A stretch of DNA of 64,000 nt from Limnohabitans sp. Rim8 (GTDB taxonomy: Bacteria > Pseudomonadota > Gammaproteobacteria > Burkholderiales > Burkholderiaceae_C). Both the position numbers and the translations under genes were made by a program. The notes beneath the pieces are model-generated. The model was not told the origin of the DNA, searched no databases, and saw only the letters and a program-made list of their open reading frames with translations. The DNA is taken from positions 62,001 to 126,000 of the forward strand of contig CAMDFK010000001.1 in assembly GCA_945897465.1 (NCBI GenBank), read 5' to 3'. Position 1 is the stretch's first letter, and every line of letters starts with the position of its first letter. Below are positions 1-64,000 of the stretch, piece after piece.

Positions 1-214
1 CAAAAAACACCACCACGGCTTTGCCGGCAAAGTCCTTGAGGGTGCGCACCTGACCGTCTTGGTCACTCAGCTCCCAGCCTTGGGCGTAGTCGGCGCCGGT
101 GATGTCGACACCCCGAAAAGACGGCTTGTCTTGGCCACAAGCACTCAAGCCCCACACCGCACCCGCCAAACCCAAGGCCAAAGCTGCTCTCGTCCAATCT
201 CTGTGTTGCAACAT
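1..214 (-). CDS. SCO1/SenC family copper chaperone, partial (C-terminus off window)
   Basis: Only the first 71 codons lie in the window; the gene continues past base 1. The N-terminus is a lipoprotein signal peptide: a basic start, a hydrophobic Ala/Leu/Gly stretch, and a lipobox-like LSAC just before the predicted lipidated cysteine. It then reads into the SCO fold opening (GADYAQGWELSDQDG, then the lead into the first strand VVVFF). The CxxxC copper site would lie beyond the window edge. It is the last gene seen of the minus-strand run surf1 - SCO-like - ctaA - ctaB, 10 bp after ctaB, which fits a role in delivering copper to the CuA centre of subunit II. Family call is from the N-terminal pattern plus context; the catalytic motif is not visible. 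Confidence 0.8.
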   Translation of the reverse strand, partial: MLQHRDWTRAALALGLAGAVWGLSACGQDKPSFRGVDITGADYAQGWELSDQDGQVRTLKDFAGKAVVVFF

Positions 215-224
215 GCCTTGGGCC

Positions 225-1121
225 TCAAAAAATATAGTGATCAAGCAGCAAAGCGGCGAACAAGGCGCTCAGGTGGATCAAGGAAAAACGGAAAGTCTTG
301 CGGGCGAGTTCGTCCGAGTATTCGCGGTACAAAGCCACCGCGTAGCCGATGAAGCCGATGCTGAGCACCACCGCAGCAGCCAAATAGAGCCAAGAACTCA
401 TGCCATAGACAAAGGGCATCAGGCACGAAGCCATCAGCACCAAGGTGTAGAGCAGAATTTGCAAGCGCGTGAATTCATTGCCGTGTGTCACGGGCAACAT
501 GGGCAGGCCCGACTTGCGGTAGTCCTCAACCCGGTAGAGCGCCAGCGCCCAGAAGTGCGGTGGTGTCCACAGGAAAATGATCAGGAACAAGATCAAGGCT
601 TCCGGCCCGACCTGACCGGTCATGGCGGCCCAGCCCAGCACGGGCGGCATGGCTCCACTGGCCCCGCCGATCACGATGTTCTGGGGCGTGAGTGGCTTCA
701 AGATCACGGTGTAGATGATGGCGTAGCCCACAAAGGTGGCAAAGGTGAGCCACATGGTCAGCGGGTTGACCAGCACATAGAGCACGGCCGAACCCAAGGC
801 GCAGAGCACGGCTGAAAACAGCAAGGCCTGTTGGTCACTGAGCTCCCCTTTGGCGGTGGGCCGCCAAGCGGTGCGCTTCATTTTGGCGTCGATGGTTTTT
901 TCGACCAGGCAATTGAAGGCCGCCGCCGCGCCCGCCACCAGCCAAATGCCAATGCAAGCCCACAGGCCCAGCTTCAGCTCAGCCAGGCTAGGCACGCCAG
1001 GCACGGCCAGCACCATGCCGATCAGGGCACAAAAAACAATGAGTTGAACCACGCGCGGTTTGGTCAGTGCGTAGTACTGTTGCCAGGCATTCAGGGGCAA
1101 ACGGGCGGTGACGACGGTCAT
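225..1121 (-). CDS. ctaB: Protoheme IX farnesyltransferase (heme O synthase)
   Basis: A 298-residue polytopic membrane prenyltransferase that adds the farnesyl group to heme B, giving heme O, the precursor of heme A. The opening [12 protein letters not shown] is the family signature. The first Asp-rich prenyl-diphosphate region is seen as [15 protein letters not shown], followed by the R-P-T-A-K-G-E-L stretch typical of CtaB/CyoE, and a second conserved loop [19 protein letters not shown]. About eight to nine hydrophobic segments are visible. Length matches the family. Its ATG overlaps the ctaA stop (ATGA at 1118-1121), so the two are probably translationally coupled; heme O passes directly to CtaA. 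Confidence 0.97.
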
Positions 1122-2248
1122 GCGGCAAGCTTTTCGGATAGGGGAGTAGGCCCTGAATTATCAGCCCGGCTGACACTCAAGGCCCAGGTCAAGGTCAAGG
1201 CCATGGCAGCGGCACCACCCGTGTGCATCACAGCCGCCAACAAAGGCCAGCCCAGCACCACATTGCTCAGACCGGTGACAAACTGCAAAGCGCTCAGGCC
1301 CAGCAAGCAATGGCCCGCCACGGCCAAGCCGGGCTGATGGCGCAAACGCCAGCCCAGCCACAGCAGTACCGCCAAAACCAGCCAAGCCGCCGAACGGTGA
1401 ACATAGTGGATGGACACCAGCGATGCAAAAGGCAACAGTTCGCCTGTCGGGGTGTAACCCAGTTCACGCCAGACGCTGAAGCCTTGCCAATTCATCTCGG
1501 GCACCCACTGGCCGTGGCAAGTAGGAAAGTCGGGGCAAGCCAACACCGCGTAATTGGTGCTGACCCAGCCCCCCAAGGCAATTTGCACACACAGCAACAC
1601 AAAGCCCGCCCATAAACCAAGGCGCAACACCGAAGGCAAGGGCCGCGAACCCGCGCCGTCATAGCGCACGGCTTGTGCCATCAACAAAACCAACAAACCA
1701 ATGCCGCCCATCAGGTGCAAGGTGACGATGGCCGGAAACAGTTTCATGGTCACCGTGAGGGCCCCAAAAGCCCCTTGCATACAGACCCACACCAAGGTCA
1801 AGGTGGGCAACCAGGGGCTCACCTCCCGGCTCTGTCGGCGCAGCCACCAGGTCATGGCTGCCAAGGTCAAAATCAACACCCCCACCCCAGTGGCCAGGTA
1901 ACGGTGAATCATTTCGATCCAGGCTTTGCTCTTGGTCACAGGCCCAGTGGGCATGGCCGTCTCGGCCGCCTTGATTTCGGCTTTGGCGCCTATCGGCGTG
2001 GCGCTGCCGTAGCAACCTGGCCAATCCGGACATCCCAAGCCGGAATCGGTCAGCCGCGTGAAGGCCCCAAAAAGCACCAAGTCGAAGGTCAAAAATAAGG
2101 TGATCAAGGTCAAGGCCTTGAGCCGGCCAGAGGGCGATGCCCTGCGTTGCTGCCAAAGCCACCAGCCCAAAGGCAAGGCCGCCACGGCCAGGCCCACGGC
2201 CATCAGCTCAAGGATGGGCTCGAGGTTGTACAGGTCCACTTCGGTCAT
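1118..2248 (-). CDS. ctaA: Heme A synthase (COX15/CtaA)
   Basis: A 376-residue integral membrane protein that oxidises the C8 methyl of heme O to a formyl group. The conserved block around [19 protein letters not shown] near residue 70 is diagnostic, followed by the [12 protein letters not shown] heme-ligand helix and, in the second half, a matching [11 protein letters not shown] cysteine-pair loop and a [11 protein letters not shown] heme-ligand helix. The two cysteine-pair loops show the internal two-fold repeat of the family. It sits 3 bp after the SCO-like gene and overlaps ctaB by 4 bp, placing heme A production within the oxidase biogenesis operon. Confidence 0.97.
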
Positions 2249-2251
2249 GGC

Positions 2252-2902
2252 TCAGCGTCCCGCCTGGTCCCAAGACGATGAGGCTTTGAGCAAGCGTTCC
2301 AAGTCGCGTTTGGCCTTGGAGGCGCCAGGCACGTCCATGTTGGCCGGGAAACGCATCATGAAGTTGCCCATGGGGTCGACCACATACAAGTGGTCTTGCA
2401 ACTGCTGACCTGGTGCAGGGCTGATCCAACTTTGTACTGTGGCCGCGTCCAAGCGCAGCACATGCGCCATGTGCAAAGCAGGCAAGAGTCCGGAATCTAC
2501 AGGAGCTTCATCATTGACCAACCAGACGCGGTCGAGGCGGTCCTTTTCGCGACCCAAAATTTCGCGCAGCTGACGCTGAAAATACAGGTTTTGCTGGCAG
2601 CGCTCATCACAAGCCCCCGAAGCCACCGTCACCAACAACCATTGGCCTTTGAGGCTGGCCAGTGTGACCGGTTCGCCCTGCAGGTTTTTGGCGCTGACTT
2701 GGGGCATGTCTTTTTGTGGCTGGATCAGCTCACCATAGACACGACGGCCTTCCGGCCGGATCACGTAGTAGGTGAAGTAAGAGGCAATGACCGGCGAAGC
2801 ACAGACCAACAGCATGGCGATCATCTTCCAGCGGCCCATGCGGGTGCGCTGCGCATCGGCCTGCACCACGGTCGCTGGGCTGGGCATGTCGTGCACCGTC
2901 AT
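2252..2902 (-). CDS. SCO-like, membrane-anchored thioredoxin-fold protein of the oxidase cluster
   Basis: About 216 residues with one N-terminal membrane anchor (the MIAMLLVCASPVIASYFTYY region) and a periplasmic domain resembling SCO/thioredoxin proteins. The stretch LLVTVASGACDERCQQNLYF has a CxxxC arrangement (C-D-E-R-C), the spacing used for copper in SCO1/SenC, rather than the CxxC of thioredoxins. Proteins of this type at this locus are usually left as hypothetical. Role is inferred: copper or thiol handling during oxidase assembly. The start is uncertain. An upstream in-frame ATG at 2965 would add 21 residues and overlap surf1 by 50 bp; I prefer the ATG at 2902, 13 bp after the surf1 stop, although neither has a clear Shine-Dalgarno. 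Confidence 0.8.
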   Translation of the reverse strand: MTVHDMPSPATVVQADAQRTRMGRWKMIAMLLVCASPVIASYFTYYVIRPEGRRVYGELIQPQKDMPQVSAKNLQGEPVTLASLKGQWLLVTVASGACDERCQQNLYFQRQLREILGREKDRLDRVWLVNDEAPVDSGLLPALHMAHVLRLDAATVQSWISPAPGQQLQDHLYVVDPMGNFMMRFPANMDVPGASKAKRDLERLLKASSSWDQAGR

Positions 2903-2915
2903 GGCCAGGGGGCTG

Positions 2916-3659
2916 TCAGGCAGGTCGTTTTTGGCGGCGGGGTTGGACAATTTGGAACCAGACATAAAGTAAAGCGATCAGGCCACTCAGGCCAAACCAT
3001 TGAAAAGCGTAACCGTAGTGCTTATCGACACCACTGGCCACCACGGGCCATTCGCGCAGCAGGCCCTCAGAGGGGCCACCCGACTGCAGCAAGGTGACCT
3101 CGAGCACCTTCAAACCTGTTTCATTTCGGTAAGCGGTCAACTCCAGATTTTGCCGTATCGGCCCTGTCTCAGCGCCTCCGAAGTCGTAGAGCCTTGAAGG
3201 CCATGGGGCCAAATGACCTTGAACTTGGACGAGTTCTGATGGTGTCTGAACGGGGGGCAATGCGGCCCGATCTGTGAAAGAGCGTTGCGCCCAGCCCCGT
3301 TGAACCACCAAGATCTCACCAGTTTCTTCAATCTGCAAGGGCGTGAGCACAAAAAACCCTGGTTTAGCGTTCATTTGGCGATTGTCCAAGTGCACCGTGT
3401 GCATGGGCAGCCAGCGGCCCGACACAACCATGCGGCGATGAATCAGGTCGCTGTTTTGCGCAGAGGACGTTTCACCGTATCGAAGGGTTCGACCATCCAA
3501 CGCTTCTTTCTCAGCTTGCTGAGTTCGGGCGTCCTGCAACGTATTTTTTTCACTGGCACGACCCAACTGCCATTGACCCAAGGAAAAGGTGATGGTCACC
3601 CCCACAACAGCCGTTGCCAACAGCAGCCATCTTCTCCAGTGGAGGGACTTTTCAGACAT
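2916..3659 (-). CDS. SURF1 family cytochrome oxidase biogenesis protein
   Basis: A 247-residue protein with the SURF1 topology: one membrane helix at the N-terminus (LLLATAVVGVTITFSLG), a large periplasmic domain, and one helix at the C-terminus (FGLSGLIALLYVWFQ). The first helix runs into LGQWQLGRASEK, matching the SURF1 signature G-x-W-Q-x-x-R. The central GFFVLTPLQIE and LVVQRGWAQR motifs and the late YAFQWFGL motif are also typical. SURF1 helps install heme A in subunit I. First gene of the minus-strand ctaA/ctaB sub-operon, divergent from the small membrane protein gene at 3674 with only 14 bp between starts. Confidence 0.93.
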   Translation of the reverse strand: MSEKSLHWRRWLLLATAVVGVTITFSLGQWQLGRASEKNTLQDARTQQAEKEALDGRTLRYGETSSAQNSDLIHRRMVVSGRWLPMHTVHLDNRQMNAKPGFFVLTPLQIEETGEILVVQRGWAQRSFTDRAALPPVQTPSELVQVQGHLAPWPSRLYDFGGAETGPIRQNLELTAYRNETGLKVLEVTLLQSGGPSEGLLREWPVVASGVDKHYGYAFQWFGLSGLIALLYVWFQIVQPRRQKRPA

Positions 3660-3673
3660 TGGATAATGTCCTT

Positions 3674-3907
3674 ATGAAAATTCTTGTTGCAATTGCGTTT
3701 ATTGCCATTTTGGTCAGTTTGGGCTCAGCCCTGATGTACATGATGCGAGGCAATGCGCCGCCTGTCGAAGGCCAAACACCCAAAAAAGGCAATATGGCCA
3801 CCGCCCTCGCTTTCCGTGTGGGTCTGTCCATCGTCCTCTTCATCTGTGTCCTCTTGGCTTGGAAAATGGGCTGGATTCAACCCACTGGCATACCGCCCGG
3901 CGCTTGA
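3674..3907 (+). CDS. Twin-transmembrane small protein (DUF2909-like)
   Basis: A 77-residue protein with two hydrophobic helices (residues about 2-22 and 48-66) separated by a short polar loop containing NAPPVEGQTPKKGNM. This is the layout of the small twin-transmembrane proteins commonly found beside surf1 in beta- and gammaproteobacterial oxidase loci. It is the only plus-strand gene inside the minus-strand cta cluster, sits head to head with surf1, and is followed by the bidirectional terminator at 3981. I start it at ATG 3674; the longer open frame from 3614 runs antisense into surf1 and its first 20 residues look unlike a protein. Function unknown; association with oxidase assembly is by context only. 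Confidence 0.8.
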   Translation: MKILVAIAFIAILVSLGSALMYMMRGNAPPVEGQTPKKGNMATALAFRVGLSIVLFICVLLAWKMGWIQPTGIPPGA

Positions 3908-3980
3908 GTCATTTCTCGCAGCACCATTTCTTGCTTTGTTTTTGGGGCAAGCCGTCATCCCTAACAAGTCCTACCCCAAC

Positions 3981-4006
3981 AAAAAAGCGCCCAAGGGCGC
4001 TTTTTT
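3981..4006. terminator. Bidirectional intrinsic terminator between the twin-TM gene and ctaE
   Basis: Perfect 12-bp stem (AAAAAAGCGCCC / GGGCGCTTTTTT) with an AA loop. T-runs occur on both strands, so it can stop the plus-strand twin-TM transcript and the minus-strand ctaC-ctaE operon. Confidence 0.9.
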
Positions 4007-4024
4007 GTTCTACCGACGACAGGT

Positions 4025-4906
4025 TTACATCCAGTAAACCAGGATGTACAGACCCAACCACACCACGTCCACAAAGTGCCAATACCAAGCAGCACCCTCG
4101 AAGCCGAAGTGACGGTCTTGGGTGAAGTGGCCTTTTTGCAAACGCAAGGTGATGAACAGGAGCATCAACATGCCCACAAAGACATGGAAGCCGTGGAAAC
4201 CGGTCAGCATGTAGAAGGTGGAGCCGTAGATACCCGAAGACAATTTCAGGTTCAAGTCACCCCAAGCGTGGGCGTATTCGTAACCCTGAACAAACAGGAA
4301 AACCAAGCCCAAAATCACGGTCATCCACATGAACTTGATGGTTTTGCTGCGATTGCCCTCTTGCAAAGCATGGTGCGCAATGGTCAAGGTCACACCAGAG
4401 GTCAACAGCAAAGCGGTGTTGATGGTGGGCAACCAGAAGGGTCCCATGGTTTGGAAGGGTTCCACAATGCCAGCAGGTGAAGTCGTTGCACCGGCCACCA
4501 TACTTGGCCAAGCGGCTTTGAAGTCCGGCCAAAGCAAAGCGTTTTCCAGACTGCCCAAAGCCGGAATGGAGTGCGAACGGGCCCACCACAATGCGGTAAA
4601 GAAGGCGCCAAAGAACATCACCTCCGAGAAGATGAACCAGGTCATGCTCCAGCGATAGGACAGATCAATCTTGCGACCATACATGCCGCTTTCACTTTCG
4701 TGTATGGCTTCAGAGAACCACTGATACAAAACAACCAACCACCATGCCAAGCCAAAGAACAGGCAATACATGCCCCATTCCGCGCCATTGATCCACTGTC
4801 CTGCGCCCAGGATGATAAAAAACATGCCGATGGCCGACATGACCGGATGTCGTGATTCGTGCGGAACGTAGTAGTAAGGCGTGCTGCCGTGTGCTGCTGA
4901 ACTCAT
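4025..4906 (-). CDS. ctaE: Cytochrome c oxidase subunit III
   Basis: A 293-residue, seven-helix membrane protein. Recognisable subunit III features are HPVMSAIGMFF near the N-terminus, the conserved SEVMFFGAFFTALWWARSH helix, LLLTSGVTLTIAHHAL, and the C-terminal GFHGFHVFVGMLML and WYWHFVDVVWLGLYILVYW blocks. I start at ATG 4906, which is preceded by AGGAG; the open frame continues 25 codons upstream but those residues do not resemble the family. Last gene of the ctaC-ctaD-small ORF-ctaG-DUF2970-ctaE operon, directly before the terminator at 3981-4006. Confidence 0.97.
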   Translation of the reverse strand: MSSAAHGSTPYYYVPHESRHPVMSAIGMFFIILGAGQWINGAEWGMYCLFFGLAWWLVVLYQWFSEAIHESESGMYGRKIDLSYRWSMTWFIFSEVMFFGAFFTALWWARSHSIPALGSLENALLWPDFKAAWPSMVAGATTSPAGIVEPFQTMGPFWLPTINTALLLTSGVTLTIAHHALQEGNRSKTIKFMWMTVILGLVFLFVQGYEYAHAWGDLNLKLSSGIYGSTFYMLTGFHGFHVFVGMLMLLFITLRLQKGHFTQDRHFGFEGAAWYWHFVDVVWLGLYILVYWM

Positions 4907-4950
4907 GGGAACTCCTGCTCTCTCTTCTATCGAAATCTTAAATCTGGCGC

Positions 4951-5175
4951 TTAAAGGCCGGAGGGTTGAACCACGACCCAATTGACCAGGGCAATGAGCC
5001 CCAGAACAAACAACAATGCCGCGCCGATGGCCACACCGATGATGTGGAATGGGTTGAGTTTTTCAATGTCTTGTTGGCTCTCGGAATTTTGACGAAGACC
5101 CACAAAGGACCAAAGCACAGCCTGGATGGTGCGCAACCAGGCGGTTTTGGACACGGACGGCTTGGGCAAGCTCAT
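4951..5175 (-). CDS. DUF2970 small membrane protein
   Basis: 74 residues: a cytoplasmic N-terminal part with TIQAVLWSFVGLR, a polar stretch, then a single strong membrane helix (HIIGVAIGAALLFVLGLIAL). This matches DUF2970 proteins, which in Burkholderiales usually lie between ctaG and ctaE. Its start overlaps the ctaG stop by 4 bp (ATGA). No biochemical role is known to me; co-transcription with oxidase genes suggests an assembly or stability function. Confidence 0.87.
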   Translation of the reverse strand: MSLPKPSVSKTAWLRTIQAVLWSFVGLRQNSESQQDIEKLNPFHIIGVAIGAALLFVLGLIALVNWVVVQPSGL

Positions 5176-5804
5176 GACCCCAAACCTGTCTTGGCTGGCA
5201 AAGGCTGAAAGGCAGCAGCCAAAGGCGCTGTCGGTGCAGCCGGTGTTTTACCGCCGACCTCAAAGAAGGTGTAAGACAAAGTGATGGTCGTCACATCTTT
5301 GGACAACTTCGGATCGATCACAAAGGCGACCGGCCAGGATTTTTTCTCGCCAGGTTGCAGCTTGTACTCGTTAAAGCAGAAGCATTCCAATTTGTTGAAA
5401 TGGCTGGCTGCTTGCTTAGGGGCGTAACTGGGAATCGCTTGAGCAGCCATGGCCCGGTTCTGCACGTTTTGGAATTCGTAAATCACTGTGGTGAGCTCAC
5501 CCGGATGAACCTGCATGCTGCGCTTTTCAGGCTTGAAATCCCAAGGGCCTCGCACGTTGGCATCGAATTCGACCGTGATCGTGCGAGTCTTATCCACTTG
5601 GCTGTTTCGCAAGACCTCGGCGGCTTTACCTGCCTTGGCATTCCCAGGCACCTGGGTTTCGGAGATCGACAAAACGTTGATGCCCGTGATCTCACAAATG
5701 GCCCTGTAAAGAGGCACCAACGCATAACCGAAGCCGAACATGCCGGCGGTGATGATCGCCAACTTGCCCACCATCCTCAGATTCTCAATGCGCAGGTTCA
5801 TCAT
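5172..5804 (-). CDS. ctaG: Cytochrome c oxidase assembly protein CtaG (Cox11)
   Basis: A 210-residue copper chaperone that delivers copper to the CuB site of subunit I. It has one N-terminal membrane helix (KLAIITAGMFGFGYALVPLY) and a periplasmic immunoglobulin-like domain. The copper-binding CFCF motif is seen in KLECFCFNEYKLQPGE, and the C-terminal VTTITLSYTFFEV strand is typical of Cox11. The C-terminal tail after residue about 185 is alanine/proline rich and looks lineage-specific. It overlaps the DUF2970 gene by 4 bp. Confidence 0.96.
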   Translation of the reverse strand: MMNLRIENLRMVGKLAIITAGMFGFGYALVPLYRAICEITGINVLSISETQVPGNAKAGKAAEVLRNSQVDKTRTITVEFDANVRGPWDFKPEKRSMQVHPGELTTVIYEFQNVQNRAMAAQAIPSYAPKQAASHFNKLECFCFNEYKLQPGEKKSWPVAFVIDPKLSKDVTTITLSYTFFEVGGKTPAAPTAPLAAAFQPLPAKTGLGS

Positions 5805-5810
5805 GCTTTT

Positions 5811-5927
5811 TCAAGGATTGAGGATCAACAACTTGGCCACAAAACCAGCCAACACAGCCAGCGCCACCGAGGCCAAGATCAGGCCCAGGCGCACATTGCT
5901 TTTTCTTTGTTCAGGTGTCATGGCCAT
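5811..5927 (-). CDS. Cytochrome oxidase small assembly protein (38 aa)
   Basis: A 38-codon gene between ctaD and ctaG. It encodes a short basic N-terminus (MTPEQRKSN) and one membrane helix of Leu/Ile/Ala/Val (residues about 13-35). Small proteins beginning with MTPEQ- and one helix are found in this position in beta-proteobacterial cta operons. Two start codons are possible, ATG 5927 or ATG 5921 (MTPEQ). It is 7 bp from ctaD and 6 bp from the ctaG start. The homology is recalled from operon architecture rather than measured. Confidence 0.72.
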   Translation of the reverse strand: MAMTPEQRKSNVRLGLILASVALAVLAGFVAKLLILNP

Positions 5928-5934
5928 GGTTGTA

Positions 5935-7551
5935 TCAACCGATCACACGGGTTGCGGTGGCATCCAGCTTGGGTGGGTTTTCAAAAGTATGAAACGGTGC
6001 GGGTGATGGCACTTCCCACTCCAGACCTTCTGCAGCATCCCAAGGCTTTTGTGGCGCCTTCTCGCCCTTGCCCATCATGGCAGGCAAAACGATGAACAGG
6101 AAGAAATACAACTGGGCAAAGCCAAAGAAGAAGGAGCCGACCGAAGCGATCATGTTGAAGTCTGTGAACTGCATGGGGTAGTCGGCATAACGACGAGGCA
6201 TGCCAGCCAGACCCAAGAAGTGCATCGGGAAGAACGTGACGTTGAAGGAGATCAGCGACCACCAGAAATGGATCTTGCCACGTGTTTCGTTGTACATCAC
6301 ACCAGTCCACTTGGGGATCCAGTAGTAAACGCCTGCGAACAGTGCAAACAAGGAGCCTGCCACCAACACGTAATGGAAATGGGCCACCACGTAATACGTG
6401 TCTTGCAACTGGATGTCGATCGGGGCCATGGCCAGAATCAGGCCGGTGAAACCACCCATGGTGAACACAAAGATGAAGCCCACCGCAAACAGCATGGGGG
6501 TTTCAAAAGTCATGGAGCCGCGCCACATGGTGGCAATCCAGTTGAAGATCTTCACAGCGGTCGGCACGGCGATCAACATGGTCGCGTACATGAAGAACAG
6601 TTGTCCAGTAACCGGCATGCCGGTGGTAAACATGTGGTGCGCCCACACGATGAAGGACAAGATCGCGATCGACGATGTGGCGTACACCATGGAGGCGTAA
6701 CCGAACAACTTCTTGCGTGCAAATGCAGGCACGATCTGGCTGATGATGCCGAAGGCCGGCAAGATCATGATGTACACCTCGGGGTGACCGAAGAACCAGA
6801 AGATGTGCTGGTACATGACCGGGTCACCACCACCAGCGGGGTTGAAGAAGCTGGTGCCAAAATGGCGGTCTGTCAAGGTCATGGTGATCGCGCCAGCCAA
6901 CACAGGCATCACAGCAATCAACAGATAGGCAGTGATCAACCATGTCCAAGCGAACATGGGCATCTTCATCAAGGTCATGCCAGGCGCACGCATGTTCAAG
7001 ATGGTCACGATGATGTTGATCGAACCCATGATGGACGAAGCACCCAGGATGTGCATGGCAAAAATACCGGCGTCCATGGAAGGACCCATTTGCAGGGTCA
7101 ACGGTGCATACAAAGTCCAACCGGCAGCAGGCGCACCGCCAGGCATGAAGAAAGAGCCCACCAACATCAAAGAGGCAGGAATCATCAACCAGAAGCTGAA
7201 GTTGTTCATGCGGGCAAAGGCCATGTCAGACGCGCCGATTTGCAAGGGCAGCATCCAGTTCGCAAAGCCCACAAAGGCGGGCATGATCGCACCGAACACC
7301 ATGATGATGCCGTGCATGGTGGTGAACTGGTTGAACAGCTCAGGGTTCACAATTTGCAAGCCTGGCTGGAACAGCTCGGCACGAATACCCAGCGCCAGAA
7401 CGCCACCGATCATGAGCATGGCGAAACTGAAGAGCAGGTACAAGGTACCAATGTCTTTGTGGTTGGTGGCATACACCCAACGACGCCAGCCCGCAGGTGC
7501 GTGACCGTGGTCGTCATGGGCATGATCGTGATGGTCGAGAACGGCACTCAT
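5935..7551 (-). CDS. ctaD: Cytochrome c oxidase subunit I
   Basis: A 538-residue catalytic subunit with twelve membrane helices carrying heme a, heme a3 and CuB. Visible landmarks: [18 protein letters not shown] at the N-terminus; [13 protein letters not shown] with a heme a ligand His; [17 protein letters not shown] with the CuB His and the His-Tyr crosslink pair; WAHHMFTTG with two further CuB His; and [13 protein letters not shown] with the heme a3/heme a ligand pair. The N-terminus is His/Asp-rich ([12 protein letters not shown]), a common extension in this group. Second gene of the operon, 32 bp after ctaC. Confidence 0.98.
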
Positions 7552-7583
7552 CTTGATTTCCTTTGATTTATAAACGGTACGGC

Positions 7584-8756
7584 TTATTTGCGAGCGGCCA
7601 GAACTTCAGCCGGTTGCACGATTTGCCCGGTCTTGTTGGACCAGTTGTTTTTGGTGTAAGTGATCACAGCAGCGATTTCGGTATCAGACAGCTGCTTCCA
7701 TGCGGGCATAGCGCCGTTGTTTTGACCGTTCAACAACACTGCAATTTGTTTGGATTTGTCAGCATTCAAAACCAACGCTGAGCCATCCAGCGCTTTGATG
7801 GCTCCTGCTGCTTGACCTGTAGCTTGGTGGCAAGCGGCGCAGTTGGCCGCGTAAACTTTCTCGCCACGCTTGGACAAATCGTCCAACGCCCAGACTTTGG
7901 CTGGATCGTCGGCCTTAGCCGCTTGCTTTTTCTTTTCGGTGTCGACCCAAGCTGCGTAATCGGTAGCCGACAAAACCTTCACGTGGATCGGCATGTAAGC
8001 GTGTTCTTTACCACATAGCTCTTGGCACTGACCATAAAAGTCGCCGGTTTTTTCAGCACGGAACCAGGTGTCGCGCACGAAGCCTGGGATTGCATCCTGT
8101 TTGATGCCGAAAGCTGGCACCGCAAAAGCGTGAATCACGTCGTTGGCAGTGGTGATCACCCGAACTTTTTGACCCACAGGCACCACCAAAGGATTGTCCA
8201 CTTTGAGCAAGTAGTTGTCGCCTTCTGGCTTGCCCGCATCGGACATGGCCCGCTGCGAGGAATCCAAAGTAGAAATGTAGCTCAAGCCTTCGCCTTCGCC
8301 GTTGATGTAGTCGTAGCCCCATTTCCACTGATAACCAGTCACTTTGACCGTTAAATCGGCGTTGGTGGTGTCTTTTTGGGCCACCAGAACTTTGGTGGCG
8401 GGCAAGGCCATCAAAATCACAATCAGGAAAGGCACGGCTGTCCAAAGGACTTCAACGGTGATGGAATCGGTGAAAGTCGCAGGCTTATGACCCACCGATT
8501 TGCGGTGCTTCCAGATGGAATAAAACATCACCGCAAACACCCCGATGAAGATCACCGTGCAGATGATCAACATGAACCAGTGCAGCCATTGCTGCTCTTC
8601 GGCAATTTTGGTGACTGGAGGATGCAAATTGAGCTGATTGACCGCAGGGCCACCCGGCAAATCGTTGACAGCATGGGCAACTGTAGCCACCCAAGCGCCT
8701 GCAAAAATGCCCGCGCGGGATAGCAGCGATGCCAATTGGTTGGAAATATTCTTCAT
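7584..8756 (-). CDS. ctaC: Cytochrome c oxidase subunit II with fused cytochrome c domain
   Basis: A 390-residue subunit II. Order: signal peptide ending at VAHA; two membrane helices ([18 protein letters not shown] and [18 protein letters not shown]); the periplasmic cupredoxin domain with the conserved tryptophan/aromatic WKWGYDY electron-entry segment; the CuA ligands in [18 protein letters not shown]; and a C-terminal cytochrome c with heme motif CAACH about 80 residues from the end and a later GAMPAW methionine ligand. The fusion makes this a caa3-like subunit II. I start at ATG 8756, which begins the signal peptide; upstream codons are unrelated. First structural gene of the cta operon. 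Confidence 0.97.
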
Positions 8757-8833
8757 GTTTCTCACTAACTTCCAAGACTCTGTTGAATTCAAACCTTCGG
8801 CCAACTCGGACTAATCCAGCCAGCCAAAGGACA

Positions 8834-9310
8834 TCACGCTGTGCGCAATGCCCTCCTGATTTCTCGCGCCAGCACTTGCCGGAGCTCGGGCCTGACAAAG
8901 CGCCCCACCTCAATCGTTCGACCTTGACCCGACAACTCGATCAGGCTTTGGTCTCCAGACTTGGGCTCAACCCGCACCCATTGGCGCTCAAATTCAGCCC
9001 GCTCCAAGCGGCCTGCCGTCTCCAGCTCGACCACCAAATTGCTGCCTTGCAGCGAAATCAACTCACCGTCAGCGGCATGGCGGGCATAAACCAGAAATGC
9101 CAGCCCGACCACCGTCAACTCCAAGCCAGCAAAGGCCAACACCAAAGTGGCGCCTTGCAACCAAAAGAAAACACCGATAGCCAAAGATACCGTACACAAG
9201 GACAGGAACATCCAACCGAGCTGGGCTGGCGTGATCGCGCAATTGCGTTTGAGCCGCCAATGAACTGCCGGGCCCGACACTTGCGCGAATTGATAAGCCT
9301 GATTGGACAT
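8834..9310 (-). CDS. DUF2244 domain membrane protein
   Basis: 158 residues with two closely spaced membrane helices (residues about 32-50 and 56-74) followed by a soluble beta-rich C-terminal region ending in an arginine-rich tail (LRQVLAREIRRALR). The core WRLKRNCAITPAQLG followed by twin helices and the late RGRTIEVGRFV-like block match DUF2244. It lies 77 bp upstream of ctaC on the same strand, and DUF2244 genes are frequent ctaC neighbours. Function unknown; possibly oxidase-associated. Confidence 0.85.
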   Translation of the reverse strand: MSNQAYQFAQVSGPAVHWRLKRNCAITPAQLGWMFLSLCTVSLAIGVFFWLQGATLVLAFAGLELTVVGLAFLVYARHAADGELISLQGSNLVVELETAGRLERAEFERQWVRVEPKSGDQSLIELSGQGRTIEVGRFVRPELRQVLAREIRRALRTA

Positions 9311-9403
9311 CCGTTAACTTTCAATAAACTAACAAACTGTCATGCATGTTCTATGGCAAAACGGTGAAATTTTACCCGAGATCAAATCACCTTTTAACGT
9401 TTC

Positions 9404-10321
9404 TCAAACTTTGCCGCGTATACCCCCACCCGAATGCAGCATATGCCGCATCTGTTCCAGTCCAATTTCGGTTTTTGCGGCCAATTTCATGCGCGGCTGA
9501 GGCTTTAAGGCATGCCCATAAACAATCTCAAAGCCCAAGCACAGGCGCCCCCCGTCCTCGGGACGGGCCAGCGCCAGCAAGGCCTCAGACAAACGCTCAC
9601 GCCAAAAACGCGCACGCAAGCCTTGGAAACGCTGCACATGCATATTGCGACCCAGTCCACGCAACTCAGCCAGCAAAGTGTCAGGGCTGGCATACGTCAA
9701 GGTGATGCGTTCCATGTCCATGACCGGCTCGGCAAAACCCGCCTCCACCAGCATGTCACCCCAGTCGTGCATGTCGGTGAACGCATGTGCGGGCTCGGGC
9801 CAACCGGCCCGGGCATAGACCTGCCTCAAATCGCGCAGCGTATCGGGCCCCAAGCAAGAAAACATCAAAAAACCATCGGCCGCCAAGGCCCGGTGCCAGG
9901 TTCGGAGCAAAGCTTGAGGCTCGGCGCTGGCATGCAGATGCATGTTGGCCCACACCATTTGCACGGTGTGATCGGGCGGCAGACCCTCGTGCCGCTTGGG
10001 ACTGCGCCAGTGCTGGGCTTGCCACCATGCACTGTGTAGTGCCAGGCGGGTGGCCTGGGCGTGTGCAGGGGGCTCTCCAGCCAGCCAAACCTGCGCCTTG
10101 GGGTAACGCTGCTCCAGCGCGCGTTGCGCCGCCAAGCCACCACGCAGCGGCCCCCAATGCACCCACTGTTGGGGCTGCAATTTGATGAAGTCCAGCCGCT
10201 CCTGCATCCGCATGGCAACCTCTTCGTGCAGCCAAGGGGACTGGGCCACGCGCATGGGCAGGGATTGCCAGCGGGCAGCGGCCACGGGGTCCAAAGATGG
10301 GGGGCGAAGGGCTTGGGGCAT
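9404..10321 (-). CDS. BioC-like SAM-dependent methyltransferase domain protein
   Basis: About 305 residues with a class I methyltransferase outline: a middle segment MVWANMHLHASAEPQALLRTWHRALAADGFLMFSCLGPDTL matches the motif region after strand 4-5 (here cited in parts: MVWANMHLH and GFLMFSCLGPDTL), and the later DMHDWGDMLVEAGFAEPVMD resembles BioC-type proteins (malonyl-ACP O-methyltransferase of biotin synthesis). Motif I is degenerate (WGPLRGG instead of a clear GxGxG), so substrate and even activity are uncertain. I use ATG 10321; a TTG at 10333 is also possible. Divergent from comF, a pairing common in Burkholderiales. No other biotin gene is adjacent. Confidence 0.7.
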   Translation of the reverse strand: MPQALRPPSLDPVAAARWQSLPMRVAQSPWLHEEVAMRMQERLDFIKLQPQQWVHWGPLRGGLAAQRALEQRYPKAQVWLAGEPPAHAQATRLALHSAWWQAQHWRSPKRHEGLPPDHTVQMVWANMHLHASAEPQALLRTWHRALAADGFLMFSCLGPDTLRDLRQVYARAGWPEPAHAFTDMHDWGDMLVEAGFAEPVMDMERITLTYASPDTLLAELRGLGRNMHVQRFQGLRARFWRERLSEALLALARPEDGGRLCLGFEIVYGHALKPQPRMKLAAKTEIGLEQMRHMLHSGGGIRGKV

Positions 10322-10408
10322 GGGCAAGGTCAAAAATGAAGCCGGGCCCGCAAAAACACATCCAAGGTGGCAGTTGTTCCATCAGCCCTGTCTGAGTATA
10401 TTGACTGC

Positions 10409-11155
10409 ATGAGACCCGCTTGGCTGGAAGGCTTGTTGAACACATCGTCCGGCCCGCTGGCTGGTGGATTTTGGCGCTGGCTGCCCAGCCGCTGCGCCAT
10501 TTGCCAGAGTTGGCCTCAGTCGCCATTGTGCGAGGTCTGCATCGGCCGCTTTGCCCAGCCCCAAAACCGCTGCCCCACTTGCGCCCTGCCCTTGCCTCAC
10601 CCGGCACGGCGATGCGGGGCTTGCCTGAAATCACCGCCCCCGCTCGACCTGTGCCTGACAGCCACCACCTACGCTTGGCCTTGGGTGGACCTGATCGCCC
10701 GCTACAAGTTTCAGCAGCAAGCTGGCTGGGCTGGCGCATTGGCCACCCTGATGCAAAGCACCCCCTTGGCCGAAGACACGCTGGATGCAGCCGACTGGGT
10801 GCTGCCGATTCCGCTGTCGGCACAGCGACTGGCCGAGCGCGGCTACAACCAGTCCTGGCTGCTGGCACGCCAACTCAGCCCCCAAAAAGCCGACGCCCGT
10901 TTACTGTTGCGCACCCGCGACACGCCTTCGCAACGCACCCTGCCCCGAGCCGAGCGGCTGGCCAACCTGGTGGGGGCTTTTGCAGTCGAGCCACTGCGTG
11001 CAGGGGAGCTGCGCGGCAAAAAGGTGGTGCTGATCGACGACGTGATGACCAGTGGCGCCTCTTTGCACACAGCAGCCCGGGTGTTGCGCGAGGCGGGCAC
11101 AGCGCAGGTCAGTGCCCTGGTGCTGGCCCGCACCGAGGCAGGGGGCGAGGCCTGA
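10409..11155 (+). CDS. comF: ComF family phosphoribosyltransferase-like protein
   Basis: About 248 residues. The N-terminal half has a cysteine-rich zinc-ribbon-like region with CAIC, CEVC, CPTC and CGAC pairs; the C-terminal half is a type I PRTase fold with the PRPP loop VVLIDDVMTSGASL. The ERGYNQSWLLA motif in the middle is a ComF signature. ComF proteins are linked to DNA uptake in competent bacteria, but they are widespread and the role here is unproven. Start at ATG 10409 is chosen because the upstream 14 codons do not resemble the family. Confidence 0.9.
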   Translation: MRPAWLEGLLNTSSGPLAGGFWRWLPSRCAICQSWPQSPLCEVCIGRFAQPQNRCPTCALPLPHPARRCGACLKSPPPLDLCLTATTYAWPWVDLIARYKFQQQAGWAGALATLMQSTPLAEDTLDAADWVLPIPLSAQRLAERGYNQSWLLARQLSPQKADARLLLRTRDTPSQRTLPRAERLANLVGAFAVEPLRAGELRGKKVVLIDDVMTSGASLHTAARVLREAGTAQVSALVLARTEAGGEA

Positions 11156-11177
11156 AGGCCAAGGCACAATACCGGAC

Positions 11178-11675
11178 ATGTTCCATGTCGTCTTGGTTGA
11201 GCCCGAAATCCCGCCGAACACCGGCAACGTCATCCGCTTGGCGGCCAACACAGGCTGCACGCTGCACCTGATCGAGCCCTTGGGTTTTTCAATGGACGAC
11301 AAACACATGCGACGCGCGGGCTTGGATTACCACGAGTACGCCGATTTGCGCCGCCATGCGGACTGGGCCACTTTTTTAGCCCAGGAAAAACCCAAGCCCG
11401 AGCGCATGTTTGCCCTGACCACACGCGGCAGCCGCGCCGCCCACGGCGTGGCTTTTGCCCCAGGCGACTGGTTGGTGTTTGGCTCAGAAACGAGGGGCTT
11501 GTCGCCCGAGCTGCGCGAACAGTTCGCCCCTGCCCAGCGCATCAAGCTGCCCATGTGCGAAGGCCAGCGCAGCCTGAACCTGTCGAATGCGGTGGCGGTC
11601 ACCGTGTTCGAGGCCTGGCGACAAAACGGCTTTACCGGGGCCAGCCCGGCGCCAGGCCTGCCCCCTCAGGCGTAA
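11178..11675 (+). CDS. trmL: tRNA (cytidine(34)-2'-O)-methyltransferase TrmL
   Basis: A 165-residue minimal SPOUT methyltransferase that 2'-O-methylates the wobble base of tRNA-Leu isoacceptors. It starts with MFHVVLVEPEIPPNTGNVIRL, the family N-terminus (cited to residue 20: MFHVVLVEPEIPPNTGNVIR). It continues with the knot motifs LVFGSETRGLSPEL and LPMCEGQRSLNLSNAVAV, which form the SAM-binding trefoil knot. 22 bp after comF on the same strand; convergent with maoC, with a 10-bp overlap of the 3' ends. Confidence 0.95.
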   Translation: MFHVVLVEPEIPPNTGNVIRLAANTGCTLHLIEPLGFSMDDKHMRRAGLDYHEYADLRRHADWATFLAQEKPKPERMFALTTRGSRAAHGVAFAPGDWLVFGSETRGLSPELREQFAPAQRIKLPMCEGQRSLNLSNAVAVTVFEAWRQNGFTGASPAPGLPPQA

Positions 11676-12121
11676 ATACGCACCAGCGACTCGGCGGCAC
11701 ACACCGGTTTGTCGATGCCCTCTCGCTCCACCGTCACGTTCCACTGCAGCTGCAGACCGTTGCCCTCAATCGGCGTGGCGGAATTCAAATGCAGGTGCGC
11801 CCGCAAACGGCTGCCCACCGGAACCGGGGCCATGAAGCGGACCTTGTTCAAGCCGTAGTTGACACCCATGCTTTTGGCGCTGACGTGAATGGTTTTGTCA
11901 AAAAATTGTGACAGCAAGGACAAAGTCAAAAAGCCATGCGCGATGGGTGCACCAAAGGGGCCTTGTGTGGCTCGCTCGACGTCAACGTGGATCCACTGGT
12001 GATCACCCGTAGCCTCTGCGAACTGATTGACTTGTTGCTGGGTGATCGTCACCCATTCGGTCGCGGCCACATCTTGGCCGACACAGGCGGCCAATTCGGC
12101 CAAGTTAGCAAATGTTTTCAT
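11666..12121 (-). CDS. MaoC family (R)-specific enoyl-CoA hydratase-like dehydratase
   Basis: A 151-residue single hot-dog-fold protein. The hydratase motif is seen in FAEATGDHQWIHVDVERA followed by PFGAPIAHGFLTLSLL, where the Asp and His of the D-x4-H pair (D-H-Q-W-I-H) form the catalytic dyad. Proteins like this hydrate enoyl-CoA in fatty acid or polyhydroxyalkanoate metabolism. Divergent from the large membrane protein gene at 12217; the exact substrate is not deducible. Confidence 0.9.
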   Translation of the reverse strand: MKTFANLAELAACVGQDVAATEWVTITQQQVNQFAEATGDHQWIHVDVERATQGPFGAPIAHGFLTLSLLSQFFDKTIHVSAKSMGVNYGLNKVRFMAPVPVGSRLRAHLHLNSATPIEGNGLQLQWNVTVEREGIDKPVCAAESLVRIYA

Positions 12122-12216
12122 GGCCGCAATGTACGGAACTTGCTCAAATTGGTCTGTCGATGCGGCGACACGGTTTTGCGTTAAGGTCAGGGTTTCTACC
12201 CATAATTTTGGAATTC

Positions 12217-14220
12217 ATGGCTTCTTCGCTCACCCTGTTGCACTTGACTGAACAATTGCCGCGGCTTGACCACCGTGTGGATCGCCATTTGTGGCTCAAC
12301 GATGTCCTGCAATGGGTGCGCGGCGACCGACAGTCACCCGAGCAGGCGGCTGCCCGGCTCGGCCTGTTGGTGGATGCTTTGTTGGCCCGGCCGCAAATGA
12401 CACAGGCCTGGCAAGCTTGGTGGGAAGGATTTGTGGCCGACGCAGATGCCACGCCATTGCTGGCCGACTTGGGCTTTGCCTCACGCGCAGCCTTCATCAG
12501 CGACCTCGGCCACCGCCTGCGCATGAAACTGCTGCCCTCCACCCCCGACACACGCGACCTGGGTGCCTTGTTTTTGTTCTTGAAGCCTGATCCTTTTGAC
12601 GTGCAGTGGCTGCAGGCCCTGGACGAACACACCCTGAGCGGCCTGACCCGCTTGGTCTTGCCCCATGCCCCCACACAATCGCCGCCAGCTTTGCAGGCCA
12701 GTTTGATGGATGCGTTGACCTATTGCGTGGGCCAGGTCAATGCCACCGGGCATTCGGCCGAAATCCGCACCCGCATGGCCAGCCGCGACGAAAACACACG
12801 GCCGTTTCACGAGTTGCCCATGGCCCTTGAAACATTTCGCCAGGCTCTGCAGCAGGGCGGCCCACACAGCCCGGCATGCCAAACAGCGGCCCAAGGACTC
12901 AAAGATCAGCTCGACGATTGCCGTCATGCGGCCTACACCGTGTACTCGCACCTGCAAGAACACGGCATCTCGGTGGGCATCGTATTTCGGCTGCGCCAAC
13001 TGCGTCACCTGGTGATCCGCTGCAAACACTTGCTGGAGACTCTGCTCACGCATGCCCCTGTGCCGGCCATGCTGGCCCTGCTCGCGCACCTAGCCCAAGT
13101 CAGCCACGACAGCCGCAGCATCGGCAGCCTGTGGGCGGCCAACAGCCACATGCTGGCCGAAAAAGTGGCCCAGCGCAGCGCCGAAAGCGGTGAGCACTAC
13201 ATCACCCGCAACGGTGCCGAGTACCGCCGCATGCTGGGCAAAGCACTGGGTGGCGGTGCAGTCATTGGCCTGACGACCTGGGCCAAATTCGCCATCACAG
13301 CCTTGGCCCTTTCACCCTTTTGGGCGGGTCTGGCAGCAGGCACCAACTATGCCTTGTCGTTTGTACTCGTGATGCTGCTGCACTGGACAGTGGCCACCAA
13401 GCAACCGGCCGTCACCGCACCAGCCATGGCAGCCAAGCTCAAACACATCGACAACGACGACGGGGTGGACGGCTTTGTGGACGAGGTCGCTCACCTGTTT
13501 CGCTCACAGATCGCCGCCATTTTGGGCAACTTGCTGGCGGTGGTGCCTGTGGTCTTGCTCATTTGCTGGGGCTTGATCCAACTGGGCCTGAACCCCATGG
13601 CCAATGAGGCCGAAGCCCGATATGTGTTGTCTTCGGTCACCTTGCTGGGCCCTACTGCTTTGTTCGCAGCTTTCACGGGGGTCTTGCTCTTTGCATCCAG
13701 CATCATCGCCGGATGGGCAGAAAACGCGTTTGTGCTCCACCAGCTCGATTCGGCCCTGCGTTATCACCCCCGGCTGCGCCGCTGGATTGGGGTGCACGGC
13801 GCCGAGCGGGTGGGCGTGTATTTGCAGCACAACATCTCGGGTTTGGCAGCCAACATCTCGCTGGGCCTGATGCTGGGATTGGTGCCGGTGATCGCCTTTT
13901 TTTTCGGCCTGAGTCTGGATGTGCGACACGTGACTCTCGCAGCGGGCCAAATCGCTGCAGCGACCTTCACACTCGGCCTGTCAGCCATGAGTACACCGGA
14001 TTTTGCTTGGGCCATGGCCGGTCTGGCCGTCATTGGCCCGCTCAACCTGGGTGTGAGTTTTTACCTCGCCTTTAGGGTGGCCTTGGCCTCGCAAGGGGTC
14101 AGCGGAACCAACCGATACCGAATCCGCCAGGCCATAGGCAAGCGCATCCGAGCGCAACCGCTGTCGTTTTTCAGGCCGCCCCAAGCAATGCCGGTCATGG
14201 ACGCAACAAGAACAAGATGA
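12217..14220 (+). CDS. Large membrane protein annotated as 'site-specific recombinase' (Gcr-like family)
   Basis: A 667-residue protein of the beta-proteobacterial family named after the gonococcal Gcr 'site-specific recombinase'. The N-terminal 390 residues are soluble and largely helical. From about residue 350 onward the protein contains a run of hydrophobic segments, e.g. FAITALALSPFWAGLAAG, ALSFVLVMLLHW, ILGNLLAVVPVVLLICWGL, LFAAFTGVLLFASSI, ISLGLMLGLVPVIAFFFGL and a final pair before residue 625. I see no tyrosine or serine recombinase catalytic motif. Integral membrane topology is therefore better supported than recombination. I start at ATG 12217 because 35 upstream codons overlap the divergent maoC promoter region and read unlike protein. 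Confidence 0.8.
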   Translation: MASSLTLLHLTEQLPRLDHRVDRHLWLNDVLQWVRGDRQSPEQAAARLGLLVDALLARPQMTQAWQAWWEGFVADADATPLLADLGFASRAAFISDLGHRLRMKLLPSTPDTRDLGALFLFLKPDPFDVQWLQALDEHTLSGLTRLVLPHAPTQSPPALQASLMDALTYCVGQVNATGHSAEIRTRMASRDENTRPFHELPMALETFRQALQQGGPHSPACQTAAQGLKDQLDDCRHAAYTVYSHLQEHGISVGIVFRLRQLRHLVIRCKHLLETLLTHAPVPAMLALLAHLAQVSHDSRSIGSLWAANSHMLAEKVAQRSAESGEHYITRNGAEYRRMLGKALGGGAVIGLTTWAKFAITALALSPFWAGLAAGTNYALSFVLVMLLHWTVATKQPAVTAPAMAAKLKHIDNDDGVDGFVDEVAHLFRSQIAAILGNLLAVVPVVLLICWGLIQLGLNPMANEAEARYVLSSVTLLGPTALFAAFTGVLLFASSIIAGWAENAFVLHQLDSALRYHPRLRRWIGVHGAERVGVYLQHNISGLAANISLGLMLGLVPVIAFFFGLSLDVRHVTLAAGQIAAATFTLGLSAMSTPDFAWAMAGLAVIGPLNLGVSFYLAFRVALASQGVSGTNRYRIRQAIGKRIRAQPLSFFRPPQAMPVMDATRTR

Positions 14221-14388
14221 CCCAGTGAACACCTGCCAACATCAACTGTTTTTGACCCTGGTGTTGAAACCTTGCAAACGGCTCGGCTTGGACGTTTTGG
14301 CTCTGAACAGACCACCCCAAGCCCAAGCCTGAAGTCAACCCACTGTGAGCCACTAAAATAAAATTTCATTTTAATTAGAGACCCACTG

Positions 14389-15108
14389 TTGTACCCCTCC
14401 GTCGGCACCTCCGCGCCTCATCACATTGCCATCATCATGGACGGCAATCGCCGCTGGGCCAAAAAACGCTTCATGCCAGCCACCTTGGGCCATGCAGCGG
14501 GCGCTCAGCGGGTGCGCGACATCGTCAAAACCTGCGGTGAATTGGGCATTCCGCAACTGAGTCTGTTTGCGTTCAGCACCGAGAACTGGAAACGCCCCGA
14601 AGAAGAGGTCAGCAGCCTGATGGGCTTATTCACGACCTACCTGAAAAAAGAAATTCGCAACATGAACACCAACGGGGTGCGCTTGAAGGTGCTCGGTGAC
14701 ACGGGGCGATTTTCTCCAACGCTGCAAGCGCTCATCGCCGATGCCCAGGCCCAAACAGCGAACAACTCGGTCATCACTTTGAACATTTGCGCCAACTACG
14801 GTGGCCGCTGGGACATGCTCCAGGCCACCAAAGCCTGGCAAAAAGCACACCCCGACACGCCGCTGGACAGCCTGACCGAAGAAGCCCTGGCCCCCTACCT
14901 CAGCACGGCTGACGCACCCGAGGTGGATTTGCTGATTCGCACAGGTGGAGAGTCACGGGTGAGCAACTTTTTGTTGTGGCAAGCGGCTTATGCAGAACTT
15001 TTTTTCTGCGACGAATTGTGGCCGGACTTTTCGCCCGAAACACTCAAAAAGGCACTGGCCTGGTTTGCCACACGCGACCGGCGCTTCGGATCGTCTGCGC
15101 CTTTGTAA
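14389..15108 (+). CDS. uppS: Isoprenyl transferase (undecaprenyl diphosphate synthase family)
   Basis: A 239-residue cis-prenyltransferase. Present are the substrate P-loop HIAIIMDGNRRWAKK with catalytic Asp, the FAFSTENWKRP block with the conserved Asn/Trp/Arg, LNICANYGGRWD, and the C-terminal RTGGESRVSNFLLWQAAYAE followed by LWPDF. The enzyme makes C55 undecaprenyl diphosphate, the lipid carrier for peptidoglycan and O-antigen. The start appears to be TTG 14389, since there is no ATG before the catalytic motif and a stop lies 27 bp upstream. It stands alone, not in the frr-uppS-cdsA-dxr cluster usual in proteobacteria, so it may be a second, diverged copy. Confidence 0.92.
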   Translation: MYPSVGTSAPHHIAIIMDGNRRWAKKRFMPATLGHAAGAQRVRDIVKTCGELGIPQLSLFAFSTENWKRPEEEVSSLMGLFTTYLKKEIRNMNTNGVRLKVLGDTGRFSPTLQALIADAQAQTANNSVITLNICANYGGRWDMLQATKAWQKAHPDTPLDSLTEEALAPYLSTADAPEVDLLIRTGGESRVSNFLLWQAAYAELFFCDELWPDFSPETLKKALAWFATRDRRFGSSAPL

Positions 15109-15126
15109 AGCAGCCGAGACTCAGCA

Positions 15127-15675
15127 TCAAATGCTGGCCTCGACCTGATGGTGATCTACCTGCACCACGGTGGGCCGCCCCAAAATCTCCAGCAGCACAG
15201 CCACCCTTTTGCTGGACACGTTTTGGACCAATCCTTCAATGTCACCCAAGGCGGTGTGCTTCAGACGCACCTTTTGCCCCAGCTTGAATTGATTGAGTTC
15301 TTCAATCGTGGCCTGATCACGCAATTGCTCAACCTGACGAATGCGCTGCACCACCTCGTCGTGCAACAAGGCTGGCTCAAAACCAAATCGAACCAGCGTG
15401 GTCACGCCTTTGGTGCTGCGAACCGCTGAAATACTTTGCTCTGGACGACTGGGCCTGAACAGGATGTAGCGTGGAAACATCGGCTCAAACAGCGCGACTG
15501 GGCCTTGTTCGGTTTTTTTGAATTTTTTAAACAAAGGCAAATAGACCTCGAACCCCTGCTGTTCTAAATTGAACTGTGCGACAGATTCCTGTTTAGGCTT
15601 GGTATAAGCCAGATACCAACGGCTCAAGCCCTGCTCATCCATATCAACCGCTTCAGAATTCAAAAGGATACCCAT
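15127..15675 (-). CDS. rfaH: RfaH-like NusG paralog (transcription antiterminator)
   Basis: 182 residues with the NusG N-terminal domain (WYLAYTKPKQESVAQFNLEQ and VYLPLFKKF, then PMFPRYILFRP) and a C-terminal KOW-like segment (KLGQKVRLKHTALGDIEGLV). The conserved NusG-N contact pattern and the aromatic YILF match RfaH rather than housekeeping NusG, which would sit by rplK. RfaH proteins suppress termination in long operons such as those for surface polysaccharides. I found no clear ops element in the window. First residues before MDEQG are uncertain: ATG 15675 or ATG 15642. Convergent with uppS. Confidence 0.8.
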   Translation of the reverse strand: MGILLNSEAVDMDEQGLSRWYLAYTKPKQESVAQFNLEQQGFEVYLPLFKKFKKTEQGPVALFEPMFPRYILFRPSRPEQSISAVRSTKGVTTLVRFGFEPALLHDEVVQRIRQVEQLRDQATIEELNQFKLGQKVRLKHTALGDIEGLVQNVSSKRVAVLLEILGRPTVVQVDHHQVEASI

Positions 15676-15750
15676 TTCCCGCGCTTCAACCTTGTTAAAC
15701 CTTGATAAAAATCATGACCGAACTGGCCCTGTACTGAAGCCTGAAACAGC

Positions 15751-15772
15751 AAACCCCGCCTCGGCGGGGTTT
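15751..15772. terminator. Intrinsic terminator downstream of the H-NS-like gene
   Basis: Perfect stem AAACCCCGCC / GGCGGGGTTT with a TC loop. It lies 84 bp past the hns stop (minus strand) and upstream of rfaH, so it probably insulates the two. Confidence 0.8.
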
Positions 15773-15855
15773 ATTCTCACGATCCGCAAACATCAAAAAT
15801 AAAAATCAAATTCAATTCATGTGGTTCGGTGCGTGATGATACAGGATGAGGTGAA

Positions 15856-16155
15856 TCAGGCAATCGTGAAGGGCGTACGGTCCTGGCCTTCGATCCATTT
15901 TGGCGCTTTACCGCGGCCTGTCCATGTTTGGCCCGTGGCTGGATCACGGTATTTGGCGGCCACTTTGCTGACAGACTTGGGTGCAGATGATTTGGTGCCA
16001 CGGCCGGGAAAAACGTCTTGAGCGGTCAAGCCATACTCGGCCACCAACTCGCGCACCTTGGCCACTGCACTGGCAATCTCATTTTGACGGGCTTGGGCAA
16101 TTTCTTGCTCCAAGGCTTCGCGCTTTTGCAATAACTCTTTGTAAGACATGGCCAT
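15856..16155 (-). CDS. H-NS family nucleoid-associated protein
   Basis: A 99-residue histone-like protein. The N-terminal half is a coiled-coil oligomerisation region (YKELLQKREALEQEIAQARQ). The C-terminal half is the H-NS DNA-binding domain with the motif YRDPATGQTWTGRGKAPKW, including the G-R-G-K loop that reads AT-rich minor grooves. ATG 16155 is chosen because AAAGGAG lies 6-9 bp upstream; a TTG at 16161 would sit on that site. Likely a silencer of AT-rich or horizontally acquired DNA. Preceded by a repeat-rich promoter region. Confidence 0.94.
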   Translation of the reverse strand: MAMSYKELLQKREALEQEIAQARQNEIASAVAKVRELVAEYGLTAQDVFPGRGTKSSAPKSVSKVAAKYRDPATGQTWTGRGKAPKWIEGQDRTPFTIA

Positions 16156-16193
16156 AATCAACTCCTTTAAATAATGAAAGCGCCCGAATATAC

Positions 16194-16255
16194 ATCAAAT
16201 CCACTATCAAATCCACTTATTGCACCGACTTCGATAACAGTTATTTGACTTCGAT
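16194..16255. promoter_or_regulatory. Repeat-rich regulatory region upstream of hns
   Basis: The sequence contains a perfect tandem 12-mer, ATCAAATCCACT at 16194-16205 and 16206-16217. A direct 9-mer, GACTTCGAT, follows at 16227-16235 and 16247-16255, 20 bp apart (two helical turns). All lie in AT-rich DNA between the divergent hns and apaH genes. Operator function is an inference. Confidence 0.4.
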
Positions 16256-16406
16256 TGAAAGAATACCCATTGAAATTTGTACTTCAAGGCCATCTTTACT
16301 CACAACGTGTATCAGGTGCGCCATAACCCCGATAATCGACTTGGAATGTGAATCACCATATTCCCTGTTGGAATTGTGTTTTATGCAGATTGAATGAAGG
16401 GCAATC

Positions 16407-17234
16407 ATGGCGGTTTATTGGGTCGGTGACATACAAGGCTGCGACGCCCCTTTGGCTCGCTTGCTGGAAGAGATAGCGTTTTCGCCCAGCCGCGACCACT
16501 TGATCGTTTTGGGCGACTTGGTCAACCGTGGCCCAGACTCGGCGGGCGTGCTGCGCCGCTTGATGGCGCTGCAAGACAGTGTGCAGTGCCTCTTGGGCAA
16601 CCACGATTTGCATGCTTTGGCGGTGGCGATGGGCTTCAGCCGCACCAAGCGACTGGACACACTGGACGGCCTGCTTCAAGCGCCAGACCGCGCAGCCCTG
16701 ATCGACTGGCTGCGGCAGCAGCATCTGGCCTTGTGGTCACACGGGGTGTTGTCGGTCCATGCGGGGGTTTTGCCCAGTTGGACCCTGGCGCAGACCTTGT
16801 CCTTGGCGGACGAGGTGCAGGCCGTTTTGCGCGGGCCGGACTTGCCTCATTTTTTGGCCCACATGTATGGCAACGAGCCTGCAGCCTGGCACGATGACTT
16901 GACGGGGCTGAACCGTTGGCGGGTGGTGGTCAACGCTTTGACGCGTCTGCGCTTTTGCACGGTCGATGGCACCATGGAATTCGCCACCAAAGACAGCGCC
17001 GCACAAGCGCCACACGGCTTCATGCCTTGGTTCGATGTACCGGGGCGGCGCACGGCCGACATCACGGTGGCCTTTGGCCATTGGTCTACGCTGGGCTGGC
17101 TGGGGCGCCCTGATGTGTGGTCTTTGGACACAGGTTGTGTCTGGGGCGGCTGTCTGAGCGCCATGCGCCTGGGAGAAGCCGGGCAGCCCACGCGGGTTCA
17201 GGTGCCCTGCGCTCAGGCGCAGCTGCCGGACTGA
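16407..17234 (+). CDS. apaH: Symmetrical bis(5'-nucleosyl)-tetraphosphatase ApaH
   Basis: A 275-residue metallophosphatase that splits diadenosine tetraphosphate to two ADP (and can remove Np4 caps from RNA). The metal-binding motifs are in order: YWVGDIQGC near residue 5, LVVLGDLVNRGPDSAG-like (here HLIVLGDLVNRGPDS) near 35, and LLGNHDLHAL near 65, with a later GVLSVHAGVLPSW. Length matches the family. A single-gene unit on the plus strand, convergent with smr. Confidence 0.97.
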   Translation: MAVYWVGDIQGCDAPLARLLEEIAFSPSRDHLIVLGDLVNRGPDSAGVLRRLMALQDSVQCLLGNHDLHALAVAMGFSRTKRLDTLDGLLQAPDRAALIDWLRQQHLALWSHGVLSVHAGVLPSWTLAQTLSLADEVQAVLRGPDLPHFLAHMYGNEPAAWHDDLTGLNRWRVVVNALTRLRFCTVDGTMEFATKDSAAQAPHGFMPWFDVPGRRTADITVAFGHWSTLGWLGRPDVWSLDTGCVWGGCLSAMRLGEAGQPTRVQVPCAQAQLPD

Positions 17235-17244
17235 AGGCTTGCGC

Positions 17245-17883
17245 TCAACCGCCCGGCTTGAGCAACACCAACAAGGCCCCGGCACCACCTTCCGCGGGCT
17301 TGGCCTGCACAAAAGCCAACACCTGGTCTTTTTGAATCAACCAACTGTGCACCTTGGACTTGAGTACCGGGGTTTTGCCCGGCGAGCCCAAACCCTTGCC
17401 ATGCACCACACGCAAGCAACGCACACCCTGTCGGTGCGCCAAGCGGATGAACTCGGCCAAGGCCACACGGGCTTCGTCGCTGCGCAGGCCATGCAAATCG
17501 ATCTCGCGCTGGATCGACCAATCGCCTTTGCGTAATTTATGGATCACATCGCGCCCAATGCCCGGGCGGCGAAAACTCAGCGCGTCGTCGGTGTCGAGCA
17601 AAGTGCTGGCGTCGAACTCGTCACTCAGGCAATCTCGCAGCACGGCTTCGTTGTCCTTTTGGCGTTGGTGCGCAATCGGGGCGGGGCTGGGTCCATCCAG
17701 CTTGACCTGGTCGTGCACAGGCAAGCGCTGCACGGCCCCCACGGCACGAACAAACAAGTTGCTTTCGGCCTCGCGCTGACGCGCGGCCAGCGCCTGGGCA
17801 GCCGCCTGCGCTTGGGCCAGCGCGTGGGCCTCGGCCAGCTTCTGGCGCACTTTCTTCAGATCTTGCAGCTCATTGATTTTCAC
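17245..17883 (-). CDS. Smr/MutS-domain endonuclease-like protein
   Basis: 212 residues: an N-terminal Ala/Gln-rich helical region and a C-terminal Smr domain. Smr motifs are REIDLHGLRSDEA (the LDxH-type motif) and RVVHGKGLGSPG (HGKG loop), followed by VLKSKVHSWL. Smr domains nick DNA or RNA, and bacterial stand-alone versions are linked to ribosome rescue or repair. It is the last gene of a probable minus-strand unit: permease - hemoglobin - smr, with gaps of about 60 bp. Confidence 0.92.
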   Translation of the reverse strand: MKINELQDLKKVRQKLAEAHALAQAQAAAQALAARQREAESNLFVRAVGAVQRLPVHDQVKLDGPSPAPIAHQRQKDNEAVLRDCLSDEFDASTLLDTDDALSFRRPGIGRDVIHKLRKGDWSIQREIDLHGLRSDEARVALAEFIRLAHRQGVRCLRVVHGKGLGSPGKTPVLKSKVHSWLIQKDQVLAFVQAKPAEGGAGALLVLLKPGG

Positions 17884-17944
17884 AGGAAGGGCTCCGGGCT
17901 GGGCATGGGGGCGTGGTCAGCGCACAAGAAAGATCGCAGGCGCG

Positions 17945-18349
17945 TCACGCGCCCCGGTTGCGCATCCAGTCGGCGGTCTTGAAGAAACTGGCGTTCAGGC
18001 GCTCGCGCAGCACCGGGTCCACACCCAATTCGGTCATGGCCTGGTTCATACAGGCCAGCCATTGGTCTCGCTCCAGCACCCCGATCGAAAACGGCATGTG
18101 GCGCATGCGCAAACGCGGGTGGCCAAAACGCTCGGTGTAATGCTCGGGTCCACCCAACCAACCGCACATAAACCAAAACAGCTTGTCACGCGCACCGTCC
18201 AGGCTGCTGCCATGAGCGTCTCGCAAAGCCTTGTAGCCGGGCTCCATGTCCATCAGGTCATAAAAATGGTCGGCCAAGGCACGCACCACCGCTTCGCCGC
18301 CGATCCAGGCAAAGGGCGTGTCAAACGGGGGCTTTTCTTCGATGGTCAT
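17945..18349 (-). CDS. Group II truncated hemoglobin-like protein
   Basis: 134 residues. It has the truncated globin layout: AWIGGEAVVRALADHFYDLM (helices A-B with a B10-type Tyr), the LFWFMCGWLGGPEHYTERFG stretch (helix E/E-F loop), then HPRLRMRHMPFSIG containing the proximal His on helix F, and the WLACMNQAM helix. Such proteins bind O2/NO and are usually tied to redox stress. The 66 codons upstream of ATG 18349 in the open frame do not resemble protein. Ligand chemistry is inferred from family. Confidence 0.9.
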   Translation of the reverse strand: MTIEEKPPFDTPFAWIGGEAVVRALADHFYDLMDMEPGYKALRDAHGSSLDGARDKLFWFMCGWLGGPEHYTERFGHPRLRMRHMPFSIGVLERDQWLACMNQAMTELGVDPVLRERLNASFFKTADWMRNRGA

Positions 18350-18408
18350 AGCAATCCATTGTGACGTGTTGCAAGTGCCGTGTTGAACAGGGCCATGGCT
18401 CGGCAAGA

Positions 18409-20949
18409 TCACTGCGCCGCTTGGCGCAAGGTCTGCACCACCGGCTGGCGCAACACCCCGGCCAAGCTCAGGTTGCCCGCACCCCAGGCCAGCAAGGCCC
18501 CGGCACCACCCCCCGCCAAGGGGGCCCACAAAGGCGGTTGCCAAGCGAACTCAAACGCATAACGGGCCAAAGCCCAACCCACCACCAGCGCCATGGCGCT
18601 CGACATGAAACCGGCCAGCCAGCCAATGCCCAACAACTCGGTGCGTTGCACCTGCGCCAGCAGGTCGCGCCCTGCGCCCAGTGCCCGCATGATGGCGTAT
18701 TCGCGCTCACGCGCCTGACGGCTCGCACCCACGGCGGCCAGCAACACCATCAGGCCTGCGGCCAAAGTGAATGCAAACAAAAACTCCACTGCCCGAATCA
18801 CCTGGTCCATGACCCGCTGCACCTGCGCCAGCGTGCTGCGCATGTCCACGCTGGTGATGTTGGGGAAGGCGTTGACCATGGCGTTTTCAAACCCCGGCGC
18901 ATCTTGCGGCGATCGGAAAGCGGCCATGTAAGTCATGGGCAATTCAGGCATTTGCGAGACCGGGAACAGCATGAAGAAGTTGGCCCGCATCGACGCCCAA
19001 TCCACCTTGCGCAAGGAAGTGACCCGCGCCTCGTGGGGCTGACCTGCGATGTCAAAACCCAGCCGGTCGCCCAGCTTCAGTCCCAGCGCCTCGGCGATGT
19101 CCACTTCCACGCTCACGCCGTCGGCTTCCTCGGCCAACCAGCGCCCGGCCACCAAGGGGTTGTGGCCCGGCAAGACCGCGCTGTGCGAAAGGTTGATTTC
19201 GCGGTCCAAAAAGCGCTTACCCCGGTCGGCTTCCATGTCGTCAGCACCCAAAACGCGGCCATTGATGGCCACCAAACGGCCCCGAATCATCGGGAACCAA
19301 TCAGGCGACTGCACGCCGGCTTGCTCCAGGTGGGACAAAAAGGCCTCGGCCTGCTCGGGCTGCACGTTGATGACAAAACGGTCTGGCGCATTCACCGGGG
19401 TCGCCTGTCGCCAGCTGGCGATCAGGTCGGTGCGCAACAACACGAGCAATGCCAGCGCCAACAAACCGACCGACAAGGCACTGACCTGCACCACCGCAAA
19501 CACGGGTCGCGCCGCCACCTGACGCGTGGCCAGGCGCAGCCAGCGCGGGGCGGACTCATCAGGCACCACCCGTCGCAGCACCAACAAAGCCGCCGCTGCC
19601 AGACCCGCAAATACCAAGAGTGCCACAGCAAAGCCACCCACCGTGATCAGGCCCAGGGTGAGGTTGCGGCTGACCATCAGCAAAGTGACGGCAAAGCCGA
19701 GCAAGCCCATGACCAGCACCAGACCCGAGCGCACCTGCACAGTGCCCAAGTCGCGGCGGATCACACGCAGCGGTGGCACTTTGGCCAACTGCAACACCGG
19801 CGGCAGGCCAAAAGCCACCAACAAGGTCAGGCCCATGGCCATGCCCATCAGCGCGGGTTGCAAGGTGGCACCGGGTAAATTGGCCTCCACCAAACCCGCC
19901 AACAAATGCACAAAGCCCAGGTGCACGCCATAACCGGCCAACACGCCCAACACACTGGCCACCACACCCGCACCCAAAAACTCCAAGCCATAACTCAATG
20001 TGAGTGTGCGCTGGCTTTGCCCCAAAACACGCAGCAAAGCGCAGGCATCCAACTGCCGCTCTGCAAAACTGCGGGCCGCCAAAGCCACGGCCACAGCGCA
20101 CAGCAAGGCCGCCAGCAAGGCCACCAGGTTCAAGAACTGCGAAGCCCGGTCCAGGGTTTGCCGCATCTCGGGGCGACCACTGTCCAGCGACTCGACCTTG
20201 ACACCGCGCACCTCGGTCTTGTCGGCCTCGGCCTGCGCCCAAGGCAGAAATTGGCCCACAGCTGTATCACTGCCAGCCACCGCCATGCGCCAGCTCACGC
20301 GGCTGGCGGGCTGCACCAGGCCCGTCGAGGCCAAATCGGCCATGTTCATCATCACGCGCGGGGCAAATGCCATGAAGCCCGCACCCCGATCGGGCTCGCG
20401 GGTGATGGTGGCGCCTATGCGCAAACTGCGCTCGCCCAAGCCCAGCATCTGGCCCAGCTGAAGATTCAGCGCTTCGAGCAAAGCCGCATCGACCCAGACC
20501 TCACCCAAAGGCGGAATGCTGGGCGCGCTTTGGCCTGAAATCTCCAGGCGACCACGCAAGGGATAACCGGGCTCCACGGCTTTGAGGGCGACTAAACGGG
20601 TTGCGGGCGGCGTGTCAGATGGGGTGGCGGCATCTGCTGCGTTCAGGGCCCGCGCCATGGTCGGGAAACTCACGTTGGTGTTGCTCTGCAATCCGGCCTC
20701 TCGGGCCTTTTGCACAAAAGCAGCTGGCGTGCTTTGGTCGCTCACCACCACCGCGTCGCCTCCCAGCATCTGGCGCGCATCGCGCCACAGGCCCGACTGC
20801 ATGCGGTCGGCCAGAAAACCCACCGCCGTCAAGGCCGCCACGGCCAGCGCCACCGACACCATCAACAAGCGCAACTCACCGGCGCGCAGGTCACGCCACA
20901 ATTGGCGCGCACCCAGCTTCAAACCATGCATCCAAGACTGATTGTTCAT
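18409..20949 (-). CDS. FtsX-like ABC transporter permease (YbbP type)
   Basis: An 846-residue permease with two FtsX/MacB permease modules. An N-terminal helix (LLMVSVALAVAALTAVGFLAD) is followed by a large periplasmic domain (about 60-260). A core of four membrane helices follows near 265-430 and another helix set, then a second periplasmic domain (about 550-700) and the last helices ending in GALLAWGAGNLSLAGVLRQ. This is the architecture of YbbP (partner of the YbbA ATPase, a putative lipid or lysophospholipase-linked export system). No ATPase gene lies next to it; the flank upstream is tRNA-Met. Start ATG 20949 precedes the basic-then-hydrophobic N-terminus. Confidence 0.9.
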   Translation of the reverse strand: MNNQSWMHGLKLGARQLWRDLRAGELRLLMVSVALAVAALTAVGFLADRMQSGLWRDARQMLGGDAVVVSDQSTPAAFVQKAREAGLQSNTNVSFPTMARALNAADAATPSDTPPATRLVALKAVEPGYPLRGRLEISGQSAPSIPPLGEVWVDAALLEALNLQLGQMLGLGERSLRIGATITREPDRGAGFMAFAPRVMMNMADLASTGLVQPASRVSWRMAVAGSDTAVGQFLPWAQAEADKTEVRGVKVESLDSGRPEMRQTLDRASQFLNLVALLAALLCAVAVALAARSFAERQLDACALLRVLGQSQRTLTLSYGLEFLGAGVVASVLGVLAGYGVHLGFVHLLAGLVEANLPGATLQPALMGMAMGLTLLVAFGLPPVLQLAKVPPLRVIRRDLGTVQVRSGLVLVMGLLGFAVTLLMVSRNLTLGLITVGGFAVALLVFAGLAAAALLVLRRVVPDESAPRWLRLATRQVAARPVFAVVQVSALSVGLLALALLVLLRTDLIASWRQATPVNAPDRFVINVQPEQAEAFLSHLEQAGVQSPDWFPMIRGRLVAINGRVLGADDMEADRGKRFLDREINLSHSAVLPGHNPLVAGRWLAEEADGVSVEVDIAEALGLKLGDRLGFDIAGQPHEARVTSLRKVDWASMRANFFMLFPVSQMPELPMTYMAAFRSPQDAPGFENAMVNAFPNITSVDMRSTLAQVQRVMDQVIRAVEFLFAFTLAAGLMVLLAAVGASRQAREREYAIMRALGAGRDLLAQVQRTELLGIGWLAGFMSSAMALVVGWALARYAFEFAWQPPLWAPLAGGGAGALLAWGAGNLSLAGVLRQPVVQTLRQAAQ

Positions 20950-21030
20950 GCCCTGACCATAACCGAGGAGCGAAGGTCTGGCAGGGCTGGGGGCTTGTAA
21001 AACTCCGGGAACAAGCCCCAAAAACCAAAA

Positions 21031-21057
21031 AGCCCTCAGTCGTGAAACTGAGGGCTT
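21031..21057 (-). terminator. Intrinsic terminator after tRNA-Met
   Basis: Stem AGCCCTCAGT / ACTGAGGGCT with a short loop. On the minus strand it is followed by TTTTT and lies 10 bp past the tRNA 3' end, so it most likely ends the tRNA transcript before the permease gene. Confidence 0.8.
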
Positions 21058-21066
21058 ATTTTTTTT

Positions 21067-21143
21067 TGGTGGTGATAGGTGGATTTGAACCACCGACATC
21101 AGCATTATGAATGCTGCGCTCTAACCAACTGAGCTATATCACC
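21067..21143 (-). tRNA. tRNA-Met (anticodon CAT, elongator type)
   Basis: A 77-nt cloverleaf on the minus strand. The acceptor arm GGTGATA pairs with TATCACC, discriminator A and encoded CCA follow (21067-21069). D arm is GCTC-AGTTGGTTA-GAGC; the anticodon stem is CAGCA/TGCTG with loop TTCATAA (anticodon CAT); the T arm is GGTGG-TTCAAAT-CCACC. The D-loop and acceptor sequence fit elongator Met better than initiator (no C:A mismatch at position 1:72). A lysidine-type Ile2 tRNA cannot be fully excluded by reading. Confidence 0.93.
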
Positions 21144-21227
21144 TGAAACAGTTTGATGTCGCCATCAAGCAGAAAATTATACACATTATTTCGCAGCAAT
21201 TGACTCAGTTGGGGTAACAATGGGCGG

Positions 21228-22073
21228 ATGACACAGCCCAGCAATGAACCCAACTTACCCCAGCCCATCATCGACACCGTCAAGGCCCAGCAAGCCGCCC
21301 AAGTGGTCTGGGCGCATTGGCAATCGGGCCAGGTGCTGGCCGCCTTGCCTGATGCTTGCCGACCCTCAAGCGCCTTGCAAGGCTACGCTGCCCAAGCCCA
21401 ATTGCCGCTGGTGTCCGACCGCCAAGTGGTCGGCTGGAAAATTGCCGCCACCAGCGCCAACGGGCAAGCCCACATCAACGTGAACGGGCCGCTGGCCGGT
21501 CGCTTGTTATCAGGGCAGGTGTTGGACAACGGTGCCACCGTGACGTCAGCCGGCAACCGCATGCGCGTGGCCGAGCCAGAATTTGCTTTTGCCATGGCGC
21601 AAGACCTGCCGCCGCAAGCCGCGCCCTATACCCAGCAACAAGTCATGGCCGCGGTGGCCAGTTTGCACCCGGCCCTCGAAGTGCCCGACTCGCGCATGGA
21701 GCCATTCACCGCTGCAGGCGAGGCGCAACTGCTGGCGGACAACGCCTGTGCGCGGCACTTTGTGCTGGGCCCGGCCGCGCCCGATGCCTGGCGCGATCTG
21801 GACTTGAGCACCTACCCGGTGCACGCCCGGGTCCAGCAGGGCAGCCAACTGAAGTACACCCGTGACGGCACAGGCGGCAACGTGCTCGGCGACCCGCGCA
21901 TCGCTCTGACCTGGCTGGCCAACAAGCTGTCTGCCTTGGGCATCACCCTGCAAAAGGGACATGTGGTGACCACCGGCACCTGCATGGTGCCGCTGGAGCT
22001 GCAAGCGGGCGACAGCGTCAGCGCCGATTACGGCCCGCTGGGCCGTGTCCACATGATTTTTTCGGAGACTTGA
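21228..22073 (+). CDS. 2-keto-4-pentenoate hydratase family protein
   Basis: 281 residues resembling MhpD-type hydratases of the fumarylacetoacetase superfamily. Support: VVGWKIAATSANGQAHINVN and the PLAGRLLSGQVL segment, the metal-binding EPEFAFAM (E-x-E), HPALEVPDSR, and the late GNVLGDPRIALTWLANKLS and GHVVTTGTCMVP blocks. The family hydrates 2-hydroxy-2,4-dienoates in meta-cleavage pathways. No ring-cleavage enzyme is next to it; the downstream asparaginase start is 4 bp away with an AGGAG-like site at the 3' end, so the two are probably co-transcribed. Confidence 0.88.
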   Translation: MTQPSNEPNLPQPIIDTVKAQQAAQVVWAHWQSGQVLAALPDACRPSSALQGYAAQAQLPLVSDRQVVGWKIAATSANGQAHINVNGPLAGRLLSGQVLDNGATVTSAGNRMRVAEPEFAFAMAQDLPPQAAPYTQQQVMAAVASLHPALEVPDSRMEPFTAAGEAQLLADNACARHFVLGPAAPDAWRDLDLSTYPVHARVQQGSQLKYTRDGTGGNVLGDPRIALTWLANKLSALGITLQKGHVVTTGTCMVPLELQAGDSVSADYGPLGRVHMIFSET

Positions 22074-22076
22074 AAC

Positions 22077-23090
22077 ATGACAAAACCCCGTTTGGCCCTG
22101 ATTGGCACGGGCGGCACCATCGCTGGCGCGGCCAGCGCCGCATCGAACAGCACCGACTACAAACCCGCCAGTCTGAGCCTGGCCGCCGTGGTCGACACCG
22201 TGCCCGAGCTGCGCCAGCGCTACGACATCGACGTGTCGCAGCCCATGCAGCTGGCCAGCTATGACGTGCGCCCAGACCACTGGCTGGATCTGCATGCCGC
22301 CGTGATGCACGCGGTGCACAACCCGGATGTGGTGGGCATCGTGGTCACGCACGGCACCGACACACTGGAAGAAACCGCGACGTTTTTGCACCTGAGCGTG
22401 GACAGCGATAAACCCATTGTGGTGGTGGGCGCCATGCGCCCGGCCACTGCTTATTCGGCCGATGGTCCCGCCAACTTGTTGGACGCCTGCAGTGTGGCCG
22501 CCAATCCCTCAGCCCTAGGGCGCGGCACGCTGGTGGTCATGAACGGCCGCATCCATTCGGGCCTGTGGGTAGGCAAACGCCATGTGAGTAGTGTGGAGGC
22601 CTTTGACAGCCCACTGGCCGGTGCGGTGGGCGAGGTGGCTGACCAAGCGGTGCAGTGGTTCCGCGCCGCAGGGCGTGCGCCCACGCTGGCCTGGCAAACG
22701 CCCATTACTTGGAAAACACCCTCTGCGTGGCCCCGTGTGGACATTGCCGTGGCTTATGCCGGTGTGGACGAGACCGCCATGCGTGCGTTTGTGGCCGCCG
22801 GGGCGCAAGGCATCGTCCATGCCGGTTTGGGCAACGCCAACACGCCCACGGCCTACCGCGCCTTCATTCAATCACTGCCCGCCCAAGGCGTGCTGGTGGC
22901 CCGCTGCGCACGGTTCATCACCGGCAGCGTGACAAGGGCCAGCGTGTACGCCGATGCCGAGCACGGTATCTTGACCGCGGGGCCCTTACCGCCCCACAAG
23001 GTTCGCATCATCATGCTGCTGGGCCTGGCGCATGGCATGACGGGGCCTGAGATTCAAGACTGGATTGACCAGATTTTGCTGGTTGGCTGA
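22077..23090 (+). CDS. L-asparaginase (type II-like)
   Basis: A 337-residue asparaginase that hydrolyses L-asparagine to aspartate and ammonia. The two threonine centres are visible: ALIGTGGTIAGA (first Thr) and VVTHGTDTLEETA (second Thr with following Asp), then VVVGAMRPATAYSADGPANL. No signal peptide is visible, so the enzyme is probably cytoplasmic even though the sequence resembles the AnsB side of the family. Located just after a hydratase gene; substrate preference between Asn and Gln is not decided by reading. Confidence 0.94.
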   Translation: MTKPRLALIGTGGTIAGAASAASNSTDYKPASLSLAAVVDTVPELRQRYDIDVSQPMQLASYDVRPDHWLDLHAAVMHAVHNPDVVGIVVTHGTDTLEETATFLHLSVDSDKPIVVVGAMRPATAYSADGPANLLDACSVAANPSALGRGTLVVMNGRIHSGLWVGKRHVSSVEAFDSPLAGAVGEVADQAVQWFRAAGRAPTLAWQTPITWKTPSAWPRVDIAVAYAGVDETAMRAFVAAGAQGIVHAGLGNANTPTAYRAFIQSLPAQGVLVARCARFITGSVTRASVYADAEHGILTAGPLPPHKVRIIMLLGLAHGMTGPEIQDWIDQILLVG

Positions 23091-23099
23091 ACGCCCGAT

Positions 23100-24278
23100 T
23101 CAACGGGGTCGATGACTGAAATACAGCACCGTACCGCTGACGCTGGCCATCACCATGAGGCCCACAAAACCAGCGCGGTAAGTACCGAACAAACCCGACA
23201 AAGCCCCAAACAAAGGCGGGCCCACGACCACACCCAAGAACGTGAAAGCCAACGTGCCGCCCGTGGCCATACTGGCCATGCCGGGCGGTGCGCGGCGGGC
23301 CACTTCGGCCAGGTAGACACCGTTCCACCCGATGGCAGAGGATCCGAAGCCCACCAAAATCACGATCACCACGGCCTGCGGCGTGTCGATGGTCAAGAAA
23401 GCCGAGACCAGGGCTCCCAAAGCCATCATGCTGGCCAACAGCACCAACATGCGCCTCGCCCCTAGCCAACGGTCGGCTACAAAGCCCCACACCACACGTC
23501 CACCCATGCCGCCCAACTGGGTGACCGACAAAGCCAGACCAGCAGCCACCAGACCATAAGTCAAGTCGTCATGCAAAAAGGTCACCAAATACGTGGTGAG
23601 CGACAGCTGCACCATCGAAAACAGGAATGAACAGAAGGCCATGATCAGCAGCGCTCGGTGCGCCAGCACCAGTCGAATAGGCTCAATCAGGTTGCCCCAG
23701 CGGATGGCGCTGTCACTTTGGCGGTCACTGTCGAGTTCAGCCCGTAGGCTTTGAGAGACCCAAGCGCACAGCAAGCACACCACCGCCACCAACACCAGGC
23801 TCAGTTGCCAATTGCCCAGCAGCGCCAAAGGCGGCACCACCGCCCCCGCCAACATGCTGCCCAAAGGCACGCCGGTTTGCTTGATGGAAAACACCAAGGA
23901 CATTTGGTGCTTGGGCGTGGTGCGGGCCAGCAGGTGCGAGCTGGCCGGGGTGATCGGGCCGTAACCCAGCCCGATCAACACCGCGCCCAACACCATGGAT
24001 GGCAGCCACGGGACTGCGCACAAAATCAAGCCCAAGGCGCACAAGACCAGTCCCCACTGGCTCACCCGGATAGCGCCCATGCGGGCCACCGTGGCGCCAC
24101 CCATCAAGGTGGCCACCATCGCCCCGGCATAGGTCACCGACACGTACAGGCCCACCAAGGCGGGTGAAACCTGTAAAGTCTGTGCCACCACAGGGGCCAC
24201 CACCGGCAAGCTGAGCAAAGCCAAGGCCACCATGGCCTGGATCACCAAGGTCAACAGCAAGGGCAACCACTTTGTCAT
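23100..24278 (-). CDS. MFS transporter
   Basis: About 392 residues with twelve hydrophobic segments and the major facilitator loop 2-3 motif region (TLMGGATVARMGAIRVSQWG) and loop 8-9 copy (GRVVWGFVADRWLGARRM). ATG 24278 begins at MTKWLPLLLTLVIQ; a GTG at 24299 is also in frame. Convergent with asparaginase (10 bp between 3' ends). Substrate unknown; it precedes a Bug-type receptor on the same strand, but those do not normally partner MFS proteins. Confidence 0.9.
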   Translation of the reverse strand: MTKWLPLLLTLVIQAMVALALLSLPVVAPVVAQTLQVSPALVGLYVSVTYAGAMVATLMGGATVARMGAIRVSQWGLVLCALGLILCAVPWLPSMVLGAVLIGLGYGPITPASSHLLARTTPKHQMSLVFSIKQTGVPLGSMLAGAVVPPLALLGNWQLSLVLVAVVCLLCAWVSQSLRAELDSDRQSDSAIRWGNLIEPIRLVLAHRALLIMAFCSFLFSMVQLSLTTYLVTFLHDDLTYGLVAAGLALSVTQLGGMGGRVVWGFVADRWLGARRMLVLLASMMALGALVSAFLTIDTPQAVVIVILVGFGSSAIGWNGVYLAEVARRAPPGMASMATGGTLAFTFLGVVVGPPLFGALSGLFGTYRAGFVGLMVMASVSGTVLYFSHRPR

Positions 24279-24338
24279 CGGTTCATCCACCGTGAACACG
24301 AGCAGGACCCCTGAAGGCCCGAGCGATCAGTCCGGACA

Positions 24339-25316
24339 TCAGTTGGCTTTGACGCCCGCCTTGACCAACAAGCTTCCTAAAGTATCGATCTCATTTTTCA
24401 AGTGTTGACGCAGCGCTTCTGGCCGCGCCTGATCCAAACTCACGGCCGATATGCCCATGACCTCCAGACGTTGGCGCACCTCCGGGTCGGCCACCGACTT
24501 TTGAAGGGCCGAGTTCAGCTGGTCGAGCACCGGTTTGGGTGTGCCTTTGGGGGCATACAGACCAAAAGAAATGTTGATGTCAAAACCCTCCACACCGGCG
24601 TCGGTGATGGCAGGTACCTCAGGCAGTTGCGGCAAACGGACTTTGCCTGCAGAGGCATAGGCCTTGATCTTGCCGCCCTTGACCGAGGGTACCGTGCCCG
24701 AGGTCTGGTCACACAAAATGTCCACCTGACCGCCCATCAGATCGGTCAAGGCTGGGCCTGTGCCTTTGTAGGGAATCTCGTTGAGCTTGATGCCCAAAGC
24801 ATTCATCATCATCAGACCACACAGGTGCGATGCTGAGCCCACGCCGGCATGGGCCAAGCTGACCTTGGGGCCATTGGCTTTCACATAGGCCACAAACTCA
24901 TTGAGGTTTTTGGCAGGGAATTCGTTACGCGCCACGATCACCATGGGCCCGCTGGTGGCCCGACCAATCGGTTCAAAATCGTCCACCGGGTGGTAGGGCA
25001 GGCTTTTGTACATGGCCAAGTTGGTGGCGTGGCTGACGTGGATCATCAGCAAGGTATAGCCATCGGCTTTGGCGCGGGCCACTTTGGCCGTGCCGATCGA
25101 GCCCGAGGCGCCAGCGGTGTTGTCCACCACGATCTGCTGGCCCAAGTGCTTTTGCATGGCCCCGGCAAACAAGCGCGTGATGGTGTCACCTGGGCCGCCT
25201 GCGGCATAGGGCATGACCATGGTGATGGCACGGTTGGGAAAGTCTTGCGCCGAAACCTGAAAAGCGGTGGCAGCCAAAAGCAAGGCCAGGGCGCTGCGAA
25301 CAAAACGAAGTTTCAT
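24339..25316 (-). CDS. Tripartite tricarboxylate transporter substrate-binding protein (Bug family)
   Basis: 325 residues: a cleaved signal peptide (ALALLLAATAFQVSA) then the Bug receptor fold: FPNRAITMVMPYAAGGPGDT, TRLFAGAMQKHLGQQIVVDN, GASGSIGTAKVARAKADGYT, and the domain-linker block HVSHATNLAMYKSLPYHPVDDFEPIG. The Asp-containing PYAAGGPGDT loop is the ligand-carboxylate binding region. No TctA/TctB membrane genes are present; orphan Bug proteins are abundant in this order. Ligand unknown (usually an organic acid). ATG 25316 is chosen as it begins the signal peptide. Confidence 0.94.
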   Translation of the reverse strand: MKLRFVRSALALLLAATAFQVSAQDFPNRAITMVMPYAAGGPGDTITRLFAGAMQKHLGQQIVVDNTAGASGSIGTAKVARAKADGYTLLMIHVSHATNLAMYKSLPYHPVDDFEPIGRATSGPMVIVARNEFPAKNLNEFVAYVKANGPKVSLAHAGVGSASHLCGLMMMNALGIKLNEIPYKGTGPALTDLMGGQVDILCDQTSGTVPSVKGGKIKAYASAGKVRLPQLPEVPAITDAGVEGFDINISFGLYAPKGTPKPVLDQLNSALQKSVADPEVRQRLEVMGISAVSLDQARPEALRQHLKNEIDTLGSLLVKAGVKAN

Positions 25317-25348
25317 GGGTGTCTCCTGTGATGAAAATTGAAAACCAA

Positions 25349-25939
25349 TCAAGCCAACAATCGCTGGCGAATCTCCAGCGGGTCCAGCACCTGGAGCGGC
25401 TCGGCGGCGCCACCGGGTATGCCCACTTGCGTGGCGTTCAGCAGCATGGACACCATCACATAAGTGCCCGACAAGACCGTGAGGTCCACCACCGCTTGCT
25501 CGCCCATCCGGGTCACCGCTTCTTGCCACAAGTCGTCACTCACACGGTGGTTGAGCGAGATCTGAATGCAAAAGTCAAACACCAGGCGTTCGTCCTCTTG
25601 CATGCTGCTGGGCCGTCTGCATTGCTGCAAGTCACGCATCACCTCGTCCGACAGGCCCGCATTGCGAGCAATACGCTCGTGGGCCCACCACTCGTATTGC
25701 GCGTTCGAGATCCGCGCCTGTATCAGAATCGCAAATTCGTTCAAACGTTTGTTGACCGAGGTCTTGAAGCGCAGGTAGTGCAGAAAGTCAAAAGCGCGCC
25801 GGGCCATGTCGGGGCTTCGCAGCAAGGCGTTGTAGGGGCCGCCCAGCGCAGCGCTCGACACCTTCAAGATGTCATCGGCCAAAGGCCGTACCTCGGGGAG
25901 CAAGTCGTCGTAATGGATCTGGGCCAAACGTTCAGTCAT
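25349..25939 (-). CDS. Carboxymuconolactone decarboxylase family protein
   Basis: 196 residues, all-helical. FDFLHYLRFKTSVNKRLNEFAILIQARISNAQYEWWAHERIA (cited in short pieces: TSVNKRLNEFAILIQAR and QYEWWAHERIARNAGL) is the family core, the AQYEWWAH segment matching AhpD/CMD-type proteins. I do not see the AhpD CxxC, so a peroxidase role is unlikely. In catabolic settings CMD-like proteins act on lactones or bind small acids. Same strand as the Bug gene, 32 bp upstream of it. ATG 25939 has CAGGAG upstream; GTG at 25945 is less likely. Confidence 0.86.
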   Translation of the reverse strand: MTERLAQIHYDDLLPEVRPLADDILKVSSAALGGPYNALLRSPDMARRAFDFLHYLRFKTSVNKRLNEFAILIQARISNAQYEWWAHERIARNAGLSDEVMRDLQQCRRPSSMQEDERLVFDFCIQISLNHRVSDDLWQEAVTRMGEQAVVDLTVLSGTYVMVSMLLNATQVGIPGGAAEPLQVLDPLEIRQRLLA

Positions 25940-26157
25940 GAGCACTCCTGCCTAAAGGGTTCCGTCTAGAATCTACAACACAAGCAGCGCAAAGCATCAA
26001 CGTATCAACAAAGTACCACCCTGCGAGTCACCCACATGACTGGTACAGCAAGCTTGATGAACCGGGTCTGGGTGACACTGGCAGCGGCTTGAACTTTTTG
26101 CCTTTTGCGCTTGGCCAGTCACCCTCAACTTTCAATCTCTCTGGACGGAATCAAACC

Positions 26158-26856
26158 ATGCTTCAATTTTTCTTCAATGCCGCCCCCAACCCCATGAAGA
26201 TCGCCCTGCTGCTCGAAGAGCTGGGCCTGCCTTTTGAGGCCGTGCCGGTGGACACGCGCAAGGGGGAACAATTTACGCCTGCCTTTTTGGCCGTGAACCC
26301 CAACGCCAAAGTACCCGCCATCACCGATGGTGATGTGACCGTGTTCGACAGCAATGCCATCTTGCTGTACTTGGCTGACCGTGAACAAAAGTTTGTGCCA
26401 AGCATGGCGCAAGCCAAAGAGCGTGGTGCGGCCTTGTCATGGCTGCTGTTCATCGCCAGCGGCGTGGGTCCGTTTTCTGGCCAGTCGGTGCACTTTCGCC
26501 ATGCTGCACCCGAGCCCAAAGAATACGCCCTGAACCGCTACGATTTTGAAGCCCACCGCCACTGGACCGTGCTCGAAAAGCACCTGTCACTCAACACTTA
26601 CATGCTGGGCGAGCACTACAGCATCGTCGACATGGCGCTTTGGGGTTGGGCACGCATGCTGCCTTATGTGCTGGGCACGGGTGAGGCCACTTGGACACAG
26701 TACCCCCGCATCAAGCGCGTGCTCGATTTGGTCAACGCCCGTCCAGCGGCCCAAAGCGCCGAAGCTTTCAAAGCGAAGTACACCTTCAAGACCGAAATGG
26801 ACGCAGATGCGAAGAAATTCATGTTCCCGCAAAACGAGCGCTTGAATAAAAGCTGA
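26158..26856 (+). CDS. Glutathione S-transferase family protein
   Basis: A 232-residue GST. The thioredoxin-like N-terminal domain carries MLQFFFNAAPNPMKIALLLE and AVNPNAKVPAITDGD with FDSNAILLYLADRE for glutathione binding; the helical C-terminal domain has YMLGEHYSIVDMALWGWARM, the N-capping box and hydrophobic staple of GSTs. It resembles the YfcG/Ure2p-like class. The upstream 23 codons in the same frame are not included: the ATG at 26158 begins the fold. Convergent with the VWA gene at 26901. Confidence 0.93.
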   Translation: MLQFFFNAAPNPMKIALLLEELGLPFEAVPVDTRKGEQFTPAFLAVNPNAKVPAITDGDVTVFDSNAILLYLADREQKFVPSMAQAKERGAALSWLLFIASGVGPFSGQSVHFRHAAPEPKEYALNRYDFEAHRHWTVLEKHLSLNTYMLGEHYSIVDMALWGWARMLPYVLGTGEATWTQYPRIKRVLDLVNARPAAQSAEAFKAKYTFKTEMDADAKKFMFPQNERLNKS

Positions 26857-26900
26857 CAAGCCGGGACACCCATGGGTGTTCCAACAGCTTGCCCAAAGGC

Positions 26901-27971
26901 TCAATGGCGGTACCACCTCATGGACAGTCCCATCGCCAACAAAGCCAAGGCGGCCGCCACAGCGACCAACAAAGCGGTGATCTCTGTGTCGCGCCGCTCC
27001 AGCGTGAACTTGGAAGACAGGTGCTGGTAGATGGAAGCCAGATCGCTGGCGTTGGTGGCCCGGAAAAATTCTGCCCCAGTGATCTCGGCCACTTTTTGCA
27101 AAGCCGCTTCGTCCACCCTGGCGTAAAAGGAAAAACCCTCAAAACCAGGAATGAAGCCATCGGGCGTGCCAAACGCCACGGTGTAGACACGAACACCTTG
27201 AGATGCCGCCCATTTGGCCACCTCGACTGGATCAGGTCCAGTGGTGCGCCGACCATCCGACAACAAAATCACGGCTCCCGCCGTGTACGAACCCACTGGC
27301 AAAGTCTTCTGGTCCCCTGGCGAAGGCGCGGGGCGTTGGTCCAGCGAACGGCCGGCAAAAGGGTTGCCTTGGGGGACCAAGCTGCCGGACTTGAACTCTG
27401 CGCCGTACAACAAAGACTCCAGGTCAACCGCCGACTCGGGCAGCAATGTGTTCAAGGCCACCAGCAAACCACTGCCAGTGGCTGTGGCTCTCTGCAACTG
27501 AAAGCTGTCGATGGCGTCCAGCAGGAGGTCCTTTTGATCGGTCACGCCTTGTACGAGTTGCGCATTGCCCGCAAACGACACGACAGCCATGCGCACATGG
27601 TCGGGTAATTCTTGTACAAAAGATTTGGCCGCCTGTTGCGCCGCCACAATGCGATTGGGCGGCACGTCTTCAGCCAGCATGCTGCGCGACACATCCATGG
27701 CCAGCACCAAAGTCAGGTAGTCGGCAGGCAAGGTGACGCGGGCCATGGGCCGCGCAGCACCGAACAACACCAATGCCAATGCAAGACCCAACAAAGCAGG
27801 TGGCAAGTGTCTGCGCAAGCGCTGCCCGCGGCCCATGGCCGGCCGGATCAGGCCCAGACTGGGGTAGTACACAGCCGCGGTGCGTTTTCTGCGCAAAGCC
27901 CAAAGGTAACCCAGTACAGACAGGGGTATCAGCAAGGATAGCCAAAGCACCTCGGGCCAGATAAAGTGCAT
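26901..27971 (-). CDS. VWA domain membrane protein (BatA/BatB-like), copy 1
   Basis: 356 residues: two N-terminal helices (LWLSLLIPLSVLGYLWAL and LLGLALALVLFGAARP), a von Willebrand A domain with MIDAS motif DVSRS at about residue 92-96, and a C-terminal helix (LLVAVAAALALLAMGLSM). The domain is interrupted by an insert (about 190-220, including FKSGSLVPQGNPFAGRSLD). It is paralogous to the VWA protein at 31046 and divergent from the HtrA-like gene (starts 56 bp apart). Together with MoxR and DUF58 this resembles the Bacteroides aerotolerance (Bat) type of operon; function is inferred. Confidence 0.9.
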   Translation of the reverse strand: MHFIWPEVLWLSLLIPLSVLGYLWALRRKRTAAVYYPSLGLIRPAMGRGQRLRRHLPPALLGLALALVLFGAARPMARVTLPADYLTLVLAMDVSRSMLAEDVPPNRIVAAQQAAKSFVQELPDHVRMAVVSFAGNAQLVQGVTDQKDLLLDAIDSFQLQRATATGSGLLVALNTLLPESAVDLESLLYGAEFKSGSLVPQGNPFAGRSLDQRPAPSPGDQKTLPVGSYTAGAVILLSDGRRTTGPDPVEVAKWAASQGVRVYTVAFGTPDGFIPGFEGFSFYARVDEAALQKVAEITGAEFFRATNASDLASIYQHLSSKFTLERRDTEITALLVAVAAALALLAMGLSMRWYRH

Positions 27972-28026
27972 GATATGGGAGAGGTTGTATGTTGATTTGT
28001 CACTGTATCACCGAAGGCTTAAAACG

Positions 28027-28965
28027 ATGAAACGCGCTGCACTCTACAGTCGCCCAACGCCCAACCCACAGGGCGTTCAAAAGCCCGCGGTGACGGCCCA
28101 ACCCGATATGGCCCGCTCTGTGGAGCCGGTCGGCAACCGGTCGGCGCCAACCCACTTTCCGGACCAAGTGCATGTCCGGGTCGGTCTGCCTCTTTGGGCC
28201 GCCCTCGTGCTTTGCGCAATGCTGACAGCCACGCTCACTTGGGCTCTGATGCGGCACATCCAAGAGCCCAAATCCCTGACGCAAGCCGATATCGATGCCG
28301 CCGTGTTGCATACCCTGAGCACCCAAGACTTGCCCTCACGCGCTGCCCGCGCAGCGCAAATCATTGCGCCATCGGTCGTGCGTGTGCGCACACAAGACGA
28401 ACAAACCCAAAGTGGCCCGAGTTCATTGCGCGACAGCGGTGTGGGCTCGGGTGTGGTCATCTCCGATGCAGGCGTGATCCTCACCAACTTGCATGTGGTG
28501 CAAGGGGCCCAGCGCATCTTGGTCACTTTTGCCGATGGCCTCGAATCGGAAGCCCGCGTGATCGCAGCACAACCTGAAAATGACCTGGCTGTGATCAAAG
28601 CCATGCGCTTGCCCGACGACCTCCAACCGGCCATCTTGGGCAGCAGCCAAAACCTGCAGCCTGGCGATGAAGTGGTGGCGGTTGGCTTCCCCTTTGGCAT
28701 CGGCCCCTCGGTCTCGGCCGGTGTGGTCTCTGGCCTGAACCGGTCTTTTGGCTCTGAGGGGAAAACCATGATGCGCGGCCTGATCCAAGCCGATGCGGCG
28801 GCCAACCCCGGCAACTCGGGTGGACCACTCATCAACATGGCTGGCGAAGTGGTGGGCATCGTCACCGCCATCCTCAACCCCACCGCCGCCCGCACCTTCA
28901 TCGGCATCGTGTTTGCCGCCACCATCGAAAGTGCGGGTGGCGGCCTGGGCGTATCACCATTCTGA
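28027..28965 (+). CDS. HtrA/DegP-like trypsin-type serine protease, no PDZ domain
   Basis: 312 residues. A cytoplasmic tail of about 50 residues, one membrane helix (about 54-75), then a trypsin-like periplasmic protease domain. Catalytic triad: His156 (ILTNLHVVQGA), Asp186 (ENDLAVIKAM), Ser264 (AAANPGNSGGPLIN). The protein ends right after the protease core with GLGVSPF; there is no PDZ domain as in DegP/DegS. Located 35 bp before the moxR-like gene, suggesting one transcript. Start at ATG 28027 is preceded by GAAGG. Confidence 0.9.
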   Translation: MKRAALYSRPTPNPQGVQKPAVTAQPDMARSVEPVGNRSAPTHFPDQVHVRVGLPLWAALVLCAMLTATLTWALMRHIQEPKSLTQADIDAAVLHTLSTQDLPSRAARAAQIIAPSVVRVRTQDEQTQSGPSSLRDSGVGSGVVISDAGVILTNLHVVQGAQRILVTFADGLESEARVIAAQPENDLAVIKAMRLPDDLQPAILGSSQNLQPGDEVVAVGFPFGIGPSVSAGVVSGLNRSFGSEGKTMMRGLIQADAAANPGNSGGPLINMAGEVVGIVTAILNPTAARTFIGIVFAATIESAGGGLGVSPF

Positions 28966-29000
28966 TTTTGCAAAACCACCGACCGAGAAAGGCTTTGTGC

Positions 29001-30050
29001 ATGAACCCCTCTGAATTGGCATGGAACCAGGGCCAGACACCCCAAAGTGCACCCGTCAACGCCGCCCTGATGGAGCGTGTGCTCTACGAAGTCAAACGTG
29101 TGGTGGTCGGCCAAGATGCTTTCCTTGAACGCATCTTGGTGGCCATCTTGGCGCAAGGCCACTTGTTGATCGAGGGCGTCCCTGGGTTGGCCAAAACCCT
29201 CACCGTCAACACCTTGGCCCAGGCTGTTCGCGGCAGCTTTAAGCGGATTCAATTCACCCCTGACTTGCTGCCTGCCGATCTGGTGGGCACCCGCATTTAC
29301 AACCAAAAAAGCAGCGAGTTCAGTACCGTGCTGGGACCGGTGTTTGCCAACTTGTTGCTGGCCGATGAAATCAACCGCGCCCCTGCCAAGGTGCAAAGCG
29401 CCTTGCTCGAAGTGATGCAAGAGCGGCAAGTGACGATTGCAGGTGAAACCCATGCCGTGCCCCGCCCTTTTTTGGTGATGGCCACGCAAAACCCCATCGA
29501 GACCGAAGGCACTTACCCCCTGCCCGAAGCGCAGGTGGACCGTTTCATGATGAAGGTGCTGGTGGGCTACCCCACCGAGGAAGAAGAGTTCGTGATCGTG
29601 CAGCGTGTGACCGGGATGCCCGTCACGGCAGCGGCCGTGGCCGACACGGCACAACTCATGGCGTTGCAAGCCCAATGCAGGCAAGGCTATGTGGACCCGG
29701 CCCTGGTGCAGTACGCGGTCAAGCTGGTGGCCGCCACGCGCGACCCGGTGCGATGTGGATTGTCCGAATTGGCGCCTTATTTGAGTTTTGGTGCCAGCCC
29801 CCGCGCCACCATTGCCCTGATCGAAGGCGCACGAGCCTTGGCATTCTTGCGCGGGCGGCCCTACGCCCTGCCGCAAGACCTGATTGACCTGGTGCCCGAT
29901 GTGCTGCGCCACCGACTGGTGCTGACCTACGAAGCCCTGTCCGATGGCATGACGGCCGATGCCTTGATCTTGAAAATTCTGCAGGCCGTCCCCGCCCCCG
30001 ACAAACCACTGGACCGCCATGTTCAGCTTTCTGCGCAAAAAGCCAACTGA
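29001..30050 (+). CDS. MoxR family AAA+ ATPase
   Basis: 349 residues. AAA+ motifs: Walker A GVPGLAKTLTVN near residue 65, Walker B LLLADEIN near 115, sensor 1 ATQNPIETEGTYPLPEAQVD near 165, and a C-terminal lid beginning at about 270 with the sensor 2 region (SPRATIALIEGARALA, here ASPRATIALI). MoxR ATPases act as chaperones that load cofactors or assemble VWA proteins, here presumably the two VWA and DUF58 proteins in the same unit. Overlaps the DUF58 start by 32 bp. Confidence 0.96.
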   Translation: MNPSELAWNQGQTPQSAPVNAALMERVLYEVKRVVVGQDAFLERILVAILAQGHLLIEGVPGLAKTLTVNTLAQAVRGSFKRIQFTPDLLPADLVGTRIYNQKSSEFSTVLGPVFANLLLADEINRAPAKVQSALLEVMQERQVTIAGETHAVPRPFLVMATQNPIETEGTYPLPEAQVDRFMMKVLVGYPTEEEEFVIVQRVTGMPVTAAAVADTAQLMALQAQCRQGYVDPALVQYAVKLVAATRDPVRCGLSELAPYLSFGASPRATIALIEGARALAFLRGRPYALPQDLIDLVPDVLRHRLVLTYEALSDGMTADALILKILQAVPAPDKPLDRHVQLSAQKAN

Positions 30051-31053
30051 GTCCGCCGCCAGCTCTGGCCAGGCCCAGATCTCGGGCTTGCCGCGAGCCA
30101 AAACAGCTGCGCCCCATGCCGAGCAGTGGCTGCAACGGCTGGAGTGGACCGTGCTCAAACGGCTCGATGGTCAGCTGCAAGGCGACTACCGCAGCTTGTT
30201 TCGCGGCACGGGTCTGGTGCTGGCCGATCTGCGCGAATACCAAGCGCATGACGATGTGCGCCACATCGACTGGAACGTGACCGCACGCATGCAAACCCCC
30301 TATGTGCGTGAACACCAGGAGGACCGTGAAATCGCAGCTTGGTTTGTGCTGGACCTGTCTGCCTCCGTGGCCTTCGGCTCGGGCTCCACCAGCAAGCGCG
30401 AGCTGGCCTGCAGCATCGTGACGGTCTTGTCCAAACTGCTGTCGCAACACGGCAACCGCGTAGGATTAATGCTGTTCACTGGGCAACCAAGCGCCCACTG
30501 CGTGGTGCCCGCTCGCTCTGGAAGACGCCACTTGCTGCACATCGCGCACCAGATGCTGCGCGCCGACCCAGCCCACACCCAAGCTGTGCAGACCAGCCCC
30601 TTGGGGCCATGGCTGATGCAGGCTCAGTCGGTGCTCAAGCGCCGCTCGGCCGTTTTTGTGGTGTCGGATTTCATCAGCCCTGCCGGCTGGGAAAAACCGC
30701 TGGCCCAGTTGGCCAGACGCCATGAAGTGGTGGCTGTGCGCCTGCGCGATCCACTGGAGATGGCCTGGCCTGACACCACCGGCATGCTGCTGGTACAAGA
30801 TGCAGAGTCGGGCGAACAACTGCTGGTGGATGGCAACGATGCGGCGTTCCGCCAGCGTTTTGCGCAACATGCCCAAGACCGCGAAGCGGCTTTGCTGGAC
30901 AGCCTGGCCCAAGCCGGTGTGGACTGCTTGGAGTTGAACACCGACGAAGCGCTGGACCAGGCCCTGCTGAGGTTTGCACAACTGCGCAAACGCGCCAGCC
31001 AGCTCAGTGCGGCCAGCAAGCGGCCCATGGCATCAGGGGATGCACATGCCTGA
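30019..31053 (+). CDS. DUF58 domain protein
   Basis: 344 residues. The DUF58 core is seen in the motif DLREYQAHDDVRHIDWNVTA followed by EHQEDREIAAWFVLDLSAS, which is the family's D-x-x-x-IDW and the start of a degenerate VWA-like fold (DLSAS). The N-terminal 40 residues (KKPTESAASSG) are low-complexity. No membrane helix is evident. In MoxR operons DUF58 proteins are thought to be partners of the AAA+ protein. Long overlaps with both neighbours (32 bp with moxR, 8 bp with the VWA gene) indicate translational coupling. Confidence 0.9.
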   Translation: MFSFLRKKPTESAASSGQAQISGLPRAKTAAPHAEQWLQRLEWTVLKRLDGQLQGDYRSLFRGTGLVLADLREYQAHDDVRHIDWNVTARMQTPYVREHQEDREIAAWFVLDLSASVAFGSGSTSKRELACSIVTVLSKLLSQHGNRVGLMLFTGQPSAHCVVPARSGRRHLLHIAHQMLRADPAHTQAVQTSPLGPWLMQAQSVLKRRSAVFVVSDFISPAGWEKPLAQLARRHEVVAVRLRDPLEMAWPDTTGMLLVQDAESGEQLLVDGNDAAFRQRFAQHAQDREAALLDSLAQAGVDCLELNTDEALDQALLRFAQLRKRASQLSAASKRPMASGDAHA

Positions 31054-32149
31054 ATGGCATTCGATTCAGTTTGTCTGGCCACGCTTGTTGTGGTTGCTGG
31101 CCACCTTGCCGCTGTGGCTGGGCCTGTACATCGCGTGGCAAGCCCGTGGCGTGCAGCGGGCCTGGCCATCTGCTGGCCAAACCCCCATGACCTCTGACAT
31201 TCGCTTTGGGCGATTCACTCGACACACCCCTGCGCTTTTGGTTCTGCTGGGTTTGGCGGGTTTGCTGCTGGCCATGGCCAGACCACAAGCCATCTTGTTG
31301 TTGCCCAGCCGCATCGACACGGTGATGCTGGCCATCGACAGCTCAGGCAGCATGCGGGCGGGCGATGTCCAGCCCAGCCGCATCGAAGCCGCCCAGGCAG
31401 CAGCCAAAAGCTTTGTGCTGGGACAACCTGCGCAGGTCAAATTGGGTGTGGTCAGTGTGGCCGGAGCAGCGGCTTTGGTGCAAGCCCCCACCGATCAGCG
31501 TGATCTGGTCATCCAGGCCATTGACCAACTCAGCCTGCAGCCAGGCTCGGCCCTGGGCAGTGGCATGGTGATTGCACTGCATGCGATGCTGCCCGGCTCA
31601 GGTCTGGACGTGCGTGGCCTCATCGATGGCGAAGCTAGGCCGCAAGCGGCCAATGGGGCACCTTTGGGTGGCGCCACTCCTGCGCCAACGACACCAGCAT
31701 CGGGCGCTGTGCCACGGCAGCCGATCAGCCCGCCCAAAGTACCCCCCGGCTCCAACAGCGCTGCAGCCATTGTGTTGCTCAGCGATGGCCAAAGCAACGC
31801 GGGGCCAGACCCGCTCAAGATGGCCCAGGTCGCCGCTGATTTGGGGGTGCGTGTCTACACCGTGGGTGTGGGCTCGGTACAAGGCACGGTACTCAAGGCC
31901 CAAGGCATGCAAATGCGTGTCAAACTGGACGAAGCCAGCCTGAAAAAAATCGCCGAAATCACCCTCGCTGAGTATTTCAGCGCCGACAACCGCCAAGACT
32001 TGCTGAAAATTTACCAATCCCTGAGCAACAAAATCGTACTCAAAAAACACCGGCGTACCGAAATCACAGCTTTGTGTGCCTTGCTGGGCATGCTGCTGTT
32101 GTCTTGGGGCTGCGTCTGGACTTGGTGGCGTCACGGGCGGATCATTTGA
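31046..32149 (+). CDS. VWA domain membrane protein (BatA-like), copy 2
   Basis: About 367 residues: two N-terminal helices (LLWLLATLPLWLGLYIAW and ALLVLLGLAGLLLAMAR), VWA domain with MIDAS DSSGS in LAIDSSGSMRAGDV, an Ala/Pro-rich insert (about 205-245), a second MIDAS region VLLSDGQSNAGPD, and a C-terminal helix (LCALLGMLLLSWGCVWTW) followed by a basic tail. Clear paralog of the gene at 26901. The ATG at 31046 has AGGGGA 6 bp upstream; ATG 31040 is also possible. Last gene of the protease-moxR-DUF58-VWA unit. Confidence 0.93.
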   Translation: MPEWHSIQFVWPRLLWLLATLPLWLGLYIAWQARGVQRAWPSAGQTPMTSDIRFGRFTRHTPALLVLLGLAGLLLAMARPQAILLLPSRIDTVMLAIDSSGSMRAGDVQPSRIEAAQAAAKSFVLGQPAQVKLGVVSVAGAAALVQAPTDQRDLVIQAIDQLSLQPGSALGSGMVIALHAMLPGSGLDVRGLIDGEARPQAANGAPLGGATPAPTTPASGAVPRQPISPPKVPPGSNSAAAIVLLSDGQSNAGPDPLKMAQVAADLGVRVYTVGVGSVQGTVLKAQGMQMRVKLDEASLKKIAEITLAEYFSADNRQDLLKIYQSLSNKIVLKKHRRTEITALCALLGMLLLSWGCVWTWWRHGRII

Positions 32150-32226
32150 ACCGAAAACAGTCAAGTCCACCCGTAACATGGGCTCATCAAATGGGATCGA
32201 GCCCCAAAACCCAACCCGCTCACTGT

Positions 32227-33489
32227 TCAGCCTTTGTTGACCAGGGCATCCAAAGAAAAACCAGCAATCTTTTTGTAATCGTCCGAAATCTGGCGCAACT
32301 CGGCTTGGCTGATCACATCGTCAATGTGACGAAACGGTTTGCCTTGAGTCAGCTCATCGACCTTGATATTGATAAAGTCTGGCGGTGTGCTGCGATTGGT
32401 CAGTACCACTTTAGAAGTGATCGGTCGACGCACCGCCTCATAGCGTTCCAATGCATGAATCGGGTCACTACCGGCTCCAGCGCAGCCAGCCAATTCATCG
32501 GCCAGCGTTCGGGCGTCCATCAGCGCCTGCGCTGAACCGTTAGAGCCTCTGGGGTACATTGGATGAGCGGCATCGCCCAGCAAAGTCACACGACCAAAGG
32601 TCCATTGCGGAATTGGATCCTTGTCGACCATAGGGTACTCCAGTATCGATTCGGCGTTGGCGATGAGCGATGGCACGTCGAGCCAATCAAAGGTCCAATC
32701 CTTGAACAAAGGCAAAACGTCTTCAACTCGGCCTTGGCGGTTCCAGTCGTTTTGTGCCAAGCCCTCCATCCGGATCTCGGCCATCCAGTTCACCAGCTGC
32801 CGCCCTTGCCCATCCACCTGATCCACAATGGGATAAATCACCATCTTGCCCGTTTCGATCGAGCCAATGCGCATGTAGGTTTTGCCCGTCAAAATCGGAT
32901 CAAAATAGGTCACACCTCGCCAGGTGTTGATGCCCGTGAACACCACTTGTTCATCGGGATAGAACAACCGCCGTACTGCAGAGTTGACCCCATCGGCTGC
33001 AACCAACACCTGACTCTTCACTGCCGGTCTGGCTTGGCCATCGGGTCCATTGAATTGGATCGTCACATCCTCGTCACCAGGAATCACGCCTACAAAACGA
33101 TGCCCGGTGTGTATCCGGTCTGACCCCAATCGCTGCACAGCGGCATCGAACAAAATTTTGTGCAATTTTCCGCGGTGAATACCAATTTCAGGTACCGGAT
33201 ATCCCGCATGGCGGCCTCGCAACTCACTGTAGATGAACTGGCCATGTCGGGTGAAGAAAGCGCTCTCGTAGTTTTCAATACCCGCTGCTTCAATGGCAGG
33301 TTGCAGACCAAGTGAGGCCAACTCACGCATGGCATGCGGCAACAAGGTGATGCCGACCCCCAACTCGCGGACTTCGGCAACAGCCTCGTACACATCACAC
33401 GCCACACCTCTTTGGTGAAGGTGCAAGGCCAAAGCCAAGCCGCCGACACCACCACCCACAATGGCGATGGGGCTGAAGGAATCACTCAT
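32227..33489 (-). CDS. FAD-dependent monooxygenase (PhzS/salicylate-hydroxylase-like)
   Basis: 420 residues. FAD-binding GxGxxG is IVGGGVGGLALALHLHQRG at 9-27 followed by ELGVGITLLPHAM; the second FAD motif is RVTLLGDAAHPMYPRGSNG, and a DG-type motif VLVAADGVNSAVRRLFYP is present. The middle WRGVTYFD and the LVNWMAEIR, WNRQGRVEDVLPLFKDW and LEYPMVDKDPIPQW blocks closely resemble PhzS (5-methylphenazine-1-carboxylate monooxygenase), a hydroxylase of aromatic carboxylates with decarboxylation. The real substrate is unknown. It leads, on the minus strand, the downstream end of an operon with a Bug receptor and a LigW-like gene (starts are in the order LigW-like, Bug, monooxygenase). Confidence 0.9.
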   Translation of the reverse strand: MSDSFSPIAIVGGGVGGLALALHLHQRGVACDVYEAVAEVRELGVGITLLPHAMRELASLGLQPAIEAAGIENYESAFFTRHGQFIYSELRGRHAGYPVPEIGIHRGKLHKILFDAAVQRLGSDRIHTGHRFVGVIPGDEDVTIQFNGPDGQARPAVKSQVLVAADGVNSAVRRLFYPDEQVVFTGINTWRGVTYFDPILTGKTYMRIGSIETGKMVIYPIVDQVDGQGRQLVNWMAEIRMEGLAQNDWNRQGRVEDVLPLFKDWTFDWLDVPSLIANAESILEYPMVDKDPIPQWTFGRVTLLGDAAHPMYPRGSNGSAQALMDARTLADELAGCAGAGSDPIHALERYEAVRRPITSKVVLTNRSTPPDFINIKVDELTQGKPFRHIDDVISQAELRQISDDYKKIAGFSLDALVNKG

Positions 33490-33511
33490 GCTGCAACCCT
33501 CAAGTTGGTCT

Positions 33512-34495
33512 TCAATCGGCCGAAATTTGTTTGGTACGAATCACATGTCCCCAACGTGGATAGTCCTTGACCACAATGGCATTCAGTTCGTTGGGGGTAG
33601 TGGCCGTAGCGATCATCCCAGCCTTACCCAAAATTTCTTGGACATCGTTTTGACGCAAGATGGCGGCCATCTCCGTGTTCAAGCGTGTGACCACAGATGC
33701 GGGCGTTTTGCTGGGTGCAAAGAATGCATACCAAAGATCAACGTCAACACCTTTGACCCCGACTTCGTCAAAAGTTGGTACATCGGGCGCAACCGGATGA
33801 CGTTTGGCACTGCCCAGTGCCAACGCATTCAAACGTCCATTTTTCACAAAACCCTGCGCAATGTGTACCGGCAAAAAGCCCACATTGAGTTCGCCAGCCA
33901 GCAAGTCCTGTGTGTAACCCGCTGAGCCGCGATAAGGCACATGCAGCATGAAAGTATTTGACTCCAACTTAAACAGTTCCATGGCCATGTGGTGTGGCGT
34001 GCCCACACCCGGTGAGCCAAAGCTGATGGCGCCTGGTTTGGCTTGGGCTTGCTTGACCAGTTCAGGCAAAGATTTGATGCCGGTCTTCGGATTGGCCACC
34101 AACATCAAGGAGCCGTAGGCGGCCATGGACACGGGGGCAAAATCCTTGACTGGATCGAAAGCCACGTTTTTGTACATCTGAGATGCCATCAACATGGTGT
34201 TGGCGCCCATCAATACGGTGTAGCCATCGGGTGCAGATTTGGCAACAGCTTCGGCACCAATATTGCCGCTGGCACCGGGCTGGTTTTGCACCACCACCGG
34301 TTGCCCCAGACGCTCACTCAGGCGCGGCGCCACCACACGCGCAATGGTATCCATGCCGGTACCTGGTGTAAAAGGCACAATGATTTTGAGTGTCTGACTC
34401 GGGTAGCTGGCTTGGGCAAATGCGTTTGGACCGAAACTGGCGAACAGTGCTGCAGTGAGCACAATGAAATGTCGGCGATACATAGTGGTTTTCAT
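33512..34495 (-). CDS. Tripartite tricarboxylate transporter substrate-binding protein (Bug family), catabolic cluster
   Basis: 327 residues: signal peptide ending at PNAFA, then IIVPFTPGTGMDTIARVVAP, RLGQPVVVQNQPGASGNIG and PDGYTVLMGANTMLMASQMYKN-type blocks (cited as PDGYTVLMGA). Bug receptors typically bind dicarboxylates or aromatic acids; cluster neighbours suggest an aromatic acid. No tctAB present. ATG 34495 starts the signal peptide; the frame extends 10 codons further upstream. Spacing: 22 bp to the monooxygenase start and 26 bp to the LigW-like stop. Confidence 0.93.
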   Translation of the reverse strand: MKTTMYRRHFIVLTAALFASFGPNAFAQASYPSQTLKIIVPFTPGTGMDTIARVVAPRLSERLGQPVVVQNQPGASGNIGAEAVAKSAPDGYTVLMGANTMLMASQMYKNVAFDPVKDFAPVSMAAYGSLMLVANPKTGIKSLPELVKQAQAKPGAISFGSPGVGTPHHMAMELFKLESNTFMLHVPYRGSAGYTQDLLAGELNVGFLPVHIAQGFVKNGRLNALALGSAKRHPVAPDVPTFDEVGVKGVDVDLWYAFFAPSKTPASVVTRLNTEMAAILRQNDVQEILGKAGMIATATTPNELNAIVVKDYPRWGHVIRTKQISAD

Positions 34496-34521
34496 TTTGG
34501 TCTCCTCGAGGTGGTTAAAAG

Positions 34522-35601
34522 TCAATCTGCAGGTCTGGATTGTTGAGGAGCGATCTTGAATAATCGCTCCGCATTGTCTTGGAAGAAGGCCTTGCGCACC
34601 TGAGGTGCCATGTCCAAGTTTTCGAGCATGGCCACTTCTTCAGGCACATATTGGTAGGGATAGTCCATGGCGTAAAGCACACGGTCAGGTCCCATGAAAT
34701 CTTGTGTGAACTTGAGCGCAGCGCCCCAAGCCACACCACTGTTGGTGATGTGGAAGTTCTCGCGCAGATAGTCACTCGGTTTGCGCTGTGTGGGTTGGAC
34801 ACTGGGATAGCGCTTGGAGCGCACAGTCGCTGCATGCATGTAATCGAGCCGATAGGCCCAAAACGGCAAGGCCTCACCCATGTGACCCAAGATGATCTGC
34901 AATTTGGGAAAACGGTCAAACACCCCTGAGGTGATGAGTCGCAGCGCGTGTAAACCGGTCTCAACGCCAAACCCATAAATCGCACCATCAAGGCCCGCCT
35001 CAATGAAGTGCTGAATCATGCTCGCGGGCATGGCGTTGGGGTGCAGGTAGATGGGCGTGTCCATCGCTTCGGCTGCTTCAAAAATCGGCCAAAATTTGGT
35101 GTCGGACAGGTACTCACCTTGGGTGTGGGAATTGATCACCACCGAGTGCATGCCCAGTTGGTTCACGCCGCGCTGGATTTCTTTGGCTGCAGCTAACGGA
35201 TCTTGCGGAGCCACGGCAATCATGCCGACCAAACGAACAGGGTGACGGCGCGTGGCAGCTGCCAAAGCGTCATTGGCCTCTGGCGCAAAAGCGACTGCCG
35301 TTTCCTTGTCCATGATCTGCACGCCTGGCGATGTCAATCCAATCACCTGAACATCCACGCCAGCGGCGTCCATGTGCTGCAGTCGCAATTCATCTAGATC
35401 CACCAAACAGCGCATGATGTGTTGAGCACGCTCACTGGGGCTGCTCATGTAAAACCCCATCAAGTGCTTGAAACCTACATCCACATCGTCTTTGGCCAAG
35501 ATCCGTTTGTAGATCTCCAGCATCTCGGGAGGCGAAAACGCCTCTTCGGTGGCGATGCGACGGTAAGGTCGCTGGGGCAGGACATTCATGTGGTGGTTCA
35601 T
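34522..35601 (-). CDS. LigW-like aromatic carboxylate decarboxylase (amidohydrolase superfamily)
   Basis: 359 residues of the ACMSD/gamma-resorcylate decarboxylase branch of the amidohydrolase superfamily. The opening RRIATEEAFSPPEMLEIYKR has the EE in place of the usual HxH on strand 1, as in 5-carboxyvanillate decarboxylase LigW. Other matching blocks are MGFYMSSPSERAQHI, ALTSPGVQ-like LTSPGVQIMD, INSHTQGEYL, IYLHPNAMPAS, AIYGFGVETGLHALRLIT, LGHMGEALPFWAYRLDY, and YAMDYPYQY. Metal ligands His (in YLHPN and LGHMGE) and Asp (MDYPY) are present. The aromatic acid it decarboxylates is unknown. Operon head, divergent from the LysR gene. Confidence 0.9.
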   Translation of the reverse strand: MNHHMNVLPQRPYRRIATEEAFSPPEMLEIYKRILAKDDVDVGFKHLMGFYMSSPSERAQHIMRCLVDLDELRLQHMDAAGVDVQVIGLTSPGVQIMDKETAVAFAPEANDALAAATRRHPVRLVGMIAVAPQDPLAAAKEIQRGVNQLGMHSVVINSHTQGEYLSDTKFWPIFEAAEAMDTPIYLHPNAMPASMIQHFIEAGLDGAIYGFGVETGLHALRLITSGVFDRFPKLQIILGHMGEALPFWAYRLDYMHAATVRSKRYPSVQPTQRKPSDYLRENFHITNSGVAWGAALKFTQDFMGPDRVLYAMDYPYQYVPEEVAMLENLDMAPQVRKAFFQDNAERLFKIAPQQSRPAD

Positions 35602-35619
35602 TCTCGTTGTTCCAAAGAT

Positions 35620-35634
35620 CTAAGATCATCTTAG
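35620..35634. promoter_or_regulatory. Candidate LysR operator, 15-bp palindrome
   Basis: CTAAGATCATCTTAG is a perfect inverted repeat (7 bp + C + 7 bp) lying between the divergent LigW-like and LysR starts (35601 and 35696), the expected position for a LysR-type activator site. Binding is inferred, not shown. Confidence 0.45.
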
Positions 35635-35695
35635 TAAAGCCATTTCGCAAAAACAACTACCATTTAAGAAATTCACTTATTCCAATTTCGATCAA

Positions 35696-36598
35696 ATGGA
35701 CCTCTACGAAAACTTCAAAGCATTTGTCAACGCTGCTGAGAGCAATAGCTTTTCTGCAGCTGCTCGCAAACTCGATGTGGTTCCCTCTGTCATCGCCAAA
35801 AGGGTTCAAGATCTGGAGAAGCGCATCCAAGCTCCCCTTTTTTTACGCACCACGCGCAGCATGGAACTGACCGATGTCGGAGAGCGTTACCTCACTGAAG
35901 TTAAAAGCCTCTTAATCGACACGGAAAATGTTCTGAATGGTTTGTCGAAAAACCGGGGGAACCTCGAAGGGCACATCAAAATCAAGATTCCCGGCACTTT
36001 GGGGCAGCTCTATCTGAGCCGATTGCTGCACAAATTCATGCAAATTCACCCTCATTTGCATTTCGAAATCCTGCAAGAGGACAGATCAGTCAATCCATTA
36101 GAAGAAGGATTTGACTTGGCTTTGGGCGCACTGCCTGAGTCCTACGGTGGTGTTCAAGACATCCCGCTGTGCGCACTCGATCGACATCTGTGCGCATCAC
36201 CTTCGTATTTGCAATTGCACGGAACACCTGCTCAGCCATCTGATCTGTACACCTTGGACACACTGGTTTACGCTACAACAGGCAGCCGCTGGCAACTTCT
36301 TGGGCCGCAAGGAACCGTCATCTTGGACCTGAAACCCAAATTGAGGACTACAGATGGCACAGGGCTACTGCAAGCCACTCGCCAAGGCATGGGAATAGCC
36401 GTTATTGCAGCTTACTTATCCGACCCCGATCTGCAAAAAGGCCAATTGATCCAGGTACTGCCCGACTATCACATCCCTCAAATTTGGCTCAAAGCGCTGG
36501 TTCCGGAGCGACGCTTACAACTGCCGCGTATCCGAGAACTCATCGAGTTTTTACAACATCAATTGTCAGCGGGGTTAAAGCCGATGGAACAAGCTTGA
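35696..36598 (+). CDS. LysR-type transcriptional regulator
   Basis: 300 residues. The winged helix-turn-helix occupies about residues 1-60 (FVNAAESNSFSAAARKLD, then the recognition-helix region KRVQDLEKRIQAPLFLR). The effector domain follows, including KIPGTLGQLYLSRLLHKF and the LLQATRQGMGIAVIAAYL motif near the end. Divergent from the LigW-like/Bug/monooxygenase operon, which it probably controls in response to a pathway substrate. Convergent with the acyl-CoA synthetase gene. Confidence 0.95.
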   Translation: MDLYENFKAFVNAAESNSFSAAARKLDVVPSVIAKRVQDLEKRIQAPLFLRTTRSMELTDVGERYLTEVKSLLIDTENVLNGLSKNRGNLEGHIKIKIPGTLGQLYLSRLLHKFMQIHPHLHFEILQEDRSVNPLEEGFDLALGALPESYGGVQDIPLCALDRHLCASPSYLQLHGTPAQPSDLYTLDTLVYATTGSRWQLLGPQGTVILDLKPKLRTTDGTGLLQATRQGMGIAVIAAYLSDPDLQKGQLIQVLPDYHIPQIWLKALVPERRLQLPRIRELIEFLQHQLSAGLKPMEQA

Positions 36599-36610
36599 CG
36601 GATGTCTGCC

Positions 36611-38170
36611 TCAAGCGTAGCGCACCCGCAAATCCCGCTTGAGCAGTTTGCCGCTCGGGTTCTTAGGCAGCGCGTCGGTGAAGACCACGCGCTTGGGACA
36701 CTTGAAACCGGCCATGTGTTGGGCGCAGTGCGCCACCACCGCCGCCTCGTCCAGCGTTTGCCCGGCCTTGACCACGATCACCGCCGTCACTGCCTCCACC
36801 CACTTGGGGTCAGGCAAACCAATCACCGCCACTTCGCTGACTTGCGGCAAGCGGTAAATCATCTCTTCCACCTCGCGACTGGCCACGTTTTCGCCGCCGG
36901 ACTTGATCATGTCTTTCTTACGGTCCACCACGCTGATGTAACCCTCTTCGTCGATGATCCCCAAATCCCCGCTGTGAAACCAGTCGCCCTCGAACGAGGC
37001 CTTGGTGCGCTCGTCGTCATGAAAATAGCCCAACATCAAATGCGGCGAGCGGTGCACGATCTCACCCACCTCGCCCACGGCCACGTCCTGCATGGCGTCG
37101 TTCACCACGCGGGTTTCGACATTGCGCACCGCCTTGCCGCATGAACCCAGTTTGCGCAGCTGATCCTCCGGGCAAAGCAGGGTAGCCAGCGGCGCGATTT
37201 CGGTTTGGCCGTACAAGTTCCACAGCCGCACTTGGGGCAGGCGGGAGGCCAACTCTTTGAGCACCTCCACCGGCATGATGGACGCGCCGTAATAGCCCTT
37301 GGCCAATTTGGCGAGTTTGCCCGCATCCATCAGCGGCGAGCGCAGCAGCGCAATCCACACCGTGGGCGGCGCAAAGAAGCTGGTGATACCGAACTTTTCG
37401 AGCATGGGCAGCAGGTTGTCGGGCGTGGGTTTGGACGTGATCACGTTGGTGCTGCCCATGTAAATGGCTGGGCCAAAAAACACATCGAGCTGGGCGCAGT
37501 GGTACAGCGGCAGCGCGTGCAGGGCCACATCAGCCTCGGCAATTTCAGCATCGATCACGCAGCTGACGTATTGCCACATGACCGCGTCGTGTGTGAGCTG
37601 TGCGCCTTTGGGGCTCGACTCGGTGCCGCTGGTGTAGACGATTTGCGCCACGTCGTAACTGCCCAATTGCAACTCGGGCAAAACATCTGTGCAAGCCGCC
37701 AGCACATCAAAACTGTGCATGCCCGCCACCGGCTGGCTCGGGTCTTCGGAGGGCAACCAGATGAACTGCTGCACTTGTGTGTCGAGTTGGGAGGCGGCCT
37801 GGGCCAGCTCGGCCAGGCCGCTGTCGGTGGCCAGGGTTTGGGCTCCCGCATGGCGCAAGATGTAGGCCACCTCTTCGGCCTTGAGCATGAAGTTGATCGG
37901 CACCATGACCGCACCCCTTCTGGCCAGTGCAAAACGCAGCGCCGCAAAACCGTGTGAATTGCGGGCCAGCACCGCCACCTTGTCACCCTCGGCCACACCG
38001 ATGTGGGCCAAGCCTGCGGCCAAGCGGCTCACCAGCGCGTCGAACTCGGCATAGGTCCAGGTGGTGGAGCCGCACACGATGCCGGTTTTGGTGGGCAGGC
38101 GGATCGCCGTGCGGCGCAGGGCATCGGCAATGGTCTGGCGGCGAACAGCGGGATGGATGTTGTGGGACAT
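36611..38170 (-). CDS. Acyl-CoA synthetase (AMP-binding, class I adenylate-forming)
   Basis: 519 residues. The AMP-binding P-loop is QIVYTSGTESSPKGAQLTH near residue 175-195. The A5 motif NLYGQTEIAPLATLL and the hinge-region SGDLGIIDEEGYISVVDRKKDMIKSGGENV (cited as GDLGIIDEEGYISVVDRKKD) and the C-terminal VASREVEEMIYRLPQ and PKNPSGKLLKRDLR with catalytic Lys are all present. Activates a carboxylic acid as AMP then CoA ester; the chain type (long, medium or aromatic) is not resolved. Lies between the catabolic cluster and DUF2889; divergent from the latter by 21 bp. Confidence 0.95.
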   Translation of the reverse strand: MSHNIHPAVRRQTIADALRRTAIRLPTKTGIVCGSTTWTYAEFDALVSRLAAGLAHIGVAEGDKVAVLARNSHGFAALRFALARRGAVMVPINFMLKAEEVAYILRHAGAQTLATDSGLAELAQAASQLDTQVQQFIWLPSEDPSQPVAGMHSFDVLAACTDVLPELQLGSYDVAQIVYTSGTESSPKGAQLTHDAVMWQYVSCVIDAEIAEADVALHALPLYHCAQLDVFFGPAIYMGSTNVITSKPTPDNLLPMLEKFGITSFFAPPTVWIALLRSPLMDAGKLAKLAKGYYGASIMPVEVLKELASRLPQVRLWNLYGQTEIAPLATLLCPEDQLRKLGSCGKAVRNVETRVVNDAMQDVAVGEVGEIVHRSPHLMLGYFHDDERTKASFEGDWFHSGDLGIIDEEGYISVVDRKKDMIKSGGENVASREVEEMIYRLPQVSEVAVIGLPDPKWVEAVTAVIVVKAGQTLDEAAVVAHCAQHMAGFKCPKRVVFTDALPKNPSGKLLKRDLRVRYA

Positions 38171-38191
38171 GGCGCAGGCTCCGGCATCGAT

Positions 38192-38815
38192 ATGATCGGA
38201 ACATTGAACACCAGACCCGCGAGAATTCCATTGGCACTTCCACCACCCTCCCCCCGAAAACTGTCACATACGCGCACCGTGGTCTACCAAGGCTTTGACC
38301 GCGAGGATGGCCTGTGGGACATCGAAGCCGAACTGACCGACGTCAAGACCTTCAGCTTTCAGGTACCCAATGAACGGCTTTTTCCCAGCCAAAAACCGAT
38401 CCACGGCCTGAAAATCCGCGTCACCCTCGACAACCAGATGGTGATCCAGGACATCGCCACGTCGATGGACGACATCCCGCACGCCGAATGCTCTGGGGCA
38501 CCACACAACATGCACAAGCTCATCGGCTGCACCATGGGCCCGGGCTGGCGCAAGGTCATCAACCAACATGTGGGTGGCACTGAGGGTTGCACCCACCTGC
38601 GCGAAATGCTGTTCAACATGGCCACCGCCGCCTACCAGACCCTGCCCGCAGGCCAATGGCAGCGCCGCGAACTGACCGGCCAGCCCCACCCCGAAATGAC
38701 CCAAGCGCCCTATTTTCTGGGCCAATGCCACAGCTGGGCCTACGGCAGCCCGACGGTGCAAAGGGCTTATCCGATGTTTTTCAAGCCGAAGGCCTCGGAG
38801 GAAGTGGGAAACTGA
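38192..38815 (+). CDS. DUF2889 domain protein
   Basis: About 208 residues with start 38192 (ATG); TTG at 38231 (the ALPPPSP start) is an equally plausible start, giving 194 residues. The core is DREDGLWDIEAELTDVKTF, IHGLKIRVTLDNQMVIQDI, and the cysteine-containing PHNMHKLIGCTMGPGWRK and TEGCTHLREMLFNMATAAYQ. These match DUF2889, found in Burkholderiales near acyl-CoA genes. Function unknown. Followed by a terminator at 38849. Confidence 0.8.
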   Translation: MIGTLNTRPARIPLALPPPSPRKLSHTRTVVYQGFDREDGLWDIEAELTDVKTFSFQVPNERLFPSQKPIHGLKIRVTLDNQMVIQDIATSMDDIPHAECSGAPHNMHKLIGCTMGPGWRKVINQHVGGTEGCTHLREMLFNMATAAYQTLPAGQWQRRELTGQPHPEMTQAPYFLGQCHSWAYGSPTVQRAYPMFFKPKASEEVGN

Positions 38816-38848
38816 GCTGGGGCTGGCCTGCGATAATCTGCAGCTTCC

Positions 38849-38873
38849 AAAGCGCATTCGCGCTTTTCTTTTT
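38849..38873 (+). terminator. Intrinsic terminator upstream of the miaB leader ORF
   Basis: Stem AAAGCGC / GCGCTTT with an ATTC loop, followed by TTTCTTTTT. It fits the end of the DUF2889 transcript and lies 22 bp before the short ORF that overlaps miaB. Confidence 0.75.
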
Positions 38874-38894
38874 CACAGCCTCTGGATCTACACC

Positions 38895-38981
38895 ATGAAC
38901 CGCTGCACTCTGGCCCTCTCCGGGCGTGCTTTGCTTTGCCTTGACTTCATCACCTCCTTTGAATCCGTGGAGGCCGCATGA
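38895..38981 (+). CDS. Short ORF overlapping miaB (possible leader peptide)
   Basis: A 28-codon open frame (ATG 38895 to TGA 38979-38981), reading [20 protein letters not shown] then SFESVEAA. Its stop overlaps the miaB start by 4 bp (ATGA). The ATG lies just after the terminator at 38849-38873. The peptide is moderately hydrophobic with two cysteines. It may be a translated leader coupling to miaB, or just an open frame used by the miaB ribosome-binding context. I do not recognise it as a family. Confidence 0.4.
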
Positions 38982-40315
38982 GCAAGAAGGTCTTCATCAA
39001 AACCTTTGGCTGCCAGATGAACGAGTACGACTCGGACAAGATGGCCGATGTGCTGGGCGCGGCCCAGGGCTATGAGCCCACACAAGATGTGGACGAGGCC
39101 GATCTGATTTTGTTCAACACCTGCTCGGTGCGCGAGAAGGCGCAAGAAAAAGTGTTCAGCGATCTGGGCCGGGTGCAACACCTCAAAGCTAAAGGCGTGC
39201 TGATTGGTGTGGGCGGTTGTGTGGCCAGCCAGGAAGGTGCCGAGATCATCAAACGTGCGCCTTATGTGGACGTGGTGTTTGGCCCGCAGACCCTGCACCG
39301 CCTGCCCGAGCTGCTGGCCGAGCGCGAGCGCAAGCAGCGCCCGCAAGTCGACATCAGTTTCCCCGAGATTGAAAAGTTCGACCACCTGCCGCCCGCCAAG
39401 GTGGACGGCGCCACGGCCTTTGTGTCGATCATGGAAGGCTGCAGCAAATATTGCAGCTATTGCGTGGTGCCCTACACCCGGGGCGAAGAAGTGTCTCGCC
39501 CGTTTGACGATGTGTTGGTCGAGGTGGCGGGGCTGGCCGCGCAGGGCGTGAAAGAGATCACCCTGCTGGGCCAGAACGTGAACGCTTACCGGGGCAAGAT
39601 GGGCAACACGGCAGACATCGCCGACTTTGCGCTGCTGCTCGAATACGTGGCCGACATGCCGGGCATCGAGCGCATCCGCTACTTGACGAGTCACCCGAAC
39701 GAGTTCACGCAGCGCTTGATTGACGCTTACGAGAAGATTCCCAAGCTGGTGAGCCACTTGCACCTGCCGGTGCAGCACGGCTCAGACCGTATCTTGATGG
39801 CCATGAAGCGCGGTTACACCGCCATGGAATACAAGAGCACGATCCGCAAGCTGCGGGCGATTCGCCCCGACATGTCGCTCAGCAGCGATTTCATCGTGGG
39901 CTTCCCCGGCGAAACCGAGGACGACTTCCACAAGATGATGAAGCTGATCACCGATGTGGGTTTTGACACGAGTTTCAGCTTCATCTTCAGCCCCCGCCCC
40001 GGCACGCCTGCGGCCAACCTGCACGACGACACGCCGCACGCCGAAAAATTGCGCCGCCTGCACCACCTTCAAGCGACCATCGAAGAGAACGTGCAGCGCA
40101 TTGGCGACAGCCGCGTGGGCACGGTGCAGCGCATTCTGGTAGAGCGCCCTTCACGCAAGGACGTCACCGAACTGGCTGGCCGCACCGAGTGCAACCGAGT
40201 GGTCAACTTCCCCGGCGGCCCCCACATGGACCGCCTGATCGGTCAGATGGCCGATGTGCGCATCACCCAAGGCCTGTCGCATTCGCTGCGCGGTGAGTTG
40301 GTGATCAAGGACTAA
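38978..40315 (+). CDS. miaB: tRNA-2-methylthio-N6-dimethylallyladenosine synthase MiaB
   Basis: A 445-residue radical SAM methylthiotransferase adding the 2-methylthio group to i6A37 in tRNAs reading UNN codons. Order: UPF0004 N-domain with auxiliary cluster cysteines ([36 protein letters not shown]); the radical SAM CxxxCxxC ([17 protein letters not shown]); and the TRAM domain at the C-terminus ([19 protein letters not shown] region, cited as [15 protein letters not shown]). A GTGGAG Shine-Dalgarno lies 6-7 bp before ATG 38978. The usual miaB neighbour ybeZ (phoH) is not seen. Confidence 0.98.
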
Positions 40316-40327
40316 CCCACTGGGTTT

Positions 40328-40723
40328 TCAGGATTCGCGCCCGACTTCACGGATGTAGCGGCGGTAGTCTCCGTGCGGGATGGCTGTGCAGCCTTCAGTC
40401 GGGCGGTTGTACACATAGGTCTGCACGGACTGACCTTGCAGATGGCCGCTCACCACCGTGGCCTCCTCGCGCCAGTATTGCGAGGCGGCGCGGTCGCCGG
40501 GCACCATGGCTTCGACCTCGTCCAGCCGGGCCAGGCGCGTATCGTCGACTTCATAGACCTCGCCTGAGACCAAGCCATCGCCTGGGATGAAACCGGGGTA
40601 ACGGCCCACGTCGACCAAGCGGCCGGGCACCTGGGCTGCAACCACAAAACGGGCGCCCTGCATTTCGGCCTCGAGTCGCAAACCGGGCATCAAAGTGCCG
40701 TAGATGAAAAGTAAATGTTGCAT
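40328..40723 (-). CDS. Gamma-glutamylcyclotransferase-like (AIG2/GGCT) family protein
   Basis: 131 residues with the small beta-barrel GGCT fold. The start LLFIYGTLMPGLR carries the G-T-L motif; PGRLVDVGRYPGFIPGD and VSGEVYEVDDTRLARLDEVE are the following strands, with the conserved acidic residue in LDEVE. Such proteins cyclise gamma-glutamyl groups to 5-oxoproline, or act in glutathione turnover. ATG 40723 is used because upstream frame codons (to 40828) lie in a cryptic region. Convergent with miaB. Confidence 0.85.
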   Translation of the reverse strand: MQHLLFIYGTLMPGLRLEAEMQGARFVVAAQVPGRLVDVGRYPGFIPGDGLVSGEVYEVDDTRLARLDEVEAMVPGDRAASQYWREEATVVSGHLQGQSVQTYVYNRPTEGCTAIPHGDYRRYIREVGRES

Positions 40724-40763
40724 GGATTGAATTTTGCGACAAATATGGCAATGCGTCACCGAC

Positions 40764-40846
40764 TCATCGCGATGACGGGCGTTGTCGTGTTCAATGGCCC
40801 ATGACAAGGGATTCCCACATGGCGCCAAGGTTTAAACTGTTTAACC
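40764..40846. promoter_or_regulatory. Palindrome-bearing region upstream of the Rieske gene
   Basis: Contains a perfect 12-mer palindrome TCATCGCGATGA (40764-40775) and an imperfect inverted repeat GGTTTAAACTGTTTAACC (40829-40846) within the 180 bp between the divergent GGCT and Rieske genes. Either could be an operator; no regulator gene is adjacent. Confidence 0.3.
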
Positions 40847-40904
40847 AAAGACAGGCGTGGCCCACACGCACCAGGCAGACTCACGACGCAAGCCAGAGAC
40901 GCAA

Positions 40905-42296
40905 ATGAAAGCTGAACAAAACGAACTCATCACCCGCATCGGCCCAGGCACGCCGTGCGGCGCGGTGATGCGCCACTACTGGCAGCCTGTGGCGCTGGTG
41001 GACGAGTTCAACCCCGCGCTCGATCCGCGCATGGCGATTCGCCCCGTGAAGGCGGTGCGTATGTTGGGGCAGGACTTGGTGCTGTTTCGCAACGCGCTGG
41101 GCGACTACGGCTTGCTCGACCGCGACTGCCCGCACCGGGGCGCGGACTTGGCCTATGGCCGCAACGAAGGCGATGGCCTGCGCTGCCCATTCCACGGCTG
41201 GAAGTTCGACGTGACAGGCCAGTGCATCGAAACGCCCGCCGAGCCCACGGGCAGCACGTTGTGTAAACGGGTGCGCCAGCGCAGCTACCCGATCATCGAG
41301 CGCAGCGGCATTTTGTTTGGCTGGTTTGGCCCCGAAGGCCAGACCCCGCCGCCGCTGCCGGGCATCGACGCTTTTAGCGCCCCGGCCACCCACACCTTTG
41401 CCTTCAAAGGCCTGTGGCATTGCAACTGGCTGCAGGCTTTTGAAGTGGGCATTGACCCGGCGCACGCTTCGTACCTGCACCGCTTCTTCAATGACGAGTC
41501 GCTCGAAGGCAGTTATGGCCGCCAGTTCCGGTGCGCGACTGCGGGCGATGTGCAAGGCGAGCGCTGGCCCATGACGCGGGTGATGCGCGAGCTGGACCAG
41601 CCCGAGATTTCATTCGAGCCCACCGAAGCGGGCATGCGGCTGACAGCCCTGCGCCCGATCAACGAGGCATTGACCCTTGTGCGGGTGACCAACGCGCTGT
41701 TCCCGCACACCTTTGTGATTCCACTGTCCGAGACCATGACCATCACGCAAATGCATGTGCCGGTCGACGACACACACACTTATTGGTATTCGGTGTTCAC
41801 CAGCTTTGACGGCCCGGTGGACAAAGAAGCCATGCGAAACCAACGCCTGCCCTCGGTCACCCTGCCCGACTACATCCCCAAAGCGGGCAAACACAACCAT
41901 TGGGGCTTTAACCCCGAAGAGCAGATGAACCGCACATACCTGGGCATGGGCGAGGACGACATCAATGTGCACGACCAGTGGGCCTGCGAGAGCATGGGCG
42001 CCATCCAGGACCGCACCCGTGAGCACCTGGGCACCAGCGACAAAGTGATCATGGCCAACCGACGCATGCTGCTCAAAGCCATCGAGACGGTGCAGGCCGG
42101 TGGCCTGCCGCCCGGCTTTGCACAAGCGGCTGTGGCCAGCCAGCGCGTGGGCCCCGACACGGTGGACGGCATCGCCCCCAGCGAGCAATGGCCGCAGTGG
42201 TGGCGTGAGGCTTGTGACGCCAAGCGCAAAGGCGCACCGTGGGAAGCTTCAATTCCCGTGGATGTGGCTACGCCAGCCGACACGAGCGCAGCATGA
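40905..42296 (+). CDS. Rieske 2Fe-2S aromatic ring-hydroxylating oxygenase, alpha subunit
   Basis: 463 residues of the phthalate-4,5-dioxygenase-like group. The Rieske centre is in DCPHRGADLAYGRNEGDGLR then CPFHGWKFD (C-x-H ... C-x2-H). The catalytic mononuclear iron site is GIDPAHASYLHRFF, giving the D-x2-H-x4-H pair. No signal peptide; cytoplasmic. A single-component type would pair with an electron-transfer chain; the next but one gene is a [2Fe-2S] ferredoxin. Upstream codons before ATG 40905 are not counted. Its stop overlaps the GS-like start (ATGA, 42293-42296). Confidence 0.95.
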   Translation: MKAEQNELITRIGPGTPCGAVMRHYWQPVALVDEFNPALDPRMAIRPVKAVRMLGQDLVLFRNALGDYGLLDRDCPHRGADLAYGRNEGDGLRCPFHGWKFDVTGQCIETPAEPTGSTLCKRVRQRSYPIIERSGILFGWFGPEGQTPPPLPGIDAFSAPATHTFAFKGLWHCNWLQAFEVGIDPAHASYLHRFFNDESLEGSYGRQFRCATAGDVQGERWPMTRVMRELDQPEISFEPTEAGMRLTALRPINEALTLVRVTNALFPHTFVIPLSETMTITQMHVPVDDTHTYWYSVFTSFDGPVDKEAMRNQRLPSVTLPDYIPKAGKHNHWGFNPEEQMNRTYLGMGEDDINVHDQWACESMGAIQDRTREHLGTSDKVIMANRRMLLKAIETVQAGGLPPGFAQAAVASQRVGPDTVDGIAPSEQWPQWWREACDAKRKGAPWEASIPVDVATPADTSAA

Positions 42297-43774
42297 GCTT
42301 CGCTGAACGCTGCGGCCTGAACAGCCGCGAACGTGAAACCGCTTGCGAGCAGTTGTTGCGGCAGGTCGATGCCTCGGGCATCGAGCTGGTCCGCCTGGGC
42401 TGGTGCGACCTGCATGGCGTGGTTCGTGGCAAGACCATCGTGGCCTCGCAACTGCGCAGTGCGTTGGCCAATGGCATCGGCATGGTCAGCACCTTGCTGC
42501 TCAAAGACAGCTCGGACCGCACCGCCTTTAAGGTGTTTGAGCCAGGCATCGAAGAGACCCTGCCCGGCTTTGCCGGGGCCAGCAATTTCACGCTCATGCC
42601 CGAACCGGCCAGCTGGCAGGTGCTGCCCTGGACCGAAAAAACCGGCTGGCTGCAGTGCCAGCCCTATTTCGCAGATGGGCGCATCGTGCCGCTGGATTCG
42701 CGCCATGTGCTGCAGCAAGCCGTACAGCGCCTGGCCGAGCGCGGATGGCAGATGCGCTGCGGGCTGGAAGTGGAATTCCACATCTACCGCTTCAAAGACC
42801 CGCTGCACGGGCAAGACCTGGACCCCAGCCATGCCGCATGGCCCGGCCCTGCGCCCGAAGTCAGCCTGATCCACCCGGGCTACAACCTGCTGACCGAGGG
42901 CTGGTTTGACCGGGCCGAAGAGCCGCTGCGCATCGTGCAGCGCACCGCGCAGGCGCTGGGCCTGCCACTGATCTCGCTCGAAATCGAACTCGGCCCCAGC
43001 CAGGTGGAGGCGGTGTTCGACGTGAGCGATACACTGACCGCAGCTGACCACATGGTGCTGTTTCGCAATGCCACACGCCAGTCCCTGCGCCGCGCTGGCT
43101 ACCACGCCACCTTCATGTGCCGCCCGCCGTTTGAGCACATCATGTCGAGCGGCTGGCACCTGCACCAGTCCCTCTGCGAAATAAGCACCGGCCGCAATGT
43201 GTTCATGCGAGATGCTGCAGCGCCGGAATGTGACGCACGCGATGCGCGGCAGGTGCTGAGCGATGTGGGTGCATCCTGGTTGGCGGGGCTGCTGTCACAT
43301 GCCCCGGCATTGACGGCCCTGTGCACCTCCACCAGCAATGGCTATGGCCGTTTCAGGCCCAACGCCATGGCGCCGCAGTCGATTTTGTGGGGCCGTGACA
43401 ACCGGGGCGCGATGCTGCGTGTCATTGGCGCACCCGGCGACAGCGCCACCCGCATCGAAAACCGCCTGGGCGAACCCGCGGCCAACCCTTACCTTTACAT
43501 GGCCTCACAAATCCATGCGGGACTCGATGGCGTGGACGCCCAACTGCAAGCGCCGCCCGCCACCGAAACGCCCTACTCAGCGGGTGCGGCCACCATTCCG
43601 ACCAATCTGGCCGATGCGGTACAGGCACTGCAAAGTGATGCCGCGATGTGCCTAGCGCTGGGCCAGCCCTTTGTGGACTACTACAGCACGATCAAAAAGG
43701 CCGAGCACCAGCGACTGTTGCAGGCCGAGGACGCTCAGGAATTCCACCGCCGCGAATACTTCGGGCGCATTTGA
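42293..43774 (+). CDS. Glutamine synthetase-like ligase (class I fold), likely gamma-glutamyl-amide synthase
   Basis: 493 residues, shorter at the N-terminal barrel but with full GS catalytic blocks: GLEVEFHIYRF (metal Glu), LISLEIELGPSQVE (second metal Glu pair region), HMVLFRNATRQSLRR, FMCRPPFEHIMSSGWHLHQS (with the ATP/glutamate His), and GRFRPNAMAPQSILWGRDN plus ATRIENRLGEPAANPYLY (Arg for gamma-phosphate and glutamate binding). It is not glnA: sequence and context differ. GS-like genes next to oxygenases, as in aniline catabolism, make gamma-glutamylated amines. It is translationally coupled to the Rieske gene. Confidence 0.92.
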   Translation: MSFAERCGLNSRERETACEQLLRQVDASGIELVRLGWCDLHGVVRGKTIVASQLRSALANGIGMVSTLLLKDSSDRTAFKVFEPGIEETLPGFAGASNFTLMPEPASWQVLPWTEKTGWLQCQPYFADGRIVPLDSRHVLQQAVQRLAERGWQMRCGLEVEFHIYRFKDPLHGQDLDPSHAAWPGPAPEVSLIHPGYNLLTEGWFDRAEEPLRIVQRTAQALGLPLISLEIELGPSQVEAVFDVSDTLTAADHMVLFRNATRQSLRRAGYHATFMCRPPFEHIMSSGWHLHQSLCEISTGRNVFMRDAAAPECDARDARQVLSDVGASWLAGLLSHAPALTALCTSTSNGYGRFRPNAMAPQSILWGRDNRGAMLRVIGAPGDSATRIENRLGEPAANPYLYMASQIHAGLDGVDAQLQAPPATETPYSAGAATIPTNLADAVQALQSDAAMCLALGQPFVDYYSTIKKAEHQRLLQAEDAQEFHRREYFGRI

Positions 43775-43815
43775 CCCACTTTTGAATCACCCCGCCCGAC
43801 GGCGAAACACAGAAC

Positions 43816-44145
43816 ATGATCACGATCCACCTGCAACCCCACGACCCCACACAAGCCGTGTACACCCTGCAAGCCCAGCCCGGCCAAAGCCTGATGCAAG
43901 CGGCTGTTGATGCGAATTTGCCCGGTATTCAAGCCGATTGTGGTGGCCTGCTGACTTGCGCCACCTGCCATGTGGTGGTGCACAGCGACTGGCAGGACAA
44001 GTTGCCGCCCATGGGCAGCGACGAACACGGCATGTTGGCCTTCACCGCCCAAACGCGAGAAACGGGCAGCCGTCTGTCATGCCAGCTTGAACTCACGCCC
44101 GAACTGGACGGCCTGCAGGTCACGCTGCCCGCCAGCCAGTACTGA
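43816..44145 (+). CDS. [2Fe-2S] ferredoxin, adrenodoxin/plant type
   Basis: 109 residues. The cluster ligands are ADCGGLLTCATCHVVV (C-x5-C-x2-C), with the fourth cysteine about 37 residues later in RLSCQLELTPELDG; this matches the adrenodoxin/bacterial type. Located 41 bp after the GS-like gene, so it may feed electrons to the Rieske oxygenase. No reductase gene is adjacent; a distal one would be needed. Convergent with ffh (1 bp between stops). Confidence 0.95.
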   Translation: MITIHLQPHDPTQAVYTLQAQPGQSLMQAAVDANLPGIQADCGGLLTCATCHVVVHSDWQDKLPPMGSDEHGMLAFTAQTRETGSRLSCQLELTPELDGLQVTLPASQY

Positions 44146-44146
44146 A

Positions 44147-45532
44147 TCAGCGCGGCATGCCGGGAAAGCCCCCGCCGCCGCCCATCATGCCTTTCATGGC
44201 ACCCATGCGTTTCATCATTTTCATCATGCCGCCGCCGGACATTTTTTTCATCATGTCCTGCATCTGCTCAAACTCTTTGAGCATGCGGTTCACGTCCTGC
44301 ACCTGAACACCCGCGCCTGCAGCAATGCGGCGCTTGCGGGTGGCTTTGATCAGCTCGGGTTTTTTCCGCTCTTGCGGCGTCATGCTGTGGATGATGCCTT
44401 GCTTGCGGCCAATGTCTTTCTCGACCTTGTCCATGTCCATGGAGCCGGCCTTGGCCGTCAGCTGGCTGGGCAGTTTGTCCATCAGACTGGAGAGTCCGCC
44501 CATTTGCTTCATCTGCTGGATCTGGGCCAAAAAGTCGTTCAGATCAAAACTGCCACCGCTCTTGACCTTGGACGCCAGTTTTTGCGCGGCCTCCATGTCC
44601 ACACCGGCGGTGACCTGCTCGACCAAGGCCACGATGTCGCCCATGCCCAGCACCCGGCCTGCGTGGCGCTCAGCGTCGAACACTTCCAGGCCGTCGATCT
44701 TCTCGCTGGTACCTGCAAACTTGATGGGCACACCCGTGATCTGACGCACCGACAGGGCCGCACCACCGCGTGAATCGCCATCGAGTTTGGTCAGCACAAT
44801 GCCGGTGAGCGGCAAGGCATCGCTGAAAGCCTTGGCAGTGTTGGCCGCGTCCTGGCCCTGCATGGCGTCGACCACGAACAGGGTTTCGACGGGTTTGAGC
44901 TCGGCGTGCAAGGCCTTGATCTCGGCCATCAGGGCTTCGTCAATCGCCAGGCGACCGGCGGTGTCGACCAAGAGCACATCAAAAAAGTGTTTGCGGGCGT
45001 AATCGATGGCTGCGCGGGCGATGTCGATCGGCTTTTGGTCGGGCGAACTGGGGAACCACTCGGCACCGGCTTGCGCCGTTACCGTCTTGAGCTGCTCGAT
45101 GGCGGCGGGGCGATACACGTCGCCAGAGACGGTGAGCACTTTCTTTTTGCGCTTCTCGATCAAGTGCTTGGCCAGCTTGGCGGTGGTGGTGGTTTTACCG
45201 GCACCTTGCAAACCGGCCATCAGGATCACGGCGGGCGGCTGCGCGGCCAGGTTGATGTCGGACACGCCCTCACCCATGGTGGCGGCCAACTCGCGGTTGA
45301 CCACGCCCACCAAGGCCTGGCCAGGCTTGAGTGAGCCCATGACCTCTTGGCCCAGGGCTTTTTCCTTCACCCGGGCGATGAAATCACGCACCACCGGCAA
45401 GGCCACATCGGCTTCGAGCAAGGCCATGCGCACCTCACGCAGCATGTCGGCCACGTTCGATTCGGTGATGCGGGCCTGCCCGCTGAGGGTCTTAACGAGG
45501 CGTGAGAGTTTGTCGGTCAGGGCGGAGGCCAT
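44147..45532 (-). CDS. ffh: Signal recognition particle protein Ffh (SRP54)
   Basis: 461 residues. The N and G domains carry GLQGAGKTTTTAKLAKHLIE (P-loop), VDTAGRLAIDEALMAEI (DTAGR), and the TKLDGDSRGGAALSV block. The M domain is C-terminal with the methionine-rich RNA/signal-peptide groove: MLKEFEQMQDMMKKMSGGGM and a final GGGGGFPGMPR tail. Ffh with 4.5S RNA targets nascent membrane proteins to the translocon. Same strand and no upstream partner visible; divergent from the ccsA-like gene. Confidence 0.98.
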   Translation of the reverse strand: MASALTDKLSRLVKTLSGQARITESNVADMLREVRMALLEADVALPVVRDFIARVKEKALGQEVMGSLKPGQALVGVVNRELAATMGEGVSDINLAAQPPAVILMAGLQGAGKTTTTAKLAKHLIEKRKKKVLTVSGDVYRPAAIEQLKTVTAQAGAEWFPSSPDQKPIDIARAAIDYARKHFFDVLLVDTAGRLAIDEALMAEIKALHAELKPVETLFVVDAMQGQDAANTAKAFSDALPLTGIVLTKLDGDSRGGAALSVRQITGVPIKFAGTSEKIDGLEVFDAERHAGRVLGMGDIVALVEQVTAGVDMEAAQKLASKVKSGGSFDLNDFLAQIQQMKQMGGLSSLMDKLPSQLTAKAGSMDMDKVEKDIGRKQGIIHSMTPQERKKPELIKATRKRRIAAGAGVQVQDVNRMLKEFEQMQDMMKKMSGGGMMKMMKRMGAMKGMMGGGGGFPGMPR

Positions 45533-45609
45533 GGGGGAATCCAGAAAAAACCGGTCAAGCGTGTTGGCGAAGCCCCAGCGGCAGCGCCTGAAAGGCTAAA
45601 CTCGGACCC

Positions 45610-46413
45610 ATGATTTTAGCGAGTGCGCCTTTGTGGACGCTGCCCTTCTCGGCATTGGCAGCCCTGATCTATGCCTTGCCCGCTTTGGTGCCCAGCCGCC
45701 TGAGCGATGCACATGCTCGCCGCCTGCTTTGGCTGGCCTGGGCTTTGCATGCCTTCAGTTTGCTGGTGCTGCTGATGGGGCAGGTTCGTTTTGGCTTCGC
45801 ACCGGCGTTGTCCGTCACCGCTTGGCTGGTGGTCACGGCTTACATGATCGAGACCCAGTTTTTTCCCAAACTCAGGGCCCGCTGGGCCGTCGGCGGCCTG
45901 GGGGCTACCACCGTGGCCTTGGCCTGGGTATTTCCGGGCACGGTGCTCACCAGCCAAGCTTCAGCCTGGCTGCCCCTTCATTTTGCACTGGGTTTGTCGG
46001 CCTACGGCATGTTTGCCGCAGCCGTGGTCCATGCTTGGATGATGACCCGCACGGAGCATGACATCCGCCAGGCCCACGAAGGCTCCAGCGGCCTGCCGCT
46101 GTTGACGCTGGAGCGCCTGACCTTTCGATTCGTGTGGGCAGGCTTTGCGCTGTTAACGGCCACTTTGGTGGCAGGCGCCTTGTTCGGGGAGGCCTTGTAT
46201 GGCCAAGGCCACACCGAATGGCGCTGGGACCACAAACGCGTCTTTGCCATCCTGTCCTGGCTCACCTTTGCCACCTTGCTGGTGGGCCGCAGCCAATGGG
46301 GCTGGCGGGGCCGCCGCGCCGTGCGGGTGCTCTACATCGGCGCGGGCTTGCTGCTGCTGTCTTATGCAGGTTCACGCTTTGTGCTGGAAGTTTTGATTGG
46401 ACGGGCTGGATGA
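45610..46413 (+). CDS. CcsA/YpjD-like cytochrome c assembly membrane protein
   Basis: 267 residues with eight hydrophobic segments and the family core HFALGLSAYGMFAAAVVHAW plus LEALTFRFVWAGFALLT-type helices (LERLTFRFVWAGFALL). The conserved WRWDHKRVFAILSW loop resembles the tryptophan-rich heme-handling region of CcsA-type proteins. It lacks a clear WWD signature, so it is better called YpjD/HemX-like. Its stop overlaps the PP0621 start (ATGA 46410-46413). In proteobacteria this gene is often next to ffh. Confidence 0.87.
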   Translation: MILASAPLWTLPFSALAALIYALPALVPSRLSDAHARRLLWLAWALHAFSLLVLLMGQVRFGFAPALSVTAWLVVTAYMIETQFFPKLRARWAVGGLGATTVALAWVFPGTVLTSQASAWLPLHFALGLSAYGMFAAAVVHAWMMTRTEHDIRQAHEGSSGLPLLTLERLTFRFVWAGFALLTATLVAGALFGEALYGQGHTEWRWDHKRVFAILSWLTFATLLVGRSQWGWRGRRAVRVLYIGAGLLLLSYAGSRFVLEVLIGRAG

Positions 46414-46643
46414 AATACCTGATTTGGTTTTTGGTCATTTTGCTGGCCATCTGGGCTTTCAAGCGCAGCCGACGCGTCAAAACAGACGCTCCCAAAGAAC
46501 AGCCGCCAACGACCCCCGCCAACATGGCGGTCTGCCTGCATTGCGGCATCCACCTGCCGCCAGACGAGGCCGTCACGGGAGAAAAAGGGTTGTACTGCAG
46601 CACCGATCACCGCGCAGCTGCACAAGACCGCAACCCGGTGTGA
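46410..46643 (+). CDS. PP0621 family small zinc-ribbon-like membrane protein
   Basis: 77 residues: one N-terminal helix (LIWFLVILLAIWAF), a basic linker, then a C-terminal mini-domain with cysteines and histidines: MAVCLHCGIHLPPDEAV and GLYCSTDHR. This CxxC ... C-x3-H arrangement matches the PP0621 family, whose role is unknown. Start ATG 46410 overlaps the CcsA-like stop, suggesting coupling; no other start is as well placed. Confidence 0.85.
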   Translation: MKYLIWFLVILLAIWAFKRSRRVKTDAPKEQPPTTPANMAVCLHCGIHLPPDEAVTGEKGLYCSTDHRAAAQDRNPV

Positions 46644-46684
46644 ACACCCGGGGCTGCCCCGACCATCCTTAGCCCACACCCGCC

Positions 46685-47275
46685 ATGCCTGACCAAGCCG
46701 CCGGATCTGCACGCCTTTGGGACAAGGGCTGGTATGCACCCGCCCAAAGACTGGATTCGCCCAACTTCGGCCACAGACCCTCAGGCGCCTGCATCGATTT
46801 GCTGGTGATCCACTCCATCAGCCTGCCGCCCGGGCAATACGGCGGCCAAGAGGTACAAGCGCTGTTCACCAACCAACTGGACTGGGACGCCCACCCGTAT
46901 TTCTCCCAAATACGGGGCTTGCAAGTGTCCTCACACTTCTACATTCGGCGCGACGGCAGCCTGTGGCAGTTTGTCAGCACCGACGACCGGGCCTGGCACG
47001 CCGGCCAGTCCGAGTACCGAGGTCGCCCACAATGCAATGACGACTCGATCGGCATCGAGCTCGAAGGCCTGGAGGGCGATGTCTTTGAGGACGCTCAATA
47101 CGAGCAATTGCGTCGGCTTAGTCTGGATTTGCTCCGGCACTACCCGATTGCACACATCGCCGGCCATGAGCACATCGCGCCCGGCCGCAAGCACGATCCT
47201 GGGGCCGGTTTTGACTGGTTGCGGCTGAAGGCATCAGTCGAACTGCCAAATCAGTGTTTTCCCGTGTGCTTTTGA
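46685..47275 (+). CDS. ampD: 1,6-anhydro-N-acetylmuramyl-L-alanine amidase AmpD
   Basis: 196 residues, cytoplasmic zinc amidase of murein recycling that cleaves anhMurNAc from the stem peptide. It has LVIHSISLPPGQYGG at the front (first zinc His), VSSHFYIRRDGSLWQFV, RAWHAGQSEYRGR, SIGIELEG, and AGHEHIAPGRKHDPGAGFDW with the second His and the Asp ligand. No signal peptide, so it is AmpD rather than the periplasmic AmiD. It complements mpl at 57640. Followed by a possible terminator. Confidence 0.96.
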   Translation: MPDQAAGSARLWDKGWYAPAQRLDSPNFGHRPSGACIDLLVIHSISLPPGQYGGQEVQALFTNQLDWDAHPYFSQIRGLQVSSHFYIRRDGSLWQFVSTDDRAWHAGQSEYRGRPQCNDDSIGIELEGLEGDVFEDAQYEQLRRLSLDLLRHYPIAHIAGHEHIAPGRKHDPGAGFDWLRLKASVELPNQCFPVCF

Positions 47276-47276
47276 C

Positions 47277-47308
47277 AAGACAAGCAAAATTTTATTTTGT
47301 CTTTTTTT
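47277..47308 (+). terminator. Possible intrinsic terminator after ampD
   Basis: AAGACAAGCAAAAT / ATTTTGTCTT forms a stem with a small bulge, followed by seven Ts. It starts 2 bp past the ampD stop. Confidence 0.45.
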
Positions 47309-47546
47309 CATTGATTTGAGTATTCCATCAGCAGATAAACCTACAGCCAACAATTGGCAGGTCGACGAAATCAGCGATCGCGTCAAAAAAAACCCTGGAA
47401 GTCGCATGGCTCTTGAGTTTCATTGGTGAAAGTCCCTCTTTCATTGGCTTTCTGAAGTACTTTTAAGCTTCTGAAAAGTCCGTTCGCAGGCCGTGATCAA
47501 CCCCAAAGCCTTACACCTTCGATTCACAGCCCGCCTTTGAGCCGGT
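47309..47546. other. Non-coding stretch upstream of the nrdA promoter
   Basis: Part of the roughly 400-bp gap between ampD and nrdA. I see no ORF with protein-like composition and no strong hairpin beyond the terminator at its left edge. A 9-mer, TTTCATTGG, occurs twice (near 47418 and 47441) with unknown meaning. The regulatory content lies to the right. Confidence 0.5.
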
Positions 47547-47562
47547 ACACTACCTGTAGTGG
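47547..47562 (+). promoter_or_regulatory. NrdR box 1 upstream of nrdA
   Basis: ACACTACCTGTAGTGG, matching the ACAC-TA-N4-TA-GTGT palindrome bound by NrdR (one mismatch at the last position). Starts 32 bp before box 2, i.e. about three helical turns, the spacing known for tandem NrdR boxes. It lies just upstream of the -35 element. Confidence 0.8.
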
Positions 47563-47563
47563 C

Positions 47564-47592
47564 TTGCCATGCCTTCAGACACCAGATATAGT
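47564..47592 (+). promoter_or_regulatory. Sigma70-type promoter of nrdA-nrdB
   Basis: -35 TTGCCA (47564-47569), 17-bp spacer, -10 TATAGT (47587-47592). The -10 overlaps NrdR box 2, and box 1 abuts the -35, so NrdR would block polymerase. Predicted transcript start about 47599, giving a leader of about 73 nt. Confidence 0.7.
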
Positions 47593-47594
47593 GT
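47579..47594 (+). promoter_or_regulatory. NrdR box 2 overlapping the nrdA -10
   Basis: ACACCAGATATAGTGT, close to the NrdR consensus (ACAC...GTGT with central AT-rich bases). It is 32 bp downstream (start to start) of box 1 and covers the -10. Confidence 0.85.
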
Positions 47595-47671
47595 GCGTAA
47601 CAAATTCTCACAAACAGACTTGCGCAGCATTTCATGGCTTTTTGACCGATTCAACCCAGACCTCAAACCCA

Positions 47672-50602
47672 ATGATGACCCTCCAAACTGATCAGACCAT
47701 CCCCTCCACTTCTTCAGGACTGATGAACCTGCCCGCAGACAGGTTGGGTACAGCCAACGCGCACCCCCTCACTCACTACCAGATCATCCGCCGCAACGGT
47801 GCGGTGGTGCCTTTTGAGCCCACCAAAATCGCCGTGGCCATGATGAAAGCCTTTTTGGCGGTGCACGGCACCCAAGGTGCAGCCTCTGCCAGCGTGCGCG
47901 AAGTGGTCGAAGAACTGACGCAAAACGTGGTCCGCGCCCTGATGCGCTCACGCCCCGGTGGCGGTACTTTCCACATTGAAGATGTGCAAGACCAGGTCGA
48001 ATTGGGCCTGATGCGCAGCAGCAACCACGAAGTGGCTCGTGCCTACGTGCTTTACCGCGAGCGCCGCACCCAAGAGCGTTCGCAGCAAACCCAGTCCGTC
48101 ACGCCCGTGGCCCAAGAGCCTGCGCTGCACGTCATGGACCAAGGCCAACGTGTCGCCTTGGATCTGAAATACCTCAAAACCCTGATGGTGAACGCCTGCG
48201 CAGGCTTGGGCAAAGACGTCAGCCCTGAGCCCATCTTGGCCGAGACCATGCGCAATCTGTACGACGGCGTGCCCATGGAAGAGGTGTACAAAGCCTCCAT
48301 CCTCGCCTCACGCACCCTGATCGAAAAAGACCCCGACTACACCTACGTCACCGCCCGCTTGCTCATGCACACCATCGCCAAGGAAATCCTGGGCAAGGAA
48401 GTCACCCAAGACCAGATGGCCGAGGAATACATCGACTATTTCCCTCAATTCATCAAAAAAGGCATCGACAACGACCTGCTGGACGCCAAACTGGCCCAGT
48501 TTGACCTGAAAAAACTGGCCACAGCGCTCAAGCCTGAACGTGACCTGCAGTTCGACTACCTGGGCCTGCAGACCCTGTATGACCGTTATTTCCTGCACGT
48601 GCGCAAGCAACGCATTGAAATGCCACAGGCTTTCTTCATGCGTGTGGCCATGGGTCTGTCGGTCAATGAGATTGACCGCGAGGCCCGCGCCATCGAGTTC
48701 TATGAAGTCTTGTCTTCTTTTGACTTCATGTCCTCCACCCCCACCCTGTTCAACAGCGGCACTTTGCGCCCCCAGCTGTCGAGCTGCTACCTGACCACCG
48801 TGCCCGACGACTTGGACGGCATTTACGAATCCATCAAGGAAAACGCTTTGTTGTCCAAATTTGCCGGCGGTCTGGGCAACGACTGGACCCGCGTGCGGGC
48901 CATGGGCTCCCACATCAAGGGCACCAACGGCGAATCCCAAGGTGTGGTGCCTTTCCTGAAGGTGGTCAACGACACGGCTGTGGCGGTGAACCAAGGCGGC
49001 AAGCGCAAGGGTGCGGTCTGCACCTACCTGGAAACTTGGCATCTGGACATCGAAGAATTCCTGGAACTGCGCAAAAACACCGGCGACGACCGCCGCCGCA
49101 CCCACGACATGAACACGGCCAACTGGATCCCCGACCTGTTCATGCGCCGCGTCATGGAAAAAGGCAGCTGGACCTTGTTCTCGCCCGCTGACTGCCCGGA
49201 CCTGCATGACAAATTTGGTGCCGACTTCGAAAAAGCCTACACCGCCTACGAAGCCAAAGCCGAACGTGGCGAGATCAAGCCCAGCAAGAAGTTGCCCGCC
49301 ACCGATCTGTGGCGCAAGATGCTGTCGATGCTGTTCGAGACCGGCCATCCTTGGATCACCTTCAAAGATGCCTGCAACGTGCGCTCACCTCAGCAGCATG
49401 CAGGTGTGGTGCATTCCTCCAACCTTTGCACCGAGATCACGCTCAATACCAGCGACACCGAAACCGCTGTTTGCAACCTGGGCTCGGTCAACCTGGCACG
49501 CCACCTCAAGGACAGCGGCAGCGGCAAGGTCCTCGACCACGACAAGTTGAAAAAGACCATCTCTACGGCCATGCGCATGCTGGACAACGTGATCGACATC
49601 AACTACTACGCGGTCAAAAAAGCACGCGACTCCAATATCCGCCATCGCCCTGTGGGTCTGGGCCTGATGGCCTTCCAGGATTCGCTGTACGAGATGCGCA
49701 TCTCTTACGCCTCGCAAGCCGCTGTCGAGTTTGCCGACCAGTCGATGGAAGCGATCTGCTACTACGCCTATTGGGCCTCCACCGAGTTGTCCAAAGAGCG
49801 CGGTCAGTACTCCAGCTACAAGGGCTCTTTGTGGGACCAGGGCATCTTGCCTCTGGACACCATCGATTTGCTGGCCCGCGAGCGCGGCGGCTATGTGGAA
49901 GTGGACCGTTCGGCCACCCTGGACTGGAACGCCTTGCGCCAGAAAATCAAGACGGACGGCATGCGCAACTCCAACTGCGTGGCGATTGCCCCCACCGCCA
50001 CCATCTCCAACATCATTGGCGTGGACGCCTCGATCGAGCCTTGCTTTGGCAACCTGTCGGTGAAGTCCAACCTGTCGGGCGAATTCACCGTCATCAACAG
50101 CTATTTGGTGCGTGACTTGAAGCGTCTGGGTTTGTGGGACGACGTGATGGTCATGGACCTGAAACACTTTGACGGCTCACTGCGCCCCATCGACCGTGTC
50201 CCCCAGGACATCAAGGCCTTGTACGCCACTGCGTTTGAAGTCGAAACCACCTGGCTGGTCGAGGCTGCAGCGCGTCGACAAAAGTGGATTGACCAAGCGC
50301 AGTCGCTCAACATTTACATGGCCGGTGCATCGGGTAAAAAACTCGACGACACCTACAAGCTCGCCTGGTTGCGCGGCCTGAAAACCACCTACTACCTGCG
50401 CACATCGAGCGCCACCCAAGTTGAAAAATCGACCGTGAGTGCTGGCTCACACAACGCGGTGTCGGCATCAGGCACACCGAGTGCCAGCATGGGGGCTATG
50501 GAGGCCGCTGCCGCTGCTGCACAAGCTCAAATGTCTGCTGAGCCGGCCACCGATATCAAGTTCTGCGCCATCGATGATCCAGGTTGCGAAGCTTGTCAGT
50601 GA
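47672..50602 (+). CDS. nrdA: Class Ia ribonucleoside-diphosphate reductase, alpha subunit
   Basis: 976-977 residues; it reduces ribonucleotide diphosphates, supplying DNA precursors. An ATP-cone regulatory domain occupies about residues 36-135 (YQIIRRNGAVVPFEPTKIAV). Catalytic residues: Cys372 in SSCYLTT (pair partner), the N-L-C-T-E block with Asn584, radical Cys586 and Glu588, and Cys601 in AVCNLGSVNL. The spacing 372 to 586 equals that of C225-C439 in E. coli. Ends in DPGCEACQ, a CxxC-like C-terminus as used for reduction by thioredoxin. I begin at ATG 47672; the open frame upstream to 47537 crosses the promoter. Long N-terminal region is unlike the E. coli enzyme. Confidence 0.97.
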   Translation: MMTLQTDQTIPSTSSGLMNLPADRLGTANAHPLTHYQIIRRNGAVVPFEPTKIAVAMMKAFLAVHGTQGAASASVREVVEELTQNVVRALMRSRPGGGTFHIEDVQDQVELGLMRSSNHEVARAYVLYRERRTQERSQQTQSVTPVAQEPALHVMDQGQRVALDLKYLKTLMVNACAGLGKDVSPEPILAETMRNLYDGVPMEEVYKASILASRTLIEKDPDYTYVTARLLMHTIAKEILGKEVTQDQMAEEYIDYFPQFIKKGIDNDLLDAKLAQFDLKKLATALKPERDLQFDYLGLQTLYDRYFLHVRKQRIEMPQAFFMRVAMGLSVNEIDREARAIEFYEVLSSFDFMSSTPTLFNSGTLRPQLSSCYLTTVPDDLDGIYESIKENALLSKFAGGLGNDWTRVRAMGSHIKGTNGESQGVVPFLKVVNDTAVAVNQGGKRKGAVCTYLETWHLDIEEFLELRKNTGDDRRRTHDMNTANWIPDLFMRRVMEKGSWTLFSPADCPDLHDKFGADFEKAYTAYEAKAERGEIKPSKKLPATDLWRKMLSMLFETGHPWITFKDACNVRSPQQHAGVVHSSNLCTEITLNTSDTETAVCNLGSVNLARHLKDSGSGKVLDHDKLKKTISTAMRMLDNVIDINYYAVKKARDSNIRHRPVGLGLMAFQDSLYEMRISYASQAAVEFADQSMEAICYYAYWASTELSKERGQYSSYKGSLWDQGILPLDTIDLLARERGGYVEVDRSATLDWNALRQKIKTDGMRNSNCVAIAPTATISNIIGVDASIEPCFGNLSVKSNLSGEFTVINSYLVRDLKRLGLWDDVMVMDLKHFDGSLRPIDRVPQDIKALYATAFEVETTWLVEAAARRQKWIDQAQSLNIYMAGASGKKLDDTYKLAWLRGLKTTYYLRTSSATQVEKSTVSAGSHNAVSASGTPSASMGAMEAAAAAAQAQMSAEPATDIKFCAIDDPGCEACQ

Positions 50603-50743
50603 GGGTGGTTGCAACTTGCCTTGCACCTGCGTGCGCTGTTCGATGCAATGGCACAACACTTCATGCGCAGCCTGTGTGCTAATTGAATGAACGGCTTTGC
50701 AATTTGTGGCCATGCTTTCATAATTTAAGAACTGGAAATTTAT

Positions 50744-51883
50744 ATGCTGTCCTGGGACGAACAAGTCAAACCCGCATTGCAAGCTGCAATGCCCCCCTTC
50801 ACCGGTGCAGGCTCCTCTGCCACCACCGCTGCGCTGTCTTCAAACCCAACTGTCTCCGCTGCACCGCGCCGCATGAATGCTGCCGACAAGCGCATCATCA
50901 ACGGCCAGACCGACGTCAACCAGTTGGTGCCCTTCAAATACAAATGGGCTTGGGAGAAATACCTGGCCACCTGCGCGAACCACTGGATGCCGCAGGAAGT
51001 CAACATGAACCGTGACATCGCTTTGTGGAAGGACCCCAACGGCCTGACCGAAGACGAGCGTCGCATGGTCAAGCGCAATCTCGGCTTTTTTGTCACAGCC
51101 GACTCGCTGGCGGCCAACAACATCACCTTGGGCACTTACCGGCACATCACGGCACCTGAATGCCGCCAATTCCTGTTGCGCCAAGCGTTTGAAGAAGCCA
51201 TCCACACCCACGCTTACCAATACATCACCGAGTCACTGGGTTTGGACGAGAGCGAAATTTTCAACGCCTACAACGAAGTCAAATCGATCCGTGACAAAGA
51301 CGAGTTCCTGATCCCGTTCATCAACGTGATCATGGACCCCAACTTCAAGACGGGCACTTTGCAAACAGACCAGACCCTGCTCAAGTCCCTGATCGTGTTT
51401 GCTTGCCTGATGGAGGGCTTGTTCTTCTACGTGGGCTTCACACAGATTTTGGCACTGGGTCGCCAAAACAAGATGACCGGTGCGGCCGAGCAGTACCAGT
51501 ACATCCTGCGTGACGAATCCATGCACTGCAACTTCGGCATTGACATGATCAACACCATCAAATTCGAAAACCCACAGTTGTGGACCAACGAATTCAAAGC
51601 CGAAATCAAGGACCTGTTCCTCAAAGCGGTGGAGTTGGAATACCAGTACGCGGAAGACACCATGCCCCGCGGCGTTTTGGGCATGAACGCCTCCATGTTC
51701 AAAGGCTATTTGCGCTACATCGCCAACCGCCGTGCGACCCAGATCGGTCTGGAAGCCTTGTTCCCGAACGAGGAAAATCCATTCCCCTGGATGAGTGAGA
51801 TGATCGATCTGAAGAAAGAACGCAATTTCTTCGAAACACGGGTCATTGAATACCAAACTGGCGGGGCTTTGTCCTGGGACTGA
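50744..51883 (+). CDS. nrdB: Class Ia ribonucleoside-diphosphate reductase, beta subunit
   Basis: 379 residues with a diiron-tyrosyl radical fold. Iron ligands and radical Tyr are in [12 protein letters not shown]: Glu151, His154 and Tyr158 (equivalents of E115, H118, Y122). A second Glu-His pair occurs in the [20 protein letters not shown] block. So this is a tyrosyl-radical enzyme, not the Mn/Fe Chlamydia type. The C-terminal tail ending in GGALSWD holds the alpha-subunit binding residues. 141 bp after nrdA with no terminator, hence one transcript. Confidence 0.97.
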
Positions 51884-51917
51884 TCTTCTGACTGACTTTT
51901 CCATGTCCCCCCTCATC

Positions 51918-51964
51918 AAGCCACTCGCCACAAAGTCATCGGACTTTGGGCGCAGTGGCTTTTC
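51918..51964 (+). terminator. Intrinsic terminator after nrdB
   Basis: A long interrupted hairpin: AAGCCACT / AGTGGCTT outer stem and CAAAGTC / GACTTTG inner stem, followed by TTTTCTG. 35 bp after the nrdB stop. Confidence 0.75.
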
Positions 51965-52075
51965 TGTGTTCATGGTGTTGGGGACTTCCCCAGCACCATG
52001 GATCGCTTTGTGCAATCCAACAAGCACCAAGTGTTCCCTTTCCGTTGAGTTCTCAACTTGATCAAGGAGAAAATC

Positions 52076-52528
52076 ATGGCAACTGCAAAAAAAGCAGCAG
52101 CACCCAAAGCTGCTCCAGCGAAAAAGGCCGCACCGGCCAAGAAAGCGGCTCCAGCTAAAAAAGTAGCTGCAGCCAAGAAACCCGCCGCTAAAAAAGCAGC
52201 GCCAGCTAAGAAAGCCGCTCCTGCCAAAAAAGCAGTCGCAGCCAAAAAGCCAGCCGCTAAAAAAGCAGCACCGGCCAAAAAAGCCGCTCCCGCCAAAAAA
52301 GTAGCTGCAGCGAAAAAAGCAGCACCGGCCAAAAAAGCAGCACCGGCCAAAAAAGCCGCCGTCAAGAAAACTGCAGCCAAGAAGCCAGCAGCCAAAAAAG
52401 CGGTAGTGAAAAAAGCGGCCAAAAAACCAGCAGCAAAGAAGGCATCCAAAGCACCCGCTGCCCCGGCTGCTCAAACGACATTGAATCCTCAAGCTGCGTG
52501 GCCGTTTCCTTCGGCCGCCAAGCCCTGA
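52076..52528 (+). CDS. Histone H1-like lysine/alanine-rich DNA-binding protein
   Basis: 150 residues made mostly of K-K-A-A-P-A and A-A-K-K repeats, with about a 23-25-residue unit (AAPAKKAAPAKKVAAAKKP, then AAKK) recurring about three times. The tail after about residue 130 is different: TTLNPQAAWPFPSAAKP. Strong AAGGAG site 9 bp before ATG 52076. Such proteins bind DNA like the H1 tail and are common in Burkholderiales. Repeat number is likely to vary. The antisense frame gives an artefactual Phe/Ala/Gly-rich ORF. Confidence 0.88.
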   Translation: MATAKKAAAPKAAPAKKAAPAKKAAPAKKVAAAKKPAAKKAAPAKKAAPAKKAVAAKKPAAKKAAPAKKAAPAKKVAAAKKAAPAKKAAPAKKAAVKKTAAKKPAAKKAVVKKAAKKPAAKKASKAPAAPAAQTTLNPQAAWPFPSAAKP

Positions 52529-52552
52529 TTCACCGTTCAGGCCCTAGCCACC

Positions 52553-52585
52553 AAGCCCGTCACTGGCAACAGTGCCGGGCTTTTT
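52553..52585 (+). terminator. Intrinsic terminator after the histone-like gene
   Basis: AAGCCCG-T-CACTG / CAGTG-C-CGGGCTT stem with a GCAA loop, followed by TTTTTGC. Confidence 0.85.
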
Positions 52586-52614
52586 GCATGCGAAAAAGGG
52601 CAGGTCGGTCGGGG

Positions 52615-53487
52615 TCAGGGGTAGAAACTGAGCAAACGGTACCCGCTAAAGTCCAGCTCGGTTGAGATCAACACCCTCAAGCTGCCCGACCAAGACTGAC
52701 CCGGAGAAAGCGTTGGCGGCATTCCAGACTGCTCGGGCAAGACCACGGTGCGCAGCAGCATTTTGCCTTGTGGGTCCGTCAAGCTCAGCTCCAAGGCCGT
52801 TGTGCCCAAAACGCGTCGCGTGGTATTGCGCACCGACCAAGCCAAAACATGGTCATCGCTGCGTTGCACCAAACTGGAGCTCTCAATGACCACGCCCTCG
52901 ACATCTCGAAGCGGATTGATTTGGCACCCAAAGGACTGACACAGATGGCGCGCCAAGGGTTCACTGGCAGGCCACGAAGCCACCAAGGCATCTCTTTGCA
53001 CATAGGCCAGCTGAAGTAACAACAACAAGAACAAGCTCCCCACTGCGTAGGGGAACAGCCACGACTGGGTCGGCACAAGAGAAGCCGCTTCATCTGGCAC
53101 TGCCAAAGGCTCAGGCTTGAAAGCGGACAAAGCCGTTTCGAACGCGGCCAGTTCGATTTGCGCTGACCGATCGTGAGCGGAGGCGCTGTGGTCTTTCCTT
53201 TTCAGCAAACCGTCAATTTCAATGCGGTCTGCCGGGTCGGCCACCAAGTCTGGCAGATGCAACGGCTGCGCCGTGCGCAATAGGGCATCTTCAGGCGAGG
53301 CAGGCGCCGGTGCTGTTGACGAAACAGCTGCCGTTTCGGGCGCTGGCTTCCAGTACAGCACCAAGCCTGTGCTGTCAAACACATGGGCACAAGCTCCACA
53401 ACGCAACCAGCCACTGGCCGCCTGCATATGGGCATCTCCCAACCGATAAACCGTGGTGCACGAGGGACAGCGGGTGATCCTGTTCAT
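52615..53487 (-). CDS. DUF3426 / zinc-ribbon (MJ0042-type) membrane protein
   Basis: 290 residues. N-terminal zinc finger RCPSCTTVYRLGD with a second CGACAHVF pair (MJ0042-type zinc ribbon), a low-complexity linker, one membrane helix (PYAVGSLFLLLLLQLAYVQ), and a C-terminal beta domain (ARRVLGTTALELSLTDPQGKM-like; cited as LGTTALELSLTDPQGK). It follows prmA in the accB-accC-prmA unit typical of beta-proteobacteria. Function unknown. Confidence 0.85.
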   Translation of the reverse strand: MNRITRCPSCTTVYRLGDAHMQAASGWLRCGACAHVFDSTGLVLYWKPAPETAAVSSTAPAPASPEDALLRTAQPLHLPDLVADPADRIEIDGLLKRKDHSASAHDRSAQIELAAFETALSAFKPEPLAVPDEAASLVPTQSWLFPYAVGSLFLLLLLQLAYVQRDALVASWPASEPLARHLCQSFGCQINPLRDVEGVVIESSSLVQRSDDHVLAWSVRNTTRRVLGTTALELSLTDPQGKMLLRTVVLPEQSGMPPTLSPGQSWSGSLRVLISTELDFSGYRLLSFYP

Positions 53488-53544
53488 GGTCCGATTGTAG
53501 ACAGGCTCAAGCCAGCTCAGGCGGTGCTCGCAGATCGGTGCAAA

Positions 53545-54453
53545 CTACAAGGTGCATTCAGCGGGCCGTGCCAACAGCTTGGCCGTCATCAGGATCCAGC
53601 CCTCTTGGGTGTCGGTCACCTCAAGGGCCACCCAAGGTGCATAAGCAGCTTGGAGCTGCTCGGCCTGCCGCTCCAGGATACCGGCCAATACCAAATGCCC
53701 ACCAGGGGCCACGTAAGAGCACAACAAGGGAGCCAGCACTTTCAAAGGTGTGGCCAGAATATTGGCCAACACAGTCTGGTAATGGCCTTGTGCTTTGTCG
53801 GGCAGGCCCGCCTTCAACTGCACGCCATTGGCCTGCGCATTCAACTCGGTCGAGGTCACCGCAGCGTCGTCAATGTCAACGGCATCTATGTTGGTGGCGC
53901 CGTATTTGGCCGCACCGATGGCCAAGATGCCCGAGCCACAACCGTAGTCAAGCACCCGCTGCCCCTGCACGCCATGCTGCGCAATCCAGCGCAGGCACAT
54001 GCGGGTGGTGGGGTGGGTGCCAGTGCCAAAAGCCAAACCCGGGTCGAGACGGATGATTTGGCGGGCTTGCTCGGGCGGTTCGTGCCAGGTGGGCACGATC
54101 CAGAATTCAGGGGTCACCTCGACCGGCGCGAACTGCGACTGGGTCAAGCGCACCCAATCTTGGTCTTCCACGGTCTGGATGCCCAGCAACTGGCAGTCCT
54201 CAAAAAAGTCTTGCGCACCCAGCAAAACCGCCGCTTCCTTGGCCGCGGCTTCCTGGGCAAACAAGGCCACCATGCGCGAACGCTGCCATCCGTCTTTAGG
54301 TGGCGGCATACCCGGCTCGCCAAACAGCGCTTGTTCAGCAGGCGTCTGGGCGTCCGCGTCTTCCACCGATACGCTCAAGGCATCGAGGGCATCGAGGGCA
54401 TCGCTCAGCACGTCCACCCGGTCTTCTGGGCACAGCAGGCTCAGTTCATGCAT
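53545..54453 (-). CDS. prmA: Ribosomal protein L11 methyltransferase PrmA
   Basis: 302 residues. N-terminal substrate domain (LSLLCPEDRVDVLSDALDAL) and C-terminal class I methyltransferase: IIRLDPGLAFGTGTHPTTRM, RVLDYGCGSGILAIGAAKYG, NIDAVDIDDAAV and LANILATPL. PrmA trimethylates ribosomal protein L11. 6 bp after accC and 57 bp before DUF3426, so it is co-transcribed with acc genes. Confidence 0.97.
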   Translation of the reverse strand: MHELSLLCPEDRVDVLSDALDALDALSVSVEDADAQTPAEQALFGEPGMPPPKDGWQRSRMVALFAQEAAAKEAAVLLGAQDFFEDCQLLGIQTVEDQDWVRLTQSQFAPVEVTPEFWIVPTWHEPPEQARQIIRLDPGLAFGTGTHPTTRMCLRWIAQHGVQGQRVLDYGCGSGILAIGAAKYGATNIDAVDIDDAAVTSTELNAQANGVQLKAGLPDKAQGHYQTVLANILATPLKVLAPLLCSYVAPGGHLVLAGILERQAEQLQAAYAPWVALEVTDTQEGWILMTAKLLARPAECTL

Positions 54454-54459
54454 ACGAAA

Positions 54460-55809
54460 TCAGCGCTTGTGCTGGCTCAGCCAGTATTCCAAATAATGGA
54501 TGTTGGTGCCCCCTTGCATGAACTTGGCGTCCACCATCAACTCACGGTGCAAGGGAATGTTGGTGCTGATGCCTTCGATCACGGTCTCGTTCAAAGCCGT
54601 TTGCATGCGGGCCAAGGCCTGCTCGCGGGTGTCCCCGTGCACGATCAGTTTGCCAATCATCGAGTCGTAGTTCGGCGGCACAAAGTAGTTGTTGTACACG
54701 TGCGAATCCACCCGAACACCGGGCCCACCCGGCATGTGCCAAGATGTGACGCGACCAGGAGAAGGCGTGAACTTGAATGGATCTTCTGCGTTGATACGGC
54801 ATTCAATGGCATGTCCCCGGATTTCGATCTGCCGCTGGGTGAAAGGCAATTTGATACCTGCAGCCACCATGATCTGGGTTTTGACAATGTCCACACCCGT
54901 GACCCACTCTGTCACCGGGTGCTCGACTTGCACCCGGGTGTTCATTTCGATGAAATAAAACTCACCATTCTCGAATAAAAACTCGAACGTACCCGCACCG
55001 CGGTAGCCAATCTTCTTGCAAGCTGCGACGCAACGCTCACCAATCTTGTCGATCAGTTTGCGGGGGATGCCGGGGGCAGGCGCCTCTTCGATCACTTTTT
55101 GATGGCGCCGCTGCATCGAGCAATCGCGTTCACCCAAATAAACCGCGTTCTTGAACTTGTCGGCCAAGATCTGGATCTCGATGTGCCTGGGGTTCTGGAG
55201 AAACTTCTCCATGTAGACCGCAGGATTGCCAAACGCCGCACCGGCTTCGGCCTTGGTCATCTGAACGGCGTTGACAAGCGCTGCCTCGGTGTGCACCACA
55301 CGCATGCCACGACCACCACCGCCACCTGCGGCCTTGATGATGACCGGGTAACCCACCGCTTTGGCGATGCGGCGAATCTGCACCGGGTCATCGGGCAGTT
55401 CACCTTCAGAACCAGGCACGCAGGGCACGCCGGCACGGATCATGGCCTGTTTGGCTGAGACCTTGTCGCCCATGATGCGAATCGACTCGGGGGTGGGGCC
55501 AATGAACTGGAAACCACTTTTCTCAACGCGCTCGGCAAAGTCAGCGTTTTCGCTCAAAAAGCCGTAGCCGGGGTGAATCGCCTCAGCATCCGTGACTTCA
55601 GCCGCCGAGATTATGGCGGGCATGTTGAGGTAGCTCAACGGGGATGCTGCAGGACCAATACAAACGGCTTCTTCAGCCAACTTCACGTATTTGGCTTCTT
55701 TGTCGGCTTCGGAATAGACCATCACCGCTTTGACGCCCAATTCACGGCAAGCGCGTTGGATGCGCAAGGCGATCTCGCCTCGGTTGGCGACCAGGATTTT
55801 CTTGAACAT
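54460..55809 (-). CDS. accC: Acetyl-CoA carboxylase biotin carboxylase subunit
   Basis: 449 residues, full length. ATP-grasp motifs: [17 protein letters not shown] at the start, [30 protein letters not shown] (glycine-rich loop), [36 protein letters not shown] (metal Glu residues). It carboxylates biotin on AccB with bicarbonate and ATP, the first half of malonyl-CoA synthesis. 15 bp after accB and 6 bp before prmA. Confidence 0.98.
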
Positions 55810-55824
55810 GAAATCCCCGTGGTT

Positions 55825-56277
55825 TTATTCGACGATGAAAAGAGGCTGACCGTATTCCACGGCCTGACCGTTTTCACACAGAATTTGAGTGACAGTACCT
55901 GACTTGTCAGATTCGATCTCGTTGAGGATCTTCATCGCTTCGATGATGCACAGAGTGTCGCCCTCTTTGACCACCGAGCCGATCTGGATGAAAGCCGCTG
56001 CGCCCGGGCTGGATGAGCGGTAGAAGGTCCCTACCATGGGCGACTTGACCGCATGCCCCGCAGGCGCAGCAACAGGGACGGGGGCCTCGACAGGGGCAAG
56101 GGGAGCAGCCACAACAGGTGCCGCTGCGATGGGTGCAACTTGCTGCATCACGACCGGCTGGGGCACCCCCATGCTCTTGACGATGCGGACTTTGCCTTCG
56201 GCTTCGGTGATTTCCAACTCCGACACATTGGAATCGGACACCAAATCAATGAGTGTTTTAAGTTTGCGCAAATCCAT
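55825..56277 (-). CDS. accB: Biotin carboxyl carrier protein of acetyl-CoA carboxylase
   Basis: 150 residues. N-terminal dimerisation segment [17 protein letters not shown] then [13 protein letters not shown]; a Pro/Ala/Val linker about residues 45-75; and the biotinyl domain with the biotin-attachment motif EAMKILNE (Lys116), preceded by [15 protein letters not shown] and followed by PLFIVE at the C-terminus. The ATG at 56277 is preferred over the longer open frame. Operon head of accB-accC-prmA-DUF3426. Confidence 0.97.
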
Positions 56278-56426
56278 AGATCCTCCATTGCTTGGGCACA
56301 TGTAATGGAGCGAATTTACACTAAATTCCAGCCAAAATCCTTGAAATTAGCTTTTCTTGGCCGAACCACTGCAGCGCATGAATGCCTTGGAAGGAGACGC
56401 AAGCTGCAGGATCGGTCAGGGACGCG

Positions 56427-56987
56427 TCAAGGGGTGGCCGTGCGCCATTGCGCCAAATCATCCGTCGTGAGTTGTCCCATCTTCTGTCGCCAAATGCTCC
56501 CATCTGCTTTAAAAAATACAGTAAATGGCAAGCCCCCCGCAGCGTTACCCAAAGATTTGGCCAACTGTGTGCCCTCAAGGCCTGCCAATCCCACAGGAAA
56601 ACCCAAGGCTTGTCGGGTCAGGAACTTGCGCACAGCGCTGGGTTGATCAATCGCCAAAGCAAGCACTTGGTGCCCGTTGGGCAGATTTTCCCGCCAGAAG
56701 GCGTCAATCATCGGCAATTCTTCGATACAAGGGGGACACCAAGTGGCCCAAAAATTCAGCAACAAAGGTTTGCCCTGAAAGCCTGCCATGGCCAAGGCCT
56801 CGCCCGAAGGGGTCTCGAATTGCTGACCCCAAAAAGGGTGGTTCTTGGCGTCCGCCACGCCCCGAGGCTCAAAGCGCCACAAGGCCACGCCGACACCAGC
56901 CACTGCAGCTGCAGCGCCTGCCCCCCAAATCAAGTGGCGTCTGGAGGGGTTTTCACTGGATGGATTCATACCCGAATTGTCTTTCAT
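56427..56987 (-). CDS. TlpA family thioredoxin-like protein
   Basis: About 186 residues. One N-terminal membrane anchor (RRHLIWGAGAAAAVAGVGVALW), then a periplasmic thioredoxin domain with the CxxC site NFWATWCPPCIEELPMIDAF and the cis-Pro region GGLPFTVFFKADGS. TlpA-like proteins reduce cysteines in the periplasm, e.g. for cytochrome c or oxidase maturation. Start codon ATG 56987 overlaps the previous gene's TGA by 1-4 bp. Runs toward accB on the same strand with a 149-bp gap. Confidence 0.9.
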   Translation of the reverse strand: MKDNSGMNPSSENPSRRHLIWGAGAAAAVAGVGVALWRFEPRGVADAKNHPFWGQQFETPSGEALAMAGFQGKPLLLNFWATWCPPCIEELPMIDAFWRENLPNGHQVLALAIDQPSAVRKFLTRQALGFPVGLAGLEGTQLAKSLGNAAGGLPFTVFFKADGSIWRQKMGQLTTDDLAQWRTATP

Positions 56988-57568
56988 GCCGCCAGCAGGC
57001 ACTCCAAAGCCGCCAAATTCCCCCTCGGTGAGCGGCCTTGCGCATCGGGCAACAAAGCCCCCCGCAAATCGTCCAGGTCGTAAATGCGCAGGTGCACACC
57101 CACATCTTCGTTCAAGGCTTCACAAAAACTGTGCAGACTCAACACCTCCACGTCGTCGCCATGCAGGCCACGCACGGTTTGAGTCTCGTAGCGCTGGTTC
57201 TGGTTGATCAGGGCCATTTCAGCCGATTTGGGGTCGTCACAAAACAAGGCCAAGTCCACATCGCACAGGCGCGTGGCCCAACCTTGCCAGACCGCACCGC
57301 CCAAGTGCGGGTGGAATTCGGCCAAGCGCTGCATCCAGACCCGTGCCAATTGGCGCAAGGCCAACAACTCGCCAGGTTGCGTATCGGCGCAAAACAAGGC
57401 GATGTAGTCGCGCACCTGTGCTTCGACCACATCGTTGGTGGGCAACGCGGTGCGCGTGGGCAGGCCCAGTTCTTTGAGGGCGCGGTGCTTGGCCGGGCCA
57501 AAGGCCAAGCCTTCTTCGACCACCAAACGGGCAGCGGTGGCAGCAATTTCGAGGGCAAGGTCGTTCAT
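56984..57568 (-). CDS. Conserved hypothetical protein, nucleotidyltransferase-like motif
   Basis: About 194 residues. I do not recognise the family firmly. There is a helix-rich first half (LEIAATAARLVVEEGLAFG; AKHRALKELGLPTRTALP) and a central GWATRLCDVDLALFCDDPKS with an Asp-rich D-x-D motif reminiscent of nucleotidyltransferases, then YDLDDLRGALLPDAQGRS. Upstream codons beyond ATG 57568 are not counted. Divergent from mpl; its TGA overlaps the TlpA-like start (ATGA). Confidence 0.7.
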   Translation of the reverse strand: MNDLALEIAATAARLVVEEGLAFGPAKHRALKELGLPTRTALPTNDVVEAQVRDYIALFCADTQPGELLALRQLARVWMQRLAEFHPHLGGAVWQGWATRLCDVDLALFCDDPKSAEMALINQNQRYETQTVRGLHGDDVEVLSLHSFCEALNEDVGVHLRIYDLDDLRGALLPDAQGRSPRGNLAALECLLAA

Positions 57569-57639
57569 GGGCACCGATTGTGACCGGGCCCAACAGGTCG
57601 TGGTCCGGCTTGCACCCAATGGCCCCCTAAAATCCGAGC

Positions 57640-59019
57640 ATGCATATACATATCTTGGGCATTTGTGGCACCTTCATGGGGGGCTTGGCCGCGCTGGCCC
57701 GCGAGGCAGGGCATCGGGTGACCGGGTGTGACGCGGGCGTTTACCCCCCGATGAGCGACCAGTTGCAGGCTTTGGGCATCGAGCTGATCGAGGGTTTTGA
57801 CGCCGACCAGATGGCCCTGCAACCCGACATGTACGTGGTGGGCAACGTGGTCAGCCGCGCCCGATTGGCCGACGGCAACCCCAAATTCCCACTCATGGAA
57901 GCCATTTTGGAGGCCGGTGCACCGTACACCAGCGGCCCGCAGTGGCTGTCCGAGCATGTGCTCCAAGGCCGCCATGTGCTGGCGGTGGCGGGCACACACG
58001 GCAAAACCACCACCACCTCGATGTTGGCCTGGGTGCTGGAGCAAGCTGGTCTGCAACCGGGTTTTTTGGTGGGTGGTGTGCCGCTCAACTTTGGGGTCTC
58101 GGCCCGGCTTGGCAGGGGCAAGTACTTCGTGATCGAAGCGGACGAGTACGACACCGCCTTTTTCGACAAGCGCAGCAAGTTTGTGCACTACCGCCCGCGT
58201 ACCGCCATCCTGAACAACCTCGAGTTCGACCACGCCGACATCTTTGACGACCTCTCTGCGATTGAACGCCAGTTCCACCACTTGGTACGCACCGTACCCG
58301 GCTCGGGCCGGGTGGTGGTCAACGGCCTAGAGGAAAGCCTGACGCGCGTGCTGGGTCAGGGATGCTGGAGCGAGGTGCGCACATTTGGCTCCGCTGTGAG
58401 CGACTTTGTGGCCGAGGGTGAGCCCTCGCAGTTCCAAGTTTTGCAGGCTGGGCAAGCGGTGGCCGAAGTGCAGTGGGCGATTGGCGGCGTGCACAACCAG
58501 CTCAACGCGCTGGCATCCATTGCGGCCGCCGAGCATGTGGGCGTGGCACCAAGTGTGGCGGCGCAAGCCTTGGCCGCCTTTGAAAACGTCAAACGCCGCA
58601 TGGAGGTGCGTGGCTCCGTCCAACGCGAAGGGGGTGGCATCACCGTTTACGATGACTTTGCCCACCACCCCACCGCCATCCGCACCACCGTCAACGGCCT
58701 GCGCCGTCAAGTGGGCCAAGCCCGCATCCTGGCGATTTTTGAGCCGCGCAGCAACACCATGAAGCTCGGCACCATGAAAGCCCAGCTGCCTTGGAGCCTG
58801 GAAGAAGCAGACTTGGCCTTTTGCCATTCGGGCGGACTGGGCTGGGATGCCACTGCAGCACTACTGCCCATGGGGGCAAAAGCGCAAGTGGGCGCCAACA
58901 TAGACGAAGTCATCGCCCAAGTGCTGGCACAAGTGCAGCCCGGCGACCACCTGCTGTGCATGAGCAACGGCGGCTTTGGCGGCATTCACGCCAAGCTGCT
59001 GACAGCCCTCAACGGCTGA
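57640..59019 (+). CDS. mpl: UDP-MurNAc:L-Ala-gamma-D-Glu-meso-DAP ligase Mpl
   Basis: 459 residues, Mur ligase fold. First domain: HILGICGTFMGGLAALARE (UDP motif), ATP loop VAGTHGKTTTTSMLAWVLE, then EADEYDTAFFDKRSKF, LNNLEFDHADIF, GVHNQLNALASIAAA, and the C-terminal VYDDFAHHPTAIRTT and FEPRSNTMK. It reattaches recycled tripeptide to UDP-MurNAc, the salvage partner of AmpD (46685). Complete and convergent with aroG. Confidence 0.97.
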   Translation: MHIHILGICGTFMGGLAALAREAGHRVTGCDAGVYPPMSDQLQALGIELIEGFDADQMALQPDMYVVGNVVSRARLADGNPKFPLMEAILEAGAPYTSGPQWLSEHVLQGRHVLAVAGTHGKTTTTSMLAWVLEQAGLQPGFLVGGVPLNFGVSARLGRGKYFVIEADEYDTAFFDKRSKFVHYRPRTAILNNLEFDHADIFDDLSAIERQFHHLVRTVPGSGRVVVNGLEESLTRVLGQGCWSEVRTFGSAVSDFVAEGEPSQFQVLQAGQAVAEVQWAIGGVHNQLNALASIAAAEHVGVAPSVAAQALAAFENVKRRMEVRGSVQREGGGITVYDDFAHHPTAIRTTVNGLRRQVGQARILAIFEPRSNTMKLGTMKAQLPWSLEEADLAFCHSGGLGWDATAALLPMGAKAQVGANIDEVIAQVLAQVQPGDHLLCMSNGGFGGIHAKLLTALNG

Positions 59020-60136
59020 GTGAACGACGCGCCTTCACCGCATCCGACAGCACCTGCAACACGCCTTCGCTGTCGTCCCAGCCGATGCAAGCGTCGGTGA
59101 TGCTCTGGCCGTAGGTCAGGTTTGCCACTTCGTGCTGACCGGGCGTGAACTTCTGGGCACCATCTTTCAGGTGGCTCTCAACCATGACCCCAAACACCTG
59201 GCGTGAGCCGCCGCTGATTTGTGCGGCGATGTCCTTGGCCACATCGATCTGGCGCTCGTGCTTTTTGCTGCTGTTGGCGTGGCTGCAGTCCACCATCAAG
59301 CTGGCAGGCAGCTTGGCGGCTTCGAGTTCCTTGCAAGCGGCAGCCACGCTTTCGGCGTCGTAGTTGGGGGCTTTGCCGCCGCGCAAAATCACGTGGCAGT
59401 CCTGGTTGCCTTGGGTCTGCACGATGGCGACCTGGCCATTCTTGTGCACCGACAAAAAGTGGTGACCACGTGCAGCGGCCTGGATCGCGTCGGTCGCGAT
59501 CTTGATGTTGCCGTCGGTGCCGTTCTTGAAGCCGATGGGGGCCGACAGGCCCGAAGCCAGTTCGCGGTGCACCTGACTTTCGGTGGTGCGTGCGCCGATG
59601 GCGCCCCAACTGATCAGGTCACCGATGTACTGGGGCGAGATCACGTCCAGGAACTCGCTGCCTGCGGGCAGGCCCTGGCGGTTGATCTCGATCAGCAGCT
59701 GGCGCGCGATGCGCAGGCCTTCGTCGATGCGGTAGCTCTCATCCAAATAGGGGTCGTTGATCAGGCCCTTCCAGCCCACGGTGGTGCGGGGCTTCTCAAA
59801 GTACACGCGCATCACGATTTCCAGCGTGTCGGCGTACTTCTCACGCAGGGGCTTGAGGCGTCGGGCGTAATCCAGCGCTGCAGCCGGATCGTGAATCGAG
59901 CAGGGGCCGATGATGACCAGCAGACGGTCGTCTTGGCTGTGCACGATCTTCTGAATGGCTTTGCGGGTGTGGGAGATCAGTGTTTCCGTGGCCGTGCCGG
60001 CAATCGGGAAAAAGCGGATCAAATGTTCTGGCGGTGGGAGCACGGTGATGTCCTTGATGCGTTCGTCGTCGGTCTGGCCTTTGCGGTCGGCGGCATTCGG
60101 ATACCAGCTCTCGGGGGCTGCGGTTTTGGCGTTCAT
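59009..60136 (-). CDS. aroG: 3-deoxy-7-phosphoheptulonate synthase (class I DAHP synthase)
   Basis: 375 residues; first step of the shikimate pathway (PEP + E4P). Landmarks: LLVIIGPCSIHDPAAALDYARRL, MRVYFEKPRTTVGWKGLIND, EFLDVISPQYIGDLISWGAIGARTTESQ-type block (cited as ISPQYIGDLISWGAIGART), FKNGTDGNIKIA, VILRGGKAPNY, MVDCSHANSSKKH (metal Cys/His/Asp region), and VESHLKDGAQKF. Clear GGAG 8 bp before ATG 60136. Its promoter side carries a leader peptide and attenuator, so expression probably responds to aromatic amino acid supply. Feedback type (Phe/Tyr/Trp) cannot be read from sequence. Confidence 0.97.
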   Translation of the reverse strand: MNAKTAAPESWYPNAADRKGQTDDERIKDITVLPPPEHLIRFFPIAGTATETLISHTRKAIQKIVHSQDDRLLVIIGPCSIHDPAAALDYARRLKPLREKYADTLEIVMRVYFEKPRTTVGWKGLINDPYLDESYRIDEGLRIARQLLIEINRQGLPAGSEFLDVISPQYIGDLISWGAIGARTTESQVHRELASGLSAPIGFKNGTDGNIKIATDAIQAAARGHHFLSVHKNGQVAIVQTQGNQDCHVILRGGKAPNYDAESVAAACKELEAAKLPASLMVDCSHANSSKKHERQIDVAKDIAAQISGGSRQVFGVMVESHLKDGAQKFTPGQHEVANLTYGQSITDACIGWDDSEGVLQVLSDAVKARRSLSR

Positions 60137-60165
60137 CGTGGACTCCTCAGATTAAAAAACAGGTG

Positions 60166-60199
60166 AAAAAAAACCGCCGGGCTTTGGGGCTCCGGCGGT
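60166..60199 (-). terminator. Attenuator terminator between the leader ORF and aroG
   Basis: Minus strand: ACCGCCGG ... CCGGCGGT stem (8 bp) with an 11-nt loop followed by eight Ts. It lies 22 bp past the leader stop (60222) and about 30 bp before aroG. A second copy of the 3' arm (CCCCGGCGG at 60241-60249 within the leader ORF) can pair with the terminator's 5' arm, forming an antiterminator. Confidence 0.88.
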
Positions 60200-60221
60200 G
60201 TGTGTCGAGATGTTCGGGTGC

Positions 60222-60296
60222 TTATGCGCTCGCCTCTCGTCCGCCGGGGACTGAGAACCAAAAATAAAAAAAGTAAAAAGCGTTGCGCAGAGACAT
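60222..60296 (-). CDS. aroG leader peptide (aromatic amino acid attenuator)
   Basis: 24 codons plus TAA. Residues 7-14 are FYFFYFWF, eight consecutive codons for Phe, Tyr and Trp (60255-60278). Codons 16-19 contain the CCCCGGCGG segment that can pair with the terminator's 5' arm. So a ribosome stalled at the aromatic run leaves that segment free for antitermination, whereas one at the stop masks it. I see no clear Shine-Dalgarno before ATG 60296; a longer in-frame ATG at 60368 (overlapping the tldD stop) is the alternative. Established attenuators have this architecture. Confidence 0.87.
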   Translation of the reverse strand: MSLRNAFYFFYFWFSVPGGREASA

Positions 60297-60367
60297 GAGA
60301 TGCAATGTATCACAGGTCAATGACAATTCCTGACAGACTCGCCCAAGAGCAAACCCGAAAAGGCGCA

Positions 60368-61828
60368 TCAGGCCGTGCCACCCACGGTGAGACCGTCGAT
60401 GCGCAGCGTCGGTTGACCCACCCCCACGGGCACGCTCTGACCTTCCTTGCCGCAGGTGCCCACGCCCGAGTCGAGCTTCATGTCGTTGCCGATCATGCTG
60501 ATCTTCTTGAGCGACTCGGGGCCACTGCCGATCAGGGTCGCGCCCTTGACGGGGTATTGGATCTTGCCGTTTTCCACCCAATACGCCTGGCTGGCCGAGA
60601 ACACAAACTTGCCGCTGGTGATGTCCACCTGCCCGCCCGCGAAGTTGGTGGCGTACAAGCCCTTTTTGATGCTGGCCACGATTTCTTCGGCGCTCTTGTC
60701 GCCACCCAGCATGTAGGTGTTGGTCATGCGCGGCATGGGCACATGGGCGTAGCTTTCGCGGCGGCCGTTGCCCGTGGGCTTGACGCCCATCAATCGGGCG
60801 TTCATCGCGTCCTGGATGTAACCCCTCAGGATGCCGTCTTCGATCAGCACGTTCTTTTGACTGGCATGGCCTTCGTCGTCCACGTTCAGAGAGCCCCGGC
60901 GGTCGGCGATGGTGCCGTCGTCGAGAACGGTGACGCCCTTGGCCGCCACACGCTGGCCAATGCGACCACTGAAAGCGCTGGAGCCTTTGCGGTTGAAGTC
61001 GCCTTCCAGGCCGTGGCCAACGGCTTCGTGCAGCAGCACACCGGGCCAGCCATTGCCCAGCACCACCGTCATCTCGCCTGCGGGGGCGGGGCGGGCTTCG
61101 AGGTTGATCAGCGCGGCCGACACAGCTTCTTGCACATAGGTCTCGACCATGCCGTCGTCAAAGTAGGCCAAGCCAAAGCGGCCACCGCCGCCAGCGCTGC
61201 CGACTTCGCGGCGGCCGTTTTGCTCGGCAATCACCGTCACCGACAGGCGGATCAAGGGTCGCACATCGGCCGCCAAAGTGCCATCGGCGCGGGCCACCAT
61301 GACCACGTCGTATTCGGAGGCCAAACCGGCCATGACCTGCACCACACGCGGATCTTTGGCTCGAGCGATTTTCTCGACACGACCGAGCAAATTCACCTTG
61401 GCCGTGCTGTCCAGCGTGGACATCGGATCGAGCGACGGGTAAAGCGAGCGGCTGGCCGACACCTTGCGGGCCGGCACCTTGATGCGTTTGTTTTGCGTGG
61501 CTTGCGCGATGGTGCGCACCGTCATGGCCGCGTCCATCAAGCAGGCTTCGGAGATATCGTCCGAGTAGGCGAAGGCGGTTTTCTCGCCCGACACGGCACG
61601 CACACCCACACCTTGGTCGATGCTGAAGCTGCCGGTCTTGACGATGCCTTCTTCCAGGCTCCAGCCTTCGGAGCGGGTGTACTGAAAATACAGGTCGGCG
61701 TCGTCGACAGCGTGGGCCTTGATGGCGGCCAACGCCCGGCTCAGGTGGGTTTCATCCAGCCCAAAAGGCTCGAGCAAGAGGGATCGGGCCGTGGCCAAGC
61801 GTTCGATGGTGGGTTCGCGTGAAATCAT
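60368..61828 (-). CDS. tldD: Metalloprotease TldD
   Basis: 486 residues. Zinc site HEAVGH (267-272) in NGWPGVLLHEAVGHGLEGDF; with GVGVRAVSGEKTAFAYSD and DDGTIADRRGSLNVDDEGHA blocks, this is TldD rather than TldE (PmbA), which lacks the motif. TldD/TldE process peptides such as microcin B17 and CcdA. No tldE is adjacent. The ATG at 61828 is used; the open frame upstream to 62110 lies antisense of other genes. Its stop is just upstream of the aroG leader. Confidence 0.97.
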   Translation of the reverse strand: MISREPTIERLATARSLLLEPFGLDETHLSRALAAIKAHAVDDADLYFQYTRSEGWSLEEGIVKTGSFSIDQGVGVRAVSGEKTAFAYSDDISEACLMDAAMTVRTIAQATQNKRIKVPARKVSASRSLYPSLDPMSTLDSTAKVNLLGRVEKIARAKDPRVVQVMAGLASEYDVVMVARADGTLAADVRPLIRLSVTVIAEQNGRREVGSAGGGGRFGLAYFDDGMVETYVQEAVSAALINLEARPAPAGEMTVVLGNGWPGVLLHEAVGHGLEGDFNRKGSSAFSGRIGQRVAAKGVTVLDDGTIADRRGSLNVDDEGHASQKNVLIEDGILRGYIQDAMNARLMGVKPTGNGRRESYAHVPMPRMTNTYMLGGDKSAEEIVASIKKGLYATNFAGGQVDITSGKFVFSASQAYWVENGKIQYPVKGATLIGSGPESLKKISMIGNDMKLDSGVGTCGKEGQSVPVGVGQPTLRIDGLTVGGTA

Positions 61829-61919
61829 GGGGTGATTGTAGGCACGGAACAAGACCCTTGCCGGGGCTGGAGTGACAAGCTTCAGACACAGGTCTGCACA
61901 CACAAAGCAAAACAGCCGC

Positions 61920-62807
61920 TCAGCGCTGGCGCATGAGTTGCAGCAAAGCCGCGTCGTCGAGGTCAGCCCAACCTTGCTGCAGCGCTTGGGCAAACAGTTC
62001 GCGTGCGATTCGGCCCAAAGGAGGGTCAAACGCCACGTCTTCGGCAGCCTGCAGGGCCAGGCCCGTGTCCTTGGCCAACAAACTGACATGGGCACGGGGC
62101 ACCAGGTCACCGGCCAATGCCCGGTGCATGCGGTCCGAGCCGATCCAGCTTTGCCCGCTGGAGGCCTCGATCACGGACAGCGTGGCCGCGGGCGCCAGGC
62201 CCAAGCGTTCGGCCAGGGCCAAGGCCACGGCAGCGCCGGCCAAATTCACAGCCGCCAGCAGGTTGTTGACCAGTTTGGTGCGTGCGCCATCACCCACACG
62301 GGTGCCCACGTGAAAGACCTGGTCGCTCAAAGCGTTCAGCAAACTCTGGTGGCGCGTCCAAACGGTATCCGAACAGGCCACCATCAGGCTCATGCGGCCC
62401 TCTCGGGCCCGCAAGGGGCCACCAGACATGGGCGCATCCATGCAATCGACGCCCTGCAGCACCAATCGCTGGGCTTGCAACTCGACCGTAGCAGGCCCCA
62501 GCGTCGGACACAGCATCACGCACTGGCCGGGCTGCAAGTGCGCACCTGCACCCCCCTTGCCCCAGAGCACCGAATCGGTTTGTGCCGCATCCACCACTGC
62601 GACCAGCAACACCCCCTGGGGTGCCAAGGCCTTTGCAGCATGCTCGGCCGAGCTGCAATGCACTGCCCCCAGCGCCACGGCTTGGGCATTCGCCCGTGCA
62701 TCGGTGTCATTCACGGCCACTGACCAACCCAAATCGCGCAAGCGTGCCAACATGGCGCCGCCCATATTGCCGGCACCCACCACCGCCACAGCGCTTGAAG
62801 GCATCAT
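61920..62807 (-). CDS. NAD(P)-dependent beta-hydroxyacid dehydrogenase (3-hydroxyisobutyrate dehydrogenase-like)
   Basis: About 295 residues. N-terminal Rossmann with AVVGAGNMGGAMLARLRDLG (GxGxMG), a substrate-binding MDAPMSGGPLRAREG region, and the C-terminal helical domain with catalytic Lys in GDGARTKLVNNLLAAVNLAG (K-x-x-N) and a later HVSLLAKDTGLA. Resembles HIBADH/GarR; the substrate is unresolved. The ATG at 62807 overlaps the rodA stop (ATGA 62804-62807), so it is read from the rodA transcript. Confidence 0.93.
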   Translation of the reverse strand: MMPSSAVAVVGAGNMGGAMLARLRDLGWSVAVNDTDARANAQAVALGAVHCSSAEHAAKALAPQGVLLVAVVDAAQTDSVLWGKGGAGAHLQPGQCVMLCPTLGPATVELQAQRLVLQGVDCMDAPMSGGPLRAREGRMSLMVACSDTVWTRHQSLLNALSDQVFHVGTRVGDGARTKLVNNLLAAVNLAGAAVALALAERLGLAPAATLSVIEASSGQSWIGSDRMHRALAGDLVPRAHVSLLAKDTGLALQAAEDVAFDPPLGRIARELFAQALQQGWADLDDAALLQLMRQR

Positions 62808-63991
62808 GTTTGCACCAGTTGTTTGGACTTGGCAATCGACATCAGAATGCCCAGCGCCAGCCCCAAAGTGACCATGGCCGTGCCGCCATAACTGATGAAA
62901 GGCAAAGGCACGCCCACGACCGGCAAGATCCCACTGACCATGCCCATGTTCACAAAAGCATAGGTGAAGAAAATCATGGCCATGCTGCCCGCCAACAAAC
63001 GGCTGAACAAGGTGGGTGCCTGCATGGCAATGACCAGGGCCCGGTAAATCAGGAAGAAAAAGCAAGCCAGCAACACCACGCCACCCAACAAGCCGAACTC
63101 TTCACCCAAGGCCGCAAAAATGAAGTCGGTGGTGCGCTCGGGGATGAACTCCAGGTGGGTTTGAGTGCCCTGCATAAAGCCCTTGCCCCAAAAGCCCCCC
63201 GAGCCAATGGCGATCATGCCCTGAATGATGTGAAAGCCCTTGCCCAGCGGGTCTCGGCCAGGATCCAGCAAGGTGCACACCCTTTGGCGCTGGTACTCGC
63301 GCAGCACTCGCCAGTCCACATCAGGCTGGCACAGGCTGGGCTCCATGATCACCAGCACCACAATGCCCACCACAGCCAAACCCACGGGCGGCAAAATCCA
63401 GTGCCACTTGAGACCCGCAAAGAAAATCACGGCCAGGCCAGCAGCCAACACCAGCAATGAAGTCCCCAAATCAGGCTGCTTCAAGATCAAAAACACAGGG
63501 ACGCCCAAAATCAACAACGCCACCGCAAAGTCAAAGGGGCGCAATTGCCCCTCCCGTTTTTGGAACCAGGCGGCCAGCATCAAAGGCAATGCGATTTTCA
63601 GGATCTCGCTGGGCTGGATCACAACCCCCAGATTGATCCAACGCCTGGCCCCTTTTTTGGTGATGCCAAAAATGGCCACGGCCACCAACAAAATCACACC
63701 GACGGTGTAGATCGGAATTGCCCAGGCCATCAGCTTGGATGGTGGAATCTGCGCCACCACAAACATGATGAATCCCGCAATCAACATGTTGCGGCCATGG
63801 TCCACAAAGCGGGTGCCGTGGTCGTAACCCGAGGAATACATGACCAGCATGCCCAAGCAGGCGAGCAAAAAGACAGCAAAAGCCAAAGGCCCGTCAAAGC
63901 CCTCCAGCAATCGCCACAAGCGTTGCATCACGGTGGGCTTTTGAATCACAGAGGACGATCTCAGAGGGGCTTGGCGGGCGGTCTTGTTCAT
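62804..63991 (-). CDS. rodA: Rod shape-determining protein RodA (SEDS glycosyltransferase)
   Basis: 395 residues, ten hydrophobic segments, SEDS family peptidoglycan polymerase that works with PBP2 in the elongasome. Landmarks: YSSGYDHGTRFVDHGRNM, KLGVVIQPSEILKIALPL-type block (NLGVVIQPSEILKIALPL), GTQTHLEFIPERTTDFIFAA, and the final PLPFISYGGTAMVTLGLALG. Complete in the window (start ATG 63991, 9 bp from the edge). PBP2 (mrdA) is expected just beyond base 64000. RodA overlaps the next gene's start by 4 bp. Confidence 0.97.
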   Translation of the reverse strand: MNKTARQAPLRSSSVIQKPTVMQRLWRLLEGFDGPLAFAVFLLACLGMLVMYSSGYDHGTRFVDHGRNMLIAGFIMFVVAQIPPSKLMAWAIPIYTVGVILLVAVAIFGITKKGARRWINLGVVIQPSEILKIALPLMLAAWFQKREGQLRPFDFAVALLILGVPVFLILKQPDLGTSLLVLAAGLAVIFFAGLKWHWILPPVGLAVVGIVVLVIMEPSLCQPDVDWRVLREYQRQRVCTLLDPGRDPLGKGFHIIQGMIAIGSGGFWGKGFMQGTQTHLEFIPERTTDFIFAALGEEFGLLGGVVLLACFFFLIYRALVIAMQAPTLFSRLLAGSMAMIFFTYAFVNMGMVSGILPVVGVPLPFISYGGTAMVTLGLALGILMSIAKSKQLVQT

Positions 63992-64000
63992 GTCGGATCA

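Follow-up and report, generated by a model that had tools for sequence, protein, structure and literature searches.

The pheA and trp operon leaders of Gammaproteobacteria carry control codons and form 1:2, 2:3 and 3:4 helices, and each of them reads one amino acid on behalf of its own branch. Pooled sensing of several end products is known from the multi-amino-acid attenuators of ilvGMEDA and thrABC. Like the leader described here, the pheST attenuator of Enterobacteria (PheM leader) has an aromatic-rich ORF and a terminator before the gene, but the gene encodes a tRNA synthetase and the leader has no Trp. Attenuation of trpEDCBA and pheA is mentioned in PMC5343134, and the RNA of the rnTrpL/peTrpL system of Sinorhizobium meliloti, the trpE(G) attenuator, opens directly with its leader ORF (PMC7298713). 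A table of predicted attenuators of tyrA-linked operons includes those of aroA-tyrA (DAHP synthase) in Vibrio and of a pheA-tyrA cluster in Bordetella (PMC1173090); a DAHP synthase operon and a Burkholderiales genome are represented by these cases, but the operons concerned are others than aroG.

The locus considered here lies in a 64-kb stretch of DNA that was analysed as a whole (the window). Ahead of aroG, it has the same control-codon and helix logic as the pheA and trp leaders, but with codons for all three aromatic amino acids and a position before the common first step. On comparative sequence grounds, we consider ribosome-mediated transcription attenuation of aroG by the supply of Phe, Tyr and perhaps Trp the most probable reading (probability roughly 0.88). 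The proposed pooled sensing would resemble that of ilvGMEDA and thrABC, which belong to other pathways. An ORF at the 5' end is predicted as in rnTrpL/peTrpL, which by the account in PMC7298713 differs in reading Trp only, in its target gene and in its trans activity.

All elements of the locus are on the minus strand. Just downstream of the tldD stop (60368), which immediately precedes the leader region, comparison with relatives and the sequence itself point to an extended -10 promoter element, TGATACATT (60304-60312), and a transcription start is predicted at 60297-60296. The leader ORF MSLRNAFYFFYFWFSVPGGREASA (60222-60296, sequence and comparison) runs for 24 codons from an ATG at 60296 to a TAA at 60222. 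Its eight consecutive aromatic codons, FYFFYFWF, are found on direct reading at 60278-60255, where the preliminary description had placed them, and are assigned as control codons from the sequence and a codon model; Tyr11, Phe12 and Trp13 (60266-60258) are the best-placed of them in the model. Covariation identifies region 1 (TTCTC, 60253-60257) and GAGAG (60234-60238) as the 5' and 3' arms of hairpin 1:2, which spans 60257-60234 and encloses region 2 (CCCCGGCGG, 60241-60249), the 5' arm of the antiterminator. In the window sequence, the inner pairs of the hairpin (60251-60248 with 60242-60239) take region 2 bases. That CCCCGGCGG lies inside the ORF and could pair with the 5' arm of the terminator had been seen from the outset, and covariation assigns this arm, region 3 (CCGCCGG, 60192-60198), to antiterminator and terminator alike.

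The 3' part of the intrinsic terminator (60166-60180, sequence and covariation) consists of region 4 (CCGGCGG, 60180-60174) and a T8 run (60173-60166). Direct reading of 60199-60166 bears out the 8-bp GC-rich terminator first noted, its stem including the pair A60199-T60173 and its loop measuring 11 nt. A spacer between the ORF stop and the terminator is present as described, but measures 23 nt to the CCGCCGG arm and not 22. The controlled gene, aroG/aroFGH (59009-60136), encodes a type I DAHP synthase of 375 aa, as judged by Pfam (DAHP_synth_1, E 8.2e-96) and NCBIfam (TIGR00034 above its cut-off, the AroG equivalog slightly under its own, 562.4 versus 568). A gene for an mpl-type Mur ligase on the plus strand (57640-59019) is convergent with aroG and overlaps its 3' end (59009) by 11 bases.

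A run of 8/8 aromatic codons, in any frame and on either strand, occurs once in the 64-kb window, and the three stretches with at least 7/8 all overlap the FYFFYFWF run. Neither kind of run appeared in 100 windows resampled with an order-1 Markov model. The tldD end at 60368, just upstream, would suit a chance aromatic ORF beside an ordinary terminator of tldD; we rejected this reading, which has a negligible probability, as it is contradicted by the resampling and by the family-wide conservation and covariation described below.

On folding, which the preliminary description had proposed as a check, the stability of the whole leader was not unusual (z -1.6, with 15 of 200 shuffles equally good). 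A mechanical terminator scan reported nothing at the leader because the 11-nt loop exceeds the limits of the scan (3-8), and a sigma-70 promoter scan of 60000-60600 found no promoter. The 24-residue peptide matched no leader family in Pfam or NCBIfam. With Rfam release 15 at the gathering score, the window yielded only a tRNA and 11 related loci only an SRP RNA. Within 60100-60420, the best Rfam E-value was 0.14, for unrelated families, Phe_leader and Trp_leader were unmatched, and no T-box riboswitch was among the three matches at E up to 10. An element already represented in Rfam was rejected for the window and the 11 related loci on the basis of these searches.

To follow the leader in relatives, a search with aroG was made, from which the best 80 of 590 named loci were taken; among 150 genomes of the family, 147 gave an aroG match at E <= 1e-120. 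With the threshold set at five aromatics within nine codons of a short ORF preceding aroG, 94 of 110 inspected loci pass and 16 fail; one inspected locus (L024) has only 10 nt of upstream sequence, and two leader-like ORFs with four aromatics (L013, L199) were scored as misses here and in the tree described below. After removal of a false pass (L078) and two duplicates (L063, L100), 91 distinct leaders formed an alignment (A1), from which a covariance model (R1) was built. Codon counts refer to 90 leaders, as the start of one row (L094) is unclear.

R1 matches were obtained in 146/150 family genomes. Training loci came from 30 of the 150 (29 contributed rows of A1, and one only L100, a duplicate of such a row), and in the other 120 genomes, some of which are perhaps close kin of named training loci, 116 matches were found. 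Two of the four genomes without a match (G055, G074) also lack an aroG match, and the other two (G043, G093) are 80% and 55% complete. A second, weak match was seen in only 2 of the 146 genomes (E 0.003-0.005). In 141 of the 146 cases, the main match precedes aroG on the same strand, at a distance of 15-139 nt (median 57) from the aroG match; for the remaining five, no aroG match is listed on the same contig. In one genome, where a single leader precedes two tandem DAHP synthase genes (G140:C27:140841-143211), the distance was taken from the copy nearer the leader. Loci fetched around the best R1 matches of the family and order searches had a DAHP synthase downstream in 38/38 cases.

The tight coupling to aroG and the single strong match per genome also bear on a reading in which control of aroG is secondary and the short ORF serves mainly to encode a small protein with a function of its own, or the terminated RNA to act in trans as a small RNA. 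There is precedent in rnTrpL/peTrpL of S. meliloti, for which an RNA that starts with its AUG and acts in trans is described (PMC7298713). As the main role, however, this is very improbable given the coupling, with which an added role of this kind would be compatible. By analogy, one might imagine that termination yields a stable small mRNA of about 131 nt, itself leaderless, that also acts in trans, as RNA or as aromatic peptide, and that the leader-aroG unit is a portable sensor of the "aromatic pool" moved between Burkholderiales and other proteobacterial lineages, a combination that we regard as speculative and improbable.

Attenuation as the main function is supported by the RNA helices of the 91 leaders. 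In helix 1:2 (A1 columns 60-64 with 90 and 86-83), 92.5% of cells are paired, and two-sided changes occur at 5/5 pairs, the covariation count being taken on the outer helix only. The antiterminator 2:3 is paired in 87.6% of cells, with 37 two-sided cells versus 16.9 in shuffles, and the terminator 3:4 in 88.0%. For each of the three helices, the percentage paired and the covariation score were reached by 0/500 shuffles, and controls in which the helices were slid paired in at most 61% of cells. Other measures were less extreme: the number of two-sided pairs was reached by 18/500 shuffles for 2:3 and by 120/500 for 3:4, further pair types were reached by 37/500 and 10/500, respectively, and two slid controls came close in two-sided cells (9 versus 10 for 1:2, 21 versus 30 for 3:4). 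Because the shuffles ignore relatedness, the helix statistics are to be read as strong, but not as formal probabilities.

Helices 2:3 and 3:4 have region 3 in common and are mutually exclusive. Four terminator pairs (153:180, 154:179, 155:178 and 157:176) are invariant in 91/91 leaders. At the antiterminator pair 76:156, GC has changed to AU in three leaders; the terminator partner remains G in these and pairs there as a G-U wobble, indicating that 2:3 is selected apart from 3:4. Taken alone, the three helices of the window have energies of -9.7, -12.6 and -15.3 kcal/mol. The locus thus combines an ORF of aromatic codons, an intrinsic terminator, an antiterminator that overlaps the ORF and a 1:2 hairpin that overlaps the control codons. 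The preliminary description had suggested a search of related Burkholderiales for conserved short aromatic ORFs and covarying hairpins, and both were found (146/150 family genomes, three helices). Its claim of a leader-peptide attenuator upstream of aroG is strongly backed by the conservation, by covariation in the competing helices and by where the control codons sit; hairpin 1:2 and the probable leaderless start (see below) are additions to it.

The position of the control codons was analysed with a simple model in which the ribosome occludes the RNA up to 15 nt beyond the first base of the P-site and only the downstream RNA folds, the upstream RNA being ignored; codon positions are those of the A-site relative to region 1. 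The modelled probability of the antiterminator before region 4 has emerged is 0.76 at codon -10, 0.90 at -5, 0.96 at -4 and 0.99 at -3 to -1, and then falls to 0.89 at 0, 0.25 at +1 and 0.002 at +2. In the 90 leaders, the fraction of aromatic codons is 0.64, 0.83, 0.89, 0.58, 0.93, 0.99, 0.79 and 0.78 at codons -7 to 0, and 0.01 or less at +1 and beyond. The agreement is sharp at the 3' end of the run; the end of the aromatic run coincides, in the model, with the start of antiterminator blocking by a stalled ribosome. Stalls at -3 to -1 are separated only modestly from ribosomes further upstream, and the aromatic fraction is higher at -5 (0.89) than at -1 (0.79). As leaders were picked by aromatic content, aromatic counts are in part built in.

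With region 4 present, the antiterminator reaches a leader average of 0.42-0.45 at codons -3 to -1, 0.20 at -8 and 0.001 at +1, and the terminator 0.52-0.56 at -3 to -1. In the leader of the window, a ribosome as early as codon 2 already leaves 2:3 at 0.99 as long as region 4 has not emerged, and hairpin 1:2 appears weak in the equilibrium model; with region 4 present, the terminator stands at 0.97-0.98 at every ribosome position. Since the terminator wins at equilibrium everywhere in the window's leader, a switch would have to be kinetic.

The most common residues at -3, -2 and -1 are Tyr (67/90), Phe (89/90) and Trp (69/90). A nascent-chain arrest peptide, in which the hydrophobic aromatic chain itself would sense a small molecule and halt the ribosome, the codons counting only through the residues they specify, could explain why Phe at -2 is nearly invariant and Tyr and Trp are frequent at -3 and -1. 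Yet the residues before the run vary, the commonest reaching only 25, 33 and 18 of 90 at -10, -9 and -8, and at -7 to -3 F and Y interchange, A or G also occurring at some of these positions. Past the run, the residues track the conserved RNA, which lies in differing codon phases (78, 11 and 1 of 90), and the run stops where the geometry of codon stalling stops. An arrest peptide therefore seems highly unlikely. The same phases (78, 11 and 1 of 90 leaders) hold for region 1, so that RNA and peptide constraints are separable. Between Burkholderia and Comamonadaceae, the hairpin 1:2 RNA (A1 columns 61-86) is kept while the codon phase differs.

For codon-dependent stalling, it has to be asked which amino acids are read. 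The nine control codons include F, Y and W in 73/90 leaders, F and Y without W in 16/90 and F alone in 1/90. Phe is encoded by TTT in 250/363 control-region codons, versus 117/725 in the aroG genes of the same loci. Stalling at any of the three aromatic codons, as originally proposed, is backed at the sequence level by the 73 leaders with all three, and we lean towards an effective reading of all three amino acids. A real attenuator that effectively senses Phe and Tyr, with an incidental Trp codon, is a less probable but serious alternative: the control region of 17/90 leaders has no W, the inspected Oxalobacteraceae leaders end in FYFS or YFYFS with no W, and W contributes just 74 aromatic codons, compared with 363 for F and 154 for Y. 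On the other hand, W occupies codon -1 in 69/90 leaders, and codons -3 to -1 most often read YFW (53/90).

In 59/90 leaders, a close match to TGNTACATT (at least 7/8 positions) has its end 6-9 nt ahead of the ATG, compared with 26/18000 mononucleotide-shuffled upstream sequences (gap 5-9); it was only by comparison with these relatives that the extended -10 element of the window was recognised. None of the 94 passing loci, all of which were counted, has a Shine-Dalgarno core ahead of its leader ATG (GGAG, GAGG or AGGA at -16 to -5), whereas 81/90 aroG starts have one. The close extended -10 element and the missing Shine-Dalgarno core together point to a transcript that begins with AUG in the window and its nearer relatives, and we think it likely that the leader in the window is translated from a 5'-AUG, i.e. 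by a leaderless start. The close -10 box is absent from Burkholderia and Oxalobacteraceae leaders, which probably have a short untranslated 5' end. In loci of two families outside the class (f244, f247), a TATA-like box again lies 4-7 nt from the ATG on its upstream side, although these matches are short and loosely scored.

The steps that we infer, from the start of transcription through stalling of the ribosome and termination to a response to each amino acid, would combine as follows. Transcription would begin at or beside the leader AUG, and a ribosome would load on the 5'-AUG and trail the RNA polymerase. When charged tRNA-Phe, -Tyr or -Trp runs short, the ribosome would stall in the aromatic run and cover region 1, leaving region 2 free to pair with the emerging region 3, so that the terminator is blocked and aroG is transcribed. 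If all three aromatics are plentiful, the ribosome would pass over region 2, or hairpin 1:2 would close behind it. With region 2 unavailable in either case, region 3 would pair with region 4 and transcription would terminate at the T8 run.

The preliminary description had considered this a candidate new regulatory system. It is a new example, but of an already known type, since multi-amino-acid leaders are precedented, as are leaderless ones by the account in PMC7298713. What is unusual in the aroG leader, as read from its sequence, is the target, the common first step, and the putative three-amino-acid readout. No description of an aroG leader of Burkholderiales was found in open-access titles and abstracts, and an earlier prediction in subscription papers is possible. 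If correct, the proposed attenuation would explain how entry into the shikimate pathway is controlled in many Burkholderiales, with one RNA element reading the end products together, and would add an RNA family unmatched by Rfam release 15. It would also offer a natural, probably leaderless leader peptide for dissecting control-codon position, amino acid identity and antiterminator pairing, for which the model predicts the codon positions that matter.

The leader before aroG, very probably an attenuator, is shared by many Burkholderiales. Beyond the family, R1 matches are weaker; they extend through the order and into a few other proteobacterial families, for the most part ahead of DAHP synthase genes. 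R1 matches were found in 62/250 genomes of the order, 10/274 of the class and 34/249 of the phylum, own-family genomes being counted in each; the phylum count includes five weak matches (G780, G830, G875, G764 and G771, E 0.003-0.008). Ten order-level matches (G160, G161, G168, G200, G204, G207, G208, G214, G236 and G245) adjoin aroG by coordinates, and another (G193, E 0.008) is not near a listed aroG match. Among 28 order-level aroG loci chosen without R1 preselection, an aromatic leader that starts with ATG is present in 13, missing in 14 and doubtful in one (L169). Five weak matches at the class level (L151-L155, E 3e-4 to 3e-3) were rejected as chance terminators, as no aromatic leader precedes a DAHP synthase there. 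A weak match to an aromatic leader before pheS (L202 in G815, E 8.7e-4), whose peptide we take to be E. coli PheM, served as an unplanned positive control.

At the phylum level, all 14 matches in f244 (5), f247 (8) and f251 (1), and the three in f63, adjoin a DAHP synthase by coordinates. Of these 17 loci, ten were fetched in the phylum search and two more in the class search, and all of those fetched have leaders with aromatic codons, the weakest being L199 with four aromatics out of nine codons; four of the genes downstream were confirmed by NCBIfam. The loci L193-L201, from f244, f247 and f251 genomes of 3-9 Mb outside the class, have aromatic leaders of the same architecture, for example MITVATSYFWYFSYDSLLAAGGSRSI, before a type I DAHP synthase.

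No leader was found at the inspected loci of Polynucleobacter (L026, L028, L030), Cupriavidus (L035, L038) and Enterovibrio (L073, L078), or before the second DAHP synthase copies (absent in 8/8 examined). In L026, tldD ends about 30 nt before aroG, so that leader, promoter and terminator seem to have been lost. The nearest tree kin of the Polynucleobacter loci, L157 and L158, are likewise without a leader. An ORF with five Trp codons in L191 was rejected as a leader because it lies inside the gene and out of frame.

A tree was calculated for 147 DAHP synthases, 115 with and 32 without a leader according to an automatic labelling rule that miscalls L199. The leader label requires 12 changes on this tree, at least six of them being forced by well-supported branches. 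Compared with a mean of 29 changes for shuffled labels, this indicates that the leader tracks gene lineages, with several gains or losses. The leader-bearing aroG genes of f63, f244, f247 and f251 are placed beside the Burkholderiales family f4 (support 81-94) in this tree, which is rooted by midpoint only and has some long branches, and this suggests a possible transfer of the leader-aroG unit between Burkholderiales and these lineages. Three MAG contigs labelled Planctomycetota or Verrucomicrobiota (L050, L052 and L054) encode DAHP synthases that are 63-69% identical to that of the window and fall in the same clade as Burkholderiales, reflecting either mis-binned contigs or transfer.
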